From Flavobacteriaceae bacterium (GTDB taxonomy: Bacteria > Bacteroidota > Bacteroidia > Flavobacteriales > Flavobacteriaceae): a stretch of 58,462 nucleotides of DNA. The stretch spans positions 1 to 58,462 of the forward strand of contig JAFMMH010000003.1 in the NCBI GenBank assembly GCA_017851655.1, in the 5' to 3' direction. The notes under the pieces are model-generated. The model saw nothing but the letters and a program-made list of their open reading frames with translations, did not search any database and was not told the DNA's origin. The position numbers and the translations under genes were made by a program. Of the stretch, positions 1-58,462 are shown in pieces (position 1 is the first letter of the stretch; the number at the start of each line of letters is the position of its first letter).

Positions 1-742
1 CACCACGAGCCGCATTGACTAATACAGACCCTTTTTTCATTTTAGCAAAAGCAGCTTTATCTATAACATATTCTTTTTGTGCTGGAACGTGAAGACTGAT
101 AAAATCTGCTTCGGCAAGAACAGAGTCCATTTCTTGCGTAACAATTTCTTCAGATACAGATGCGCCGGAGAACAAGGAAACAGTAACGGTTGCTTTCTCA
201 ATAAACTTATCTGCGGCAATTACTTTCATACCTACTCCTAAACCAATTTTAGCAACTTCTTGTCCAATTCTTCCAAAACCGATTACACCAAGAGTTTTTC
301 CTCTTAATTCAACACCGTTAGCGTAAGCTTTTTTCAGTCCTTTAAAATTAGTTTCCCCTTCTAAAGGCATGTTTCTATTTGAATCATATAGAAATCGAAC
401 TCCACCGTATAAGTGGGCAAAAACCAATTCGGCAACAGATGCAGATGAAGCAGCTGGTGTATTGATAACATGAAGTCCTTTAGATTTGGCATAATCCACA
501 TCAATATTATCCATTCCGACACCCCCACGACCAATAAGTTTAAGTCCTGGGCATTGATCAATCAGTTCTTTTCGAGCCGTAGTTGCACTTCTAACGAGTA
601 GTCCCACGATATCATTCGAGTTAATATACTCAACCAATTGTTCTTGAGCGACATTGACCGTTATTACTTCAAATCCATTATTTCTAAGGGCATCGATACC
701 GGATTGTGATATTCCGTCATTTGCTAAAATCTTCATATTCAT
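1..742 (-). CDS. serA: D-3-phosphoglycerate dehydrogenase, 3' end cut by window edge
   Basis: First enzyme of the phosphorylated serine pathway (3-phosphoglycerate plus NAD+ to 3-phosphohydroxypyruvate), cytosolic. The reading frame is open to the left edge, so only about 247 N-terminal codons are seen. The protein begins MNMKILANDGIS and shows a hydroxyacid-dehydrogenase fold: the substrate-loop region LLVRSATTARKEL, then GRGGVGMDNIDV, then the NAD-binding GVIGFGRIGQEVAKIG, and LHVPAQKE further on. Two ATGs compete, at 742 and 736 (MKILANDG); either is plausible and neither has a clear ribosome binding site. It lies 31 bases downstream of serC on the same strand, so the two should be one transcript. 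SerB is not in the window. Identity is confident from the motifs and the serC neighbour. Confidence 0.93.
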   Translation of the reverse strand, partial: MNMKILANDGISQSGIDALRNNGFEVITVNVAQEQLVEYINSNDIVGLLVRSATTARKELIDQCPGLKLIGRGGVGMDNIDVDYAKSKGLHVINTPAASSASVAELVFAHLYGGVRFLYDSNRNMPLEGETNFKGLKKAYANGVELRGKTLGVIGFGRIGQEVAKIGLGVGMKVIAADKFIEKATVTVSLFSGASVSEEIVTQEMDSVLAEADFISLHVPAQKEYVIDKAAFAKMKKGSVLVNAARG

Positions 743-753
743 TTTTTATGATT

Positions 754-772
754 ACTACAATGATGATGTAGT
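754..772 (-). repeat. Small inverted repeat between serC and serA
   Basis: ACTACA (754-759) and TGTAGT (767-772) are perfect inverted repeats around a 7-base loop, in the short serC-serA gap. There is no T-run after the hairpin on the minus strand, so it is not a convincing terminator. It may be a processing or stability element, or chance. Confidence 0.3.
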
Positions 773-773
773 G

Positions 774-1838
774 TTAATTTTTTTCTTCTAAAATCTGCAT
801 GCAGTTGACCAATATTTCTACGCTATCAATGGAAAGTGCATTGTACATAGAGGCTCTATAACCACCAACAGAACGGTGTCCTTTCAAGCCACTAATACCT
901 GCGGTTTCACACAAACTATCAAAAGCTGAAGTCAGACCAGAGTCCTTTAGGTTGAAGGTAGCATTCATGTCGCTACGATCTTCTTTATTAGCGAAACCTT
1001 CAAATAATGGATTGCGGTCAATTTCTCCATAAAGGAGCGTGGCTTTCATTGCGTTTTGTTCGCCCAAAGCTTCAATACCTCCCTGTGCATCAATCCATCT
1101 CATATTAAGCATAGAAGTATAAACTGCAAATACAGGCGGTGTATTAAACATACTTTCTTTGTCAAGATGAACTTGATAGCTCAACATGGAAGGAATCGCA
1201 CGGGTTACTTTTCCTAATAAAGAATCTTTAATTATAACCAGAGTTGTTCCTGCGGGCCCCATATTTTTTTGTGCACCGGCATAAAAAAGGTCAAACTTTG
1301 AATAGTCAAAAGGTCTTGAGAAAATATCAGAACTCATGTCAGCTACCAGAGGAACATTGGTTTCGGGAATCTGTTTGTATTGGGTTCCAAAAATAGTATT
1401 ATTTGTTGTTAGATGTAGGTAATCTAAATCAGTAGGTATCTCATAACCCTTGGGAATATAATTGTAATTCTGATCTTTAGAACTTGACACCTCAACTACT
1501 TCTCCAAACAGTTTTGCTTCTTTAATTGCTTTGTCTGACCAAGTTCCTGTATTGAGATAACCTGCTTTATTTTCTAATAAGTTGTAGGCTGTCATTAAAA
1601 ACTGAAGACTTGCACCTCCCTGAAGAAAGATGGCTTTGTAACCTTTGTCTTGAAGGCCAGTTAGCTTTAGAGCTAATGCACAAGCCTCGTCCATAATTTG
1701 TATAAATGCTTTGCTTCTGTGAGAAATCTCTATAAGAGAAAGTTTTGAAGAATCTAATTCTTTTACAGCCTCTGCGGCTTGCTGCATTACTTCTTGAGGT
1801 AAAATCGAAGGTCCAGCACTAAAGTTGTGGAGTTTCAT
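774..1838 (-). CDS. serC: Phosphoserine aminotransferase
   Basis: PLP-dependent aminotransferase that converts 3-phosphohydroxypyruvate and glutamate to O-phosphoserine and 2-oxoglutarate. It is 354 residues, the usual SerC length, and starts MKLHNFSAGPSILP, the characteristic SerC N-terminus. Other landmarks are FLQGGASLQF, the Schiff-base lysine region FYAGAQKNMGPAG, and the C-terminal GLKGHRSVGGYRASMYNA. The frame could be opened two codons earlier by a TTG at 1844, but the ATG at 1838 gives the standard start. serC precedes serA in what looks like a two-gene serine operon. The upstream gap (1839-1983) has an AATATTTG sequence that resembles a Bacteroidetes -7 element but lacks its first T. 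Confidence 0.97.
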   Translation of the reverse strand: MKLHNFSAGPSILPQEVMQQAAEAVKELDSSKLSLIEISHRSKAFIQIMDEACALALKLTGLQDKGYKAIFLQGGASLQFLMTAYNLLENKAGYLNTGTWSDKAIKEAKLFGEVVEVSSSKDQNYNYIPKGYEIPTDLDYLHLTTNNTIFGTQYKQIPETNVPLVADMSSDIFSRPFDYSKFDLFYAGAQKNMGPAGTTLVIIKDSLLGKVTRAIPSMLSYQVHLDKESMFNTPPVFAVYTSMLNMRWIDAQGGIEALGEQNAMKATLLYGEIDRNPLFEGFANKEDRSDMNATFNLKDSGLTSAFDSLCETAGISGLKGHRSVGGYRASMYNALSIDSVEILVNCMQILEEKN

Positions 1839-1983
1839 AGCCAAATTTGAAAATTATTTCAATTTTTAAAATGCAAATATTGTGATTCCTCGTTTAATTA
1901 TTGAGATTTAATCCTGTTTTTTTTTGGTGGAGTTGTTAACAGTAAATGAATCATAAGTTAAAATTGAAAAAAAAATAGGAAAC

Positions 1984-3009
1984 CTATAAGTCTTCTAAAA
2001 AAGTTAAGGTGTCTATTCCATCTGCATACTCATGCAATTCAGGTTGTTGAGCTTTCCCAAAAGGGATAGCATCCTTTATGGGAAGATTAGAAACGATACA
2101 TTGTATGTTTTCAGACATTGCATGAAGCTCTTTATTTAATTCTTCGAAATCTGAATAGTATTCGTAATGCAAACAAGCGATTGGTGCACTAAAAGAAGCG
2201 TCATTTTTTAACATTAGAAACCCGTTTTCTAAAAAATCAAATTCACTCATTAAAAACACAGCTTTGTTATAGTCATAGTTATTCGCATATTTTGCATGCT
2301 GAATTACCTCGGCATGGGGGTATAATCCGCCAAAAATGAGATCAAGATCAAAACCATTTGGAATGTAAATTTTAGAAACATTTCTGCATCCCAATCCAAA
2401 ATAATGCATCACATCATTTCCAAGTCCGATAAGCTCTTGATCACTTTCTTTTCCGTTTAATACAGCAACTCCGTTTCTGTTTTTCCTTATGATATTAGGG
2501 TAAGCTCCAAAATAATGTTCAAAATACCTCCCAGAATTATTTGAGCCGGTTGCAATAACAGCATCAAAATTAGTGAAAGGTTCGGAGGTGTATTGAAAAC
2601 ATTTTTCTCCTGATTCTTGTTCTAAAAATGCAGTCATATACGGGAGTAGATGCGTGTCTTTTGAGGCAAGTTTCACCGTAGCATTTTGCCCGCTTAGCCA
2701 CAGGCAGATTAAATCATGAAAACCCACAAGGGGGATGTTACCTGCGAGAATTATAGCCACATTTTTTGGGTTATTTTTTGGCCGTATTTCATAGGGTTCT
2801 AACCAATTCAGTATCCTCTTTTCTGACAAAGCGTTTCCCCAATCAGAAAATGCCTTTTGAATTGAGTTTGCAGTGAACCAAGAGTTAGCTGCGTTTGCTT
2901 TTTCTATCAAATTTGACAACGATCGATAGGAGCTTTGTTCACCATTATATTGAAGTAAATGATCACCTAATTTTACTAGTGCTTTAAGGCGTTTTAAGTT
3001 TGATGTCAT
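1984..3009 (-). CDS. LuxC-type acyl-CoA reductase
   Basis: A 341-residue protein of the LuxC/acyl-CoA reductase family, related to aldehyde dehydrogenases and expected to reduce an acyl thioester to an aldehyde with NAD(P)H. Visible features are the nucleotide-binding region NPKNVAIILAGNIPLVGFHD (about 90-110), FDAVIATGSNNSGRYFEHYF, and the likely catalytic cysteine in MHYFGLGCRNVSK. It is shorter than bioluminescence LuxC (about 480), as is common in Bacteroidota. The start is set at MTSNLKRLKAL (ATG, 3009); an in-frame extension to 3135 would run through the promoter and coding start of the divergent ferredoxin and is rejected. It is divergent from the ferredoxin gene with only 61 bases between starts, a pairing that suggests a shared job. 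The substrate is not known. Confidence 0.85.
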   Translation of the reverse strand: MTSNLKRLKALVKLGDHLLQYNGEQSSYRSLSNLIEKANAANSWFTANSIQKAFSDWGNALSEKRILNWLEPYEIRPKNNPKNVAIILAGNIPLVGFHDLICLWLSGQNATVKLASKDTHLLPYMTAFLEQESGEKCFQYTSEPFTNFDAVIATGSNNSGRYFEHYFGAYPNIIRKNRNGVAVLNGKESDQELIGLGNDVMHYFGLGCRNVSKIYIPNGFDLDLIFGGLYPHAEVIQHAKYANNYDYNKAVFLMSEFDFLENGFLMLKNDASFSAPIACLHYEYYSDFEELNKELHAMSENIQCIVSNLPIKDAIPFGKAQQPELHEYADGIDTLTFLEDL

Positions 3010-3012
3010 TTT

Positions 3013-3044
3013 TTTGTTCAGTATGCAGGAAGGTTCTATTTTTG
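3013..3044 (+). promoter_or_regulatory. Promoter of the dicluster ferredoxin
   Basis: TTTG at 3013-3016, a 20-base spacer, and TATTTTTG at 3037-3044. This closely matches the Bacteroidetes primary sigma-factor consensus (TTTG, about 19 bases, TANNTTTG). The ferredoxin ATG lies at 3071, giving a leader of about 22 bases. Confidence 0.7.
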
Positions 3045-3070
3045 CACAAATGTAAGGAAAGAAAAATTCT

Positions 3071-3424
3071 ATGGCTATAATCATTACTGACGAATGTATC
3101 AATTGCGGAGCCTGCGAGCCTGAATGTCCTAACACAGCTATTTATGAGGGCGCTGAAGATTGGCGCTACAAAGATGGAACTTCACTAAACGGAGATGTTG
3201 TCCTACCTAATGGCAAACAAGTTAATGCCGAAATTTTTCAAGAACCAGTGTCTGACGAATACTATTTTATTGTTCCAGATAAATGTACAGAGTGTAAGGG
3301 ATTTCACGATGAACCACAGTGTGCAGCAGTTTGTCCCGTAGATTGTTGTGTTCCTGATGAAGAGCATGTTGAATCCGAAGATACTTTGCTAAGTAAACAG
3401 AAATTTATGCATCCAGAAGCTTAA
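3071..3424 (+). CDS. Dicluster 2[4Fe-4S] ferredoxin
   Basis: A small (117-residue) cytosolic electron carrier. The first cluster motif is Cys9, Cys12, Cys15, Cys19-Pro ([12 protein letters not shown]). The second is [18 protein letters not shown], with eight residues between its second and third cysteines. That long insertion is the signature of Allochromatium-type ferredoxins with very low-potential clusters. A further CC pair follows. It is divergent from the acyl-CoA reductase, with its own consensus promoter, and converges on the ChbG-like gene, overlapping its 3' end by 20 bases (3405-3424). A plausible role is low-potential electron supply, but the partner is unknown. Confidence 0.93.
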
Positions 3425-4247
3425 GGATTTCTGGACTTCTCCAATTGATTAATTCGATTCCGTTTTCATCTAATTTATTTCTACAATGCGTACTGCTAAA
3501 ATAGTTAGCATCTTCGACTCTCCATTCGTCCCCAAAATTAGGATGTTCAAAAGTTATCTGTTGCATTTCCAAGCTTTCAAGTGCAGGGTGTATAAGTAAA
3601 ATTGAAACTCCTTCTGGCAAAGTGTCAAGAACTTGGTCATAAAAAAGAGGCAAACCACCGTTTTCAAACTCATTAAATGAAGCCATATAGACTGATTCAA
3701 AACATCCTTTTTTTGGAAGCACAAAGTTCGATGGTTCCTCTCCAGTGTAGGAAACGAGTTTTTCACTAAGTAAAATTGGAAGATTATACTCCTTGCCCAA
3801 CTCAATATACAAATCAATAAGATCTTGCCTGATCCCTAGGGTATACATGTGCGAATCTAAATGGGTTGGTTTCAGTCCTAAAGACAACACATAGTCAATT
3901 TGATTTTTGAGTTCTTGTCGAACTTCTTCGATTTTTGCATATTCTTTAATCGGACTTCGTTTAGCATGAAAAAAGCCTTTAGAATTTACAATTGATGGGA
4001 CTTCTCCCGCAGGGCTACATGGCTTGAAAGGGTAAGTTTTCCATTCTCCTGTAAGTGTTAAATGAATTCCATAATCTACTTCAGGATGTGCGAGACAAAA
4101 TTGAGCCATTTCATAAAACCATGGGCATGGCACCATCAGGCTAGTAGAAGATATTGAACCCTCAAGAAGTCCAATCTGAGTTGCTTTATTTTCGGACCAA
4201 GCCATACCAGCATCGTCAGCATGGATCATTAAGTATTTTTTTTTCAT
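3405..4247 (-). CDS. ChbG/YdjC-family carbohydrate deacetylase
   Basis: A 280-residue protein of the YdjC/ChbG/HpnK fold, metal-dependent enzymes that remove N-acetyl groups from sugars such as diacetylchitobiose. The N-terminus [17 protein letters not shown] carries the family Asp-Asp pair. [12 protein letters not shown] supplies a metal-ligand histidine and [13 protein letters not shown] the H-x-D-x-H element. ILLIHPAL near the C-terminus holds a late histidine. It has no signal peptide, so it is cytosolic. It is a single gene with no sugar-use genes beside it, so the substrate cannot be assigned. Its 3' end overlaps the ferredoxin gene tail to tail. Confidence 0.85.
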
Positions 4248-4325
4248 AGCAGTAATTCAGCTTTTCTTTTTTGTTTCTTAAATTCAAATGTAAAAGAAAG
4301 ATTACTTTTGCCGAAAATTATTTTT

Positions 4326-5420
4326 ATGAAAGCAGGAATTGTAGGTTTACCGAATGTTGGAAAATCAACTCTATTTAATTGCCTTTCCAACGCAAAGGCG
4401 CAAAGTGCCAACTTCCCTTTTTGCACAATTGAACCCAATATTGGGGTGGTAAATGTACCGGATAGCCGCTTGGAAAAGTTAGAAGAATTGGTAAAGCCTG
4501 AGCGCGTTCTTCCTGCAACTGTGGAGATTGTAGATATAGCCGGTTTGGTAAAAGGTGCTAGTAAAGGAGAAGGTTTGGGAAATCAGTTTTTAGCAAATAT
4601 TCGCGAAACAGACGCTATATTACATGTGTTACGCTGCTTTGATAACGATAACATAGTGCATGTTGACGGTTCAGTAGATCCAATACGAGATAAAGAGACC
4701 ATAGATATTGAACTACAGCTTAAAGATCTTGAAACAGTAGAAAAGAAATTAGAAAAAGTAAACCGTGCTGCACGAACTGGAAACAAAGAAGCAGCTAAAG
4801 AAAAAGAAATTTTAGATAAGGTAAAATTGGCTTTGGAGCAAGCGAATAATGTAAGAAGTCTTGATCTAAAGGAAGAGGAACGGCTTCAATATGTCAAGCC
4901 ACTTCAGCTAATTACAGACAAACCCGTGCTATATGTATGTAACGTAGACGAAGGTTCTGCAAAATCAGGAAATGCATACGTAGATAAGGTTAAGGAATTT
5001 GTTGCTCAAGAGGATGCAGGATTGTTAATTTTAGCGGTCAGCATTGAGGCGGATATTAATGAATTGGACAATTTTGAAGAACGCAAGTTGTTTTTAGAGG
5101 ATTTAGGTTTGGAAGAAGCTGGAGCTGCAAAATTGATCCGAGCGGCTTACACCCTCCTAAATCAGCAAACCTATTTTACCGCTGGCGAGAAAGAGGTTCG
5201 TGCATGGACAATCCCAGTGGGGGCTACCGCACCTCAGTCTGCAGGTGTAATTCATACAGACTTTGAAAAAGGTTTTATCCGAGCTGAAGTAATTAGTTAT
5301 GCACACTATGAAGAATATGGATCTGAAGCCAAGGTTAAAGAGGCTGGAAAAATGCGTGTAGAGGGTAAGGAATACATTGTTCAAGATGGAGATGTCATGC
5401 ATTTCCGTTTTAATGTTTAA
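4326..5420 (+). CDS. ychF: Redox-regulated ATPase YchF (Obg-family)
   Basis: Universal Obg-family P-loop protein that prefers ATP to GTP and associates with ribosomes. Length is 364 residues, matching the family. The P-loop is GLPNVGKST at residues 7-15, followed by [15 protein letters not shown] (switch I) and [16 protein letters not shown] (switch II). The base-recognition segment reads CNVDEG, the Asn-x-x-Glu form typical of YchF rather than NKxD. The C-terminal TGS-like domain ends [16 protein letters not shown]. The start is the ATG at 4326; an upstream TTG at 4308 lies inside a TACTTTTG promoter-like element. The stop overlaps the ATG of the next gene (TAATG). Confidence 0.97.
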
Positions 5421-6079
5421 TGACAATAATGAAGATGCTTAAGAACTCATTACATCTTCGATTACTCATTTTAATTTCTGCGATTTTAGCCATTGTATTG
5501 GATGGTATAGGTTCGGTTGGTTTTTTTGTTTTCAAACCGCTTACAACCATATTGATTCTTTTACTCCCTACACTATACCAAGATTCGGAAGCCAAAATCT
5601 ACGTAAAATCAATTGTTTTTGGTTTGGTTTTTTGTCTTTTTGGAGATGCTTTTTTACTTTTTAACTCCTATTTTCTCTTCGGACTAGGGTCTTTTTTGAT
5701 TGGACATCTTTTCTTTCTATATGCTTTTGTAAAAAGACAAGGATGGCAAAAAAGATATGGAATAGGATTATTCTTGGTAATCTTGGCTATCGGAATTTGC
5801 TGGTTAATACAAGATAAATTAAATACACTTTTAATTCCTGTTTTACTCTATATGCTAGTAATCGTACTGATGAGTTGGCAGGGATGGGGTCTAGCATTGA
5901 ATTCTAAAACAAAAAACCTTCGAAGTTTGGGACTTGGTGTTTCCCTTTTCATGTTCTCGGATACACTAATAGCATTTGACAAATTTTATATCCCATTTTC
6001 TTATTCAGGATTGTTGATTTTAGCGACCTATTGGATAGCTATTTACATTATTGCTCTTTCTGGAACGAGAATAAAATAA
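5420..6079 (+). CDS. YhhN/TMEM86-family membrane protein
   Basis: A 219-residue integral membrane protein with about seven to eight hydrophobic segments, matching the YhhN family, whose eukaryotic members (TMEM86) are lysoplasmalogenases. Conserved acidic positions lie inside membrane segments (CLFGDAFLLF, FMFSDTLIAFDKF), as in the family. The ATG shares its A with the last base of the ychF stop codon, implying translational coupling; a second in-frame ATG lies at 5429. Plasmalogens are not certain in this organism, so the lysoplasmalogenase activity is family knowledge and not shown here. Confidence 0.8.
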   Translation: MTIMKMLKNSLHLRLLILISAILAIVLDGIGSVGFFVFKPLTTILILLLPTLYQDSEAKIYVKSIVFGLVFCLFGDAFLLFNSYFLFGLGSFLIGHLFFLYAFVKRQGWQKRYGIGLFLVILAIGICWLIQDKLNTLLIPVLLYMLVIVLMSWQGWGLALNSKTKNLRSLGLGVSLFMFSDTLIAFDKFYIPFSYSGLLILATYWIAIYIIALSGTRIK

Positions 6080-6128
6080 ATCAAATTTTCGTTATCTACT
6101 TCGGTCAGTCCATTCATTCCTTTTACTT

Positions 6129-7748
6129 TTGCTGCTTAATTTAAAAAATCTAGAATTGAAACCTTTTCAACTTATTGATAAATCTTCAGGCGGAAGCTTC
6201 AAAAATGATATCCTATCTGGTATTACTGTCGCTTTAGCCTTAGTCCCTGAAGCTGTTGCATTTGCTTTTGTCGCTGGTGTTTCACCCATAGTCGGTCTTT
6301 ACGGTGCCTTTATGATGGGACTGATCACTTCAATTTTTGGAGGCCGTCCTGGGATGATCTCTGGTGCTACAGGAGCTATGGCCGTTGTCATGGTTCATTT
6401 GGTGCAAGAAGGGAATGTATTAGGAGGCTCTGAAAGCATTGGATTGCAATATCTGTTTATTACTTTAATCCTTGCTGGTATTTTTCAAATGTTGGCTGGT
6501 ACTTTAAGACTAGGAAAATTTGTTCGAATGATTCCTCATCCAGTTATGATGGGATTCGTAAATGGTTTAGCAATAGTCATTTTTATTTCTCAATTGGGGA
6601 TGTTTAAAAGTAGTGGAGAATGGTTAGAAGGAAGTAGTCTATTAATTATGATTGGATTAGTCATAGTCACCATGTTGATTATGTATATATTGCCACTAAT
6701 CACAAAAAAAATTCCCGCAGCATTAACAGCGATTCTAGTTGTTTCTATTATCGTAATCTTTGGTGGTATTGAAACCGAGACCGTACGATCATTCATTATA
6801 TCAAACGGAGGAGAGGGAATCAAAGCAGGCTTACCCTCTTTCAACTTTCCAAGTGTTTCCTTGTCGCTAGAAACATTTCAATTTATTCTTCCCTACGCTT
6901 TCATCTTAGCGTCGATTGGACTGATTGAATCGCTTATGACGCTCAATTTAATAGATGAGTTAACAGACTCACACGGTAGTGGGAATAGAGAATGTATTGC
7001 ACAAGGTGCAGCAAATACAGTTAATGGACTTTTTGGAGGAATGGGAGGCTGTGCAATGATAGGGCAGAGCATCATCAATATCAAGTCTGGAGGTAGAGGA
7101 AGACTTTCTGGAATTACTGCTGCACTTGCATTACTTGGGTTTATATTGTTTGGTTCAAATCTGATAGAACAAGTCCCAATCGCAGCTTTAGTTGGAGTCA
7201 TGTTCATGGTAGTAATAGGCACTTTTGCTTGGAGCACATTTAAGGTGATCAATAAAGTTCCTAAATCTGATGTATTAGTTATCTTATTGGTAACCGGACT
7301 CACAGTTATCTTTGATTTAGCTCTTGCGGTTATGGCAGGTGTTATCATTTCATCTCTAGTTTTTGCATGGGAAAATGCCAAAAGAATTAGAGCTAGAAAG
7401 TTTGTAGATGAATTTGGAGTTAAGCACTACGAAATTTTTGGTCCGCTGTTTTTTGGATGTATCGAATTGTTTAACAGTAAGTTCGATATACAAAATGATC
7501 CAGATGAAGTGATTATTGACTTTAAAGAGTCTCGAATTGTTGATCAATCCGCTATCGAGTGTGTCAATAAATTGACAGAACGTTATCTTCAAAACGGCAA
7601 AAACATTCATCTGAGACACCTATCGCCCGATTGTGTAAAATTAATCAAGAAAGCAGAGAAAATATGTGTAGTTAATGTTTTGGAAGATCCAGATTATTTT
7701 GTTGCCATAGATAACTTTCGGCAAGCACAGAATGCACTTGTTAAATAA
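6129..7748 (+). CDS. SulP-family anion transporter with STAS domain
   Basis: A 539-residue SLC26/SulP permease. The membrane part starts at about residue 28 with NDILSGITVALALVPEAVAFAF, the conserved SulP opening, and includes FGGRPGMISGATGAMAVV. About 12 to 14 membrane segments follow, then a cytoplasmic STAS domain from about residue 430 (EVIIDFKESRIVDQSAIECV). The substrate (sulfate, bicarbonate or another anion) cannot be told. No ATG is available: a TTG at 6129 opens the frame, but TACTTTTG (6124-6131) overlaps it, so a downstream TTG at 6156 (MKPFQLIDKSSGG) may be the true start. It follows the YhhN gene after 49 bases. Confidence 0.9.
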   Translation: MLLNLKNLELKPFQLIDKSSGGSFKNDILSGITVALALVPEAVAFAFVAGVSPIVGLYGAFMMGLITSIFGGRPGMISGATGAMAVVMVHLVQEGNVLGGSESIGLQYLFITLILAGIFQMLAGTLRLGKFVRMIPHPVMMGFVNGLAIVIFISQLGMFKSSGEWLEGSSLLIMIGLVIVTMLIMYILPLITKKIPAALTAILVVSIIVIFGGIETETVRSFIISNGGEGIKAGLPSFNFPSVSLSLETFQFILPYAFILASIGLIESLMTLNLIDELTDSHGSGNRECIAQGAANTVNGLFGGMGGCAMIGQSIINIKSGGRGRLSGITAALALLGFILFGSNLIEQVPIAALVGVMFMVVIGTFAWSTFKVINKVPKSDVLVILLVTGLTVIFDLALAVMAGVIISSLVFAWENAKRIRARKFVDEFGVKHYEIFGPLFFGCIELFNSKFDIQNDPDEVIIDFKESRIVDQSAIECVNKLTERYLQNGKNIHLRHLSPDCVKLIKKAEKICVVNVLEDPDYFVAIDNFRQAQNALVK

Positions 7749-7793
7749 AGTTTGAAATATCCAAATTGGCTTTAAAGCCCTTATTTACTTTAT
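7745..7793. terminator. Possible bidirectional terminator between sulP and the Dabb gene
   Basis: The convergent gap contains GGCTTTAAAGCC (7768-7779) nested inside a 7-base inverted repeat, ATAAAGT (7745-7751) and ACTTTAT (7787-7793). The structure is weak and AT-rich but sits exactly between two converging genes. Confidence 0.4.
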
Positions 7794-8143
7794 AAACTAA
7801 TCGAATCATGCACCAAAACGCGTTCCCATAAATGCGATGCTTCCTCAATGAACAAAGTGTGTGTTGGATCGGTCTGATATGCGTTTTGAGCTTCTAAATT
7901 TGGAAAACTCATGGTATAGCAATAGGTGAATGAATTATCAACCACATCTCGTTTTTCAGAAGCAGCAGGGCAACCTAAATGATTGGCAATTGCTTGTGGG
8001 TTGGTTTCGATCAGTTTTTTAATCGCTGTTTCAAAAAGAGACCTATGCTCTTTGTTGCTTGGATCTTTGAGCCAAAAAAATACGACATGAAGTAAAGGAC
8101 CTGTGGTGTTTAGTATTGAAGATGATTCCATTGAGATATTCAT
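7790..8143 (-). CDS. Dabb (stress-responsive alpha/beta barrel) domain protein
   Basis: A 117-residue single-domain protein with the Dabb pattern: LLHVVFFWLKDP near the N-terminus, a central helix, and FTYCYTMSFPNLEAQNAYQTDPTH toward the end. These ferredoxin-like dimeric barrels are small cytosolic proteins whose members include plant stress proteins and olivetolic acid cyclase; the bacterial role is mostly unknown. The start is placed at the ATG at 8143 (MNISMESSS), with 8131 (MESSS) as an alternative. It has no operon partner and converges on the SulP gene. Confidence 0.8.
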   Translation of the reverse strand: MNISMESSSILNTTGPLLHVVFFWLKDPSNKEHRSLFETAIKKLIETNPQAIANHLGCPAASEKRDVVDNSFTYCYTMSFPNLEAQNAYQTDPTHTLFIEEASHLWERVLVHDSISL

Positions 8144-8293
8144 ATATTGATTAAAAAAAAAGTGCAATTAAAAAAAAATTCTACTGTCCTAAAGTAGAAC
8201 TTTTTAACAAAAAGAATTGAAGAATTGTTGATTTCTTGAGCTGCGAATCAATTGTATTTAAGAAATCAATAATTACTTTAGCTTGAAATACAT

Positions 8294-10159
8294 ATGGAAC
8301 AGCAAACAGCCTATACCGAAGAAAACATCCGCTCTCTGGATTGGAAAGAACACATCCGAATGCGTCCTGGAATGTATATAGGTAAATTAGGAGACGGCTC
8401 ATCTCCTGATGATGGAATTTACATTCTTTTAAAGGAAGTTTTGGACAATTGCATAGACGAATTTGTCATGGGTGCAGGAAAGACCATAGAGATTACAATA
8501 AAAGAAAATGTAGTTAAAGTTAGAGACTTTGGACGTGGAATCCCCTTGGGTAAAGTAGTGGACGTGGTATCGAAAATGAATACTGGAGGAAAATATGATT
8601 CCAGAGCATTTAAGAAATCAGTAGGATTAAATGGGGTAGGGACAAAAGCAGTTAATGCGCTCTCCTCGAGCTTTATTGTTGAATCCAATCGGGACAAACA
8701 AAGCAAAACAGCAACCTTTAATTCCGGAAACTTAATAGATGATGCCCCTGTTCAAGATTCATCCAGACGAAGAGGAACCAAAGTGGAGTTTATTCCCGAC
8801 TCTACGATTTTTAAAAACTATAAATATCGCTTAGAGTATGTAGAGCGCATGATCAAAAATTATGTGTATCTCAATCCTGGACTAACAATTGAATTAAACG
8901 GCGAAAAATTCTTTTCAGAAAATGGGCTTAAAGATTTATTGACAGACTACACGAATCCAACCGATTTGTTATATCCCATTATCCACATAAAAGGGGAGGA
9001 TATTGAAGTAGCGCTAACCCATAGTAAAACTCAGTATAGCGAAGAATATCAGTCTTTTGTAAACGGACAAAACACTACCCAAGGGGGGACACATCAATCC
9101 GCATTCAGAGAGGGACTTGTCAAGACTATAAGAGACCATTTTGGCAAAAATTACGAAGCTTCTGATATTCGAAAATCCGTTATATCAGCTGTCAGTATTA
9201 AAGTAATGGAGCCAGTCTTTGAGTCACAAACAAAAACTAAACTGGGTTCCACAGAAATGGGAGATGGATTGCCTTCAGTTCGAAGTTATATTATCGATTT
9301 CTTGAGCACACAGTTGGATAATTATTTGCACAAGAACCCAGCTACTGCAGAAAGCATTCAGAAAAAAATTATCCAAGCTGAAAGGGAGCGTAAAGAACTT
9401 TCAGGTATTCGAAAATTAGCCCGTGAACGCGCCAAAAAAGCGAGTTTACACAATAAAAAATTACGTGACTGCCGTGTACACCTGCATGATCTTAAAAAAG
9501 ACAGAAGACTGGATTCTACTTTATTTATCACAGAAGGAGATTCTGCAAGTGGTTCCATCACGAAGTCAAGAGATGTAAATACACAGGCTGTATTTAGCTT
9601 AAGAGGGAAGCCCTTAAATAGCTATGGGATGTCCAAAAAAATCGTTTATGAAAACGAGGAATTCAACCTCCTTCAAGCGGCATTGAATATTGAAGATGGT
9701 CTGGAAGAGTTGCGTTATAACAATATTGTAATTGCCACCGATGCGGATGTTGATGGGATGCACATTCGATTATTACTCATTACCTTTTTTCTACAGTTTT
9801 TTCCAGAATTGATTAAAGAAGGACATTTGTATATTCTCCAAACCCCTCTCTTCAGAGTTCGAGACAAGAAACAAACCTTCTATTGTTACAGCGAACAAGA
9901 GCGAAGAGATGCTATTGAAAAGCTTAGCGGGAAACCTGAGATAACACGCTTTAAGGGGCTCGGGGAAATTTCACCAGATGAATTTAAATTTTTTATCGGG
10001 GAGGATATTCGCTTGGATCCCGTCATGTTAGACAAAACCACCACTATAGAACAACTGTTGGAATTCTACATGGGGAAAAATACCCCAGATCGCCAAAATT
10101 TTATAATTGACAATCTGAAGGTAGAGTTGGATTTGTTGGAAGATAAAGTAGAAGTTTAG
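8294..10159 (+). CDS. parE: DNA topoisomerase IV subunit B
   Basis: ATPase subunit of topoisomerase IV, which decatenates daughter chromosomes. Length is 621 residues, as for ParE. The GHKL ATPase domain has Glu48 and Asn52 in [10 protein letters not shown], then RDFGRGIP and [15 protein letters not shown]. The Toprim domain has TEGDSASGS (about 412) and TDADVDGMH (about 482). The C-terminus includes [13 protein letters not shown]. It is followed, after an unusually long 412-base gap, by parC, which supports topoisomerase IV over gyrase. The upstream region carries TACTTTAG close to the start, near but not equal to the -7 consensus. Confidence 0.95.
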
Positions 10160-10571
10160 TATTGACTAAAGCGTCCAGAAGAACTTCCAATTGGATCAAA
10201 GATTATTGTATTGTGAAATACTTTAGTGCATTAATTATTGTCAATATCTATAGTCTAGTGAAGCCCTAATTGTCTAATCCGAAACAGTATAACCCATTAC
10301 AAAATACCCTATCCTTATCTATCCTTCAGAAAGAAATAGCAACGTCATAAGCCTTGTAAGGTGATGTTAATCAGGAAGTAATTAAAAATAAGATGATTTG
10401 TACAGTTCCCTTTTTTTAAAGTTTTTTTAGTTAGGAAAGATTCGTTCAAATCATGAATGCGTATTTAGATTTTTAAAAACTTAAAAAATTACTTCTCAAC
10501 GATATTTTGTTAATTTCTTCACCCATTTTCCTGATGCATTCTTGTATTGATATAGTAATTTAGCAATTCCT
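10160..10571. other. 412-base parE-parC intergenic region, no gene seen
   Basis: Very AT-rich in its second half. I find no open frame of note, no tRNA-like cloverleaf and no strong hairpin followed by T's. The 3' end has TAATTTAG about 15 bases before the parC ATG, a one-base mismatch to TANNTTTG. It therefore probably holds a separate parC promoter. It could also be the remnant of a lost gene, but I see no protein-like stretch to support that. Confidence 0.5.
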
Positions 10572-13160
10572 ATGGAAGAAATAATTGATTCAAACTTACC
10601 GGATGATTCTTCAGGCGACTCGTTGGTGCGGGTAACTGGGATGTATAAAGACTGGTTTTTGGATTATGCTTCCTACGTTATTCTTGAGCGAGCTGTTCCA
10701 GCCATAGAAGACGGTCTAAAGCCCGTACAGCGAAGAATTCTTCATTCGATGAAAGATTTGGATGATGGTCGCTACAACAAGGTAGCGAATATTGTAGGTC
10801 ATACTATGCAATATCATCCTCATGGTGATGCCAGTATCGGTGATGCTATGGTGCAAATTGGTCAAAAAGAACTTTTGATTGACATGCAGGGAAACTGGGG
10901 AAATATTCTCACAGGAGATCGAGCAGCTGCATCCCGATATATTGAGGCACGTCTCTCCAAATTTGCTTTAGAAGTTGTTTTTAGTCCTAAAGTTACCCAA
11001 TGGCAGCTTTCTTATGATGGAAGAAAAAAGGAACCTATTCATTTGCCGATGAAGTTTCCATTACTTCTAGCTCAAGGTGCAGAAGGGATTGCAGTTGGAC
11101 TTTCAACGAAAATTTTACCTCATAATTTCAACGAATTACTCACGGCAAGTATTGCGCATTTAAAAGGAAAGAAATTTTCTTTATTTCCAGATTTTCAAAC
11201 TGGAGGGATCATAGATGTTCAAAATTACAATGATGGAAAAAGAGGAGGGAAGATCCGTGTTCGTGCAAAAATCAATCAACAAGATAAAAATACATTGGTA
11301 ATCAACGAAATTCCTTTCAGTACCAATACCTCCAGTCTGATTGATAGTATTTTAAAAGCAAACGAAAAAGGGAAAATTAAGATTAAAAAAATTGAAGACA
11401 ATACCTCTTCAGATGTAGAGATACTCGTCCATATCCCTAATGATATTTCCCCAGATAAAACCATAGACGCACTCTATGCATTTACGGCTTGTGAAACTTC
11501 AATCTCGCCATTAGGTTGCCTAATCATTGATAATAAACCCCATTTTATGGGGGTTACAGAAATGCTTAAAATTTCTACAGACCATACCGTACAAGTTTTA
11601 AAATTAGAACTGGAAGTTGCTTTGCAGGAATTGGAAAATCAATGGCATTATGCTTCTTTAGAAAGAATTTTCATTGAAAATAAAATATACAGGGACATTG
11701 AAGAGGCTGAAACTTGGGAAGAAGTAATCGCCTTCATTGACAAAGGTTTGAAGCCACATATTGGTCATTTGAAGCGTCCTGTAATAGAAGAAGACATTGT
11801 TCGTTTGACAGAAATAAGAATCAAACGAATTTCTAAATTTGATTTAGACAAAGCTCAGCAAAAAATCGATGCTTTAGAAGCTGATATTGCTGAAGTTAAA
11901 AATAACTTAGTTCACCTGATAGATTACGCCATTCGTTATTTCAATCATTTAAAGAAAACATATGGTGGAGATATGGAACGTAAATCTGAGATTCGCCTTT
12001 TTGACGATGTTGACGCTAAAAAAGTTGTTGTTAGAAACCAGAAACTTTTCATGAATCGTGAGGAAGGTTTTATTGGAACTTCTTTAAAACGAGATGAGTT
12101 TGTTTGTGATTGTTCAGATATAGACGATGTAATTGTATTTACACAAGACGGTAAAATGCAGGTTGTAAAAGTTGATAGCAAAGTCTTTATTGGAAAAAAC
12201 ATTATTCACGCTGCTGTATTTAAGAAAAAAGATAGTCGTACTATTTATAATATGATTTACCGTGACGGTAAAAATGGCGCATCTTTTATCAAACGTTTTG
12301 CTGTCACTGGAGTAACACGTGATAAAGAATATGATTTAACACAAGGTAATAGTCAATCTGAAACTCTTTATTTTTCTGCAAATCCCAATGGTGAGGCTGA
12401 AATTGTAACCGTTTTATTAAGAAATATGGGGAGCATTAAAAAGCTGAAATGGGATCTTGATTTTGCAGATTTACAAATCAAAGGTCGCTCCGTAAGAGGT
12501 AATACAGTGACTAAATACAGTGTGCGAAAAGTAGAGCTTAAAGAAAAGGGGGTGTCTACACTAAAACCAAGAAAAATATGGTTTGACACTTCAATTCGGA
12601 GGTTAAATCTCGAGGGCAGAGGCGAACTTTTAGGAGCATTCAAGGGAGACGATAAATTATTAATTGCTACAATAGAGGGTACTATTCGAGTAGTTACTCC
12701 AGAAATGAGTTTGCATTTTGATGATTCTGTAAGTCATATTGAAAAATGGATTCCAGAAAAGCCAATTACTGCCATTCATTTTGATCCTGAAAAAGAACGC
12801 TATTTTTTAAAGCGTTTTTGTGTAGAGAGCATAGATAGAGAAGATTCTTTTATAAAAGAAGAAGGGGAGTTGATCTTTGCTTGTTTTGAGGGCAGACCGA
12901 TATTGACCATTGAATTTGAAAAGCCAAGAGGTAAAGCACAGCCAGATAACCTAGAAGTTAATGCAGAAGAATTTATTTCTGTCAAAGGATTTAAAGCCCT
13001 AGGGAATCAGTTGGCTGATAAAAAAATAAAAAAGGTAGAGCTCAAAGAAGCCTTGCCGTATGAAATCCCGGAGGAACAAGAATTGAATGAGATCGAAGTT
13101 GAGGGAGTAGAAGCAATTTCTCCGAATCAAGATGACAGTCAAATTACTCTTGAATTTTAA
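10572..13160 (+). CDS. parC: DNA topoisomerase IV subunit A
   Basis: DNA-breaking and rejoining subunit of topoisomerase IV. Length is 862 residues. The winged-helix domain has RAVPAIEDGLKPVQRRILHSM (helix with quinolone-site neighbours) and the catalytic tyrosine is Tyr123 in AASRYIEARLSKF. Coiled-coil segments follow (about 370-450). The C-terminal part (from about 480) is a divergent beta-pinwheel-like domain without an obvious GyrA box (QRRGGKG), consistent with ParC rather than GyrA. The C-terminal tail is acidic (PEEQELNEIEVEGVEAIS). The 3' end overlaps the convergent terC gene by 4 bases. Confidence 0.95.
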   Translation: MEEIIDSNLPDDSSGDSLVRVTGMYKDWFLDYASYVILERAVPAIEDGLKPVQRRILHSMKDLDDGRYNKVANIVGHTMQYHPHGDASIGDAMVQIGQKELLIDMQGNWGNILTGDRAAASRYIEARLSKFALEVVFSPKVTQWQLSYDGRKKEPIHLPMKFPLLLAQGAEGIAVGLSTKILPHNFNELLTASIAHLKGKKFSLFPDFQTGGIIDVQNYNDGKRGGKIRVRAKINQQDKNTLVINEIPFSTNTSSLIDSILKANEKGKIKIKKIEDNTSSDVEILVHIPNDISPDKTIDALYAFTACETSISPLGCLIIDNKPHFMGVTEMLKISTDHTVQVLKLELEVALQELENQWHYASLERIFIENKIYRDIEEAETWEEVIAFIDKGLKPHIGHLKRPVIEEDIVRLTEIRIKRISKFDLDKAQQKIDALEADIAEVKNNLVHLIDYAIRYFNHLKKTYGGDMERKSEIRLFDDVDAKKVVVRNQKLFMNREEGFIGTSLKRDEFVCDCSDIDDVIVFTQDGKMQVVKVDSKVFIGKNIIHAAVFKKKDSRTIYNMIYRDGKNGASFIKRFAVTGVTRDKEYDLTQGNSQSETLYFSANPNGEAEIVTVLLRNMGSIKKLKWDLDFADLQIKGRSVRGNTVTKYSVRKVELKEKGVSTLKPRKIWFDTSIRRLNLEGRGELLGAFKGDDKLLIATIEGTIRVVTPEMSLHFDDSVSHIEKWIPEKPITAIHFDPEKERYFLKRFCVESIDREDSFIKEEGELIFACFEGRPILTIEFEKPRGKAQPDNLEVNAEEFISVKGFKALGNQLADKKIKKVELKEALPYEIPEEQELNEIEVEGVEAISPNQDDSQITLEF

Positions 13161-13921
13161 TTTTTAGCTCCTTTTCTAAAGCGCATATTTATCATTTCAA
13201 CTCCCAAAGAAAAGGCAATAGCAAAATAAAGATACCCCTTAGGGATTGTACCAATACTCGCTCCAAATATGGTTGTTTGAGAAAGTTGGGCTGCATCAGT
13301 AATCAGCATAAAGCCAATTAATAGTAAAAATGACAATCCCAAAACCTGAAGTGAGGGATGCTTATTAATGAAACTACTGACCGGTGCTGCAAAAAGCATC
13401 ATTATCAAAATAGCAACAACAACCGCAAAAATCATGATTGGAAGTGCATGGGCTATTCCACTTGTCATACCGACTGCAGTCAAAATAGAATCGAAAGAAA
13501 AAACGATATCTATTAATACAATTTGAATCAACGCTCTTGAAAAAGAAAATTGGGATGTTTTTTGTTGCTCTTCAGTGTTTTCTAAATCTTCTACTTTATC
13601 ATATATTTCTTTGGTGCTTTTATAAAGCAAAAACAGTCCTCCTGCAAGAAGAATAATTGATTGGACAGTAATTTCTGAAGAAATCCATTTCGTTGAAAAA
13701 CGCACAAGAGGTGTTTGTATTTGAACCAACCAATTGATCCCCATAAGCAAAACTACTCTCATCAACATAGCCAATAAGAGACCTACTCGCATTAATTTTT
13801 TTCGTTCGGTTTCAGGAAAACGACTAGCAAGAATCGAAATAAAAATAATGTTATCAATTCCTAAAATGATTTCAAGAAATGTAAGCGTCAAAAAAGCAAG
13901 GATAAGATCGGGTGTAAACAT
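13157..13921 (-). CDS. TerC-family integral membrane protein
   Basis: A 254-residue protein with about seven membrane segments, of the TerC/Alx family linked to tellurite resistance and, more recently, to manganese export. The family hallmarks with acidic residues in the membrane are LEIILGIDNIIFISILA near the N-terminus and VLIDIVFSFDSILTAVGM in the middle. A charged cytoplasmic loop (about 115-130) separates the halves. The downstream small lipoprotein gene lies upstream on the same strand with a 2-base gap, so the two may be co-transcribed. A Mn2+ role is an inference from the family. Confidence 0.9.
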   Translation of the reverse strand: MFTPDLILAFLTLTFLEIILGIDNIIFISILASRFPETERKKLMRVGLLLAMLMRVVLLMGINWLVQIQTPLVRFSTKWISSEITVQSIILLAGGLFLLYKSTKEIYDKVEDLENTEEQQKTSQFSFSRALIQIVLIDIVFSFDSILTAVGMTSGIAHALPIMIFAVVVAILIMMLFAAPVSSFINKHPSLQVLGLSFLLLIGFMLITDAAQLSQTTIFGASIGTIPKGYLYFAIAFSLGVEMINMRFRKGAKN

Positions 13922-13923
13922 GT

Positions 13924-14295
13924 TTAGTTAATTTTCTGAATGGTACTTCGTTGGGTATTTTTGGAATCCCCTACTAATGAATACTCGAAAGTATAACTGT
14001 CCTTTTGCGTACTGATAATTTTAATCTGAATTGGTCTTTTGTCTTGATTCGAAATGGGGTTTAATTTGGTCAATATACACTCGCAATCATTTACCCAACG
14101 AATGCTCGCAGTATCAATTTTTCCTTCATATTGTTCTATTTCATATAAAGAATCCCTTGAAAAGATAGATGTTTTCATTTCATTATCTATAATCTGAGCA
14201 AATTCAAATGTCCCTGTGTGAAAAGGCTTGCAGTCACGCTGAACATTGTAGCAAGATTGAAGCAGAATAATTATACAAAAAAGTATTCTTTTCAT
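13924..14295 (-). CDS. Small putative lipoprotein, unknown function
   Basis: 123 residues. The N-terminus MKRILFCIIILLQSC looks like a short lipoprotein signal with Cys15 as the likely lipidation site. The mature part is about 108 residues, includes three more cysteines (RDCKPF, NDCECIL) and has alternating hydrophobic residues that suggest a small beta-rich fold. No catalytic motif is visible. It lies between the XRE regulator and terC on one strand with gaps of 15 and 2 bases, so the three may form an operon. I do not recognise the family. Confidence 0.75.
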   Translation of the reverse strand: MKRILFCIIILLQSCYNVQRDCKPFHTGTFEFAQIIDNEMKTSIFSRDSLYEIEQYEGKIDTASIRWVNDCECILTKLNPISNQDKRPIQIKIISTQKDSYTFEYSLVGDSKNTQRSTIQKIN

Positions 14296-14310
14296 AAGAA
14301 GACAAATTTA

Positions 14311-14712
14311 CTAAGATTTGGGCATAAAAACATCAAAGGTACCGTCCTTATATACTTGAATAATCTGAGTAATTTCGGTTGTGTTTATTTCAGTAATTGT
14401 CTTTTGGTTTGTTAAAGGCTGTTTTACCTCGGTTGGAGGGAATTCAATTTGAGCTTCAGGACTTTTGTCATTTGAGTCCAGGGTAGGAGGTTTGTGTTGC
14501 GGAACTCCTAAAAGAAGCCAATCAAAATCAGCTTCTTCAAATTCTGCATGAATTTTTAAGATAAATTCCAAGCTAGGTTTATTCCGTCGTGACAAAATAT
14601 GGGATACGGAAGAGCGTTGTACACCAATTTTTTCAGCAAATGCGGCAGCATTTAATTGGTTATTTTCCATCAATTGCTCAAGTCGTATTAAAAAAGCATC
14701 TATGTTTAACAT
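14311..14712 (-). CDS. XRE-family helix-turn-helix regulator
   Basis: 133 residues. Residues about 8-70 form a Cro/C1-type HTH domain (NQLNAAAFAEKIGVQRSSVS, then HILSRRNKPSLEFILKI), ending in FDWLLLGVP, a frequent ending of this domain. The rest is a proline- and threonine-rich linker followed by TQIIQVYKDGTFDVFMPKS, a short beta-like tail seen in many flavobacterial XRE proteins. It is divergent from the M14 peptidase gene, and the shared region contains four copies of a GTTTAC(A/T) motif, one of them over its own start codon. Autoregulation and control of the M14 gene are therefore likely. Confidence 0.88.
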   Translation of the reverse strand: MLNIDAFLIRLEQLMENNQLNAAAFAEKIGVQRSSVSHILSRRNKPSLEFILKIHAEFEEADFDWLLLGVPQHKPPTLDSNDKSPEAQIEFPPTEVKQPLTNQKTITEINTTEITQIIQVYKDGTFDVFMPKS

Positions 14713-14906
14713 TGTAAACTATTTAATTGTTGTAGATCAATATACAATTGTAATCTGAATAAAACAAATGGTAAAATTACTAAAGTTTTAATTTAAATAT
14801 ATCCATTAATTAACTGCTAATCAATATTTTAATAAAGAATAGTATGTTTTAGTTTACAAATGAACACTTGTTAGAGGCACGTATACCAATCTTTTGAGAA
14901 ATCGGT

Positions 14907-14914
14907 TACTTTTG
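14907..14914 (+). promoter_or_regulatory. -7 element of the M14 carboxypeptidase gene
   Basis: TACTTTTG matches TANNTTTG. No good -33 TTTG lies 19 bases upstream. The large inverted repeat begins 7 bases downstream, so a bound protein would sit at or just after the transcription start and would be expected to repress. Confidence 0.45.
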
Positions 14915-14920
14915 TGTACA

Positions 14921-14952
14921 ACAAATGTAAACAAATGGATGTTTACATTTGT
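14921..14952. repeat. Perfect 12-base inverted repeat, candidate operator
   Basis: ACAAATGTAAAC (14921-14932) and GTTTACATTTGT (14941-14952) around an 8-base spacer. The 20-base centre-to-centre distance is two DNA turns, the spacing expected for two dimer contacts on one face. Confidence 0.6.
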
Positions 14953-14969
14953 ACTTATAAACAAAGACT

Positions 14970-16070
14970 ATGGCTTGTAAGCGTTATTTACCTCCTAATC
15001 GTTTGGCTGAATTTTTAAAAGACATTCATCCTGATTCTAAAAAAACGATTGGATTTTCTGTAGAAAATCGTTCTATAGAAATGATTACGATTGGCACTGG
15101 ATCCTATACGATTTTGATGTGGTCTCAGATGCATGGTAATGAGAGCACTACAACAAAGGCACTCTTTGACTTTATTCCTTGGTTTTTAGACTCAGACCAA
15201 GAGTTACTTCAGGCGAAGTGCACGCTTTATATTATCCCACAGCTTAATCCAGATGGATCACATCGGTATACACGTCAAAATGCTTCGAATGTTGATTTAA
15301 ATCGTGACGCTATTGCGTTAACTCAACCGGAAAGTAGTTTACTCCGGAGAATTTATGAAGAAACCACACCTGATTTGTGTCTTAATCTGCATGGTCAACG
15401 AACTATTTATGCAGCGGGTAAAGGAGGTCCTTCTGCTAGTTTATCCTTTTTAGCACCTGCTGCAAATCGTGAAAGAACAATTACTCCTGCTCGCAAAAAG
15501 GCGATGAATCTTATCGTGGGGATGTGTAAGTCTTTGGCTGAGGAATTGCCTGATGCGATTGGGCGATACGATGATACGTTTAATCCTAATTGCGTAGGAG
15601 ATTCATTTACTCAATCCGGTACTCCCACCATACTTTTTGAAGCTGGGCATGTCCCTGGAGATTATCAAAGAGAACAAACAAGAATTCATATTTTAAATGC
15701 TTATAAAGCATTGTTTTATCAACTAGTTCATGGGGTTTTAGATTATGATCTAGAGGACTATCTTAATGTTCCCCAAAATTCAATTGAATTTGTAGATCTT
15801 ATAATTTCAGACGTCAATGTCATTGAGGATGGAATAGAAAAAAGAAATCAAAAAATGGCAATTCAATTCCGAGAAACACTAGAAAATGACACCATTTATT
15901 TCTATCCAGAAATGGTTTCCTACGGAGATACTCTAGATGTAAGGGCGCATCAATACACTAAACTACCGACGAACCTTCAGTCAACAGTTTTAGAATTTAA
16001 AAGCGGAAAATTGATTCAAAACGAAGAGATTAATAAAATATGTTCATTGAAAACCCATTTTAAGCAATAA
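14970..16070 (+). CDS. M14-family zinc carboxypeptidase
   Basis: 366 residues with the metallocarboxypeptidase pattern: MWSQMHGNEST holds the zinc ligands His and Glu (H-x-x-E), IIPQLNPDG and ASNVDLNRDA are typical M14 substrate-site segments, LCLNLHGQR carries the third zinc histidine, and ILFEAGHVPGDY provides the late catalytic glutamate. There is no signal peptide, so the enzyme is probably cytosolic, for peptide or cell-wall peptide processing. It is the first gene of a run with an Lrp regulator and ppc. Its promoter region contains the XRE operator-like repeat. Confidence 0.9.
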   Translation: MACKRYLPPNRLAEFLKDIHPDSKKTIGFSVENRSIEMITIGTGSYTILMWSQMHGNESTTTKALFDFIPWFLDSDQELLQAKCTLYIIPQLNPDGSHRYTRQNASNVDLNRDAIALTQPESSLLRRIYEETTPDLCLNLHGQRTIYAAGKGGPSASLSFLAPAANRERTITPARKKAMNLIVGMCKSLAEELPDAIGRYDDTFNPNCVGDSFTQSGTPTILFEAGHVPGDYQREQTRIHILNAYKALFYQLVHGVLDYDLEDYLNVPQNSIEFVDLIISDVNVIEDGIEKRNQKMAIQFRETLENDTIYFYPEMVSYGDTLDVRAHQYTKLPTNLQSTVLEFKSGKLIQNEEINKICSLKTHFKQ

Positions 16071-16098
16071 ATATTCAATGATTTAGCTCTTTTTTCAT

Positions 16099-16106
16099 TA
16101 ATTTTG
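16099..16106 (+). promoter_or_regulatory. -7 element of the lrp-ppc pair
   Basis: TAATTTTG matches TANNTTTG and lies 29 bases before the lrp ATG at 16136. No clear -33 box is seen. Confidence 0.45.
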
Positions 16107-16135
16107 TAAAGATATCATCACTATATTCAGATCAA

Positions 16136-16615
16136 ATGAGTAAAATTGTTCTCGACGAAATTGACCACCAAATACTTGACATTTTAATAGACAACACAAG
16201 AATACCTTTTACAGATATTTCCAAACGTCTTTTGATTTCTGCAGGAACGGTTCATGTTCGTGTAAAAAAAATGGAAGAATCAGGAATTATCAAGGGATCC
16301 TCTCTTAATCTTGATTACGTTAAACTAGGATATTCATTTATAGCCTATGTTGGTATTTTCTTAGAAAAAACAAATACTACAGCACAAGTTCTAAATGCAT
16401 TACAAGACATTCCCTACATTACAGTAGCACACATTACTACCGGGAAATTTAATATTTTTTGTAAGGTACGCGCCAGAGACACTCACCACGCTAAAGATAT
16501 TATTTTCAAAATTGATGATGTTGATGGAGTCTCAAGAACCGAAACTATGATTTCCCTAGAAGAAAGTATCAACGATAAAAAACGATTGATGCACAGTATA
16601 TTTAATGAAATTTAA
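16136..16615 (+). CDS. Lrp/AsnC-family transcriptional regulator
   Basis: 159 residues. The N-terminal winged HTH (LDEIDHQILDILIDNTRIPF, then ISKRLLISAGTVHVRVKKMEESGII) matches the AsnC-type HTH. The C-terminal half (about 70-145) is the RAM/ACT-like ligand-sensing domain (AYVGIFLEKTNT, VAHITTGKFNIFCKVRARD). Such proteins sense amino acids and form octamers. It is followed by ppc after 13 bases and preceded by a carboxypeptidase gene, which suggests control of amino-acid-linked carbon flow, perhaps including ppc itself. The exact effector is unknown. Confidence 0.93.
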   Translation: MSKIVLDEIDHQILDILIDNTRIPFTDISKRLLISAGTVHVRVKKMEESGIIKGSSLNLDYVKLGYSFIAYVGIFLEKTNTTAQVLNALQDIPYITVAHITTGKFNIFCKVRARDTHHAKDIIFKIDDVDGVSRTETMISLEESINDKKRLMHSIFNEI

Positions 16616-16628
16616 TTTTAATATTTAA

Positions 16629-19217
16629 ATGGCCCGAAAACCAAAAATTGAACGTTTTAACGAAAAAATTCTCTCTCGCTTTCAAATCTACAATAGCTTA
16701 TTTCTTACGCTTCCCTTCGAAAATATAAAAAACACAGCATTGTTTTTGCCTTTATTTGCAGACCATTGTAAAAGTAATTTTGAATTAAATCAAAATCCAA
16801 AAGAAATTGTAGAGAGCTTTTTTAAACGTTTTGATCCTGACTTAGATCAAAATCAACAGTTCGACCTACTCTTTAACTTTATTCAATATATAGAGCGCCA
16901 AGTTGTTTTATTTGATGCAATTGAAGATGCTGGTTTTTCATACGTGAATAATATGCACGGTAGGGGAACCTTGAGAAATATCAAAGAAGAAGCTGAAAAA
17001 AAACAACTTACAGAGGCGCTAACAGATTACATTAAGCGTTTTAAAGTTAGAATAGTACTTACGGCTCATCCTACACAGTTTTACCCAGATAATGTGTTGG
17101 TCATTATTAACGAGCTTTCTGAAGCGATAGCAGAAGATGATTTGGCTCATATTCAAAAACTATTGGTACAACTTGGTAAAACTCCTTTTTATAAAAAAGA
17201 AAAACCAACTCCATTTGACGAAGCTGTAAGTTTAATTTGGTTCCTTGAGAATGTCTTTTATCATTCTGCAAGTACAATCTATGGTTACATATCAGACCAT
17301 ATTGTTTCTTCTGAAGCACTTGATAATTCAATTTTTGACTTTGGGTTTTGGCCAGGAGGAGACCGCGACGGAAATCCTTACGTTACGCCTGAAATCACTT
17401 TAAAAACAGCAAAAAGATTACGCTTTTCTATTTTAAGAAACTATTATCGAGATCTTAGAAAATTGAAACGGAAGTTAACCTTCCCTGGGGTGGAAGAGCG
17501 TGTCACCGAACTTGAAAAATCAGTATTTGATGCCCTGTTTTATCCTGATCGGAATACAGATTTTTCTTTAGAACACATTCGTTCTGAAATGCAATATATT
17601 TCTGAAACTATACAGCAAGACCATAATGGTCTTTACGCTGAAGATGTCAATGATATGATTCATAAAATTGAATTATTTGGATTCCATTTTGCAAGTTTGG
17701 ATATTCGTCAAGACTCTAGAGTTCACCGATCTGTTTTTAATGAGATTGTGACACATCCTGATATTCACAACTACATTAAAGACTTGCCAAAAGATTATCA
17801 AAAACTAACAGAGGCAGAGCGGTGTGAAATATTGCCAAATCTAACAGGAGACTTGCCCCCAACAATATTTCAAGATGAAATTACCCATCAGACTCTAGAA
17901 AGTATCAGAGCGATGCAAAGTATTCAAGAGTCAAATGGAGAACGAGGTTGTAATCGTTACATCATAAGCAATTGTCAAACATTAGAAAATATTTTAGAGC
18001 TTTTTGCTATGTGTAGAATGAGTCAATGGGAAAATCCTACCGTTGATTTTATTCCGCTATTTGAAACCATCACAGATTTGGAAACTGCTGCTGAAGTAAT
18101 GAGAGGTTTATTTAGTAATCTTATTTATAAAAAACATCTCGAGCAAAGAAAAATGAAGCAAACTGTAATGCTTGGTTTTTCTGATGGTACAAAAGACGGG
18201 GGCTATTTTATGGCAAACTGGAGTATTTACAAGGCAAAAGAATCGCTTAGTGAATTGGCTTCTGAATTTGGTATACGCATTGCCTTTTTTGACGGAAGGG
18301 GAGGCCCACCAGCTCGTGGAGGAGGAAACACACATGAGTTTTATGCCTCTATGGGTGACACTATACAAAATGATGACATCCAACTGACTATCCAAGGACA
18401 AACCATCAGTTCAAACTTTGGAACACTAGATTCTTCTCAGTTTAACTTAGAACAATTGTTAAGTTCTGGGATAGATAGTCAAGTTTTTAGTCCAGGAAAG
18501 AATAATTTATCTGATGCTGATCGCGCTACACTTGAAGGAATAGCCGATATAAGTTACCAAGCATATCAAGACTTCAAAGCCCACCCCATGTTTATTCCAT
18601 ATTTGGAAAGAATGTCAACTTTACCCTATTATGCAAAAACAAATATAGGGAGTCGTCCATCTAAACGTGGAAAATCATCGGAATTAAAATTTGAAGATCT
18701 ACGTGCCATTCCATTTGTTGGAAGTTGGAGCCAGCTCAAGCAAAATGTTCCAGGCTTTTATGGGGTTGGAACTGCTTTAAACGCCTATGCTACTCAGCAT
18801 AAATTAGATGATGTCAAGCAACTTTATAGAAATTCAAGATTTTTTAGAACGCTTATTTTCAATAGTATGATGAGTTTGACTAAATCTTTTTTCAAGCTTA
18901 CAGCATACATGAAAAATGATGAAGAGTTTGGTTCGTTTTGGGAAATAATATTTAACGAATACAACTTGACCAAAAACTTGCTCTTGGAAGTAAGTGGTTT
19001 CGAATCCTTGATGGAAAATGAAGCCGCTGGAAAGGCTTCAATTAAAGCTCGAGAGGAAATTGTTCAGCCACTTTTGACTATTCAGCAATTTGCTTTAATG
19101 GAATTACAAAAACTGAAAAAAGCTAAAAACACCGATCAGAAACAAATAGCAATCATGGAAACTATGATCACACGTTCCCTTTTCGGAAACATCAATGCGA
19201 GCAGAAACTCAGCTTAA
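16629..19217 (+). CDS. ppc: Phosphoenolpyruvate carboxylase
   Basis: Carboxylates PEP with bicarbonate to oxaloacetate, replenishing the TCA cycle; cytosolic tetramer. Length is 862 residues. Active-site segments are present: VLTAHPTQFYP (catalytic His region), GFWPGGDRDGNPYVTPE, GFHFASLDIRQDSRVH, LGFSDGTKDGGYFMANWS, and the glycine-rich FDGRGGPPARGGGNTHEFYA. The C-terminus is NASRNSA, not the QNTG or RNTG of most PEPCs. It lies 13 bases after an Lrp-type regulator and is probably co-transcribed with it. The 3' end converges on aroB with 2 bases between. Confidence 0.96.
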   Translation: MARKPKIERFNEKILSRFQIYNSLFLTLPFENIKNTALFLPLFADHCKSNFELNQNPKEIVESFFKRFDPDLDQNQQFDLLFNFIQYIERQVVLFDAIEDAGFSYVNNMHGRGTLRNIKEEAEKKQLTEALTDYIKRFKVRIVLTAHPTQFYPDNVLVIINELSEAIAEDDLAHIQKLLVQLGKTPFYKKEKPTPFDEAVSLIWFLENVFYHSASTIYGYISDHIVSSEALDNSIFDFGFWPGGDRDGNPYVTPEITLKTAKRLRFSILRNYYRDLRKLKRKLTFPGVEERVTELEKSVFDALFYPDRNTDFSLEHIRSEMQYISETIQQDHNGLYAEDVNDMIHKIELFGFHFASLDIRQDSRVHRSVFNEIVTHPDIHNYIKDLPKDYQKLTEAERCEILPNLTGDLPPTIFQDEITHQTLESIRAMQSIQESNGERGCNRYIISNCQTLENILELFAMCRMSQWENPTVDFIPLFETITDLETAAEVMRGLFSNLIYKKHLEQRKMKQTVMLGFSDGTKDGGYFMANWSIYKAKESLSELASEFGIRIAFFDGRGGPPARGGGNTHEFYASMGDTIQNDDIQLTIQGQTISSNFGTLDSSQFNLEQLLSSGIDSQVFSPGKNNLSDADRATLEGIADISYQAYQDFKAHPMFIPYLERMSTLPYYAKTNIGSRPSKRGKSSELKFEDLRAIPFVGSWSQLKQNVPGFYGVGTALNAYATQHKLDDVKQLYRNSRFFRTLIFNSMMSLTKSFFKLTAYMKNDEEFGSFWEIIFNEYNLTKNLLLEVSGFESLMENEAAGKASIKAREEIVQPLLTIQQFALMELQKLKKAKNTDQKQIAIMETMITRSLFGNINASRNSA

Positions 19218-19219
19218 TT

Positions 19220-20281
19220 TCAGTTTGTTTTTGATTGGTAAAATTCAAAAGCTTTAGCAAAAAACTCATGAGGAACTTCTACATCTATATCGGGGCTCCC
19301 TATGGCTTTTAGCAAAACAAAATTGATACGGCCCGCTTTATTTTTCTTATCGTGACGGAGTAATTTTAAAATTTCGTTTTGATCTTCGAATGTGATATCT
19401 ATTTGAGGATAAAAGGCCGCAAATGTCTTTTTGATTTCATCAGCTTCAGCAGCATCTAATCCGCTGCAATGAGTTGCTAAATATGCTTCCATAACCATAC
19501 CTATAGCTATCGCTTCACCGTGAAGCAATCTTGATTTGTCTTTATGGGTCAAATAATATGATTCAATGGCATGGCCTAGTGTATGCCCAAAGTTTAAGAT
19601 TTTTCGTAATCCTTTTTCATAGGGATCTTCTAGAACTACCTTTGTTTTTTCATCAATTGAAGTTTTGATAAAAGGCTCTAAAGAACTTGAAGACAAAGAG
19701 GTAAGTGACTGAAGTGTTTTCCAATAATTTGGGTTTGCAATTAAGCCATGTTTGAGCATTTCAGCAAACCCGCTTCGCAATTCATCTTCTGGTAAAGTTT
19801 GAAGCCAACCTGTTTCTATAACAACTTCTTGGGGCTCACGAATTATTCCAATCTGATTTTTTAGTGCGCCCAAATCAATTCCTGTTTTTCCACCTACGGA
19901 TGCGTCTACCATTGAAAGTAGAGTAGTGGGTATATTGTAAAAATCAATTCCTCTTTTAAAGGTACAGGCCACGAATCCTCCCAAATCAGTCACAACACCG
20001 CCACCGAGATTGATCAAACTACTATTACGATCTGCTCCTTGGTCTGACAATTCATTCCATAAATATTCACAGGTAGAAAGGTTTTTATTTTCTTCACCTG
20101 CATTCATTGTCAAAACACCATCAATCTCCAAAGGACAGTTTTCAAAAAAGCGCTCTAAGCAATATTGCTCAGTATGGGTATCAACCAATACAAAGACACT
20201 ACTGTATTTTTTTGTAGTTATTTTCTGTGAAAGTGCTTCGAGTGATTTTTGTCCGTAAGTAATTTTAATATGATCTTTCAT
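19220..20281 (-). CDS. aroB: 3-dehydroquinate synthase
   Basis: Second step of the shikimate pathway: converts DAHP to 3-dehydroquinate using NAD+ and Zn2+ (or Co2+). Length is 353 residues. Motifs are INLGGGVVTDLGGFVA, NIPTTLLSMVDASVGGKTGID, and the metal-ligand KILNFGHTLGHAIESYY. The glutamate ligand lies in ELRSGFAEMLKHGLI. The start ATG at 20281 gives MKDHIKITYGQKS. It is the last gene of a minus-strand run after a dienelactone hydrolase, with a 50-base gap, so linkage is possible but not certain. Confidence 0.96.
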   Translation of the reverse strand: MKDHIKITYGQKSLEALSQKITTKKYSSVFVLVDTHTEQYCLERFFENCPLEIDGVLTMNAGEENKNLSTCEYLWNELSDQGADRNSSLINLGGGVVTDLGGFVACTFKRGIDFYNIPTTLLSMVDASVGGKTGIDLGALKNQIGIIREPQEVVIETGWLQTLPEDELRSGFAEMLKHGLIANPNYWKTLQSLTSLSSSSLEPFIKTSIDEKTKVVLEDPYEKGLRKILNFGHTLGHAIESYYLTHKDKSRLLHGEAIAIGMVMEAYLATHCSGLDAAEADEIKKTFAAFYPQIDITFEDQNEILKLLRHDKKNKAGRINFVLLKAIGSPDIDVEVPHEFFAKAFEFYQSKTN

Positions 20282-20331
20282 TTCTTAATTGAGAATTCAA
20301 AAATAATAATAACTACAAGATTACATTTAGA

Positions 20332-21123
20332 TTAAAGTTGTGAGAGTATTTCTTTCAAACGTTTTATTCCTTTTTCTCTAGCTATTTTATTTGCTTCAGA
20401 AGCGTTTGGATCCTCACCAGCTCTAAAGAAACCATGCCCTGCTCCCTGATATATTTCAGTTTCGAAAAGGGTATTGTTATCTTTCATTGCCGCTTTACTT
20501 TTATCTATAGTGGCATTAACACGGTTGTCGTTACCTCCATAAAATCCGTAAACAGGAATGCGAATATTTTTGTAAACTTCATCATCTTCGGGACCAGTTC
20601 CATAACAAACTATTGCGGCTTGAATTGAAGGATTTAATGTAGCAAATTCAAAAGATTGACTTCCTCCCCAACAAAAACCAATTACGACTACTTTTCCGTT
20701 TGCCGCAGGATTTTTCTTAGCCAAATCAACTGCTGCAATTAAAGTGTTAGAAATTTCTTCCGAGTTTAATGCATATATAGCTGTTCTAGCAGCATCAGAG
20801 TTCTCAAAATCATTTGTTCCCCCACCGTTGGGAGCCTTACCTGAAAGAAAGTCTGGTGCAAGAGTTATATAACCCATTTCAGCTATTTGATCTGCCATAC
20901 TCCTTGCCCAATCATTTAATCCTCGATTTTCGTGAATAAGAATGACTACAGGTACTTTTTCTGAAACTTCAGGATAAACCAAAAAACTTTGAATTTTTGA
21001 CCCTGAAGGATCTAAATTGACCCATTCATGATGACGCGGTGAGTTTTCAAGTCGTTCTAGTGGAGATTGGCTCCAACTTATTTGAGCCAATAACAAAAAT
21101 GTAAAAAATATTGGTTTCATCAT
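20332..21123 (-). CDS. Dienelactone hydrolase-family protein, exported
   Basis: 263 residues. The N-terminus MMKPIFFTFLLLAQISWSQ is a Sec signal peptide, so the protein is periplasmic. The alpha/beta-hydrolase core has VVILIHENRGLNDWARSMA, the nucleophile elbow GFCWGGSQSF with cysteine as nucleophile (as in dienelactone hydrolase), the acid in FYGGNDNRVN and the histidine in YQGAGHGFF. True dienelactone activity cannot be assumed; many periplasmic members are of unknown substrate. It is flanked by smpB and aroB on the same strand with 60- and 50-base gaps. Confidence 0.85.
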   Translation of the reverse strand: MMKPIFFTFLLLAQISWSQSPLERLENSPRHHEWVNLDPSGSKIQSFLVYPEVSEKVPVVILIHENRGLNDWARSMADQIAEMGYITLAPDFLSGKAPNGGGTNDFENSDAARTAIYALNSEEISNTLIAAVDLAKKNPAANGKVVVIGFCWGGSQSFEFATLNPSIQAAIVCYGTGPEDDEVYKNIRIPVYGFYGGNDNRVNATIDKSKAAMKDNNTLFETEIYQGAGHGFFRAGEDPNASEANKIAREKGIKRLKEILSQL

Positions 21124-21183
21124 TTTATTTTTAACTGAAGTTAGTTTTTATTCTTAGAGTATATTTAAATGTCCGAATAATTA

Positions 21184-21645
21184 TCATTTTTTAAAACTCT
21201 TCTTTATCCGGTCTAGATCTCTTTTGTTGTCTCGATCTTTTATAGTTTCTCGTTTATCATATAGCTTTTTACCACGAGCTAGTGCAATTCGTAATTTAGC
21301 AAATCCATTGTCTGTAATAAATAATCGAAGGGGAACAATAGTCAACCCACTATTGCTTACCTCTTTATGGAGTTTTTTTAACTCTTTTTTATTGAGAAGC
21401 AGTTTTCGTTGTGCTTTAGGCTTATGGTTAAATCGTGTACCAAAAGCATATTCTTCAATATTCATATTGACGGTAAACAATTCTCCACGATCATTAAACT
21501 CACAGAAACTCTCAGAAATAGAAGCTTTACTGTTTCGTATAGATTTTATTTCAGTTCCAGTCAGTACAATTCCTGCAGTATACTCTTCTATGAGTTCATA
21601 CTCAAAACGAGCCCGCTTATTCTTTATGTGAATTTGATTTTGCAC
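21184..21645 (-). CDS. smpB: SsrA-binding protein SmpB
   Basis: Binds tmRNA and brings it to stalled ribosomes for trans-translation. Length is 153 residues. The core AGIVLTGTEIKSIRNSKASI, FGTRFNHKPKAQRKLLLNKKE and LALARGKKLYDKRETIKDRD segments and the basic C-terminal tail are typical. The start is a GTG (21645): the N-terminal sequence MQNQIHIKNKRARFEYEL aligns with SmpB from there, and no ATG is available. The tmRNA gene itself is not in the window. The -7 element is 5 bases before the GTG, so the mRNA is probably leaderless. Confidence 0.96.
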   Translation of the reverse strand: MQNQIHIKNKRARFEYELIEEYTAGIVLTGTEIKSIRNSKASISESFCEFNDRGELFTVNMNIEEYAFGTRFNHKPKAQRKLLLNKKELKKLHKEVSNSGLTIVPLRLFITDNGFAKLRIALARGKKLYDKRETIKDRDNKRDLDRIKKSFKK

Positions 21646-21649
21646 GGCA

Positions 21650-21657
21650 CAAAGGTA
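21650..21657 (-). promoter_or_regulatory. -7 element of smpB
   Basis: TACCTTTG on the minus strand matches TANNTTTG. Its last G (21650) is 5 bases from the first base of the GTG start, the same distance as from the -7 G to the 5' end of the SRP RNA in this window. The transcript should therefore start at or within a base of the GTG. Confidence 0.6.
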
Positions 21658-21681
21658 GTACTTATCCTTTTAGGGGATCAC

Positions 21682-24267
21682 TTAACCATTTCTAAAAACA
21701 AACTTTCCTTCAAAATAATCAACCGTTATCCCTTTATTTTTATCCAAGCTGTCTCCTAACAAATCTTTACTCAAAGGATTTAGGATTTCCCGTTGAAGTA
21801 CTCTTTTAACGGGACGTCCTCCGTATTGAGGATCAAAACCTAGCTGGGATAGATGGTCAATTGCTTCATCCGTAGCTTTAATTTGAATATTTTGAAGAAG
21901 AAGTCTTTTGGCAATCAAATCAAATTGCAGCTTTACAATTTCTTTAATCTCTTTTTGGGTCAAAGGTGAAAATAAAATAATATCGTCTATTCTATTTAAA
22001 AACTCTGGCCGCACCTGTTTTTTCAAGAGTTGCATAACCATTTCTTTTGCGACAGATTCTGCTTTCTCAAATTCAAGATTTGTTTCAAAAGAATTTTGAA
22101 TCTCTTGACTTCCTAAGTTACTCGTCATGATGATAAGGCTGTTTTTGAAATCTGCGATACGCCCTTTATTGTCAGTCAAACGACCTTCATCCAATACCTG
22201 CAAGAGTACATTGAATGTATCAGGATGTGCTTTTTCAATTTCATCAAGAAGAACAACTGAATACGGTTTTCTCCTTACAGCCTCGGTTAATTGTCCTCCC
22301 TCATCATACCCAACATATCCAGGAGGTGCTCCTACAAGTCGACTTACCGCATGTCGCTCCTGGTATTCGCTCATGTCAATTCGGGTAATGTTGTTTTCAT
22401 CGTCAAATAAGGCTTCTGCGAGTGCTTTAGCCAATTCTGTTTTTCCCACCCCTGTAGTTCCCAAAAAAAGAAAACTACCAATAGGACGATGGCTGTCTTG
22501 CAACCCAGCCCTACTTCTTCGAATGGCATCACTCACCGCGGTAACTGCTTTTTCTTGACCAATCAGTCGCTGATGCAATAAATCTTCCAACTTCAATAAT
22601 TTTTCTCTGTCAGATTGGAGCATTTTATTCACAGGAACTCCGGTCCATTTAGCTACTACTTCGGCAATATCATCGTAGGTTACTTCTTCTTTGATTAAAC
22701 TATTCTCTGACTGATTTTTACTCAATGTTTCTTGAAGTTTTAGAATTTTGGCTTCAGACTCTTGTAATTTACCATACCGAATTTCAGCTACCGTTCCATA
22801 ATCCCCCTCTCTTTCTGAACGATCTGCTTGAGATTTGAGATTTTCAATTTCTATTTTTGTTTGCTGAATACTATCTACCACTTCTTTTTCTTGACTCCAT
22901 CTTGCAAAAAGGGTTTTGCGCTCTTCTTTTAACTCACTTAATTCTAAATTAAGTTTTTTGATTTTTGCCTGATCCTTTTCTCTTTTGATAGCAACTAATT
23001 CTATCTCAATTTGACGAATTTTACGGTCTAAAGAGTCTAATTCTTCAGGTTTGGAATTAATCTCCATTCTAAGTTTAGAGGCTGCTTCGTCCATTAGATC
23101 TATCGCCTTGTCTGGTAAAAAACGATTTGTGATATAACGATTAGAAAGTGTAACTGCACCGATGATGGCTTCGTCTTTTATTCGAACTTTATGATGTGCT
23201 TCATACTTTTCTTTAATTCCTCTAAGAATAGAGATCGCACTTTCTGTGTCAGGCTCATCTACCATAACTTTCTGAAAGCGTCGTTCCAAAGCTTTATCTT
23301 TCTCAAAATATTTTTGATATTCATCTAATGTGGTTGCACCTATAGCACGAAGTTCTCCTCTGGCCAAGGCAGGCTTTAAAATATTAGCAGCATCCATTGC
23401 TCCTTCTCCGCCACCAGCTCCAACTAAGGTGTGGATTTCATCAATAAACAATACCAAATCACCTGCACTTTGAGTTACCTCTTTGATAACACTTTTTAGG
23501 CGTTCTTCAAATTCACCTTTATATTTTGCTCCTGCTATAAGAGCTCCCATATCTAAGGCAAATATTTGTTTGTTCTTCAAGTTTTCAGGAACATCTCCCT
23601 CTATTATTCTGTGGGCTAGACCTTCTGCGATGGCTGTTTTACCTGTTCCAGGTTCTCCAACCAATATAGGATTATTTTTAGTTCGTCTACTCAGAATCTG
23701 AAGCAGTCTTCTGATCTCTTCATCACGACCAATTACTGGATCTAATTTTCCTGCTTTAGCTAGTTGATTAAGGTTTTTAGCATATTTTTCTAATGCATTA
23801 TAATTCTGTTCAGCGGATGCGGACGTTACTTTTTCTCCTTTTCGTAAATCTTGAATAGCAGCATTAAGCGAGTCTTTGGTAACGCCTTGATCTTGTAAAA
23901 TTTTTGATACCGTACTCTTTGAATCAAAAAGAGCGAGGAGCAGATGCTCTGTAGCTACAAATTCATCCTCTTGTTTTTTTGCAATTGAAATCGAATTCAT
24001 TAAGGTTTGGGAAGCATTTTTTGAAAACATTTGTGATCCTCCGCTTACCTTAGGAAAGTTTTTAAGAGCACTTTCATTTAATTGTTTTATGAGTGCGATG
24101 TGAACGTTTAATTTTGAAAAAATATAGGGAATTACATTTTTATCCATTTCTAGCAAACCCTGAAACAGATGTTCATTTTCAATTTGTTGGTGACTGTTTT
24201 CAAAAGCAAATTGTTGTGCTTGTTGAACACATTCTTGGGCTTTAATGGTAAGATTATTTAAATTCAT
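21682..24267 (-). CDS. clpB: ATP-dependent disaggregase ClpB
   Basis: Hexameric Hsp100 chaperone that, with DnaK, recovers proteins from aggregates. Length is 861 residues, normal for ClpB. It has the two N-terminal Clp repeats (about 1-145), AAA-1 with Walker [16 protein letters not shown], the long coiled-coil middle domain (about 400-530, rich in Glu/Lys) that separates ClpB from ClpC/ClpA, and AAA-2 with [19 protein letters not shown]. The substrate-pore loops [11 protein letters not shown] and GYVGYDEGG are present. A ClpP-binding loop is absent, as expected. It is a monocistronic gene or upstream of smpB after 37 bases. Confidence 0.97.
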
Positions 24268-24654
24268 ATGATTTTTATTTGCACCATATCAAAAGCTATT
24301 CCATTGATATACAGATGACTAATTGACATTTATGCAATTGAAAACTGAGTCATTTTGACACGGTTTTTTTAAATGTATTTGAAGTGAATTAAATCTAAAG
24401 AAACGTTAGGATTTGCAGAGATCAAGCCATAACAATCATTGTACTATAATGTTAATTGTAAATCAATCTAAAATTCATGACAATCCGTCACTTTAGATTG
24501 TAATAATAAGGTTCTTGATTCTCAAAATTGAATCTTAATTGAACTTGAAATGTTCTCCTGTTAATTACTTGTTCAAAATAATCTTTTAAAATCTAAAAAA
24601 TTGAAAGTGTTCCTTTTAATAATATGTAATTTTACACCTTTAAAAATTAATTTT
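24268..24654. other. 387-base clpB-glyA divergent intergenic region
   Basis: AT-rich region between divergent genes. It contains a 37-base stem-loop (24464-24500, listed separately) and, at 24627, TAATTTTA, a near match to the -7 element for glyA. I see no open frame, no tRNA and no recognisable riboswitch. A heat-shock-type inverted repeat (CIRCE) is not visible upstream of clpB. Confidence 0.5.
24464..24500. repeat. Stem-loop in the clpB-glyA region
   Basis: CAATCTAAA (24464-24472) and TTTAGATTG (24492-24500) are perfect 9-base inverted repeats; inside them TGAC (24478-24481) and GTCA (24487-24490) pair around a 5-base loop. No T-tract follows on the plus strand. It may be a protein-binding site or an RNA structure; the function is unknown. 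Confidence 0.4.
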
Positions 24655-25932
24655 ATGGTAGCACGTGATACGGCAATTTTTGACTTAATAAATGAAGAAG
24701 AGCAACGACAGTTAAATGGAATTGAATTAATCGCTTCTGAAAATTTCACTAGTCCAGCAGTGATGGAAGCAACAGGTTCCGTTTTAACCAATAAATACGC
24801 TGAAGGTTACCCTGGAAAGCGCTATTATGGTGGTTGTGAAGTTGTAGATGAAGTAGAACGTCTTGCTATAGAACGTGCAAAAGAACTTTTTGGAGCAGCT
24901 TATGCTAATGTTCAGCCTCATTCAGGTTCTCAAGCAAATACAGCTGTTTTTCATGCTTTTTTAAAACCTGGAGATAAAATTTTGGGATTTGATTTGTCTC
25001 ATGGAGGGCATTTAACACATGGCTCACCAGTAAATTTTTCAGGTCGTTTGTATCAGGCACATTTTTATGGGGTAGAGGAAGAAACTGGTCGTTTGAATTA
25101 CGAAACTATACTTAGTATTGCTAAAGAAGTTAAACCAAAAATGATCATTGCTGGAGCTTCAGCCTATTCTAGAGATATCGATTTTTCTAAATTTAGAGAG
25201 ATTGCAGATACTGTAGGTTCATTTTTACTGGCAGATATTTCACATCCCTCAGGAATGATTGCCACAGGACTCTTAAGTGATCCAATGCCACATTGCCATG
25301 TAGTTACTACAACAACTCATAAAACTCTAAGAGGACCTCGTGGAGGTCTTATTTTAATGGGACAAGATTTTGACAATCCTTTTGGATTAACCTTAAAAAA
25401 TGGCACCCCTCAGAAAATGTCCCATTTATTGAATATGGCAGTATTTCCAGGTAATCAAGGAGGGCCTCTGATGCACGTTATTGCTGGAAAAGCAATTGCC
25501 TTTGCCGAAGCACTTGCACCTTCTTTTAAAACGTACATGCAACAGGTACGAAATAATGCCCAAGCTATGGCCGCTGCATTTGTTTCAAGAGGATATCATT
25601 TGATCTCAGGGGGTACGGATAATCACATGATGTTGATTGATTTGAGAAATAAAAATATTACAGGAAAAGATGCTGAAATCGCTCTTGTAAAAGCTGAAAT
25701 AACTGCCAACAAAAACATGGTTCCTTTTGACGATAAATCTCCTTTTGTAACCTCTGGAATCCGAGTAGGAACTGCTGCCATTACTACACGAGGTTTAAAG
25801 GAAGAAGATATGGAAACAATTGTCAGCCTAATTGATCGCGTGATTAATAATCATGAAGATACCAACGAACTCGATATTGTAGCTAAAGAGGTACACGCTT
25901 TGATGAAAGGAAGAGCCTTATTTAACTATTAA
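24655..25932 (+). CDS. glyA: Serine hydroxymethyltransferase
   Basis: PLP enzyme interconverting serine and glycine with tetrahydrofolate, the main one-carbon source. Length is 425 residues. Hallmarks are [42 protein letters not shown], the PLP lysine in [16 protein letters not shown], and [12 protein letters not shown]. The start is [11 protein letters not shown] (ATG, 24655). An in-frame TTG at 24601 would add 18 hydrophobic residues from the promoter region and is rejected. It ends 4 bases inside a convergent thioesterase gene. Functionally it uses the serine made by serA/serC at the left edge of the window. Confidence 0.97.
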
Positions 25933-26318
25933 GATTCAAACATATCCAGAATAGTTTTTGGGATTTTTTCCATCTGACCTGAAATTTTATTTAAATAGCA
26001 CCATTGCGTACTACACTGAGCCAAAAGCTGGTGGTCTGCTTTGTATATTTCTACAATACGTTCTGAAAGTGCGCCTCGACTTTGTTTCACAAATGTCTTA
26101 AGGGTGATTAAATCTCCTACAAAAGCAGGGTTTTTATAAGTAATAGTATGACTCCTAACAACCCAAATTCCGAGGGTGTTCTCATAATTTTTAGTTAACA
26201 CCTCCCAATGTGCGTGTGCAGCATCTTGTACCCAATTGAGGTATTGAACATTGTTTACATGACCTAAGTCATCGATGTGTTCTGGGAGTACCTTTGTAGA
26301 AATAGAGTAGGGGCTCAT
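25929..26318 (-). CDS. Acyl-CoA thioesterase, 4HBT family
   Basis: 129-residue single hot-dog-fold domain. [20 protein letters not shown] is the characteristic 4-hydroxybenzoyl-CoA-thioesterase/YbgC helix with the catalytic Asp region, followed by [18 protein letters not shown]. The substrate is not predictable; such proteins hydrolyse short- to medium-chain acyl-CoA. Its ATG overlaps the TGA of the glutamine cyclotransferase gene (ATGA at 26315-26318), so the two are translationally coupled. Its 3' end overlaps glyA by 4 bases. Confidence 0.88.
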
Positions 26319-27334
26319 TCTTTAGGAAAAATCTTAACTTCAAAGAGTTTGTCCCAGTTTTTACCCGTTACAAAAAAAGTTTTACGGCCTGGATGGTAAG
26401 CAATACCATTAAAGACATTGAGTTGTGGATGCTGTGTAACCAGTTCTTTTAACCCTGAAAAGTCGACAACTCCCTCTACTGCTCCGCTCTTAGGATCAAT
26501 AATGACGACAACATCTTTTTCAAATTGATAGGTATTGGCGTAAATTTTTCCATCAACCCATTCCAATTCATTTAAGTTTTTCAAGGATGTTTTATGAGTC
26601 ATTACTTGGATATTAGCCTGTTCTTCATACGTTTGAGCATCTAAAGTCCAGATGTGGTGTGTTCCATCTGATTTATAAAGAGAACTTCCATCGTTACTTA
26701 ATCCCCAGCCTTCTTTGCTCTCATTATATGGAAAAGATTTTTGCATTTCAAGGGTTCCTTTACTGTAAACAAATCCTTTCATTGCTTTCCATGTCAACTG
26801 AATTACCTTGCCATCCAGAACTGTAAGTCCTTCTCCAAAGAAATTAGTGTCTAAAGGTTTGTTTTCAATGAGAGTTCCGTTTTTATAGTCCACTATTCTT
26901 AAGCTGGACTTTCCATTCAGTCCTGTACTTTCATATAATAGTTCTCCGTCAAATTCAAGTCCTTGGGTATACGCCGTAATATCGTGCGGATACGTCTCGA
27001 TTAGCTCGTAAGAAAATAATTTAGGAGGATTTGGAGCAAGTAATGTTAAGGTTGTAGTCTCTTCAAATGACTGATTATCAGTTTTAATCAAAGCTTTGAG
27101 TGAATGCATCCCTAAAGGTTCATTGGTTAAAATGTGTGTTTTATTAATGGGTAGATCGTTTAGATAATAAGTAACTTCTGCTCCTTCAGGGATTTTATTA
27201 ATTTTTAAATTGAGGGTGTCTCCCCAAACAGCTTTGTTGGCCTTGATGCCTGTTAAAATTTTAAACTTAGGAAGATCTGAGCCTCCACATTTCATTAAAA
27301 AAATAAGAATCGAAAAATAAAGGAAGGTTTTCAT
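26315..27334 (-). CDS. Glutaminyl-peptide cyclotransferase, lipoprotein-like
   Basis: 339 residues. The C-terminal two thirds (about 110-339) match the bacterial/plant glutamine cyclotransferase five-bladed beta-propeller: SYELIETYPHDITAYTQGLEF, STGLNGKSSLR, FFGEGLTVLDGKVIQLTWK, EGWGLSNDGSSLYKSDG, LNELEWVDGKIYAN, and VFNGIAYHPGRKTFFVTGKNW. It converts N-terminal Gln to pyroglutamate. The N-terminus MKTFLYFSILIFLMKCGGS is a lipoprotein signal with the likely lipidated Cys in MKCGG. About 90 residues between signal and propeller form an extra, Ig-like beta domain. The start is the ATG at 27334. In T9SS organisms Gln cyclisation often follows signal cleavage, so this may process exported proteins. 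Confidence 0.88.
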   Translation of the reverse strand: MKTFLYFSILIFLMKCGGSDLPKFKILTGIKANKAVWGDTLNLKINKIPEGAEVTYYLNDLPINKTHILTNEPLGMHSLKALIKTDNQSFEETTTLTLLAPNPPKLFSYELIETYPHDITAYTQGLEFDGELLYESTGLNGKSSLRIVDYKNGTLIENKPLDTNFFGEGLTVLDGKVIQLTWKAMKGFVYSKGTLEMQKSFPYNESKEGWGLSNDGSSLYKSDGTHHIWTLDAQTYEEQANIQVMTHKTSLKNLNELEWVDGKIYANTYQFEKDVVVIIDPKSGAVEGVVDFSGLKELVTQHPQLNVFNGIAYHPGRKTFFVTGKNWDKLFEVKIFPKE

Positions 27335-27391
27335 GGGCAAATTAATCGAATTGTTAAAATCAAGTCATTTCAAAATTAAGCAATTAAAATG

Positions 27392-27423
27392 ATTGTTGAA
27401 CTCAACCGAAGGGCTTATCTTTG
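27392..27423 (+). promoter_or_regulatory. Promoter of the SRP RNA
   Basis: ATTG at 27392-27395, a 20-base spacer and TATCTTTG at 27416-27423, a clear Bacteroidetes promoter. The RNA's terminal stem begins at 27427-27428, 4 to 5 bases after the -7 G, which fixes the start distance in this genome. Confidence 0.75.
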
Positions 27424-27426
27424 CTA

Positions 27427-27529
27427 CGGGCAAGTCCTACACAACCAGCTCCTGTCGAATCCCCCAGGGTGGGAACGCAGCAAGGGTAGATGGTTGTAGC
27501 GGTGTGATGTGGGTCGCTTGCCCTTTTTT
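27427..27529 (+). ncRNA. ffs: Signal recognition particle RNA (small bacterial type)
   Basis: About 97 bases. The terminal stem is GGGCAAG (27428-27434) paired with CTTGCCC (27517-27523). Near the apex, CCCCCAGGGTGGGAACGCAG (27461-27480) followed by CAAGGGTAGA is the conserved SRP domain IV symmetric and asymmetric loops around a GNRA-type tip (GGAA). A T-run (27524-27529) follows the last stem base, so the stem doubles as the terminator. The RNA pairs with Ffh to target membrane proteins. It is also read as protein in one frame joined to the SDR gene downstream, which is an artefact. Confidence 0.93.
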
Positions 27530-27545
27530 ATTAATTCCAACTAGA

Positions 27546-28352
27546 ATGTCTGAAGTAGTTATAATAACAGGAGCTTCCTCTGGCTTAGGCCTAGCTACCG
27601 CTCTTCATATGCATAAAAACGGCTACGTAGTTTTTGGTACTAGTAGGAATCCCGAAAAATATGAAAAACAATTTCCTTTTCCTTTTCTTTTTTTAGAAAA
27701 TGCTGATCCAGTAAGTATTCAAAGTTGTGTTGAAAGCGTCCTAAATCAAACCGGTCGATTGGACATTCTGATCAATAATGCCGGTGTAGGAATTACAGGT
27801 CCCATGGAAGAAATTGATCTAACTGATGTAAAAGATCATTTCGAAATCAACTGTTTTGGACCAATGCGCATGATTCAAGCTGTTTTGCCTCAAATGAGAA
27901 AGCAAAAGAAAGGTTTAATAATAAATATAACATCTATAGCAGCAGATATGGGTTTACCCTTTCGAGGAGCCTATTCAGCAGCCAAAGTTGCTCTTGAACG
28001 CATGTCAGAATCCATAAGATTAGAATCCCATTCGTTTGGAATTAGAATATGTAATTTGGCTCCAGGCGACTTTGTTTCAAACATTGCTCAAAGAAGGCAT
28101 TATGCTCCATTAGATAAAGAATCACCCTACTTTGAAATGTATAAGTTCAGTTTAGATCAAATAAATGAACATGTAGATAAGGGAATAGACCCTAATCATA
28201 TTGTGAGAACAATTGAAGAAATTATAAAAACCAAAAAACCTAAAGTACGCTATAAAGTAGGAGCTCCTTTACAAAAACTTTCTGGAGTTTTAAAAACCCT
28301 TCTTCCAAGTCGTATCTTTGAAAAACTTTTAATGAACCATTATAAATTATAA
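27546..28352 (+). CDS. Short-chain dehydrogenase/reductase
   Basis: 268-residue classical SDR. Cofactor-binding [14 protein letters not shown] at the N-terminus, [13 protein letters not shown], the catalytic Ser in [11 protein letters not shown] and the Tyr-x-x-x-Lys in [12 protein letters not shown]. The first step of TGxxxGxG lacks an acidic residue at the end of beta-2 and has TSRNPEK, favouring NADP(H). Substrate unknown. The start is MSEVVIITG (ATG, 27546), just after the SRP RNA; a longer frame would translate the RNA and is rejected. It is followed by the transaldolase-family gene after 10 bases. Confidence 0.88.
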
Positions 28353-28362
28353 CACTGCCACT

Positions 28363-29016
28363 ATGAAATTTTTTATTGACACAGCAAATTTAGATCAAAT
28401 CCGTGAAGCTCAAGCGCTTGGAGTATTAGATGGAGTTACCACTAATCCTTCCCTGATGGCAAAAGAAGGAATCACAGGTACCAACAATATTTTAAAACAC
28501 TATGTGGATATTTGTGAAATTGTTGATGGGGATGTTTCTGCGGAAGTTATCGCCGTCGATTTTGAAGGAATGGTTCGTGAAGGAGAAGCTCTAGCAGCTC
28601 TTCATCCTCAGATTGTTGTTAAAATTCCAATGACAGAAGACGGAGTAAAAGCCTTAAAGTATTTTTCAGATGCCGGTATCAAAACCAATTGTACTTTGAT
28701 TTTTTCTGTAGGTCAAGCAATTCTTGCAGCAAAAGCAGGAGCGACTTATATGTCTCCTTTTATTGGACGTTTAGATGATGTTTCAACAGATGGATTGGAT
28801 TTGATTGAAGACATCAGATTGGTGTATGATAATTACGCTTTTGAAACGGAAATCTTAGCCGCTTCTGTACGTCATACCATGCATATAGTAAATTGCGCTA
28901 AAATCGGTGCCGATGTAATGACTGGTCCTTTATCTGCAATCAAAGGGTTGTTGAAACATCCATTAACTGACATTGGTTTAGCACAATTCTTAGCAGATCA
29001 TAAAAAAGGAAATTAA
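28363..29016 (+). CDS. Fructose-6-phosphate aldolase / small transaldolase
   Basis: 217-residue protein of the small transaldolase family (TalC/FSA). [28 protein letters not shown], the Schiff-base lysine in [14 protein letters not shown], and [11 protein letters not shown] are present. FSA-type enzymes split fructose-6-phosphate; closely related ones act as transaldolases in the pentose phosphate pathway, and the sequence alone does not separate these. In Bacteroidota without a long-form transaldolase it is usually taken as the transaldolase. It follows the SDR on the same strand and converges on a lipoprotein gene with 8 bases between. Confidence 0.9.
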
Positions 29017-29024
29017 GATTTTAG

Positions 29025-30413
29025 TTATTTAAGATCGATCAAAAGAGATTCAAAATCAGCATCTGAAAAATTGCCAAAACCCTCAATGAGTCTCCCTTTG
29101 GGGTCAATGATAATGGCTTTATTGAGAAGGGTTAACACCCAAGCTTTACTGGCATTTTCAAAACTAGTTAGTGCAAATTGATCTTCTTTGGCGACTTCCA
29201 TAATTTTTTGAACTTCATCTACCATGGTATTAAACGGTTGAATGCAGATTCCAACAAATCGAATATTCGGATATTTCTTTTTAAAAGTCTTGACTCGCTT
29301 CAGCGTGTTTTTATAATGATTCATTTGTGTCTGCGACCAGAAATAGATTACCGTTGTTTTTTCATTTGCCAATGATGTGCTAGTGATCGTTTCACGTTCA
29401 GCATTCTGCAATAATATTTCGGGTAGAGGCTTTTTTGGCTCCATACTACTGATATCGTTATGCAAATTCAATACCTCAGCGAGGTACAATTGGGAGGTGT
29501 TTACTGTAGCGTAAAATTGTAAAAACCGTTCATGTTGAGTGTGATTTTCAAAAGTTAATATTTCCTCAAATGCAATCGCACGTGCAAGATTATTTCTTAA
29601 CATCTTACCATTGATGTATTGATCCAATACTTCTAATCTCCTTATGTTAAAGTCAGTAGTTTTTTTAATTTTAAAAAAGGACTCCCCTTGCTTTAATGAG
29701 GTTTTATTAATGAAGTTGAGTATATAATTGATGTAAGGATCGAAAAAAGCCAAATCATTATCTGCGTAGTTTAAATATTTACGAAATCCAAAATAAAGAC
29801 TATCCTCTGCATTGGTCCATTTAGAGCCCCTGAGCAATGCATAACGTTCCCGAATTGTTGCATAGGGGTAAATATAAGCGGCTTGGGTTACTTTTTGAGC
29901 AATAGGTGAGAGGGTGTTGAGAGAATCCATTCCAATCCATAGATTCTTTTTTTCAAGGAGCATGGAGTCAAGTAATTGGCTGAATACTTCCTTGTCACTT
30001 GAGTATTTTGAGGAAAGATATTGATTTTCGGCTGCTTGTCTTAAAAACAATTCCATTAAAAAATTATTCTTTGATGCACCAGAACCAGAATAAACTATAG
30101 ATTCATCAAAGGCTGCAGCATTAATTCGTACCCAAAGGCTGTCACCTTCTTCTAATAAGAGTGTTTGATATTCTGGGAGGTGTTCCAGTTTGAATATTCC
30201 ATTGGCAAGAGAATCATATCTCTTTTGAAAACGCAATTGCTCGTCCAATTGAAACATTTCTACTTGGTTATTGCCCTGATATAAGGTCACGGTTCTGGAG
30301 GAAGGGTTGATGATTTGCCCTCCAAAAAAGATCCGTTTAGTTGGTGTTTTTTTGGTGGTACAAGAAAAAACGAAACCCAAAGACAAGAATAAGTATACTA
30401 TCGCTTTATTCAT
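29025..30413 (-). CDS. Thioredoxin-fold lipoprotein lacking the CXXC motif
   Basis: 462 residues. The N-terminus MNKAIVYLFLSLGFVFSCTTKK is a lipoprotein signal with the lipobox cysteine in VFSC. An N-terminal beta-rich part (about 25-110; GGQIINPSSRTVTLYQG, EEGDSLWVRINAA) resembles the DUF4369-like domain that precedes TlpA domains in Bacteroidota. A helical middle follows. The C-terminal 120 residues have the TlpA/thioredoxin pattern (TTVIYFWSQTQMNHYKNTLK, IRFVGICIQPFN, AIIIDPKGRLIEGFG). The residues that should be C-x-x-C are S-Q-T-Q (about 356-359), so it cannot be a dithiol oxidoreductase. It may be a binding or chaperone-like relative. Confidence 0.82.
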   Translation of the reverse strand: MNKAIVYLFLSLGFVFSCTTKKTPTKRIFFGGQIINPSSRTVTLYQGNNQVEMFQLDEQLRFQKRYDSLANGIFKLEHLPEYQTLLLEEGDSLWVRINAAAFDESIVYSGSGASKNNFLMELFLRQAAENQYLSSKYSSDKEVFSQLLDSMLLEKKNLWIGMDSLNTLSPIAQKVTQAAYIYPYATIRERYALLRGSKWTNAEDSLYFGFRKYLNYADNDLAFFDPYINYILNFINKTSLKQGESFFKIKKTTDFNIRRLEVLDQYINGKMLRNNLARAIAFEEILTFENHTQHERFLQFYATVNTSQLYLAEVLNLHNDISSMEPKKPLPEILLQNAERETITSTSLANEKTTVIYFWSQTQMNHYKNTLKRVKTFKKKYPNIRFVGICIQPFNTMVDEVQKIMEVAKEDQFALTSFENASKAWVLTLLNKAIIIDPKGRLIEGFGNFSDADFESLLIDLK

Positions 30414-30482
30414 ACGTTAAAAATACAATTTTTGGGCTTTAAAAAATATGCAATGTCGTTAAATACCTCACAAGGTTTTGTG

Positions 30483-32132
<1,650 letters not shown>

Positions 32133-32135
32133 TTT

Positions 32136-33731
32136 TTAAGCAAAAATAAAATAGGTGCTTATTACTATTACAGTGATTATAATCCCCATCAATTTTACTG
32201 GCTTCCAAGGGGTAATATCAACTTGTTCGGTATAATTTTGAACATATGCCTCTGCTCTTGGTTTCAGTTTTCCAATTAAAAGCATTAGTCCAATATTGAA
32301 CACAAATAATATCGCCATCATATGTAAAAAGTGTGGATATTCTCCTCCATTATCGATAACATAATCTTTTAGAAAAAATTGACTGAAAGAGTATAAAATT
32401 ACTCCTACAACTATAGCTACTTTTGCAGCAATTGCAGGCACATACTTGGTTAGATAGCCTACAAGAATAATGGTTAAAATTGGGGTAGTATAACATCCGT
32501 TGATTTCTTGTAAATAACCAAAAAGGCCATCTGGAGCATTTGCAATTGTAGGTGCTATAACCATAGATAAAATTGCCAAGCCAATCCCAAATCCCTTACC
32601 TGCACGAACCACCTGTTTTTCAGAGGCTTCTTTATTAATGTATTGTTTGTAGATATCGAGACCAAAAAGAGTTACTGAACTGTTCAAAGCGGAATTAAAT
32701 GAACTAAGTATAGCGCCAAACAAGACAGCAGCAAAAAACCCTAATAAAACAGGAGGCAAAACTTTGTTTACAAGCATTCCGTAAGACAGATCTGCTTGAC
32801 TTGCATCTAAAGTATCACCAAACATATAGTATGCAATAAGTCCGGGTAAAACAACAATTAAGGGACCTAAAATTTTGATAAATGCAGCTAAAATTAGCCC
32901 TTTTTGACCTTCAACTAAGTTTTTTGCTCCTAAGGCTCTTTGAATAATCGCTTGATTTGTACCCCAATAAAATAGTTGAACAAGCACCATCCCTGTAAAC
33001 AAAGTACTAAAAGGAACTGCGGAGTCTGAAGCTCCCATCGCTTTAAATTTATTTGGATCATTAGCATAAAGAGCTTCGATTCCAGCCGCCATACTTCCAT
33101 CTCCAATATACATTAAACCAAAAATGGGAATCATTAAACCTCCAACCAGAAGTCCTATTGCATTTACGGTGTCTGAAACAGCTACTGCCTTGAGTCCACC
33201 AAAAATTGCATAAATAGAGCCAATCACACCAATAGAACATACTGTAAGCACGAGTGTTTGGCTTTGATTCATTTGAAATAAATTATTGAGATCAAACATT
33301 CCAATCAAGGCTATAGCACCTGAATACAATACAATAGGTAATAAAACGACCACATATCCGCTCAAAAACAATCCAGATGTAATCGATTTGGTCATGGTGT
33401 CATAACGACGCTCGAGGAATTGAGGGATAGTTGTTATTCCCCCTTTCAGATAGCGAGGTAAAAGTAAAACCGCTGTTACTACCATAGCTATTGCAGCTAA
33501 TGTTTCCCAAGCCATTACCAGAATACCCTCATTATACGCTGAACCGTTAAGTCCTACGAGTTGTTCTGTAGAAAGGTTCGTTAATAATAAAGATGCGGCA
33601 ATAACCGGACCTGTGAGGCTTCGACCACCTAAAAAATATCCGTCTTCTGTTTGTTCGTTTGTGTTTTTAGTAGCGATATATGCTACAATACCTACTATTA
33701 AGGTAAAGGCAATGAATATTAAAAATTGCAT
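32136..33731 (-). CDS. Sodium/solute symporter (SSS family)
   Basis: 531-residue membrane protein with about 14 segments, of the SLC5/SSS family, close in layout to Vibrio SglT. DGYFLGGRSLTGPVIAASLLLTNLSTEQLVGLNG at the N-terminus is the family entry motif, with Na+-site and substrate-site segments. LPRYLKGGITTIPQFLERRYD and YAIFGGLKAVAVSDTVNAIG also match. The substrate is probably a sugar, but it could be another small solute. No sugar-use genes adjoin it. It converges on the ABC-F gene with 3 bases between. Confidence 0.9.
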   Translation of the reverse strand: MQFLIFIAFTLIVGIVAYIATKNTNEQTEDGYFLGGRSLTGPVIAASLLLTNLSTEQLVGLNGSAYNEGILVMAWETLAAIAMVVTAVLLLPRYLKGGITTIPQFLERRYDTMTKSITSGLFLSGYVVVLLPIVLYSGAIALIGMFDLNNLFQMNQSQTLVLTVCSIGVIGSIYAIFGGLKAVAVSDTVNAIGLLVGGLMIPIFGLMYIGDGSMAAGIEALYANDPNKFKAMGASDSAVPFSTLFTGMVLVQLFYWGTNQAIIQRALGAKNLVEGQKGLILAAFIKILGPLIVVLPGLIAYYMFGDTLDASQADLSYGMLVNKVLPPVLLGFFAAVLFGAILSSFNSALNSSVTLFGLDIYKQYINKEASEKQVVRAGKGFGIGLAILSMVIAPTIANAPDGLFGYLQEINGCYTTPILTIILVGYLTKYVPAIAAKVAIVVGVILYSFSQFFLKDYVIDNGGEYPHFLHMMAILFVFNIGLMLLIGKLKPRAEAYVQNYTEQVDITPWKPVKLMGIIITVIVISTYFIFA

Positions 33732-33774
33732 AATTTAGTTTAATTCAATTCCCTCTAAATGTATGAAAACAATT

Positions 33775-33993
33775 TTAAAGATCAAGTGTATTTAAAAGCT
33801 CCTGAGCCTTATTGAATTCATCTTGATGAACCCACAATTCTTTGTCGGTGTAAAATGCACCAAATCCAGCCAGTCGAGCAGACTCAGCTTGATCTTTTAT
33901 GACTGGGACAATTTCAATTGTAGAGAGTGAATTAAAGACGCGGTCTACGTCTATGGCATTTCCTGAAAATAATTTTTTATAAGTTTGGGACAT
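33775..33993 (-). CDS. DUF2007-family small protein
   Basis: 72 residues. KKLFSGNAIDVDRVFNSLSTIEIVPVIKDQAESARLAGFG has the pattern of the DUF2007 'putative signal-transducing' family: a small ferredoxin-like domain that occurs alone or fused to zinc-ribbon proteins. The 3' part (TDKELWVHQDEFNKAQELLNTL) fits. The ligand and role are unknown. It lies 9 bases after the neighbouring 228-residue membrane protein gene on the same strand, likely an operon. Confidence 0.8.
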   Translation of the reverse strand: MSQTYKKLFSGNAIDVDRVFNSLSTIEIVPVIKDQAESARLAGFGAFYTDKELWVHQDEFNKAQELLNTLDL

Positions 33994-34002
33994 AGTACAG
34001 AA

Positions 34003-34689
34003 TTACGATTTATTGTATTTACTGTTCCAAATGGCAGGATTAAAATTTTTACCCAAAGCAAAACCGTAAAATAAAACAATTGAGGCGATGGCTTTAAACA
34101 TGAAGAAGAAGAGCATCCAATAGGAAGCAGAATCGGGAGTTTTTGTAAAAATTGACATCGGTGTAAATTCCGTAGCAATCCAACTTATGCCCAGTAAGGT
34201 CAATAATAAATTCCAAATATTTCTAAAAGGCCACATCAGAAGTTTTCGCATTGGTTGGAGATCATTTCCCCATTTGTGAACAAGGTAATAATATTGATTG
34301 CCCATTGGAACAAATAGCAAAGGATCATCTTGTTTTGCTAAACGAAAAAGGACTGAGGGAGCCATAATTTTATAATCTGAAAGAATGGTATCATGTTTTT
34401 CTTCCAACATCTCAATTGCTTCATGGGCGCTTTCTGGAAGCTCTCCCTTAAAGTATTTAATGTCTAAAAAACGTAATCTATATGAAATACATACATTTTT
34501 GATATCATTTAAATGGAAAATATTTTTGGTTTCAAGTTTGTCAAAAATAAAATCATTTTGTGTTTTAATATCCAATTCGTGAATTAGATCTTCAACGGAC
34601 TGATAAGTATCCTTAGGATGAAAACCTTTGAGACGTTCTTTAATCAGTACTTCTTCTATATTCGTTTTTGGGAGTAAATTCAGCTTCAT
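34003..34689 (-). CDS. Membrane protein of unknown function
   Basis: 228 residues. The first about 135 are soluble (KTNIEEVLIKERLKGFHPKD at the N-terminus, APSVLFRLAKQDDPLLFVPM near its end). Then come two hydrophobic segments: IWNLLLTLLGISWIATEF (about 155-175) and WMLFFFMFKAIASIVLFYGF (about 186-208). The order (N-in soluble domain, two membrane helices, short C-tail FNPAIWNSKYNKS) fits a small integral protein with a cytoplasmic domain. I do not recognise the family and see no catalytic motif. It lies upstream of the DUF2007 gene with a 9-base gap. Confidence 0.7.
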   Translation of the reverse strand: MKLNLLPKTNIEEVLIKERLKGFHPKDTYQSVEDLIHELDIKTQNDFIFDKLETKNIFHLNDIKNVCISYRLRFLDIKYFKGELPESAHEAIEMLEEKHDTILSDYKIMAPSVLFRLAKQDDPLLFVPMGNQYYYLVHKWGNDLQPMRKLLMWPFRNIWNLLLTLLGISWIATEFTPMSIFTKTPDSASYWMLFFFMFKAIASIVLFYGFALGKNFNPAIWNSKYNKS

Positions 34690-34758
34690 TTTTCAAGATC
34701 ATTTACACAAAAATAGAAATAAATATTCCTAATTTAAAGCTTTAACTTAAATAAGTGT

Positions 34759-37167
34759 CTAACGCAATTCTGCATTAAAAGTTTCCTTGAAGTTTTTGAG
34801 TAGCTTTTCCATAATTTTTTCTACTTGTTTATCAGTGAGGGTTTTACTTTTGTCCTGAAAGGTAAAACTGATACCGTAAGATTTTTTACCCTTGGGTAGA
34901 TTTTTCCCCTCATAAACATCAAAAAGATTAACTTTTTGTAAAATTTTCCGTTCTGTTTTAAAAGCAATTTCCTCAAGCGACTCAAAGCGAACCTCTTTAT
35001 CGACAAGCAAAGCAAAATCACGACGCATCTGGGGAAATTTCGCCACCTCATTATATTTAATTGACTTAGAAAAGGCATTTTTTGTTAGTAATTCCCAATT
35101 AAGTTCAGCTAGGTAAACATCTTGATCAATACCAAATTTATTTTTTAAAGTAGAGGACACTATCCCAAAAACACCTAATTGATTATTGTTTGCCACAATA
35201 GAAAAAGCGGTCTCGAAATAAGAAGATTCTGTTTCTGTAAAATTCAATTTGGTGTAACCTAAACTATTTAAAAGCTCTACGAAGATTCCTTTGAAATAGA
35301 AAAAAGGATCAGGTTGACTATTTGTTTCCCAATGTTCATTATAAATATCACCAGATAGAGTGATGCTTAAATGCTTTTCTTCGATAAATTCATCCTCTAA
35401 TTTCCCGTAAATAGATCCAAACTCATAGAGTTTAAGACGTTTGTTTTGTCTATTCAAATTAAAAGAAACGACTTCTAATGCCTGATAAATAAGTGTTTGA
35501 CGCAATTTAGAAAGTTCTTTTCCAAGAGGATTTACTAGTGTAACTGCCTCATGAAAATCAACTGAATAATCGGGAGAACTCAAAGAGTTATTTAAGGTTT
35601 CTAAAAATCCTAATCCCGAAAGTTTATTGGCTATATGTTGTTCAATTTTGTGGATCGTATTCCATTGATAGGATGGATTTGCTTCAAATACCAGAGGTTT
35701 TTCTATCAAGCGATTATAACCATATACACGAAGAATTTCCTCTATTACATCTGCTGGGCGAGTAACATCAACGCGGTACCTAGGAATTGTCATTCCAATA
35801 CCAGATTCAGAAACATTTACGATACTGATATCTAAACCATTTAGTATGTTGTTTAATTCTTCTTTTTCCAGAGGTTGTCCAATAGTTTTTTCAATCTTTT
35901 CAAAGCTCAAGAAAATCTGTACAGCTTCGCCAAGAGGCTTTGTGAACTCTTGAATTTCACTAGAAACTTCTCCTCCAGCTAGTTGTTTAATCAAAATTGC
36001 GGCACGTTTTAATGCCATAATTCCAATCTCAGGATCAATCCCCCTTTCAAATCGGAAGGATGCATCAGTATTGAGTCCATGAAATTTGGCCGTTTTTCGA
36101 ATACTTACAGGATGAAAATATGCACTTTCTAGAAAAACAGTAGTTGTTTCTTCATCTATTCCAGAATCTTTTCCTCCAAAAACACCCGCAATACAATGCG
36201 GCTGGGTTGCATCTGCAATCATCAAATCTTGTTCGCTTAACTTTCTTTCAATTCCGTCTAGAGTTGTGAATGAAGTATCTTTTGAAAATGTTTTTACAAC
36301 AATTTTTTGGTTTATTTTGCTGGCATCAAAAGCATGAAGAGGCTGGCCCAGTTCATGCATTACATAGTTTGTAATGTCAACAACATTGTTTTTTGGGTTT
36401 ATTCCAATTGCTTTTAATCGATTTATTAGCCATTGTGGAGAGGTACCAATGCGAATATTCGAAAGAGTTAATCCATAGTATTGTGAGCATTTTTCTGCAT
36501 CCAGTACTTCTATTGGAATAGTATTTTGAGTGTTATCTACATGAAAAGAAGATGTTTCAGGGACAGACCATTCAAAAGGAATCCCTCTTAACATGCATAA
36601 AACCTTAAGATCTCGAGCAACGCCCATATGGCTCATAGCATCAGCTCGGTTAGGAGTCAATCCTATTTCATAAATGGTATCCTTCTCGATTTCAAAAATT
36701 GCTGAAGCTGGTGTCCCAGGAACTTGATCATCATCTAAAATCAAAATTCCGTCATGATTATCTCCAAGCCCTAACTCATCCTCAGCACAGATCATTCCCA
36801 TACTGACTTCTCCTCGTATTTTACTTTTACTTATTTTAACCTCAGTTCCATCTTGAAAATTTAAAAAAGTACCTACCGTAGCTACCAAAACTTTTTGACC
36901 TTTAGCTACATTAGGTGCTCCACAAACAATAGGAACTATTTCATCTTCCCCCAAAAGGACTTCTGTTTTCTTTAGTCGATCTGCATTAGGATGTTGTTCA
37001 CATTTTAACACTTCCCCAACGACAACTCCTTCGAGGCCTCCTTTGATACTTTCGTAGTTGGACATTCCTTCAACTTCAAGACCAAGATCTGTTAGCATAA
37101 CACTAATCTCTTCTTTTGATAGGTCTATTTTAATGAACTGCTTTAACCAGTTATGAGATATTTTCAA
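34759..37167 (-). CDS. pheT: Phenylalanyl-tRNA synthetase beta subunit
   Basis: Beta subunit of the alpha2-beta2 enzyme, 802 residues. The N-terminus MKISHNWLKQFIKIDLSKEEI is canonical PheT. A tRNA-binding/EMAP-like domain follows (about 40-150), then B3/B4 editing, B5 (about 400-470), and the C-terminal anticodon-binding ferredoxin-like FDX-ACB domain ending GISFTFQDKSKTLTDKQVE. The start is a TTG at 37167: it yields exactly the family's first residues, and no ATG is available upstream in frame. The TATATTTG element lies 27 bases upstream. pheS is not in the window. Confidence 0.95.
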   Translation of the reverse strand: MKISHNWLKQFIKIDLSKEEISVMLTDLGLEVEGMSNYESIKGGLEGVVVGEVLKCEQHPNADRLKKTEVLLGEDEIVPIVCGAPNVAKGQKVLVATVGTFLNFQDGTEVKISKSKIRGEVSMGMICAEDELGLGDNHDGILILDDDQVPGTPASAIFEIEKDTIYEIGLTPNRADAMSHMGVARDLKVLCMLRGIPFEWSVPETSSFHVDNTQNTIPIEVLDAEKCSQYYGLTLSNIRIGTSPQWLINRLKAIGINPKNNVVDITNYVMHELGQPLHAFDASKINQKIVVKTFSKDTSFTTLDGIERKLSEQDLMIADATQPHCIAGVFGGKDSGIDEETTTVFLESAYFHPVSIRKTAKFHGLNTDASFRFERGIDPEIGIMALKRAAILIKQLAGGEVSSEIQEFTKPLGEAVQIFLSFEKIEKTIGQPLEKEELNNILNGLDISIVNVSESGIGMTIPRYRVDVTRPADVIEEILRVYGYNRLIEKPLVFEANPSYQWNTIHKIEQHIANKLSGLGFLETLNNSLSSPDYSVDFHEAVTLVNPLGKELSKLRQTLIYQALEVVSFNLNRQNKRLKLYEFGSIYGKLEDEFIEEKHLSITLSGDIYNEHWETNSQPDPFFYFKGIFVELLNSLGYTKLNFTETESSYFETAFSIVANNNQLGVFGIVSSTLKNKFGIDQDVYLAELNWELLTKNAFSKSIKYNEVAKFPQMRRDFALLVDKEVRFESLEEIAFKTERKILQKVNLFDVYEGKNLPKGKKSYGISFTFQDKSKTLTDKQVEKIMEKLLKNFKETFNAELR

Positions 37168-37193
37168 AAAAGTAAAATTTAAATAAGTTGTAG

Positions 37194-37201
37194 CAAATAT
37201 A
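37194..37201 (-). promoter_or_regulatory. -7 element of pheT
   Basis: TATATTTG on the minus strand, a full TANNTTTG match, its last G 27 bases from the TTG start of pheT. It lies between recG (ending 37221) and pheT, so pheT has its own promoter although recG reads in the same direction. Confidence 0.5.
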
Positions 37202-37220
37202 AGAATCTATCCCGCTATAT

Positions 37221-39320
37221 TCAGCTTATGAAATTCCAAATATTAGAATCAAAGCTTAAAGCGGCAAGTGTTTTTTTAATACATTGATGATCAGGATGTT
37301 TGAGTGACGGATCTTCTTTTAAGATCTTTAAGGCACTTTCACGTGCAGCCTTAAGTAGAGATTGATCTTTGATTATATCTGCAATTTTAAACTGAAGAAT
37401 TCCACTTTGCTGAGTCCCCATAATATTACCAGGGCCTCTAAGTTTTAAATCTACTTCAGCAATTTGAAAACCATCATTAGTTTTTACCATGGTTTCCATT
37501 CGTATTTGGGATTCTTGACTACGTTTTTGTCCTGTCATAAGAATACAGTAACTCTGATCTGCACCTCTACCCACACGTCCTCTTAATTGATGTAATTGCG
37601 ATAAACCAAAGCGTTCAGCACTTTCAATGATCATGACAGAGGCATTGGGAACATTTACACCAACCTCAATGACTGTTGTTGCAACCATAATCTGAGTTTT
37701 CCCATCAATAAAGCGTTGCATCTCATATGCTTTGTCCTCGGACTTCATTTGTCCGTGAACAATACTGATCTGATAATCGGGGAGGGGAAAGCTTCTAGAT
37801 AAGCTTTCATAGCCATCCATCAAATCTTTATAGTCTAATTTTGAGGATTCTTGAATCAAAGGATACACTACATATATTTGTCTTCCTAAAGCAATTTGTT
37901 CTTTCACAAAAGCAAAAACTTTAAGTCTATTCGAATCCGTTCGATGTAATGTTTTAATTTTTTTTCTTCCTGGTGGAAGTTCGTCAATTACTGAAAGGTC
38001 TAAGTCACCATATACACTCATAGCAAGTGTTCGAGGGATCGGTGTTGCTGTCATGACTAAAATATGGGGTGGAAGTTCGTTTTTCTTCCAAAGTTTAGAG
38101 CGTTGAGCTACCCCAAAACGATGTTGTTCGTCAATTATAGCTAGTCCCAATTTATTAAATTGAACAGTATCTTCAAGTACAGCGTGCGTTCCAATGAGTA
38201 TGGGGATTTTCCCATTATTTAGTCCTTCGTGTAAGGCTTGACGTTCTTTTTTAGAGGTGCTTCCTGTTAAAAGTGCAACGGGGATTTGAAGGGCCTCCAA
38301 CTGTTCTGAAAGCGAATGATAATGCTGCTGAGCAAGAATTTCTGTTGGAGCAACTAAACAAGCTTGAAATCCATTGTCTATGGCGATAAGCATTAAAAGG
38401 AGCGCTACAATAGTTTTCCCAGAACCTACATCTCCTTGAAGCAAACGATTCATCTGTCTTCCTGTGCCCATGTCCATTCGTATTTCTTTCACAACACGTT
38501 TTTGAGCTTTGGTCAATTCAAATGTGAGGTGCTTCTCAAAAAACTGATGAAAATTAATTCCAATTTTTTCAAAAACATGCCCTTTAATTTTTTGTTTTCG
38601 TTGTACATTTTTTAAAACCAATTGCATTTGCATGTAAAAAAACTCTTCGAATTTTAATCGCATCTGAGCCCTACTTAATAGGTGTTGAGAAATTGGAAAA
38701 TGGACTTGTCTCAAAGCATCATCTTTAGGAATAAGCTTAAATTGATCTAATAAATGTTTTGGAAGAGTCTCTGAAAAAGCATTGCTTTTTGTTTCTAAAA
38801 GACTGGTCATTAGTTTTTGGAGTACTTTTTGTGAAACCCCTTTATTTATGAGTTTTTCCGAAGATGAATAAATGGGATAAAAAAGCATTTTTGCACTCTG
38901 CTGAAAAATTGATTCCAACTCAAATTCAGGATGTGGAATACTGGCTTTACCCTTAAACCAGTTTAGCCGGCCAAATACAACATAAGTCTCATTTATTTTG
39001 AGGAGCTCACGAATCCACTGATGTCCTCGAAACCAAACTAATTCCATACTCCCAGTCTCGTCTTCAAACTGAGCAACCATCCGTTTTCCCCTCTTTTGAG
39101 TAATAAAATTAATGGATGTAACCTTCCCTTTGATTTGTATTTCAGCATTCGTTCTTGGCAATTCTCCAATACTGTAAAACCGGCTTCGATCGATGTAACG
39201 GTTTGGAAAAAAATGCAATAAATCTTGAAAGGTGACGAGTTGCAATTCCTCCTTTAGCAAACGAGCACGATCTGGACCCACTCCTTTTAAATAAACCAAC
39301 GGTGTTTGCATAACATCCAT
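37221..39320 (-). CDS. recG: ATP-dependent DNA helicase RecG
   Basis: Branch-migrating helicase that remodels stalled forks and recombination intermediates. Length is 699 residues. The N-terminal wedge/OB part (LKGVGPDRARLLKEEL at about 10-25, then IKGKVTSINFITQKRGKRMV) is followed by helicase motifs: LLQGDVGSGKTIVALLL (I), AIIDEQHRFGVAQR (II), VMTATPIPRTLAMSVYGDLD (III), VATTVIEVGVNVPNASVMI (V), SERFGLSQLHQLRGRVGRG (VI), and the TRG-like RGPGNIMGTQQSG. Start MDVMQTPLVYL, with MQTPLVYL (39311) as a nearby alternative. It is 53 bases upstream of pheT on the same strand. Confidence 0.96.
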   Translation of the reverse strand: MDVMQTPLVYLKGVGPDRARLLKEELQLVTFQDLLHFFPNRYIDRSRFYSIGELPRTNAEIQIKGKVTSINFITQKRGKRMVAQFEDETGSMELVWFRGHQWIRELLKINETYVVFGRLNWFKGKASIPHPEFELESIFQQSAKMLFYPIYSSSEKLINKGVSQKVLQKLMTSLLETKSNAFSETLPKHLLDQFKLIPKDDALRQVHFPISQHLLSRAQMRLKFEEFFYMQMQLVLKNVQRKQKIKGHVFEKIGINFHQFFEKHLTFELTKAQKRVVKEIRMDMGTGRQMNRLLQGDVGSGKTIVALLLMLIAIDNGFQACLVAPTEILAQQHYHSLSEQLEALQIPVALLTGSTSKKERQALHEGLNNGKIPILIGTHAVLEDTVQFNKLGLAIIDEQHRFGVAQRSKLWKKNELPPHILVMTATPIPRTLAMSVYGDLDLSVIDELPPGRKKIKTLHRTDSNRLKVFAFVKEQIALGRQIYVVYPLIQESSKLDYKDLMDGYESLSRSFPLPDYQISIVHGQMKSEDKAYEMQRFIDGKTQIMVATTVIEVGVNVPNASVMIIESAERFGLSQLHQLRGRVGRGADQSYCILMTGQKRSQESQIRMETMVKTNDGFQIAEVDLKLRGPGNIMGTQQSGILQFKIADIIKDQSLLKAARESALKILKEDPSLKHPDHQCIKKTLAALSFDSNIWNFIS

Positions 39321-39387
39321 AATATTTTTTATTTTTAGCCCAACGACTCAGGGTGTAAATTTAATTAGTAAACCCCAATATAGAGAC

Positions 39388-40278
39388 ATGCGTGCACTAG
39401 TAATTTCAGGCGGAGGAAGTAAGGGGGCTTTTGCCGGTGGCATTACCCAATACTTATTGGAAGAAGAAAAACAGTCCTATGATTTGTTTTTGGGGACTTC
39501 TACAGGAAGCCTATTAGTGTCACATTTGGCACTCAATAAAATTGAGACTCTAAAAGAATCATATACCCAGGTGAATCAGTCCAGTATTTTTAGCAGCAAC
39601 CCTTTTCTTGTTGTTAATCGAAAAGGAGAGGAGCGAATAAAAATTAATCATATGAATGTTTTAATGAATTTTATTCGTGGAAGTAAAACTTTTGGAGAAA
39701 GTCATAATTTGAGAAAATTAATTGAGCAACAGATCAGTTTAAAAGATTTTCATGCTTTACAAAAAAGTGAAAAAGAAGTGGTCGTTTGTGTTTCAAATCT
39801 TACCGTAAATTCAGTTGAATTCAAAAAATTAAAAGATTGTGACTATTCCGATTTTTTAGACTGGGTATGGATATCTTGTAACTATGTTCCATTTATGAGC
39901 CTAGTTACCAAAAACAATTGTGAATATGCAGACGGAGGATTGGGATGTGTCATTCCTATAGAAAAAGCCATTTCTATGGGAGCAACACATGTCGATGCAA
40001 TTCTTTTAAATACTGAATTTCAACAAACCAATCGGGTACACTCCAGAAATCCATTTAATACTTTAGGCTCTATTTTTGGTTTTATTTCAGACCGCATTGA
40101 ATCTCAAAATATGCATATAGGTAAATTGGTGGCTCAGGACAACAACACTTCTATTCGAATGTTCTACACACCAAAAATTCTCACAACAAATTCCTTGATT
40201 TTCAATAAAGAACAAATGAAAGAATGGTGGCAACAAGGCTGGGAATATGCCAGAGATAAAGCGCTTAATTCATCTTAA
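39388..40278 (+). CDS. Patatin-like phospholipase
   Basis: 296 residues. The patatin fold is marked by the oxyanion loop SGGGSKGAFAGG (residues about 7-18), the nucleophile GTSTGS (Gly-x-Ser-x-Gly) and the catalytic Asp in YADGGLGCVIP. There is no signal peptide, so the enzyme is cytosolic or peripheral on the inner membrane. Expected activity is acyl-ester hydrolysis on lipids; the substrate is unknown. Its 3' end overlaps the convergent M20 peptidase by 14 bases (40265-40278). Confidence 0.92.
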   Translation: MRALVISGGGSKGAFAGGITQYLLEEEKQSYDLFLGTSTGSLLVSHLALNKIETLKESYTQVNQSSIFSSNPFLVVNRKGEERIKINHMNVLMNFIRGSKTFGESHNLRKLIEQQISLKDFHALQKSEKEVVVCVSNLTVNSVEFKKLKDCDYSDFLDWVWISCNYVPFMSLVTKNNCEYADGGLGCVIPIEKAISMGATHVDAILLNTEFQQTNRVHSRNPFNTLGSIFGFISDRIESQNMHIGKLVAQDNNTSIRMFYTPKILTTNSLIFNKEQMKEWWQQGWEYARDKALNSS

Positions 40279-41548
40279 GATAATCTACAGCTAAATTACT
40301 CAACGCCTCAACACCTAGTTTCATTCCAGCATCATCTACTTCAAAAGAAGGGGTGTGATGAGAAGGAGCTTCGCTTTCTTTCATACTCAAGGGTGTTCCT
40401 CCTAGAAAAAAGAAAAGTCCTGGAACTTCGTTTTGGAAGTAGGAAAAGTCTTCAGCTCCTGTAATGGCTTTAATTTCTATTACGTTTTTTTCTCCTGCAA
40501 CTCGTTGTAAAGTTGGAATCATTTTTTTAGTCAACAATTCATTATTGAAAGTAATATCTGCACCGTCTTGAATATCAATAGTTGCTTCTGCACGAAAGGC
40601 TTTCGCAATAGCAGGAACCATTTCTTCCATCCTTGTCCTGATTAATTCTTTCATATCACGATCCAAAGTCCTGATGGTTCCTATCATTTCTAAACTTTCA
40701 GGAATGATGTTAAACCGAATCCCAGAATGGATTGATCCAACTGAAATAACAGCTCCTTCTTTAGTAAGTTGAGATTCACGACTAATTATAGTTTGTAACC
40801 CGTTAATGATTTGTGCACTTGCTACGATTGGGTCCACACTTTGCCAAGGTGTAGAACCGTGCGCTTGTTTCCCTTTTACATTGATCACAAAACGTTGAGA
40901 GGCAGCCATCATTCCTCCTGGTTTATAAGTTATTTTACCTACATGGGTTCCCGAGTTTATGTGCAATCCAAAGATTGCATCTACTTTAGGGTTTTCAAGT
41001 ACTCCTTCTTCAACCATTAATTTTGCCCCACCTTTTTCTCCTGGTGGTGGGCCTTCTTCAGCTGGTTGAAAGATGAACTTAATAGTTCCTGGAAAATTTC
41101 TATTCTTTGAGAGTACCTCAGCGACTCCCATCAAAATGGCTACATGAGTATCGTGACCGCAGGCGTGCATAACTCCAGTTTCTTGACCATTAAATATCGA
41201 CCTAACTTTTGATTTATAAGGAAGATTATTTCGCTCAACTACGGGCAGGGCATCCATGTCAGCTCTTAAGGCTACTACTTTTCCTTTTTTGTTTCCTTTT
41301 AGTAAGCCTACAACACCAGTGTGTGCCACTCCAGTCTGTACTTCAATACCAAGTGATTCTAGATGCTTAGCAACATACTCGGCTGTTTTAAACTCCCTAT
41401 TAGAAAGTTCTGGGTTTTCATGAATATGATGTCTCCACTCAATGAGTTTAGACTCGACATCATTAAAATGATTTGGATTGATTTGTGCAAAAAGGATAGC
41501 TGTATATCCAAAAACAAAAAGCAGTGAGTATAAGAGATTTGATTTCAA
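40265..41548 (-). CDS. M20-family amidohydrolase (N-acyl-amino-acid type), exported
   Basis: 427 residues. A signal peptide (MKSNLLYSLLFVFGYTAILFAQ) is followed by the M20D peptidase/amidohydrolase core: VALRADMDALPV, VMHACGHDTHVAILMG with metal-binding Cys-Gly-His-Asp, FIFQPAEEGPPPGEKGG (metal-binding Glu-Glu), and a C-terminal EIKAITGAEDFSYFQNEVP with a late metal ligand. Family members hydrolyse N-acyl amino acids, hippurate or auxin conjugates. The start is a TTG at 41548, the only start codon that keeps the full signal peptide. It converges on the patatin gene. Confidence 0.92.
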   Translation of the reverse strand: MKSNLLYSLLFVFGYTAILFAQINPNHFNDVESKLIEWRHHIHENPELSNREFKTAEYVAKHLESLGIEVQTGVAHTGVVGLLKGNKKGKVVALRADMDALPVVERNNLPYKSKVRSIFNGQETGVMHACGHDTHVAILMGVAEVLSKNRNFPGTIKFIFQPAEEGPPPGEKGGAKLMVEEGVLENPKVDAIFGLHINSGTHVGKITYKPGGMMAASQRFVINVKGKQAHGSTPWQSVDPIVASAQIINGLQTIISRESQLTKEGAVISVGSIHSGIRFNIIPESLEMIGTIRTLDRDMKELIRTRMEEMVPAIAKAFRAEATIDIQDGADITFNNELLTKKMIPTLQRVAGEKNVIEIKAITGAEDFSYFQNEVPGLFFFLGGTPLSMKESEAPSHHTPSFEVDDAGMKLGVEALSNLAVDYLKMN

Positions 41549-41634
41549 AATGTTTTTTTTTTAAATATAGATGTTTATAATTAATTTGTCTAATCGATGA
41601 GAGAAAATAGATTATCCCTACTTTTAAGGGCGAT

Positions 41635-43959
41635 ATGAAAGAAGTTCCAAAAACCTTCCTAGAATCCTTAAATGAAGCACAACGAGACCCGGTTTTACAC
41701 AAGGAGGGGCCTTTGATTGTTATTGCTGGTGCAGGTTCTGGAAAAACACGTGTCCTCACTTATAGGATTGCAAACTTAATGGCATCAGGAGTAGATGCAT
41801 TTTCAATTTTGGCATTAACTTTTACAAACAAAGCTGCACGTGAAATGAAGTCGAGAATCGCAGAGTTGGTTGGAGAAAGTGAAGCTAAGAATCTTTGGAT
41901 GGGAACATTTCATTCCGTATTTGCAAGAATCCTAAGGCATGAAGGAGAAAAACTAGGCTTTCCTTCAAATTTCACCATCTATGATACCCAAGACTCCGAT
42001 CGATTGATTGCTTCAATCATAAAGGAAATGGGATTGGATAAAGATATTTATAAATACAAACAAGTCCGAAGTCGAATTTCTGCATTTAAAAACAGTCTTA
42101 TTACTGTGAAAGCCTATTACAATGACACTGACCTTCAAGAAGCTGACGCCATGTCCAAACGCCCTGAAATGGGAGCCATTTACAAAGAATATGTAGATCG
42201 ATGTTTTAAAGCAGGTGCTATGGATTTCGATGATTTATTACTTAGAACAAATGAACTTCTAAATAGACATCCAGATGTTTTAGCTAAATACCAAGATCGG
42301 TTTCGATACATTATGGTAGATGAGTACCAAGATACAAACCACTCTCAATACCTAATTGTTCGGGCACTGTCAGATCGATACCAAAACATTTGTGTAGTTG
42401 GAGATGATGCACAAAGTATTTATGCCTTTCGAGGAGCCAATATCAATAATATCCTCAACTTTCAAAAAGATTACGATGATGTAGCCTTATATAGATTAGA
42501 GCAAAATTATCGTTCTACAAAAACAATTGTAAACGCTGCAAATTCAATCATTAATCATAACCAAACAAAAATTGATAAAGTAGTTTGGACAGCTAATGAT
42601 GTGGGCAGTCAGATTCAATTAAACATGCTTTCAACAGATGCTGAGGAAGGAAGACATGTAGCTTCGACTATTTTTGAACATAAAATGCAATCCCAACGAA
42701 AGAATTCAGATTTCGCCATTCTGTATCGAACCAACGCACAATCTCGGGCAATGGAAGATGCACTTAGAAAAAGGGATATACCTTACCGAATTTATGGAGG
42801 ATTGTCTTTTTATCAGCGAAAAGAAATTAAAGATATCCTGGCTTATTTGAGATTGATTGTAAACCCCAAAGATGAGGAGAGCTTAAAACGAATCATTAAT
42901 TATCCCGCCAGAGGAATAGGACAGACAACAGTCGACAAATTGGTTGTAGCTTCAAAACAGTTCAATCTTTCGCTATTTGAAACGATTAATAAAGCCAGAG
43001 AGCTAGACTTAAAATTTAATGCAGGCACACTTTTAAAACTCTCCGATTTTACACTTTTAATCCAGCGATTTCAGATAGAAAATGAAGCCTTAAATGCTTT
43101 TGAAATGGCAGATCTCGTTACAAAAAAGGTCGGGTTTGTTCAGGAACTTAAAAAAGATGCTACACCAGAAGGTATTGCACGTATTGAAAACGTAGAAGAG
43201 CTTCTTAATGGAATGCGTGATTTTATTGAGGGTCAAGAAGAATTAGCAGACGCTACTGGGAGTCTTTCAGAATTCTTGGAGGATGTTGCCTTGGCTACAG
43301 ATTTAGATAAGGATGATGATCCTAATAGTGATCGGGTTGCTCTAATGACTATTCACCTAGCTAAGGGCTTGGAGTTTCCTTTTGTTTTTATCGTTGGAAT
43401 GGAAGAAGATTTATTCCCCTCAGCGATGAGTCTAAATACAAGATCAGAATTGGAAGAAGAAAGACGGCTGTTTTATGTAGCTTTAACTAGAGCAGAGGAA
43501 CGTGCCTTTCTTTCTTACACCTTATCTAGGTATCGTTGGGGAAAATTAATCGATGCTGAGCCGAGTCGTTTTATTGAAGAAATTGATCCTAAATACATCA
43601 ATAGCATTAAGCCCAAAGAATCATACCAGTATAAGCCCTTGATGGATACTTCTATATTCGAAAATGAAAGTCAGCCAAAAAGATTTTTTAAAAAACCCAG
43701 TCCAAAAGAAAAAACCATAACGACTCCAACTCCTACGCAATTGAAAAAATTGAGGGAAATTGATCAAATTAAACCCAGTCAATCAGATCAGGAACCACTT
43801 AAATTGATCGAAGGAATGGAAGTGGAGCATGCAAGATTTGGAACAGGTATAGTACAGTCAATAGAAGGGAATGGTAATGATAAAAAAGCAGTAATTGCTT
43901 TCAAAGGCTTTGGTGTCAAAAACCTTTTACTTCGGTTTGCCAAACTTAAAATCAAATAA
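41635..43959 (+). CDS. UvrD/PcrA-type SF1A helicase
   Basis: 774-residue DNA helicase. Motifs in order: LNEAQRDPVLHKEGPLIVIAGAGSGKTRVL (Q and I), LTFTNKAAREMKSRI (Ia), DEYQDTNHSQ (II), VVGDDAQSIYAFRGA (III), LEQNYRSTKTIV (IV), MTIHLAKGLEFPFVFIVGMEEDLFPS (V) and EEERRLFYVALTRAEERAFL (VI). The C-terminus ends with the Tudor-like GMEVEHARFGTGIVQSIEG module that binds RNA polymerase in PcrA/UvrD. It probably serves nucleotide excision and transcription-coupled repair. The next gene starts 7 bases later, so the two are probably co-transcribed. Confidence 0.95.
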   Translation: MKEVPKTFLESLNEAQRDPVLHKEGPLIVIAGAGSGKTRVLTYRIANLMASGVDAFSILALTFTNKAAREMKSRIAELVGESEAKNLWMGTFHSVFARILRHEGEKLGFPSNFTIYDTQDSDRLIASIIKEMGLDKDIYKYKQVRSRISAFKNSLITVKAYYNDTDLQEADAMSKRPEMGAIYKEYVDRCFKAGAMDFDDLLLRTNELLNRHPDVLAKYQDRFRYIMVDEYQDTNHSQYLIVRALSDRYQNICVVGDDAQSIYAFRGANINNILNFQKDYDDVALYRLEQNYRSTKTIVNAANSIINHNQTKIDKVVWTANDVGSQIQLNMLSTDAEEGRHVASTIFEHKMQSQRKNSDFAILYRTNAQSRAMEDALRKRDIPYRIYGGLSFYQRKEIKDILAYLRLIVNPKDEESLKRIINYPARGIGQTTVDKLVVASKQFNLSLFETINKARELDLKFNAGTLLKLSDFTLLIQRFQIENEALNAFEMADLVTKKVGFVQELKKDATPEGIARIENVEELLNGMRDFIEGQEELADATGSLSEFLEDVALATDLDKDDDPNSDRVALMTIHLAKGLEFPFVFIVGMEEDLFPSAMSLNTRSELEEERRLFYVALTRAEERAFLSYTLSRYRWGKLIDAEPSRFIEEIDPKYINSIKPKESYQYKPLMDTSIFENESQPKRFFKKPSPKEKTITTPTPTQLKKLREIDQIKPSQSDQEPLKLIEGMEVEHARFGTGIVQSIEGNGNDKKAVIAFKGFGVKNLLLRFAKLKIK

Positions 43960-43966
43960 TCTTAAA

Positions 43967-44590
43967 ATGGCAACCTACAAAACGTTCTATTCTGATACAC
44001 CCAATCCAAGACACTTAAGTGAAGCAGCACAAACACTTAACCAGGGAGGGATTGTGATTTTCCCCACAGACACGGTTTATGGACTTGGCTGTCTTAGCTC
44101 AAATAGCAAAGGGCTGGATCGATTTGCGAAGATCAAAGGCGTAAAACTTGAGCAAGCACCCTTCAGCTTTATTTTTCAAGATATTAAGGAGTTATCTCAA
44201 TACGTTGCTCCTATGAATTCTAAAACCTTCAAGTTGGTTAAACGGCTTCTTCCAGGGCCTTATGCATTAATTATGCATGCTGCACAAAAACTTCCAAAAC
44301 CCTTCCAAAAAAGAAAAACTATTGGAGTGAGGATATCGAAACACCCTGTTTTAAAAGCCTTATTGCCTCTATTAGATTCACCCTTGATCACCAGTTCGCT
44401 TCACGATCCTGATGAGATCTTAGACTACACTACTGATCCGGAAAATCTTTTTGAACACTGGGAAGCCAATATTGATTTAATGCTTTCAGATGGTTACGGG
44501 AGTAATATTCCCTCTACTATACTTGATCTTACTAAAGAACCTTTTGAATTAATTAGACAAGGAGCAGGGGAGCTCCCACAAGGATTTTAA
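43967..44590 (+). CDS. YrdC/YciO-family protein (Sua5-like)
   Basis: 207 residues of the YrdC fold. GGIVIFPTDTVYGLGC carries the usual start of the domain, and KTIGVRISKHPVLKALL and ALIMHAAQKL follow. The length and the loss of a C-terminal Sua5 domain fit YciO/TsaC-like proteins. It could make threonylcarbamoyl-AMP for t6A37 modification, as TsaE is also in this window, but YciO paralogs exist that do not. The start is the ATG at 43967 (MATYKTFYSDT); a frame reaching back into the helicase gene is rejected. It converges on the Gfo/Idh gene with 5 bases between. Confidence 0.85.
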   Translation: MATYKTFYSDTPNPRHLSEAAQTLNQGGIVIFPTDTVYGLGCLSSNSKGLDRFAKIKGVKLEQAPFSFIFQDIKELSQYVAPMNSKTFKLVKRLLPGPYALIMHAAQKLPKPFQKRKTIGVRISKHPVLKALLPLLDSPLITSSLHDPDEILDYTTDPENLFEHWEANIDLMLSDGYGSNIPSTILDLTKEPFELIRQGAGELPQGF

Positions 44591-44595
44591 GCAAA

Positions 44596-45567
44596 CTAAT
44601 ATCCAATTCTTTCAATGATTTGATACGCTACTTCTAAAGCTTTTTTACCATCTTCCAATGAAACCAATGGTGTTGTCTTATTCTCGATGCACTTGGCAAA
44701 ATGTTCCAATTCATCCTGAATAGCATTAGTGCTTTGAATGTCAGGGTTCTCAAAATATATTTGTTTTTTCTTTCCCTCAGCATTGGTAAGAAGCAACGCA
44801 AGTTCTTCCTTACTAGCATTGGGATCAATATCTTTCATTTTGACAAGCTCAACTTTTTTTGTCAAAAAATCTAAGGAGATGTATACATTCTTTTGAAAAA
44901 ATCGGGACTTACGCATTTTTTTTAAAGAGATTCTACTCGCTGTAAAATTAGCAACACACCCGTTTTCGAATTCAATGCGAGCATTACTAATATCGGGGGT
45001 TTCACTTATTACAGAAACTCCTGAGGCATGGATATGTTTGACAGGAGATTTAACTACACTCAACACAATATCGATGTCGTGAATCATAAGGTCTAGAACT
45101 ACAGAAACATCCGTACCTCTGGGATTAAATTCTGACAAACGATGAGTTTCAATGAACATTGGTTCGGTTATAGAAGGTAAAACTGCTAAAAAAGCAGGGT
45201 TAAAACGCTCAACATGTCCCACTTGCCCCAAAACTCCATTATCGCGTTCATATTGCACAAGTTTTTTTGCTTCCTCTACACTGTTAGATATGGGTTTTTC
45301 AATAAATACATGCTTTTTATGTTGCATCGCCATCTTTGCAAGCTCATAATGTGCAATTGTAGGAGTAACAATATCAACTACATCAACCGCTTTAATAAGT
45401 TCTTCAGCAGACTCAAAGTAAGTATAGTTTTTCTCAGAACGTATTGTATTTACAATACTTGAATTAGGATCGTGAAATCCAACCAAATTGTAAGCATCTG
45501 AAGCATCCAAAATTTTAAGATGCGTTTTACCCAGATGACCTGCCCCAAAAACTCCAATTTTAAGCAT
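44596..45567 (-). CDS. Gfo/Idh/MocA-family oxidoreductase
   Basis: 323 residues. Rossmann fold with KIGVFGAGHLGKTHLKIL at the N-terminus (GxGxxG), the family motif KKHVFIEKPISNSVEEAKKL with the conserved Glu-Lys-Pro, and a mostly beta C-terminal domain with GQVGHVERFNPAF and a putative catalytic His in LDLMIHDIDIVLS. Substrate unknown (sugar, inositol or biliverdin-like). It starts 72 bases from the divergent pcm start; TACTTTTG (45585-45592, minus) is its probable -7 element. Confidence 0.9.
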   Translation of the reverse strand: MLKIGVFGAGHLGKTHLKILDASDAYNLVGFHDPNSSIVNTIRSEKNYTYFESAEELIKAVDVVDIVTPTIAHYELAKMAMQHKKHVFIEKPISNSVEEAKKLVQYERDNGVLGQVGHVERFNPAFLAVLPSITEPMFIETHRLSEFNPRGTDVSVVLDLMIHDIDIVLSVVKSPVKHIHASGVSVISETPDISNARIEFENGCVANFTASRISLKKMRKSRFFQKNVYISLDFLTKKVELVKMKDIDPNASKEELALLLTNAEGKKKQIYFENPDIQSTNAIQDELEHFAKCIENKTTPLVSLEDGKKALEVAYQIIERIGY

Positions 45568-45584
45568 TGTTTTGACCTTTGTTT

Positions 45585-45592
45585 CAAAAGTA
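45585..45592 (-). promoter_or_regulatory. -7 element of the Gfo/Idh gene
   Basis: TACTTTTG on the minus strand, last G 18 bases before the ATG at 45567. It faces the divergent pcm promoter, 34 bases away. Confidence 0.45.
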
Positions 45593-45625
45593 CAATCAAA
45601 ATATTTATTATTAGAGAAACTACAT

Positions 45626-45633
45626 TATTTTTG
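45626..45633 (+). promoter_or_regulatory. -7 element of pcm
   Basis: TATTTTTG, a full TANNTTTG match; the ATG starts 7 bases after the last G, so the 5' leader should be about 2-3 bases. Confidence 0.5.
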
Positions 45634-45639
45634 TCTGCG

Positions 45640-46281
45640 ATGGAAGACACACCAAAACATCAGGGATTACGTAATCAATTGGTCTCAAAGTTGAGAGAAA
45701 AAGGGATAAGAGATGAGGCTGTATTGAAAGTTATAACTTCAGTGCCTAGACATTTATTTATGGATCCTAGCTTAGTCAATTTTGCATATGAAGATAATGC
45801 ATATCCTATTGCAGCTGATCAAACCATATCACAACCTTATACCGTGGCCTATCAATCCCAATTGTTGGAAGTTGGTCCTTCAGATAAGGTTTTAGAGATC
45901 GGAACTGGGTCAGGGTATCAGACTGCTATTTTATTAGGGTTAACCCCTTTAGTATACACTATAGAACGCCAACAACTTTTGTACAAAAAAACACAACGTT
46001 TATTCTCTAAATTAGGATTAAGACCCAAAAAACATCTGTTTGGTGACGGATATTTGGGTTTTCAAGCAGAAGCTCCTTATGATCGAATTATAGTCACAGC
46101 AGGAGCACCTGAAGTACCTAAAAAACTCTTAAATCAACTGAAAATAGGGGGGAAAATGATTATTCCAATAGGCGATAAAGAGCAACTAATGACTCGGTTT
46201 ACCAAAACATCTTCAACTTCTTTCGATAAAGAAACTTTTGGACGTTTTCGTTTTGTCCCACTATTACAACATAAAAATTAA
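45640..46281 (+). CDS. pcm: Protein-L-isoaspartate O-methyltransferase
   Basis: 213 residues. Repairs isoaspartyl residues in aged proteins by methylation with SAM. Hallmarks are VPRHLFMDPS, the pre-motif AYPIAADQTISQPYTVAYQ, SAM-binding motif I VLEIGTGSGYQTAILLGL and the acceptor-side PYDRIIVTAGAPEVP. The start is MEDTPKHQGLRNQLVSKL (ATG, 45640). An in-frame extension upstream passes through the divergent gene's coding start and is rejected. It is followed by proline dehydrogenase after 20 bases, probably in one transcript. Confidence 0.95.
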   Translation: MEDTPKHQGLRNQLVSKLREKGIRDEAVLKVITSVPRHLFMDPSLVNFAYEDNAYPIAADQTISQPYTVAYQSQLLEVGPSDKVLEIGTGSGYQTAILLGLTPLVYTIERQQLLYKKTQRLFSKLGLRPKKHLFGDGYLGFQAEAPYDRIIVTAGAPEVPKKLLNQLKIGGKMIIPIGDKEQLMTRFTKTSSTSFDKETFGRFRFVPLLQHKN

Positions 46282-46301
46282 TTCCTTTTTTGTCTCAAAT
46301 T

Positions 46302-47483
46302 ATGCAATTCGAAGACACCAAAACCGCATATGCGTTGAAGTCGGACAAGGAACTGAAGAGGGCCCTTTTTCTATTTAAAGTTATTTCAAAAAAGAAAATT
46401 GTTCGTCTTGGGGGAGAATTAATTTTACTCGCCTTAAGATTAGGGCTTCCCCTAAATTCACTACTAAGAAGAACCGTTTACCAACAGTTTTGTGCAGGAA
46501 CAGAAGAACAGGATTCTATAAAAATCGTAAATGAATTGGCAAGCTTTAATGTAAAATCCTACATGCATTATGCAGCAGAAGGGCAAAAGTCTGAAGCTGG
46601 TATGGACCTCAACCTTGAAAAAATCATTGATACCCTTTTGATTGCATCAGAAAATAAGGCACTCCCATTTAGTGTATTTAAGCCAACAGGTTTGGGAAAA
46701 GTACTGCTTTTCGAGAAAAAAAGTGGAGGCATTGCATTCACTGAAAGTGAAAACTTGGCTTGGGAAAGAATGCTTGAGCGAATTCATAAATGCTGTTCTG
46801 TAGCAAAAAAGAATCGTATTCGTTTACTGATAGATGCTGAAGAATCATGGTTGCAAAAGGCCATAGATGATATTGCTCTGGATCTTATGAAACAGTATAA
46901 TAAAAAACAGCCATTAATATTTACCACGCTACAGATGTATCGAAAAGACAGGCTTGGTTATTTAAAAGAGCTGATGGACATCGCCAAAAATGAGGATTTT
47001 AAATTAGGGGTAAAACTGGTCAGAGGAGCCTATATGGAGAAAGAAAATGATCGCTCAAATCAGCGCGGTTATCCCTCTCCAATTTGTATTTCAAAAGAGG
47101 CTACAGACCTAAATTTCAACGCTGGGCTAGAAGAGATTCTCTCAAACCTAAACCTTTGTGAACTTTTTATTGGTACTCATAGTGAAGAGAGTGTCACAAG
47201 AGTTTTAAAATTTATGAAAGAAAATAAGCTTCCAGCTGATGACAGAAGAATTTGGTTTTCTCAATTGTATGGTATGGCAGACCATATTTCATTTAATATT
47301 GCAAATGCTGGCTATAATGTTATCAAATATGTGCCCTATGGGCCACTAAAAGAAGTTATTCCCTATCTGATTAGAAGAGCGGAAGAAAATACCTCAGTAC
47401 AAGGACAAACCCCAAGAGAATTGGAATTGATTCAAAAAGAACGACTAAGAAGAAGAAAAATTAAGGGCTCTCAAAAGAAATAA
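46302..47483 (+). CDS. Proline dehydrogenase
   Basis: 393 residues, the monofunctional PRODH barrel. RIRLLIDAEESWLQKAID, IFTTLQMYRKDRLGYLK, KLVRGAYMEKEND, FIGTHSEESV, WFSQLYGMADHISF and YVPYGPLKEVIPYLIRRAEEN are the FAD/substrate segments of the family. It oxidises proline to P5C and passes electrons to quinone. The start is the ATG at 46302 (MQFEDTKTAYALKSD); a TTG four codons upstream is less likely. Its 3' end overlaps the convergent small gene by 23 bases (47461-47483). P5C dehydrogenase is not in the window. Confidence 0.95.
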   Translation: MQFEDTKTAYALKSDKELKRALFLFKVISKKKIVRLGGELILLALRLGLPLNSLLRRTVYQQFCAGTEEQDSIKIVNELASFNVKSYMHYAAEGQKSEAGMDLNLEKIIDTLLIASENKALPFSVFKPTGLGKVLLFEKKSGGIAFTESENLAWERMLERIHKCCSVAKKNRIRLLIDAEESWLQKAIDDIALDLMKQYNKKQPLIFTTLQMYRKDRLGYLKELMDIAKNEDFKLGVKLVRGAYMEKENDRSNQRGYPSPICISKEATDLNFNAGLEEILSNLNLCELFIGTHSEESVTRVLKFMKENKLPADDRRIWFSQLYGMADHISFNIANAGYNVIKYVPYGPLKEVIPYLIRRAEENTSVQGQTPRELELIQKERLRRRKIKGSQKK

Positions 47484-47823
47484 TCTCGACGATTTTTGTA
47501 CAATTGGTAACCTTTAAAAAAGCCGTTTCACTTCTGTAGAGTTCAATATGATATAATCGACAAGAATCTCTTTTAGTATCACTTTTTGAAAAATCGATTG
47601 TTCCTTTTCGAATAGACTCTTTTACAATACTGTCTGTAAGTTGTGGAAATTGATCAATCACTTCCTGTGATATCACAATTTTCTTTTGCAATAAATTATC
47701 AATGACTCGAGCATTAGGGGTATAATTACAACTTGTCTTTTTACCATTTAAAATGAAAGCTAAAAGGATTAAACCAACGGAAAAACCTCCCAAATAATAA
47801 CCTAAACGATAGAGAACTTTCAT
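47461..47823 (-). CDS. Small membrane-anchored protein, unknown function
   Basis: 120 residues. One N-terminal membrane segment (MKVLYRLGYYLGGFSVGLILLAFIL) then a soluble part of about 90 residues: TSCNYTPNARVIDNLLQKK, FPQLTDSIVKESIRKGTIDF, YHIELYRSETAFLKVTNC. The soluble part may lie in the periplasm. I do not recognise it with confidence; small anchored proteins like this occur near porX in flavobacteria. The start is the ATG at 47823; an earlier in-frame TTG lies inside tsaE. It overlaps the proline dehydrogenase gene at its 3' end and follows tsaE after 4 bases, so it is likely in the porX-tsaE transcript. Confidence 0.72.
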   Translation of the reverse strand: MKVLYRLGYYLGGFSVGLILLAFILNGKKTSCNYTPNARVIDNLLQKKIVISQEVIDQFPQLTDSIVKESIRKGTIDFSKSDTKRDSCRLYHIELYRSETAFLKVTNCTKIVEIISFESP

Positions 47824-47827
47824 GTTT

Positions 47828-48238
47828 TTAAGAATTAATTTTTTCAAGTATTCGTGAATCTGAGGTCTCTTGGGTTAGGGTAAAATGATCGTATTTCAAC
47901 GGTAGGTGAGGGGCAACTTTCTCTCCCCATTCAACAAAACAAGGATAAGAAGAATCTAAATACTCCTCCAATCCAATATCTAAGGCTTCATCAGGATGAT
48001 TTAATCGATAAAAGTCAAAATGATAAATAGGTCCCAGATGTCCTTCATAGGTATTGATTATTGAAAAAGTAGGACTGTTTGCGGGATCCTTAACACCGAG
48101 AAATTTCACAGCAGCCGCTATTAGGGTAGTTTTACCCGCCCCCAGATCGCCGTCTATTCGAATTACCTTTGTTGGGCTATGTGCTATTAGCTGCTCAGCA
48201 ACACCTTCTAATTCAGCTAACGTAAAACTCAATTTCAT
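47828..48238 (-). CDS. tsaE: tRNA t6A37 threonylcarbamoyl-transfer ATPase TsaE
   Basis: 136-residue small P-loop ATPase of the t6A pathway, which works with TsaB and TsaD. RIDGDLGAGKTTLIAAAVK is the Walker A, NSPTFSIINTYEG the following loop, and IYHFDFYRLNHPDEALDIGLEEYL plus CFVEWGEKVAPHLP the conserved C-terminal half. It lies between porX (upstream, 15 bases) and a small anchored protein, so the three are probably co-transcribed; there is no obvious functional link between T9SS control and tRNA modification. Confidence 0.95.
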   Translation of the reverse strand: MKLSFTLAELEGVAEQLIAHSPTKVIRIDGDLGAGKTTLIAAAVKFLGVKDPANSPTFSIINTYEGHLGPIYHFDFYRLNHPDEALDIGLEEYLDSSYPCFVEWGEKVAPHLPLKYDHFTLTQETSDSRILEKINS

Positions 48239-48253
48239 GCTACAAAAGTAGGG

Positions 48254-49804
48254 CTATCGAGAGTTTAATACAACAAAAGGAATGATGATTTCTTCTAAAG
48301 ATACTCCGCCGTGCTGGAAGGTGTTTTTAAAAAGTTTCGCATATTGATTAAAGTTGTTTTTATAAATAAAATATGCATCACTTTTTGCGAAAACAAAACT
48401 ACTGTTAATCCCATAAAAGGAGGGCAACTGATAATCTTGAGGAGATTTACATGCAATAACATCTTTAGATTCATAGGTGAGGCTCTTTCCAGATTTATAT
48501 CGTAAATTAATACTGGTCTCTTTGTCTCCAATAACCTCGCTTGGATTTCCAACATTAATAGTACCATGATCCGTTGTAAGCAGGATTTTAAAGCCTAAGT
48601 CACAGCCTTTTTTAATTAAATCTTTTAAAGGGCTATTTTTGAACCAACTCAAAGTCAGTGAACGATAGGCTTTATTGTCTGGTGCCAATTCTTTAATGAC
48701 CTCCATCTCAGTTTTTGCATGAGAAATCATATCCACAAAGTTATAAACTACAGTCGTCAAGCCTTCATGGGTATGATTTTGTAGATTTTTAATCAATTGT
48801 TGACTCTGATTCAATTGTGTTATTTTATGATAACTAATAGGAAGTTCCATTCCTAAACGTTCACATTGTGCTTTTAAAAAATCTAACTCATGTACGTTTT
48901 TTCCTCCCTCATCAATGTCATTTTTCCACCATTGTGGAAATCTATTACTCATTTCTAAAGGGGTTAAACCAGCAAAAAAAGCATTTCTTGCATACTGAGT
49001 TGCTGTGGGTAAAATGCTAAAACAAGTTTCTTCTCGCGCTACTTTGCAATATTTTTTTAACTCAGGTTGAATTGTTCGCCATTGATCAAAACGCAGATTA
49101 TCAATCATCAAGAGAAGCGTAGGTTGATGCTTATTTAACTCCGGAAAAACAAATTTTCGAAAAACTTGATGGGAGAGAACAGGTCCCGAATTTCCTTTCA
49201 TCCAATTTTCATAGTACGTTTCTATAAACTTCGCAAATTGAATATTGGCTTCTTTCATTTGGGTCTCAAAAATTTCAAACATGCTTGAGTCTTCTAATGA
49301 TTCAAGTTCTAACTCCCAATACATTAATTTCTTAAAATGTTCTATCCAATCTTCATGAGTCACTAAGTTTGATAAAGACAGTGAAATTTCTTTGAATTGT
49401 TGCTGATAATTTTGAGTTGTTTTGTCTGCAATAAGTGTTTTGTGGTTGAGAATTTTTTTTAATGACAATAAAATCTGATTGGGATTAACAGGTTTTATCA
49501 AATAGTCTGAAATTTTGGCACCTATGGCTTCTTCCATAATATGTTCCTCTTCATTTTTGGTAATCATTACTACCGGCAAATCAGGATTTATATTTTTAAT
49601 TCCGTCAAGTGTTTCTAAGCCATTGAGTCCAGGCATATTTTCATCTAAAAGCACGATGTCAAAGGTCTCCTTTTGAATTAAATCCAAAGCATCTAGACCA
49701 TTAGTGCAAGGGCTTGTTTCATAGCCTCGTTCTTTAAGAAATAAAAAATGGGGTTTAAGCATTTCAATCTCATCATCAACCCATAAAACTTTGATCAAAT
49801 TCAT
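48254..49804 (-). CDS. porX: PorX, T9SS response regulator with PglZ domain
   Basis: 516 residues. The N-terminal receiver domain has the acidic pair Asp10-Asp11, the phospho-acceptor Asp54 in DIVLLDENMPG, the switch Thr in VVMITKNEEE and Lys in DYLIKPVNP. A helical linker (about 120-200) joins it to a PglZ domain (alkaline-phosphatase superfamily; LLLMIDNLRFDQWRTIQP, SILPTATQYARNAFFAGL, LLTTDHGTINVGNP), with Asp, Thr and His metal/catalytic positions visible. PorX is known to act with sensor PorY and an ECF sigma factor to control type IX secretion, and to hydrolyse oligonucleotides in its PglZ domain. The rest of T9SS lies elsewhere. It shares its start region with the divergent HD gene. 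Confidence 0.95.
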   Translation of the reverse strand: MNLIKVLWVDDEIEMLKPHFLFLKERGYETSPCTNGLDALDLIQKETFDIVLLDENMPGLNGLETLDGIKNINPDLPVVMITKNEEEHIMEEAIGAKISDYLIKPVNPNQILLSLKKILNHKTLIADKTTQNYQQQFKEISLSLSNLVTHEDWIEHFKKLMYWELELESLEDSSMFEIFETQMKEANIQFAKFIETYYENWMKGNSGPVLSHQVFRKFVFPELNKHQPTLLLMIDNLRFDQWRTIQPELKKYCKVAREETCFSILPTATQYARNAFFAGLTPLEMSNRFPQWWKNDIDEGGKNVHELDFLKAQCERLGMELPISYHKITQLNQSQQLIKNLQNHTHEGLTTVVYNFVDMISHAKTEMEVIKELAPDNKAYRSLTLSWFKNSPLKDLIKKGCDLGFKILLTTDHGTINVGNPSEVIGDKETSINLRYKSGKSLTYESKDVIACKSPQDYQLPSFYGINSSFVFAKSDAYFIYKNNFNQYAKLFKNTFQHGGVSLEEIIIPFVVLNSR

Positions 49805-49808
49805 TTAG

Positions 49809-49816
49809 TATCTTTG
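49809..49816 (+). promoter_or_regulatory. -7 element of the HD gene
   Basis: TATCTTTG, a full TANNTTTG match, 10 bases before the ATG at 49826. It lies 5 bases from the start codon of the divergent porX gene (49802-49804). Confidence 0.5.
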
Positions 49817-49825
49817 TTAAAATTT

Positions 49826-51064
49826 ATGGCGAATCTGGTGCACCGTAAGAATACTTTATTTAACGACCCAATTTATGGATTTATTGCCATAGAAACTGAT
49901 TTGATTTTAAATCTGATCAATCACCCATTTTTTCAAAGACTGAGACGTATCTCTCAGATGGGACTTTCTAGCTTAGTTTATCCAGGTGCACATCACACTC
50001 GTTTTGAACACGCAATTGGCGCAATGCATGTCATGCAAAAGGCTATTGAAGTCTTAAAAAGCAAAGGAATCGAAATAAGCTCCGCTGAAAAAGAGGCGAT
50101 GCAGATTGCAATTTTACTTCACGATATAGGTCATGGCCCATTCTCGCATGCTACAGAAAAAGCGCTTCTTAAAGGGGTAAGTCATGAAACGATCTCTTTA
50201 AGGGTTATGTCCATTCTTAATGATCATTTTGAGGGGAAACTTAGTCTTGCTTATCAAATTTTTACTGGAAAATACCACAGGAAATTTATGTACCAATTGG
50301 TTTCAGGACAAGTGGATGTAGATCGATTGGATTATCTTAAAAGAGATAGTTTTTATACTGGTGTTACAGAAGGAAATATCAATACCGATAGGATAATCGC
50401 AATGATGAATGTCCAAGAAGAACGATTGGTTTTTGAAAGTAAAGCAATACATTCTCTTGAAAAATTTCTACTAGCTAGAAGACTTATGTACTGGCAAGTG
50501 TATCTTCATAAAACAAGTTTAGTTGCTGAAATTCTTCTAGTAAAAACCTTCGAACGTTTTCAATTTTTAGTTGATCATAAAAAAGAAGTACTTGAAGACA
50601 ATCATATTTTGTACCCTTTTTTGAATTCCAACCTGCATGGTGAACTCAGCATCGATCTCTTAAATCATTATTTGACTTTAGACGATGCGGATGTTTTACA
50701 ACTTCTAAAAAGTTGGAGGCAAAATTCTGATGAAGTACTCCGAACCCTTTCCGATCAATTAATCAACAGACGTTTGCCGAAAATAAAAATTCAAGAAAAA
50801 GTGTTTTCTAAAGATGAAATTGAAAAAAAGAAAAAGCATTTAGATTCACTTTTCTTTGAAAAAAATGCAGAAAATGACTTTGTCTTTAGTGGAACTATAT
50901 CCAACCAGACCTATACGTCTGATGAATCTCAAATTATTATTCTAGATCGGAATGGGAATGTATTTCCTATCAGCGAGAGAATACAATATCTAGATTTCAA
51001 ACAATTTTCTACCCCAGTTGTGAAGCATTATTTGTGTTATCCAAAGCCATATAATTCCGTATAA
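49826..51064 (+). CDS. HD-domain phosphohydrolase (dGTPase-like)
   Basis: 412 residues. HD superfamily metal motif: HHTRFEHAIGAMHVM (His), ILLHDIGHGPFSHATEKAL (His-Asp), and QVDVDRLDYLKRDSFYTGV (Asp). The pattern resembles YdhJ/SAMHD1-type triphosphohydrolases. The C-terminal 150 residues are a separate, mixed domain. The start is the ATG at 49826 (MANLVHRKNTLFNDPIYGF); an upstream TTG four codons earlier overlaps the -7 element. A deoxynucleotide substrate is family knowledge. It is followed after 17 bases by lpxD, which has its own promoter. Confidence 0.9.
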   Translation: MANLVHRKNTLFNDPIYGFIAIETDLILNLINHPFFQRLRRISQMGLSSLVYPGAHHTRFEHAIGAMHVMQKAIEVLKSKGIEISSAEKEAMQIAILLHDIGHGPFSHATEKALLKGVSHETISLRVMSILNDHFEGKLSLAYQIFTGKYHRKFMYQLVSGQVDVDRLDYLKRDSFYTGVTEGNINTDRIIAMMNVQEERLVFESKAIHSLEKFLLARRLMYWQVYLHKTSLVAEILLVKTFERFQFLVDHKKEVLEDNHILYPFLNSNLHGELSIDLLNHYLTLDDADVLQLLKSWRQNSDEVLRTLSDQLINRRLPKIKIQEKVFSKDEIEKKKKHLDSLFFEKNAENDFVFSGTISNQTYTSDESQIIILDRNGNVFPISERIQYLDFKQFSTPVVKHYLCYPKPYNSV

Positions 51065-51069
51065 ATCCC

Positions 51070-51077
51070 TATTTTTG
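51070..51077 (+). promoter_or_regulatory. -7 element of lpxD
   Basis: TATTTTTG, full TANNTTTG match, last G at 51077 and ATG at 51082. That is 5 bases, the same distance as from the -7 G to the SRP RNA 5' end, so the transcript should begin at the A of the ATG. Confidence 0.6.
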
Positions 51078-51081
51078 CACG

Positions 51082-52101
51082 ATGGATTTTACTGCCTTAG
51101 AAATCGCAAAAAAACTTAACGGATCCCTAGTTGGAAATTCTGACCTACTCATAGACAGTCTTTCCAAAATTGAAGACGCCCAGGAGGGATCACTCTCTTT
51201 TTTAGCTCACAGTAAATATTTCAAATATTTGGATAAAACCAAAGCTAGTGTAGTCCTTGTTTCAAAAAGCTTAGAAGTTCCTCAAAATATAACAACCACA
51301 CTTATAAAGGTTGATGATGCTTATTCAGCATTCACCCAATTGATGATTGAATGGTCAAAGAGTATCGCATTAAAAGAAAAAGGGATCCATCAAACTGCTG
51401 TAGTAGCTTCTTCAGCTCAATTGGCTGATGATGTGTTTTTAGGTCCTCATGTATGTGTCGGATCAAATACAGTAATCGAAGCAGGTGTTCAAATCCATGC
51501 TCACAGTATAATTGGTTCGAATGTCCGTATTCAAAAAAATAGTTTGTTGCATCCAAGAGTCACTCTCTTAGATCAAACAGAAATCGGAGGCCATTGCATT
51601 CTTCATTCTGGAGTTGTTATAGGTTCAGATGGTTTTGGTTTTGCTCCTCAGGGTAAAGATGGCTATTTAAAAATCCCCCAATTAGGAAAAGTAATTGTCC
51701 AAGATCATGTAGAAATTGGGGCAAATACAACCATTGATAGAGCTACTTTAGGAGCTACATTAATAAAAAAAGGAGTTAAATTAGATAACTTAGTGCAAAT
51801 TGCACACAATGTAGAAATTGGAGAACATACTGTGATTGCAGCTCAAACAGGAATTGCAGGATCTGCCAAAGTAGGATCACATTGTGTCATTGGAGGTCAA
51901 GTAGGAATAGCTGGGCATATTACTTTGGGTGATCGCGTTCAAATCCAGGGACAAACGGGAGTAATTAAAGATATTCCGGATGGAGCAGTAATTCAAGGAA
52001 CACCTGCAATTGATTATAAATCGTATTATAAATCATATTCAATATTTAAACAGCTGCCTTCTGTAGAATCTCGATTATCTAGATTAGAAAAAAATAAATA
52101 G
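51082..52101 (+). CDS. lpxD: UDP-3-O-acylglucosamine N-acyltransferase LpxD
   Basis: Third lipid A enzyme, adding a hydroxyacyl chain to UDP-3-O-acylglucosamine. Length is 339 residues. An N-terminal uridine-binding domain (about 1-100) precedes a left-handed beta-helix of hexapeptide repeats (about 105-310), with the catalytic His in NLVQIAHNVEIGEHTVIAAQ. The C-terminal helix ends RLSRLEKNK. The gene heads the lpxD, lpxC-fabZ, lpxA series; lpxC follows after 1 base. The -7 element is 5 bases before the ATG, so translation probably begins leaderless. Confidence 0.96.
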   Translation: MDFTALEIAKKLNGSLVGNSDLLIDSLSKIEDAQEGSLSFLAHSKYFKYLDKTKASVVLVSKSLEVPQNITTTLIKVDDAYSAFTQLMIEWSKSIALKEKGIHQTAVVASSAQLADDVFLGPHVCVGSNTVIEAGVQIHAHSIIGSNVRIQKNSLLHPRVTLLDQTEIGGHCILHSGVVIGSDGFGFAPQGKDGYLKIPQLGKVIVQDHVEIGANTTIDRATLGATLIKKGVKLDNLVQIAHNVEIGEHTVIAAQTGIAGSAKVGSHCVIGGQVGIAGHITLGDRVQIQGQTGVIKDIPDGAVIQGTPAIDYKSYYKSYSIFKQLPSVESRLSRLEKNK

Positions 52102-52102
52102 T

Positions 52103-53506
52103 ATGATAAAAAAAATAATTCCTCAACAAACTCTGGCGAAGCCTGTCAATCTTCAAGGAGTAGGCTTGCATAGTGGAAAACAGATTGAACTTATCCTAAA
52201 TCCTGCACCAGAAAATTCAGGGATCAAATTTATCCGTACGGATTTAGATCCCGTAGTTGAAATCCCTGCTTTAGCAAATTTCGTATCAAAAACAGATCGG
52301 AGTACACTGCTCCTAAAAGAAAATGTAGAAATTCAAACTACCGAGCACTTATTAGCTGCTCTTGCTGGGAGTTCTATACACAATTGTACTATTGAAATCA
52401 ATGGTGCTGAGCTCCCAATTTTAGACGGCTCTTCGAAACCTTATTGTGATGCTATCCAAAAAGCTGGAGTCGTTTCTCAAAATGAATTACAAGAAGTTTT
52501 TGTTTTTCAAGAAATCATGGAGTTTAAAGATCCGGAAACGGGTAGTGAAATTTTAATATTGCCTGCAGAGCAAACATCATTCAGCGTAATGATTGATTTT
52601 GAAACCACCGTTCTTGGAACTCAAAATGCAACACTTGAAAATATTGAAGATTTTGCAGATCAAATTGCTCCTGCACGAACATTTAGTTTTCTTCATGAAT
52701 TGGAACAGCTATTAGATCACGGCCTTATCAAAGGTGGAGATTTAAATAATGCGATTGTTTATGTAGATCAACCCCTGGCAAATGCCAATATGGATCGCCT
52801 TCTAAAAGCCTTTGGAAAGGACAAAATTTCAGTTAAACCAAACGGAATTTTAGATAACCTAAAGCTCAACTATACAAATGAAGCTGCTAGGCATAAGCTT
52901 TTAGACTTGATTGGTGATTTAGCTTTGGCAGGGATGCCTATACAAGGGAAAATTATTGCAACAAAACCTGGCCATAAAATCAACACAAATTTGGCCAAAG
53001 AGATCGTGCAGACAATTAAGATAAAGAAAAAGGCACCTGCTCCAGTAGTTGATTTTAATAAGCCACCTGTGATGGATGTTAATCAAATCATGGACATGTT
53101 ACCCCACCGACCGCCATTCTTACTTGTAGATAAGATTTTAGAGCTTTCGGATAAACATGTTGTTGGATTAAAAAACGTCACCATGAATGAGTCCTTTTTC
53201 CAAGGTCATTTTCCTGGTGCCCCCGTTATGCCGGGTGTCCTTCAGATTGAATCCATGGCACAAGCAGGAGGAGTTCTCGTTTTGAGTACTGTTCCAGACC
53301 CAGAGAATTATCTTACTTTTTTCATGAAAATTGATAATGTAAAATTCAAAAAACCCGTTTACCCTGGTGATACTTTAATTTTTAAATTAGAACTTTTAAC
53401 CCCAATACGACGCGGTATTTGTAATATGAGAGGCTATGCTTTTGTTAACGATCAACTTGTAAGTGAAGGTGATCTTATGGCACAAATCTCAAGAAGAAAA
53501 ACATAA
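52103..53506 (+). CDS. LpxC-FabZ fusion
   Basis: 467 residues with two enzymes. Residues about 1-305 are UDP-3-O-acyl-N-acetylglucosamine deacetylase (LpxC), Zn-dependent; TTEHLLAALAGSSIHNCTIEI holds a metal His, and KLNYTNEAARHKLLDLIGDLAL holds the late His-Lys-x-x-Asp metal site. Residues about 325-467 are 3-hydroxyacyl-ACP dehydratase (FabZ), with MDVNQIMDMLPHRPPFLLVD containing the catalytic His and QGHFPGAPVMPGVLQIE containing the catalytic Glu. The fusion couples lipid A deacetylation to hydroxyacyl-ACP supply, a known Bacteroidetes arrangement. lpxA follows after 2 bases. Confidence 0.96.
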   Translation: MIKKIIPQQTLAKPVNLQGVGLHSGKQIELILNPAPENSGIKFIRTDLDPVVEIPALANFVSKTDRSTLLLKENVEIQTTEHLLAALAGSSIHNCTIEINGAELPILDGSSKPYCDAIQKAGVVSQNELQEVFVFQEIMEFKDPETGSEILILPAEQTSFSVMIDFETTVLGTQNATLENIEDFADQIAPARTFSFLHELEQLLDHGLIKGGDLNNAIVYVDQPLANANMDRLLKAFGKDKISVKPNGILDNLKLNYTNEAARHKLLDLIGDLALAGMPIQGKIIATKPGHKINTNLAKEIVQTIKIKKKAPAPVVDFNKPPVMDVNQIMDMLPHRPPFLLVDKILELSDKHVVGLKNVTMNESFFQGHFPGAPVMPGVLQIESMAQAGGVLVLSTVPDPENYLTFFMKIDNVKFKKPVYPGDTLIFKLELLTPIRRGICNMRGYAFVNDQLVSEGDLMAQISRRKT

Positions 53507-53508
53507 AT

Positions 53509-54294
53509 ATGTCACAACCCTTAGCTTATATTCATCCGAATGCAAAGATTGGCTCCAATGTAGTTATAGATCCATTTGTTACTATTCAAGACGACGTAGT
53601 GATAGGAAAGAACACATGGATTGGTTCTAATGTTACCATTATGGAAGGTGCTCGTATTGGAGATCATTGTAAAATTTTTCCTGGAGCAGTCATCAGTGCA
53701 ATTCCGCAAGATTTGAAATTTAAAGGAGAGCATTCTCTCGCAATAATTGGAGATCATACTGTTATTCGGGAATGTGTTACCATTAATAGAGGAACTAATT
53801 CTACTGGAAAAACTGAAATTGGAACGAACTGTCTCCTAATGGCCTACACCCATATTGCACACGACTGTCTGATAGGCAATCACTGTATCTTTTCTAACAA
53901 CAGTACATTGGCGGGACATATTACTATTGGGAATTATGTTGTTCTTGCAGGGCTTACAGCCATTCAACAATTTTGTAGTATTGGAGATTTTGCTTTTATA
54001 TCAGGGGGATCTTTAGTTAGAAAAGATATTCCTCCTTATGTCAAAGTCGCACGGGAACCCTTAATCTTCACCGGAATAAATTCCATTGGGATGAAACGTA
54101 ATGGACTCGAAGAAAAACAAATTCTTCATATAGAAGAAATCTATAAAGTTTTATTTAAAAGCAAGTTAAATATATCCCAAGCACTCAAAATAATTGAAAC
54201 AGAGATAGAACCTACAGAAATTAGAAATTCGATTTTACAATTCATCAAAAAATCAAAACATGGAATTGTAAGAGGGTACGATCAAAAAAGTTAA
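53509..54294 (+). CDS. lpxA: UDP-N-acetylglucosamine acyltransferase LpxA
   Basis: First lipid A step: transfers a hydroxyacyl chain to UDP-GlcNAc. Length is 261 residues. Left-handed beta-helix (IGSNVVIDPFVTIQDDVVIG, IRECVTINRGTNSTG) with the catalytic His in MAYTHIAHDCLIGNHC and a conserved C-terminal helical domain (KRNGLEEKQILHIEEIYKVL). It immediately follows the fused lpxC-fabZ gene, so the enzymes for the first committed lipid A steps are together. Confidence 0.96.
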   Translation: MSQPLAYIHPNAKIGSNVVIDPFVTIQDDVVIGKNTWIGSNVTIMEGARIGDHCKIFPGAVISAIPQDLKFKGEHSLAIIGDHTVIRECVTINRGTNSTGKTEIGTNCLLMAYTHIAHDCLIGNHCIFSNNSTLAGHITIGNYVVLAGLTAIQQFCSIGDFAFISGGSLVRKDIPPYVKVAREPLIFTGINSIGMKRNGLEEKQILHIEEIYKVLFKSKLNISQALKIIETEIEPTEIRNSILQFIKKSKHGIVRGYDQKS

Positions 54295-54307
54295 ATTTGA
54301 AAATTAT

Positions 54308-54874
54308 ATGGCATCAACATCAGATATTAGAAAGGGCTTGTGCATAAAGTACAATAACGATATTTATAAAATTATAGAATTTTTACATGTCAAACCCGGT
54401 AAAGGTCCCGCTTTTGTTAGAACTAAACTCAGAAGTGTCACCTCCGGAAAAGTATTGGACAATACCTTCTCTGCTGGACACAAGATTGAAGATATTCGTG
54501 TAGAAACGCAAAAATACCAATTCCTTTACAGCGAAGGAGATCAGTTTCATTTTATGAATACCGATGATTATAATCAAATCAGTGTCGATAAAAAAATCAT
54601 GGATGCTCCAGAACTTTTAAAAGAAGGAGAGATTGTATCCATCTCTATCAACTCTGAGGATGGTTTGCCTCTGTCTGCAGATATGCCAGCTAGTGTAGTT
54701 TTAGAAGTGACTCATACAGAACCTGGAGTAAAAGGAAATACTGCAACCAATGCCACGAAACCAGCAACTGTAGAAACAGGAGCAATTATCAATGTTCCGC
54801 TATTCATTAATGAAGGAGACAAAATTAAGGTAGATACCGAAAAAGGAAGCTATAACGAACGAGTAAAAGAATAA
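54308..54874 (+). CDS. efp: Elongation factor P
   Basis: 188 residues. Relieves ribosome stalling at polyproline. KOW-like domain I with the loop [18 protein letters not shown], whose tip residue Lys32 is where modifications occur in other species, domain II with TTDDYNQI-like elements ([14 protein letters not shown]) and C-terminal domain III with [21 protein letters not shown]. The start [15 protein letters not shown] is usual. A modification enzyme is not seen in the window. Confidence 0.96.
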
Positions 54875-54900
54875 AAAAACAAATTGAGATAAAAGATACT

Positions 54901-55773
54901 ATGAGTGTACTTGTAAATAAAGAGTCAAAAATCATTGTTCAAGGATTTACTGGGAGTGAAGGAACATTCCATGCAACCCAGATGATAGAATACGGAACCA
55001 ATATTGTGGGTGGGGTAACTCCTGGTAAAGGAGGTCAAACCCATCTAGATAAACCTGTTTTTAATTCTGTAGCAGAAGCTGTCGAAAAAGCAGGAGCAGA
55101 TACTACTATAATTTTTGTTCCACCAGCATTTGCTGCAGACGCTATTATGGAAGCTGCTGAAGCTGGCATAAAAGTAATCATTACCATTACTGAAGGAATT
55201 CCAGTAAATGATATGACCAAAGCATTTCAGTATGTTAATGCTAAAGGAGCAACGCTTATAGGACCTAACTGTCCAGGAGTAATTACTCCAGAGGAGGCAA
55301 AAGTTGGGATCATGCCTGGTTTTGTATTTAAAAAAGGAACAGTTGGAATTGTTTCCAAATCTGGAACCTTAACCTATGAAGCCTCTGATCAAGTAGTCAG
55401 TCAAGGTTTAGGAATATCTACTGCAATTGGAATTGGTGGTGACCCCATCATCGGGACAACAACTAAGGATGCTGTTGAGCTTTTTATGAATGACCCTGAG
55501 ACTGAATGTATCGTCATGATAGGAGAGATAGGAGGGCAACTTGAAGCAGATGCAGCCAAATGGATCAAAGAAACTGGAAATAAAAAACCTGTTGTAGGTT
55601 TTATAGCTGGTGAAACTGCTCCCAAAGGAAGAACAATGGGTCATGCAGGAGCTATAGTTGGCGGAAGTGAAGATACTGCTGAAGCAAAAAAACGAATCAT
55701 GCGAGAATGTGGAATTCATGTTGTAGATTCTCCAGCACAAATTGGTGCAAAGGTAGCAGAGGTAATGTCATAA
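54901..55773 (+). CDS. sucD: Succinyl-CoA synthetase alpha subunit
   Basis: 290 residues. TCA-cycle enzyme linking succinyl-CoA breakdown to ATP/GTP formation. CoA-binding [19 protein letters not shown] near the N-terminus, [36 protein letters not shown], and the phosphorylated histidine in [13 protein letters not shown]. The beta subunit (sucC) is not adjacent, unlike in many Proteobacteria. It sits between efp and fabG on one strand. Confidence 0.96.
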
Positions 55774-55781
55774 TTGAAACT

Positions 55782-56528
55782 ATGAATTTATTAGAAGGGA
55801 AAACTGCAATAATTACTGGAGCCAGCCGAGGAATTGGAAGAGGTATTGCTAAAGTATTTACAGAAAACGGTTGTGCTGTTGCATTTACTTACAGTAGCAA
55901 TCAAGAAGCTGCTGATTCACTTTCCAAAGAACTCAGTGCCAATGGTGTTCAAGTAAAAGGATACCAGAGCAATGCTGCTAATTTTAATCAGGCGCAAGAG
56001 CTAGTCGACACTGTACTCAAAGATTTTGGAAGTTTAGATATTTTAATTAATAATGCTGGAATTACAAAGGACAATCTTTTAATGAGAATGAGTGAAGAAG
56101 ACTTTGATCAAGTGATAGAAGTCAACCTCAAATCTATTTTCAATATGACCAAAGCAGTACAGCGTACTTTTCTAAAACAGAGAAAAGGTTCATTAATTCA
56201 CATGAGTTCTGTAGTAGGAGTAAAAGGCAACGCTGGTCAATCAAATTATGCCGCTTCCAAAGCTGGGATTATTGGTTTTTCAAAATCAATTGCCTTAGAG
56301 CTTGGATCTAGAAATATAAGATCCAATGTAATAGCCCCAGGCTTTATAGAAACTGAAATGACTGCCAAACTATCTGAGGACATTGTCCAAGGATGGAGAG
56401 ACGGTATTCCACTAAAAAGGGGTGGACAGCCAGAAGATGTAGCAAATGCTTGTGTCTTTTTGGCTTCTGATCTTTCTAGTTATATAACTGGACAAGTGCT
56501 CCATGTAGATGGAGGAATGTTAACTTAA
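55782..56528 (+). CDS. fabG: 3-oxoacyl-ACP reductase FabG
   Basis: 248 residues; NADPH-dependent reduction of 3-oxoacyl-ACP in fatty-acid elongation. AIITGASRGIGRGIAKVF, NNAGITKDNLLMRMSEEDFD, the Ser in HMSSVVGVKGNAGQ, Tyr and Lys in YAASKAGIIGFSK, and IAPGFIETEMT are all FabG-typical. The ATG at 55782 (MNLLEGKTAII) is the start; the frame opens earlier inside sucD, which is rejected. It is 8 bases after sucD, so co-transcription is likely, close to the lipid A genes that also use hydroxyacyl-ACP. Confidence 0.93.
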   Translation: MNLLEGKTAIITGASRGIGRGIAKVFTENGCAVAFTYSSNQEAADSLSKELSANGVQVKGYQSNAANFNQAQELVDTVLKDFGSLDILINNAGITKDNLLMRMSEEDFDQVIEVNLKSIFNMTKAVQRTFLKQRKGSLIHMSSVVGVKGNAGQSNYAASKAGIIGFSKSIALELGSRNIRSNVIAPGFIETEMTAKLSEDIVQGWRDGIPLKRGGQPEDVANACVFLASDLSSYITGQVLHVDGGMLT

Positions 56529-56544
56529 ATCTTAAAAAAAAATC

Positions 56545-57363
56545 ATGCAAAAATTACCAAAAATTGGACTACCTATCATTTTACTAGTAGTCGTCTTACT
56601 TATTTTCGTCTCTAAATCTTCAATTAATATTGGATATGGAGAAGCGGGTGTTTTATTTAAAACATTCGGTGGAGGAGTTGTAACTGATAAACCTCCATTA
56701 GGAGAAGGGTTTCATATTATCGCACCTTGGAATAAGGTCTATATCTATAACGTTAAACAGCAAGAAGTCTTTGAAAGCAAAATGCAAGTCTTATCTTCTA
56801 ACGGATTAGAAATCAGTCTCGATATTTCGGTATTATATCAACCAAAAATTGATGAACTGGGCTTGTTACACAAAACAAAAGGTGAAAACTATCTCAACAT
56901 AATTATTATTCCTCAAATAAGAGCAGTCGCAAGATCTGTTGTTGGACGTTATACTCCAGAACAATTGTATTCTACAAAACGAGATGCTATTCAAAATGAA
57001 ATATTTGAAGAGACAAAAAAAGTAGTGGAGGATCAATATGTTCAGCTGAATGCAGTTTTAGTTCGTGATGTTACGTTACCTATCGCAATCCGAGAAGCAA
57101 TCGAACGTAAACTAAATCAAGAACAAGAAGCCTTAGAATATGAATTTAGAATTGAAAAGGCTACACAAGAAGCAGAACGTCAACGTATTGATGCAGAAGG
57201 AAAAGCTACTGCAAACAGAATTTTAAGTGCGTCATTGACTGATAAAATTCTTCAAGAAAAGGGAATTGAAGCTACTATAAAGCTATCCGAATCACCCAAT
57301 TCTAAGATAATTGTCATTGGAAGTGGAAAAAACGGTTTACCAATTATTTTAGGTAATCAATAA
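56545..57363 (+). CDS. Prohibitin/SPFH-family membrane protein
   Basis: 272 residues. One N-terminal membrane segment (GLPIILLVVVLLIFVS), then an SPFH/Band 7 domain (about 25-195; LGEGFHIIAPWNKVYIYNVK) and a Glu/Gln/Arg-rich coiled coil (about 185-225, EQEALEYEFRIEKATQEAER). Bacterial prohibitins form large ring-like assemblies at the membrane and are linked to protein quality control; the exact partner (for example FtsH) is not shown here. It ends the run starting at lpxD. Confidence 0.92.
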   Translation: MQKLPKIGLPIILLVVVLLIFVSKSSINIGYGEAGVLFKTFGGGVVTDKPPLGEGFHIIAPWNKVYIYNVKQQEVFESKMQVLSSNGLEISLDISVLYQPKIDELGLLHKTKGENYLNIIIIPQIRAVARSVVGRYTPEQLYSTKRDAIQNEIFEETKKVVEDQYVQLNAVLVRDVTLPIAIREAIERKLNQEQEALEYEFRIEKATQEAERQRIDAEGKATANRILSASLTDKILQEKGIEATIKLSESPNSKIIVIGSGKNGLPIILGNQ

Positions 57364-57389
57364 GCAATACTTTATTTAAATATTTTAAA

Positions 57390-57397
57390 TATATTTG
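57390..57397 (+). promoter_or_regulatory. -7 element of the his operon leader
   Basis: TATATTTG, full TANNTTTG match, 9 bases before the hisL ATG (57406). No clear -33 TTTG lies 19 bases upstream. The predicted 5' leader is only about 4-5 bases. Confidence 0.55.
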
Positions 57398-57405
57398 CAG
57401 CTCAA

Positions 57406-57462
57406 ATGACAACAAAGACAATACATATACATCATAGTAACACTCATTCAAACGAGATGTAA
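57406..57462 (+). CDS. hisL: Histidine operon leader peptide
   Basis: Eighteen codons, reading M-T-T-K-T-I-H-I-H-H-S-N-T-H-S-N-E-M, with stop TAA at 57460-57462. Histidine takes 4 of 18 positions (codons 7, 9, 10, 14), three of them within four codons. It sits 68 bases before hisG, after a -7 element and just before a perfect terminator. This is the architecture of ribosome-mediated attenuation. It is too short for standard gene finders. Its product has no expected function beyond translation itself. Confidence 0.85.
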   Translation: MTTKTIHIHHSNTHSNEM

Positions 57463-57517
57463 TATGATGTCTATGGATCTATTACAAACCCGTTTGAGAG
57501 ATCAGACGGGTTTTTTT
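57429..57517 (+). promoter_or_regulatory. His operon attenuator (alternative hairpins)
   Basis: Three pairings are visible. ACATCATA (57429-57436, over the His codons) pairs with TATGATGT (57463-57470). TCAAACG (57448-57454) pairs perfectly with CGTTTGA (57491-57497), the 5' arm of the terminator, which would make an antiterminator. The terminator pairs 57486-57497 with 57502-57513. A ribosome stalled at the His codons would leave TCAAACG free to block the terminator; one that reaches the stop would cover it and let the terminator form. Consistent with histidine-scarcity readthrough. Confidence 0.75.
57486..57517 (+). terminator. Intrinsic terminator in the his leader
   Basis: AAACCCGT (57486-57493) pairs with ACGGGTTT (57506-57513), continuing through a T-G wobble and TGA/TCA to a GAGA loop (57498-57501): 12 pairs in all, then a run of seven T's (57511-57517). 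It lies upstream of hisG (57531), so it only makes sense as a regulated terminator. Confidence 0.9.
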
Positions 57518-57530
57518 ATTAAAAAATGAT

Positions 57531-58382
57531 ATGGTACGAATAGCAATTCAAAAATCAGGAAGACTTAATGAAGACTCATTAGGCTTATTAAAAAGCTGTG
57601 GTATTTCTATTGATAATGGCAAAGATCAACTCAAGGCAGCTGCAAGAAACTTTCCTATGGAGGTATTTTATCTTCGTAATGGGGATATTCCACAGTATAT
57701 GCGTGATGGTGTTGTTGATTTGGCTATTCTAGGAGAAAACTTGCTAGTTGAAAAAGGGGAAGACCTTCAGGTAATTGAACAATTGGGATTTTCAAAATGC
57801 AGAGTGTCTATAGCAGTTCCGAAAAACATTGCTTTTAATGGAGCTCAAGATCTTGAAGGTAAGCGGATCGCTACCTCATATCCAAACACGGTTAATGCTT
57901 TTTTAGAAGCGAATCAAATCAGCGCTGATTTACATATTATCAATGGTTCAGTGGAGATAGCACCCAATATTGGTTTGGCAGATGCCATTTGTGATATCGT
58001 TTCCAGTGGAAGTACATTATTCAAGAATAATTTAAAAGAGGTCATTGAAATTACGCGTTCACAAGCTGTTTTGGTTCAAGCACCTTCCGTATCTACTGAG
58101 GCAAAACAAACCATTGAAAAATTACGATTTAGAATTCAAGCAGTTTTAAGAGCCAAACAATCTAAATATATTTTACTTAATGCACCCAACAATAAAATTG
58201 ATGCGATCAGTAAAATTCTCCCAGTATTAAAAAGTCCAACGGTTTTACCCCTTGCACAAGATGGATGGAGTTCTTTACACTCCGTGGTAAATGCGGTAGA
58301 TTTTTGGGAAGTTATCGACCAATTAAAAGCAGAAGGAGCAGAAGATATTTTGGTTTGCCCTATTGAAAAAATGGTGTTATAA
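57531..58382 (+). CDS. hisG: ATP phosphoribosyltransferase, long form
   Basis: First histidine-pathway enzyme, ATP plus PRPP to phosphoribosyl-ATP. Length is 283 residues, the long hexameric form with a C-terminal ACT-like regulatory domain (from about 205) that binds histidine for feedback inhibition; it does not need HisZ. IAIQKSGRLNEDSLGLLKSC at the N-terminus, DIPQYMRDGVVDLAILGENLL, and ADAICDIVSSGSTLFKNNL (PRPP-binding). So the operon is controlled both at transcription (attenuator) and at enzyme level. Its stop shares a base with the hisD start. Confidence 0.96.
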   Translation: MVRIAIQKSGRLNEDSLGLLKSCGISIDNGKDQLKAAARNFPMEVFYLRNGDIPQYMRDGVVDLAILGENLLVEKGEDLQVIEQLGFSKCRVSIAVPKNIAFNGAQDLEGKRIATSYPNTVNAFLEANQISADLHIINGSVEIAPNIGLADAICDIVSSGSTLFKNNLKEVIEITRSQAVLVQAPSVSTEAKQTIEKLRFRIQAVLRAKQSKYILLNAPNNKIDAISKILPVLKSPTVLPLAQDGWSSLHSVVNAVDFWEVIDQLKAEGAEDILVCPIEKMVL

Positions 58383-58462
58383 TGAAGCAATATATCAATC
58401 CTTCATCTTCTACTTGGGCTTCACTTATTGAGCGTCCCACAGAGAAATACGAAACCCTAGAA
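58382..58462 (+). CDS. hisD: Histidinol dehydrogenase, N-terminus only (window edge)
   Basis: 27 codons visible, overlapping the hisG stop (TAATG) by one base. The reading MKQYINPSSSTWASLIERPT resembles the N-terminal segment of HisD, which is the usual gene after hisG in Bacteroidota and other phyla. The assignment rests mainly on position and on the ERPT segment; the catalytic part is outside the window. Confidence 0.75.
   Translation, partial: MKQYINPSSSTWASLIERPTEKYETLE

Follow-up and report, generated by a model that had tools for sequence, protein, structure and literature searches.

The 58,462-nucleotide window, i.e., the whole stretch of DNA analyzed here, carries immediately upstream of hisG an element whose sequence and comparative features point, with high confidence, to a ribosome-mediated transcription attenuator of the his operon, which very probably turns the his genes on when histidine is short. 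A leader frame, a terminator and an antiterminator strand lie directly 5′ of hisG in 93 distinct related loci, and these parts, their conservation and the changes that keep their pairs intact can be read directly from the alignments.

Leader frame, putative promoter box and gene context

The element lies on the forward strand, with hisG (57531-58382, forward strand) as the first gene 3′ of it, coding for an ATP phosphoribosyltransferase with PF01634 (HisG) and PF08029 (HisG_C) domains. The probable start of hisD (58382-58462, forward strand) follows and is cut by the contig end; its 27 amino acids in the window have no Pfam match, and the assignment goes by the close relative L032, in which the gene after hisG codes for a histidinol dehydrogenase (PF00815). 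An earlier note made from this DNA had claimed an 18-codon ATG frame at 57406-57462 with histidines at codons 7, 9, 10 and 14, followed before hisG by a terminator with a T-run at 57486-57517, and both hold base by base at the stated coordinates. The frame (forward strand) encodes MTTKTIHIHHSNTHSNEM and ends in a stop codon at 57460-57462; codons 7, 9 and 10 (57424-57435) are the predicted regulatory histidine codons, and the fourth histidine is encoded at 57445-57447. When 57364-57530 was dinucleotide-shuffled 20000 times, an ATG frame of 8-25 codons containing four or more histidines arose in 85 cases. Counting both strands, the whole window has 731 ATG frames of this length, of which two contain as many histidines, the other one being antisense within hisG. 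The terminator is made up of AAACCCGTTTGA (57486-57497, forward strand; segment 3), GAGA and TCAGACGGGTTT (57502-57513), the last forming segment 4 (57502-57517, forward strand) together with the T-run at 57511-57517. The hisG ATG follows the T-run after a gap of only 13 nt.

For comparison, HisG was sought in 60 genomes, including that of the window, and found in 45; from genome contigs we took the best 80 of 552 confirmed hisG loci, whose closest named records are Flavobacteriaceae. Removal of duplicates left 93 distinct hisG-upstream regions, with the window's own counted in. A leader with at least two histidines is present at the equivalent place in 90 of them as parsed by a script and in three more (L057, L059 and L071) as read by eye, the latter being kept outside the 90. 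Among these 90 leaders, two histidines occur in 10, three in 47, four in 18, five in 14 and six in one; codon 7 is a histidine codon in 87, codon 9 likewise in 87 and codon 14 in two. The histidine codons specify the best-kept residues of the leader peptide, and a T-run terminator of the form CCCGTTTG[A/T]...CGGG, exactly the form for which the script looked, is found in 93 of 93 loci. The lack of conservation in relatives that the earlier note had considered is thus not borne out.

Directly 5′ of the his leader is a Band_7/SPFH gene (56545-57363; Pfam match), a relative of which is found in 85 of the 92 other loci. With this gene ending at 57363 and the hairpin being, by its fold energy, a strong terminator, the hairpin might be taken to terminate the Band_7 gene, the His-rich frame being incidental. 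However, the element is kept in seven loci where the stretch examined showed no Band_7 relative, and between the Band_7 gene and the terminator one finds a putative promoter box, a His frame whose length is nearly fixed and a strand that can compete for pairing with the terminator. Distant relatives, too, have a His leader before hisG. We consider a plain Band_7 terminator very improbable and reject it.

For the attenuator that we favor, the putative promoter box is TATATTTG (57390-57397, forward strand), recognized by sequence match and comparison of loci as a -7 box of the Bacteroidota sigma-A type (TAnnTTTG), whose end lies 8 nt ahead of the leader ATG. In 62 of the 93 loci, TAnnTTTG lies no more than 25 nt from the start codon of the leader (4-8 nt away in 60 of them), and another 23 have TAnnTTTA at 6-8 nt; taking both boxes together, 83 loci have one at 4-8 nt ahead of the start codon and eight have neither. 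A random-window control gave 580 of 4650 but is not clean, as its windows can include the box itself. Passages of a study on Flavobacterium psychrophilum place the box at -12 to -5 (PMC9723704); therefore, with the same placement, the leader is predicted to have a 5′ UTR of 0-4 nt, and transcription probably starts at about 57402, some 4 nt ahead of the leader ATG. This would imply near-leaderless translation initiation of the leader as a distinctive trait. In the relevant portions of the respective sources, leaderless mRNAs amount to 5.5% in F. psychrophilum and Shine-Dalgarno signals are given as absent in bacteria of this kind (PMC9723704), and in Bacteroides thetaiotaomicron about 3.7% of 5′ UTRs are shorter than 10 nt (PMC7366714). 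Several of the more distant leaders have, by eye, their closest box of this kind further off, and the near-leaderless trait is, therefore, not phylum-wide.

Predicted pairing of terminator, antiterminator and protector hairpin

The final leader codons contain TCAAACG (57448-57454, forward strand), the outer part of segment 2, which is the putative antiterminator strand. The earlier note had paired it with the terminator 5′ arm, and the match is exact: TCAAACG is the perfect complement of CGTTTGA (57491-57497) within segment 3, with all seven pairs present in 92 of the 93 loci as against 172 of 4650 shuffled windows under an equal best-of-window choice, a control made because segment 2 was first chosen by its likeness to the consensus, which favors pairing. 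The antiterminator can be extended by an inner strand, TGTAATA (57458-57464, forward strand), which in the predicted fold pairs with TATTACA (57480-57486, forward strand). Measured against dinucleotide shuffles, the fold z of the window is -3.1 for the antiterminator, -7.4 for the terminator and -3.5 for leader-plus-spacer. Across the 90 sequences free of N (L010, L012 and L058 contain N and were left out), the antiterminator folds show a median z of -4.13, with z < -2 in 87, and the terminator folds a median of -6.18, with z < -2 in 90 of 90. The antiterminator is predicted to be mutually exclusive with the terminator.

Segment 3 is CGTTTGA in 91 of the 93 loci and CGTTTGT in two (L079 and L098), both of which have ACAAACG as segment 2. 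This segment is thus nearly invariant, and its two alternative partners vary around it, chiefly by changes that G-U pairing tolerates: segment 2 occurs in 11 sequence variants and segment 4 in six, the differences being mostly A-to-G and C-to-T with the pairing to segment 3 retained (650 of 651 cells paired for segment 2 and 648 of 651 for segment 4). A separate variation is seen in L095 and L105, where the antiterminator strand carries CTTAGGCGAG and the leader stop codon thus falls inside the strand, with G-U pairs keeping the pairing.

In a 52-row alignment (A1), 94.9% of the cells of the outer antiterminator are paired, a value matched by 44 of 500 shuffles, and slid versions of the helix reach at most 49.8%. 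Its covariation score is attained by four of 500 shuffles, its two pairs changed on both sides by 27 of 500 and its number of pair types by 187 of 500; that shuffles can score as high on paired cells and on pair types is due to the near-constancy of segment 3. The terminator, including a small CTC...GAG hairpin, is paired in 96.4% of its cells (one of 500 shuffles). The inner antiterminator helix is weakly supported, its covariation score being reached by 32 of 500 shuffles and exceeded by two slid versions.

The antiterminator decamer begins 40 or 41 nt from the start codon in 76 of the 90 parsed leaders, and the leader stop codon ends 4 or 6 nt past it in 84. It is translated in one frame in 48 leaders and in another in 42, such that leader C-termini of the SNEM, QAR and DQMR types are all encoded by one RNA decamer. 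This reading in two frames in different clades argues that the RNA, not the peptide, is under selection, and that the decamer is conserved as RNA. It also bears on the proposal that the leader might control hisG translation, or be a nascent-chain arrest peptide, rather than act on transcription termination, for which one could adduce a short frame ahead of a gene and the His leaders of some distant families in which no intrinsic terminator was detected. This we hold to be extremely unlikely, as the C-terminal peptide varies though the decamer is shared, the T-run terminator is universal among the 93 loci and the histidine codons are what the leader keeps best; an arrest peptide was rejected on the ground that the leader C-terminus is not kept as a peptide.

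Under the attenuator reading, the strongly conserved columns of the alignment coincide with its parts, namely the start codon, the histidine codons, the antiterminator decamer and the terminator. This pattern speaks against another explanation, which conserved structure and alternative folds in a 5′ element could suggest, i.e., a histidine- or tRNA-binding riboswitch or a T-box with an incidental frame. Moreover, the 4227 families of Rfam 15 yielded no match at gathering score to 56800-58462 of the window (five weaker matches were seen, none of them his), and no family matched eight related loci at that score. We rejected the riboswitch or T-box as exceedingly improbable on both counts. The Rfam His leader, which the earlier note had put forward for a covariance-model search, was likewise not matched at gathering score.

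Returning to the attenuator, a further hairpin would act as its protector. The 5′ arm, segment 1, comprises CATA and ACATCATA (57424-57436, forward strand) and the 3′ arm TATGATGT and TATG (57463-57475, forward strand). The 8-base pairing at its core, between ACATCATA (57429-57436) and its exact complement TATGATGT (57463-57470), had been described as perfect, which is true of the window, but it is not kept as a fixed helix, and RNAalifold predicted no consensus helix for the hairpin from a 21-sequence alignment. In these 21 genus-type sequences, 78.5% of the cells of the window's 1:2 helix are paired (one of 500 shuffles as high), and 223 of 500 shuffles have as many pairs with changes on both sides. 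The pairing of the His region with the spacer averages -11.9 kcal/mol in native combinations versus -9.2 across lineages, and the native pairing beats nine tenths of its own cross-pairings in only 17 of 52 sequences. With a median z of -1.97 for the leader-plus-spacer fold, and because z falls below -2 in just 44 of 90 sequences, the protector hairpin appears moderately supported and less certain than the antiterminator and terminator.

TCAAACG indeed sits in the loop of the His-codon hairpin, from which the earlier note had derived an order of segments departing from the linear one. Such an order is not needed: the inner antiterminator strand (57458-57464) overlaps the hairpin 3′ arm (57463-57475), and the standard competition of 1:2, 2:3 and 3:4 can therefore fit. 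We place moderate confidence in this linear scheme, which rests on the weakly supported inner helix.

Proposed response to histidine supply and known attenuators

The start site, translation, ribosome positions and histidine response that we infer from these parts would combine as follows. RNA polymerase would start roughly 4 nt in front of the leader ATG, and a ribosome would load at the near-leaderless 5′ end of the mRNA. With ample His-tRNA, it would reach the stop codon (57460-57462) and cover segment 2 (57448-57465), the extent of this masking resting on the usual ribosome footprint; segments 3 and 4 would then form the terminator and transcription would stop before hisG. With scarce His-tRNA, the ribosome would wait at histidine codons 7-10 (57424-57435), 13-24 nt short of segment 2, which would be free to take segment 3 (TCAAACG:CGTTTGA, perhaps along with TGTAATA:TATTACA). 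The capture of segment 3 would block the terminator and allow transcription of hisG and the genes behind it. If no ribosome were present, segment 2 would be trapped by the pairing of segment 1 with 57463-57475, leaving the terminator free to form. Speaking against the scheme, histidine codon 14 touches segment 2, and a ribosome waiting there would mask it; this codon is, as noted, hardly conserved.

The principle of attenuation is classic, and the enteric his attenuator, hisL, is represented in Rfam as His_leader (RF00514), its leader having a run of seven histidine codons. The element described here shares with it the histidine-codon leader before hisG and an antiterminator and terminator that are predicted to exclude each other. 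It differs in the simpler 1:2/2:3/3:4 layout proposed for it, where the antiterminator strand forms part of the final codons of the leader, in the near-leaderless start suggested by the promoter box, in having no Rfam match at gathering score and in its few histidine codons, often arranged as HxHH or HHH. Vitreschak and others (2004) are said to have mentioned candidate attenuators in Bacteroidetes/Chlorobi.

The portions considered of the 2021 study on F. psychrophilum offer strong clues that amino-acid operons are preceded by leader-peptide attenuators, and they report a 5′ element of hisG that is conserved in other Flavobacteriaceae genera and has no Rfam hit (PMC9723704). By its description there, which in those portions comes without sequence or anatomy, it is very likely the same element. 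A treatment of his genes in the superphylum mentions attenuation, in the sections concerned, for enterics only (PMC8305728). Bacteroid-trp (RF01692; Weinberg 2010, PMC2864571) figures in excerpts of its source as a cis-regulatory motif of Bacteroidetes with a name pointing to trp genes; it belongs to another operon and is absent from the matches to the window region and to the trp leader of the same genome. The poly-Cys attenuators of mycobacteria, as presented in part of their source (PMC9031893), likewise have a leaderless short ORF with cognate codons, but pertain to another phylum and another amino acid and control downstream translation. Among the papers listed by searches of an open-access collection, with subscription papers mostly outside this scope, we recognized no description of the element's anatomy. 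The version seen here recurs in relatives and has no RNA-family match at gathering score.

Distribution in the Bacteroidota and leaders of other operons

At E up to 0.01, and with the own genome counted, model R1 has matches in 86 of the 246 genomes searched for the order and in 55 of the 296 searched for the phylum. All 39 same-family genomes listed have a match; 160 genomes of the order search have none, and the 20 listed among these are all of the same order. In 14 of 14 same-family genomes, those in both the R1 and the HisG listings, the best match lies directly 5′ of hisG. Of 20 other matches that were fetched, 11 are at hisG with a His leader and nine are not, one of the latter being an Ile/Val-rich leader (L157) and the other eight having no recognized leader. 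Thus, R1 is unspecific at weak scores, and the 86 of 246 and 55 of 296 do not all represent this element.

HisG was found in 128 of 148 genomes of the phylum. Among 60 distant hisG-upstream regions, 41 have a frame with at least three histidines and 19 do not, and a script detected an intrinsic terminator in 18 of the 41; a few of these frames (e.g., L209, L211 and L219) are probably chance occurrences within coding sequence. Terminator sequences vary among the families of the phylum, and different leader ends pair with them: CAGGTAG with CCTACCTG, GGTAAGC with GCTTACC and CAGACGG with CCGTCTG. A complementarity test was applied to 31 leaders picked from the fetched R1 matches and the distant hisG regions for a visible His leader and terminator, plus the window; 30 gave a terminator and L165 did not. 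The leader end complements the terminator arm beyond shuffles (0.05) in 16 of the 30, window included, with a median helix of 6 versus 4.5 for an upstream control; the other 14 failed, some since the detector picked another hairpin. The histidine attenuator proposed in the earlier note accordingly finds support both in the 93 related loci and in these 16 phylum leaders that appear to keep the pairing.

Leaders were also met before other operons. The genome of the window has a trp leader, MNRTIIFLNGWWYAFQQ, before trpE (L229/L225; G000:C62, about 41300-42500), which begins 5 nt past another copy of TATATTTG, has the terminator AAGGCTTGTC/ATCAC/GACAAGCCTT and gave no Rfam match at gathering score. 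Scans of the stretches before ilvD, pheA and thrA of this genome found no leader, the first scan having misplaced the pheA gene start, the thrA stretch being an estimate and the second scan having taken only frames beside TAnnTTTG. In L157 (G076:C302, reverse strand), a class IV aminotransferase (PF01063) is preceded by the Ile/Val-rich leader MNQKNIIVISIAAVVIYNSQETAF, and GAAACGGC in the final codons of this leader is complementary to the terminator arm GCCGTTTC; it probably represents the same attenuator layout serving branched-chain amino acids.

In one distant family (f37), a leader with at least nine histidines precedes hisG in 10 of 10 sampled genomes (18 with HisG; loci L193-L197, L201-L203, L205 and L206), and an intrinsic terminator sought after this leader was found in none of the 10. 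Past the leader stop, the sequence is rich in C (0.23-0.29) and poor in G (0.06-0.10), making it a candidate Rho-dependent attenuator. Several of the loci show by eye a GTGC...GCAC repeat across the stop codon. In another family (f17; L180, L182, L183, L186 and L188), His-rich leaders precede hisG, and no intrinsic terminator was detected after them.

Taken jointly, these observations permit a broader reading to which we give somewhat less than an even chance. The his element may belong to a Bacteroidota-wide, uncatalogued class of attenuators in which the last leader codons are the antiterminator, a decoy of the terminator 3′ arm that the terminating ribosome covers. The class would be near-leaderless in Flavobacteriaceae, its layout would serve other amino acids, and in at least one distant family (f37) a C-rich, G-poor stretch would replace the intrinsic terminator in a candidate Rho-dependent his attenuator.

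For the Flavobacteriaceae, the element very likely reveals how histidine synthesis is regulated, and it provides an RNA element without an Rfam match along with a usable alignment. With its almost leaderless leader, it would offer a clean test of leader-peptide function in bacteria without Shine-Dalgarno signals.
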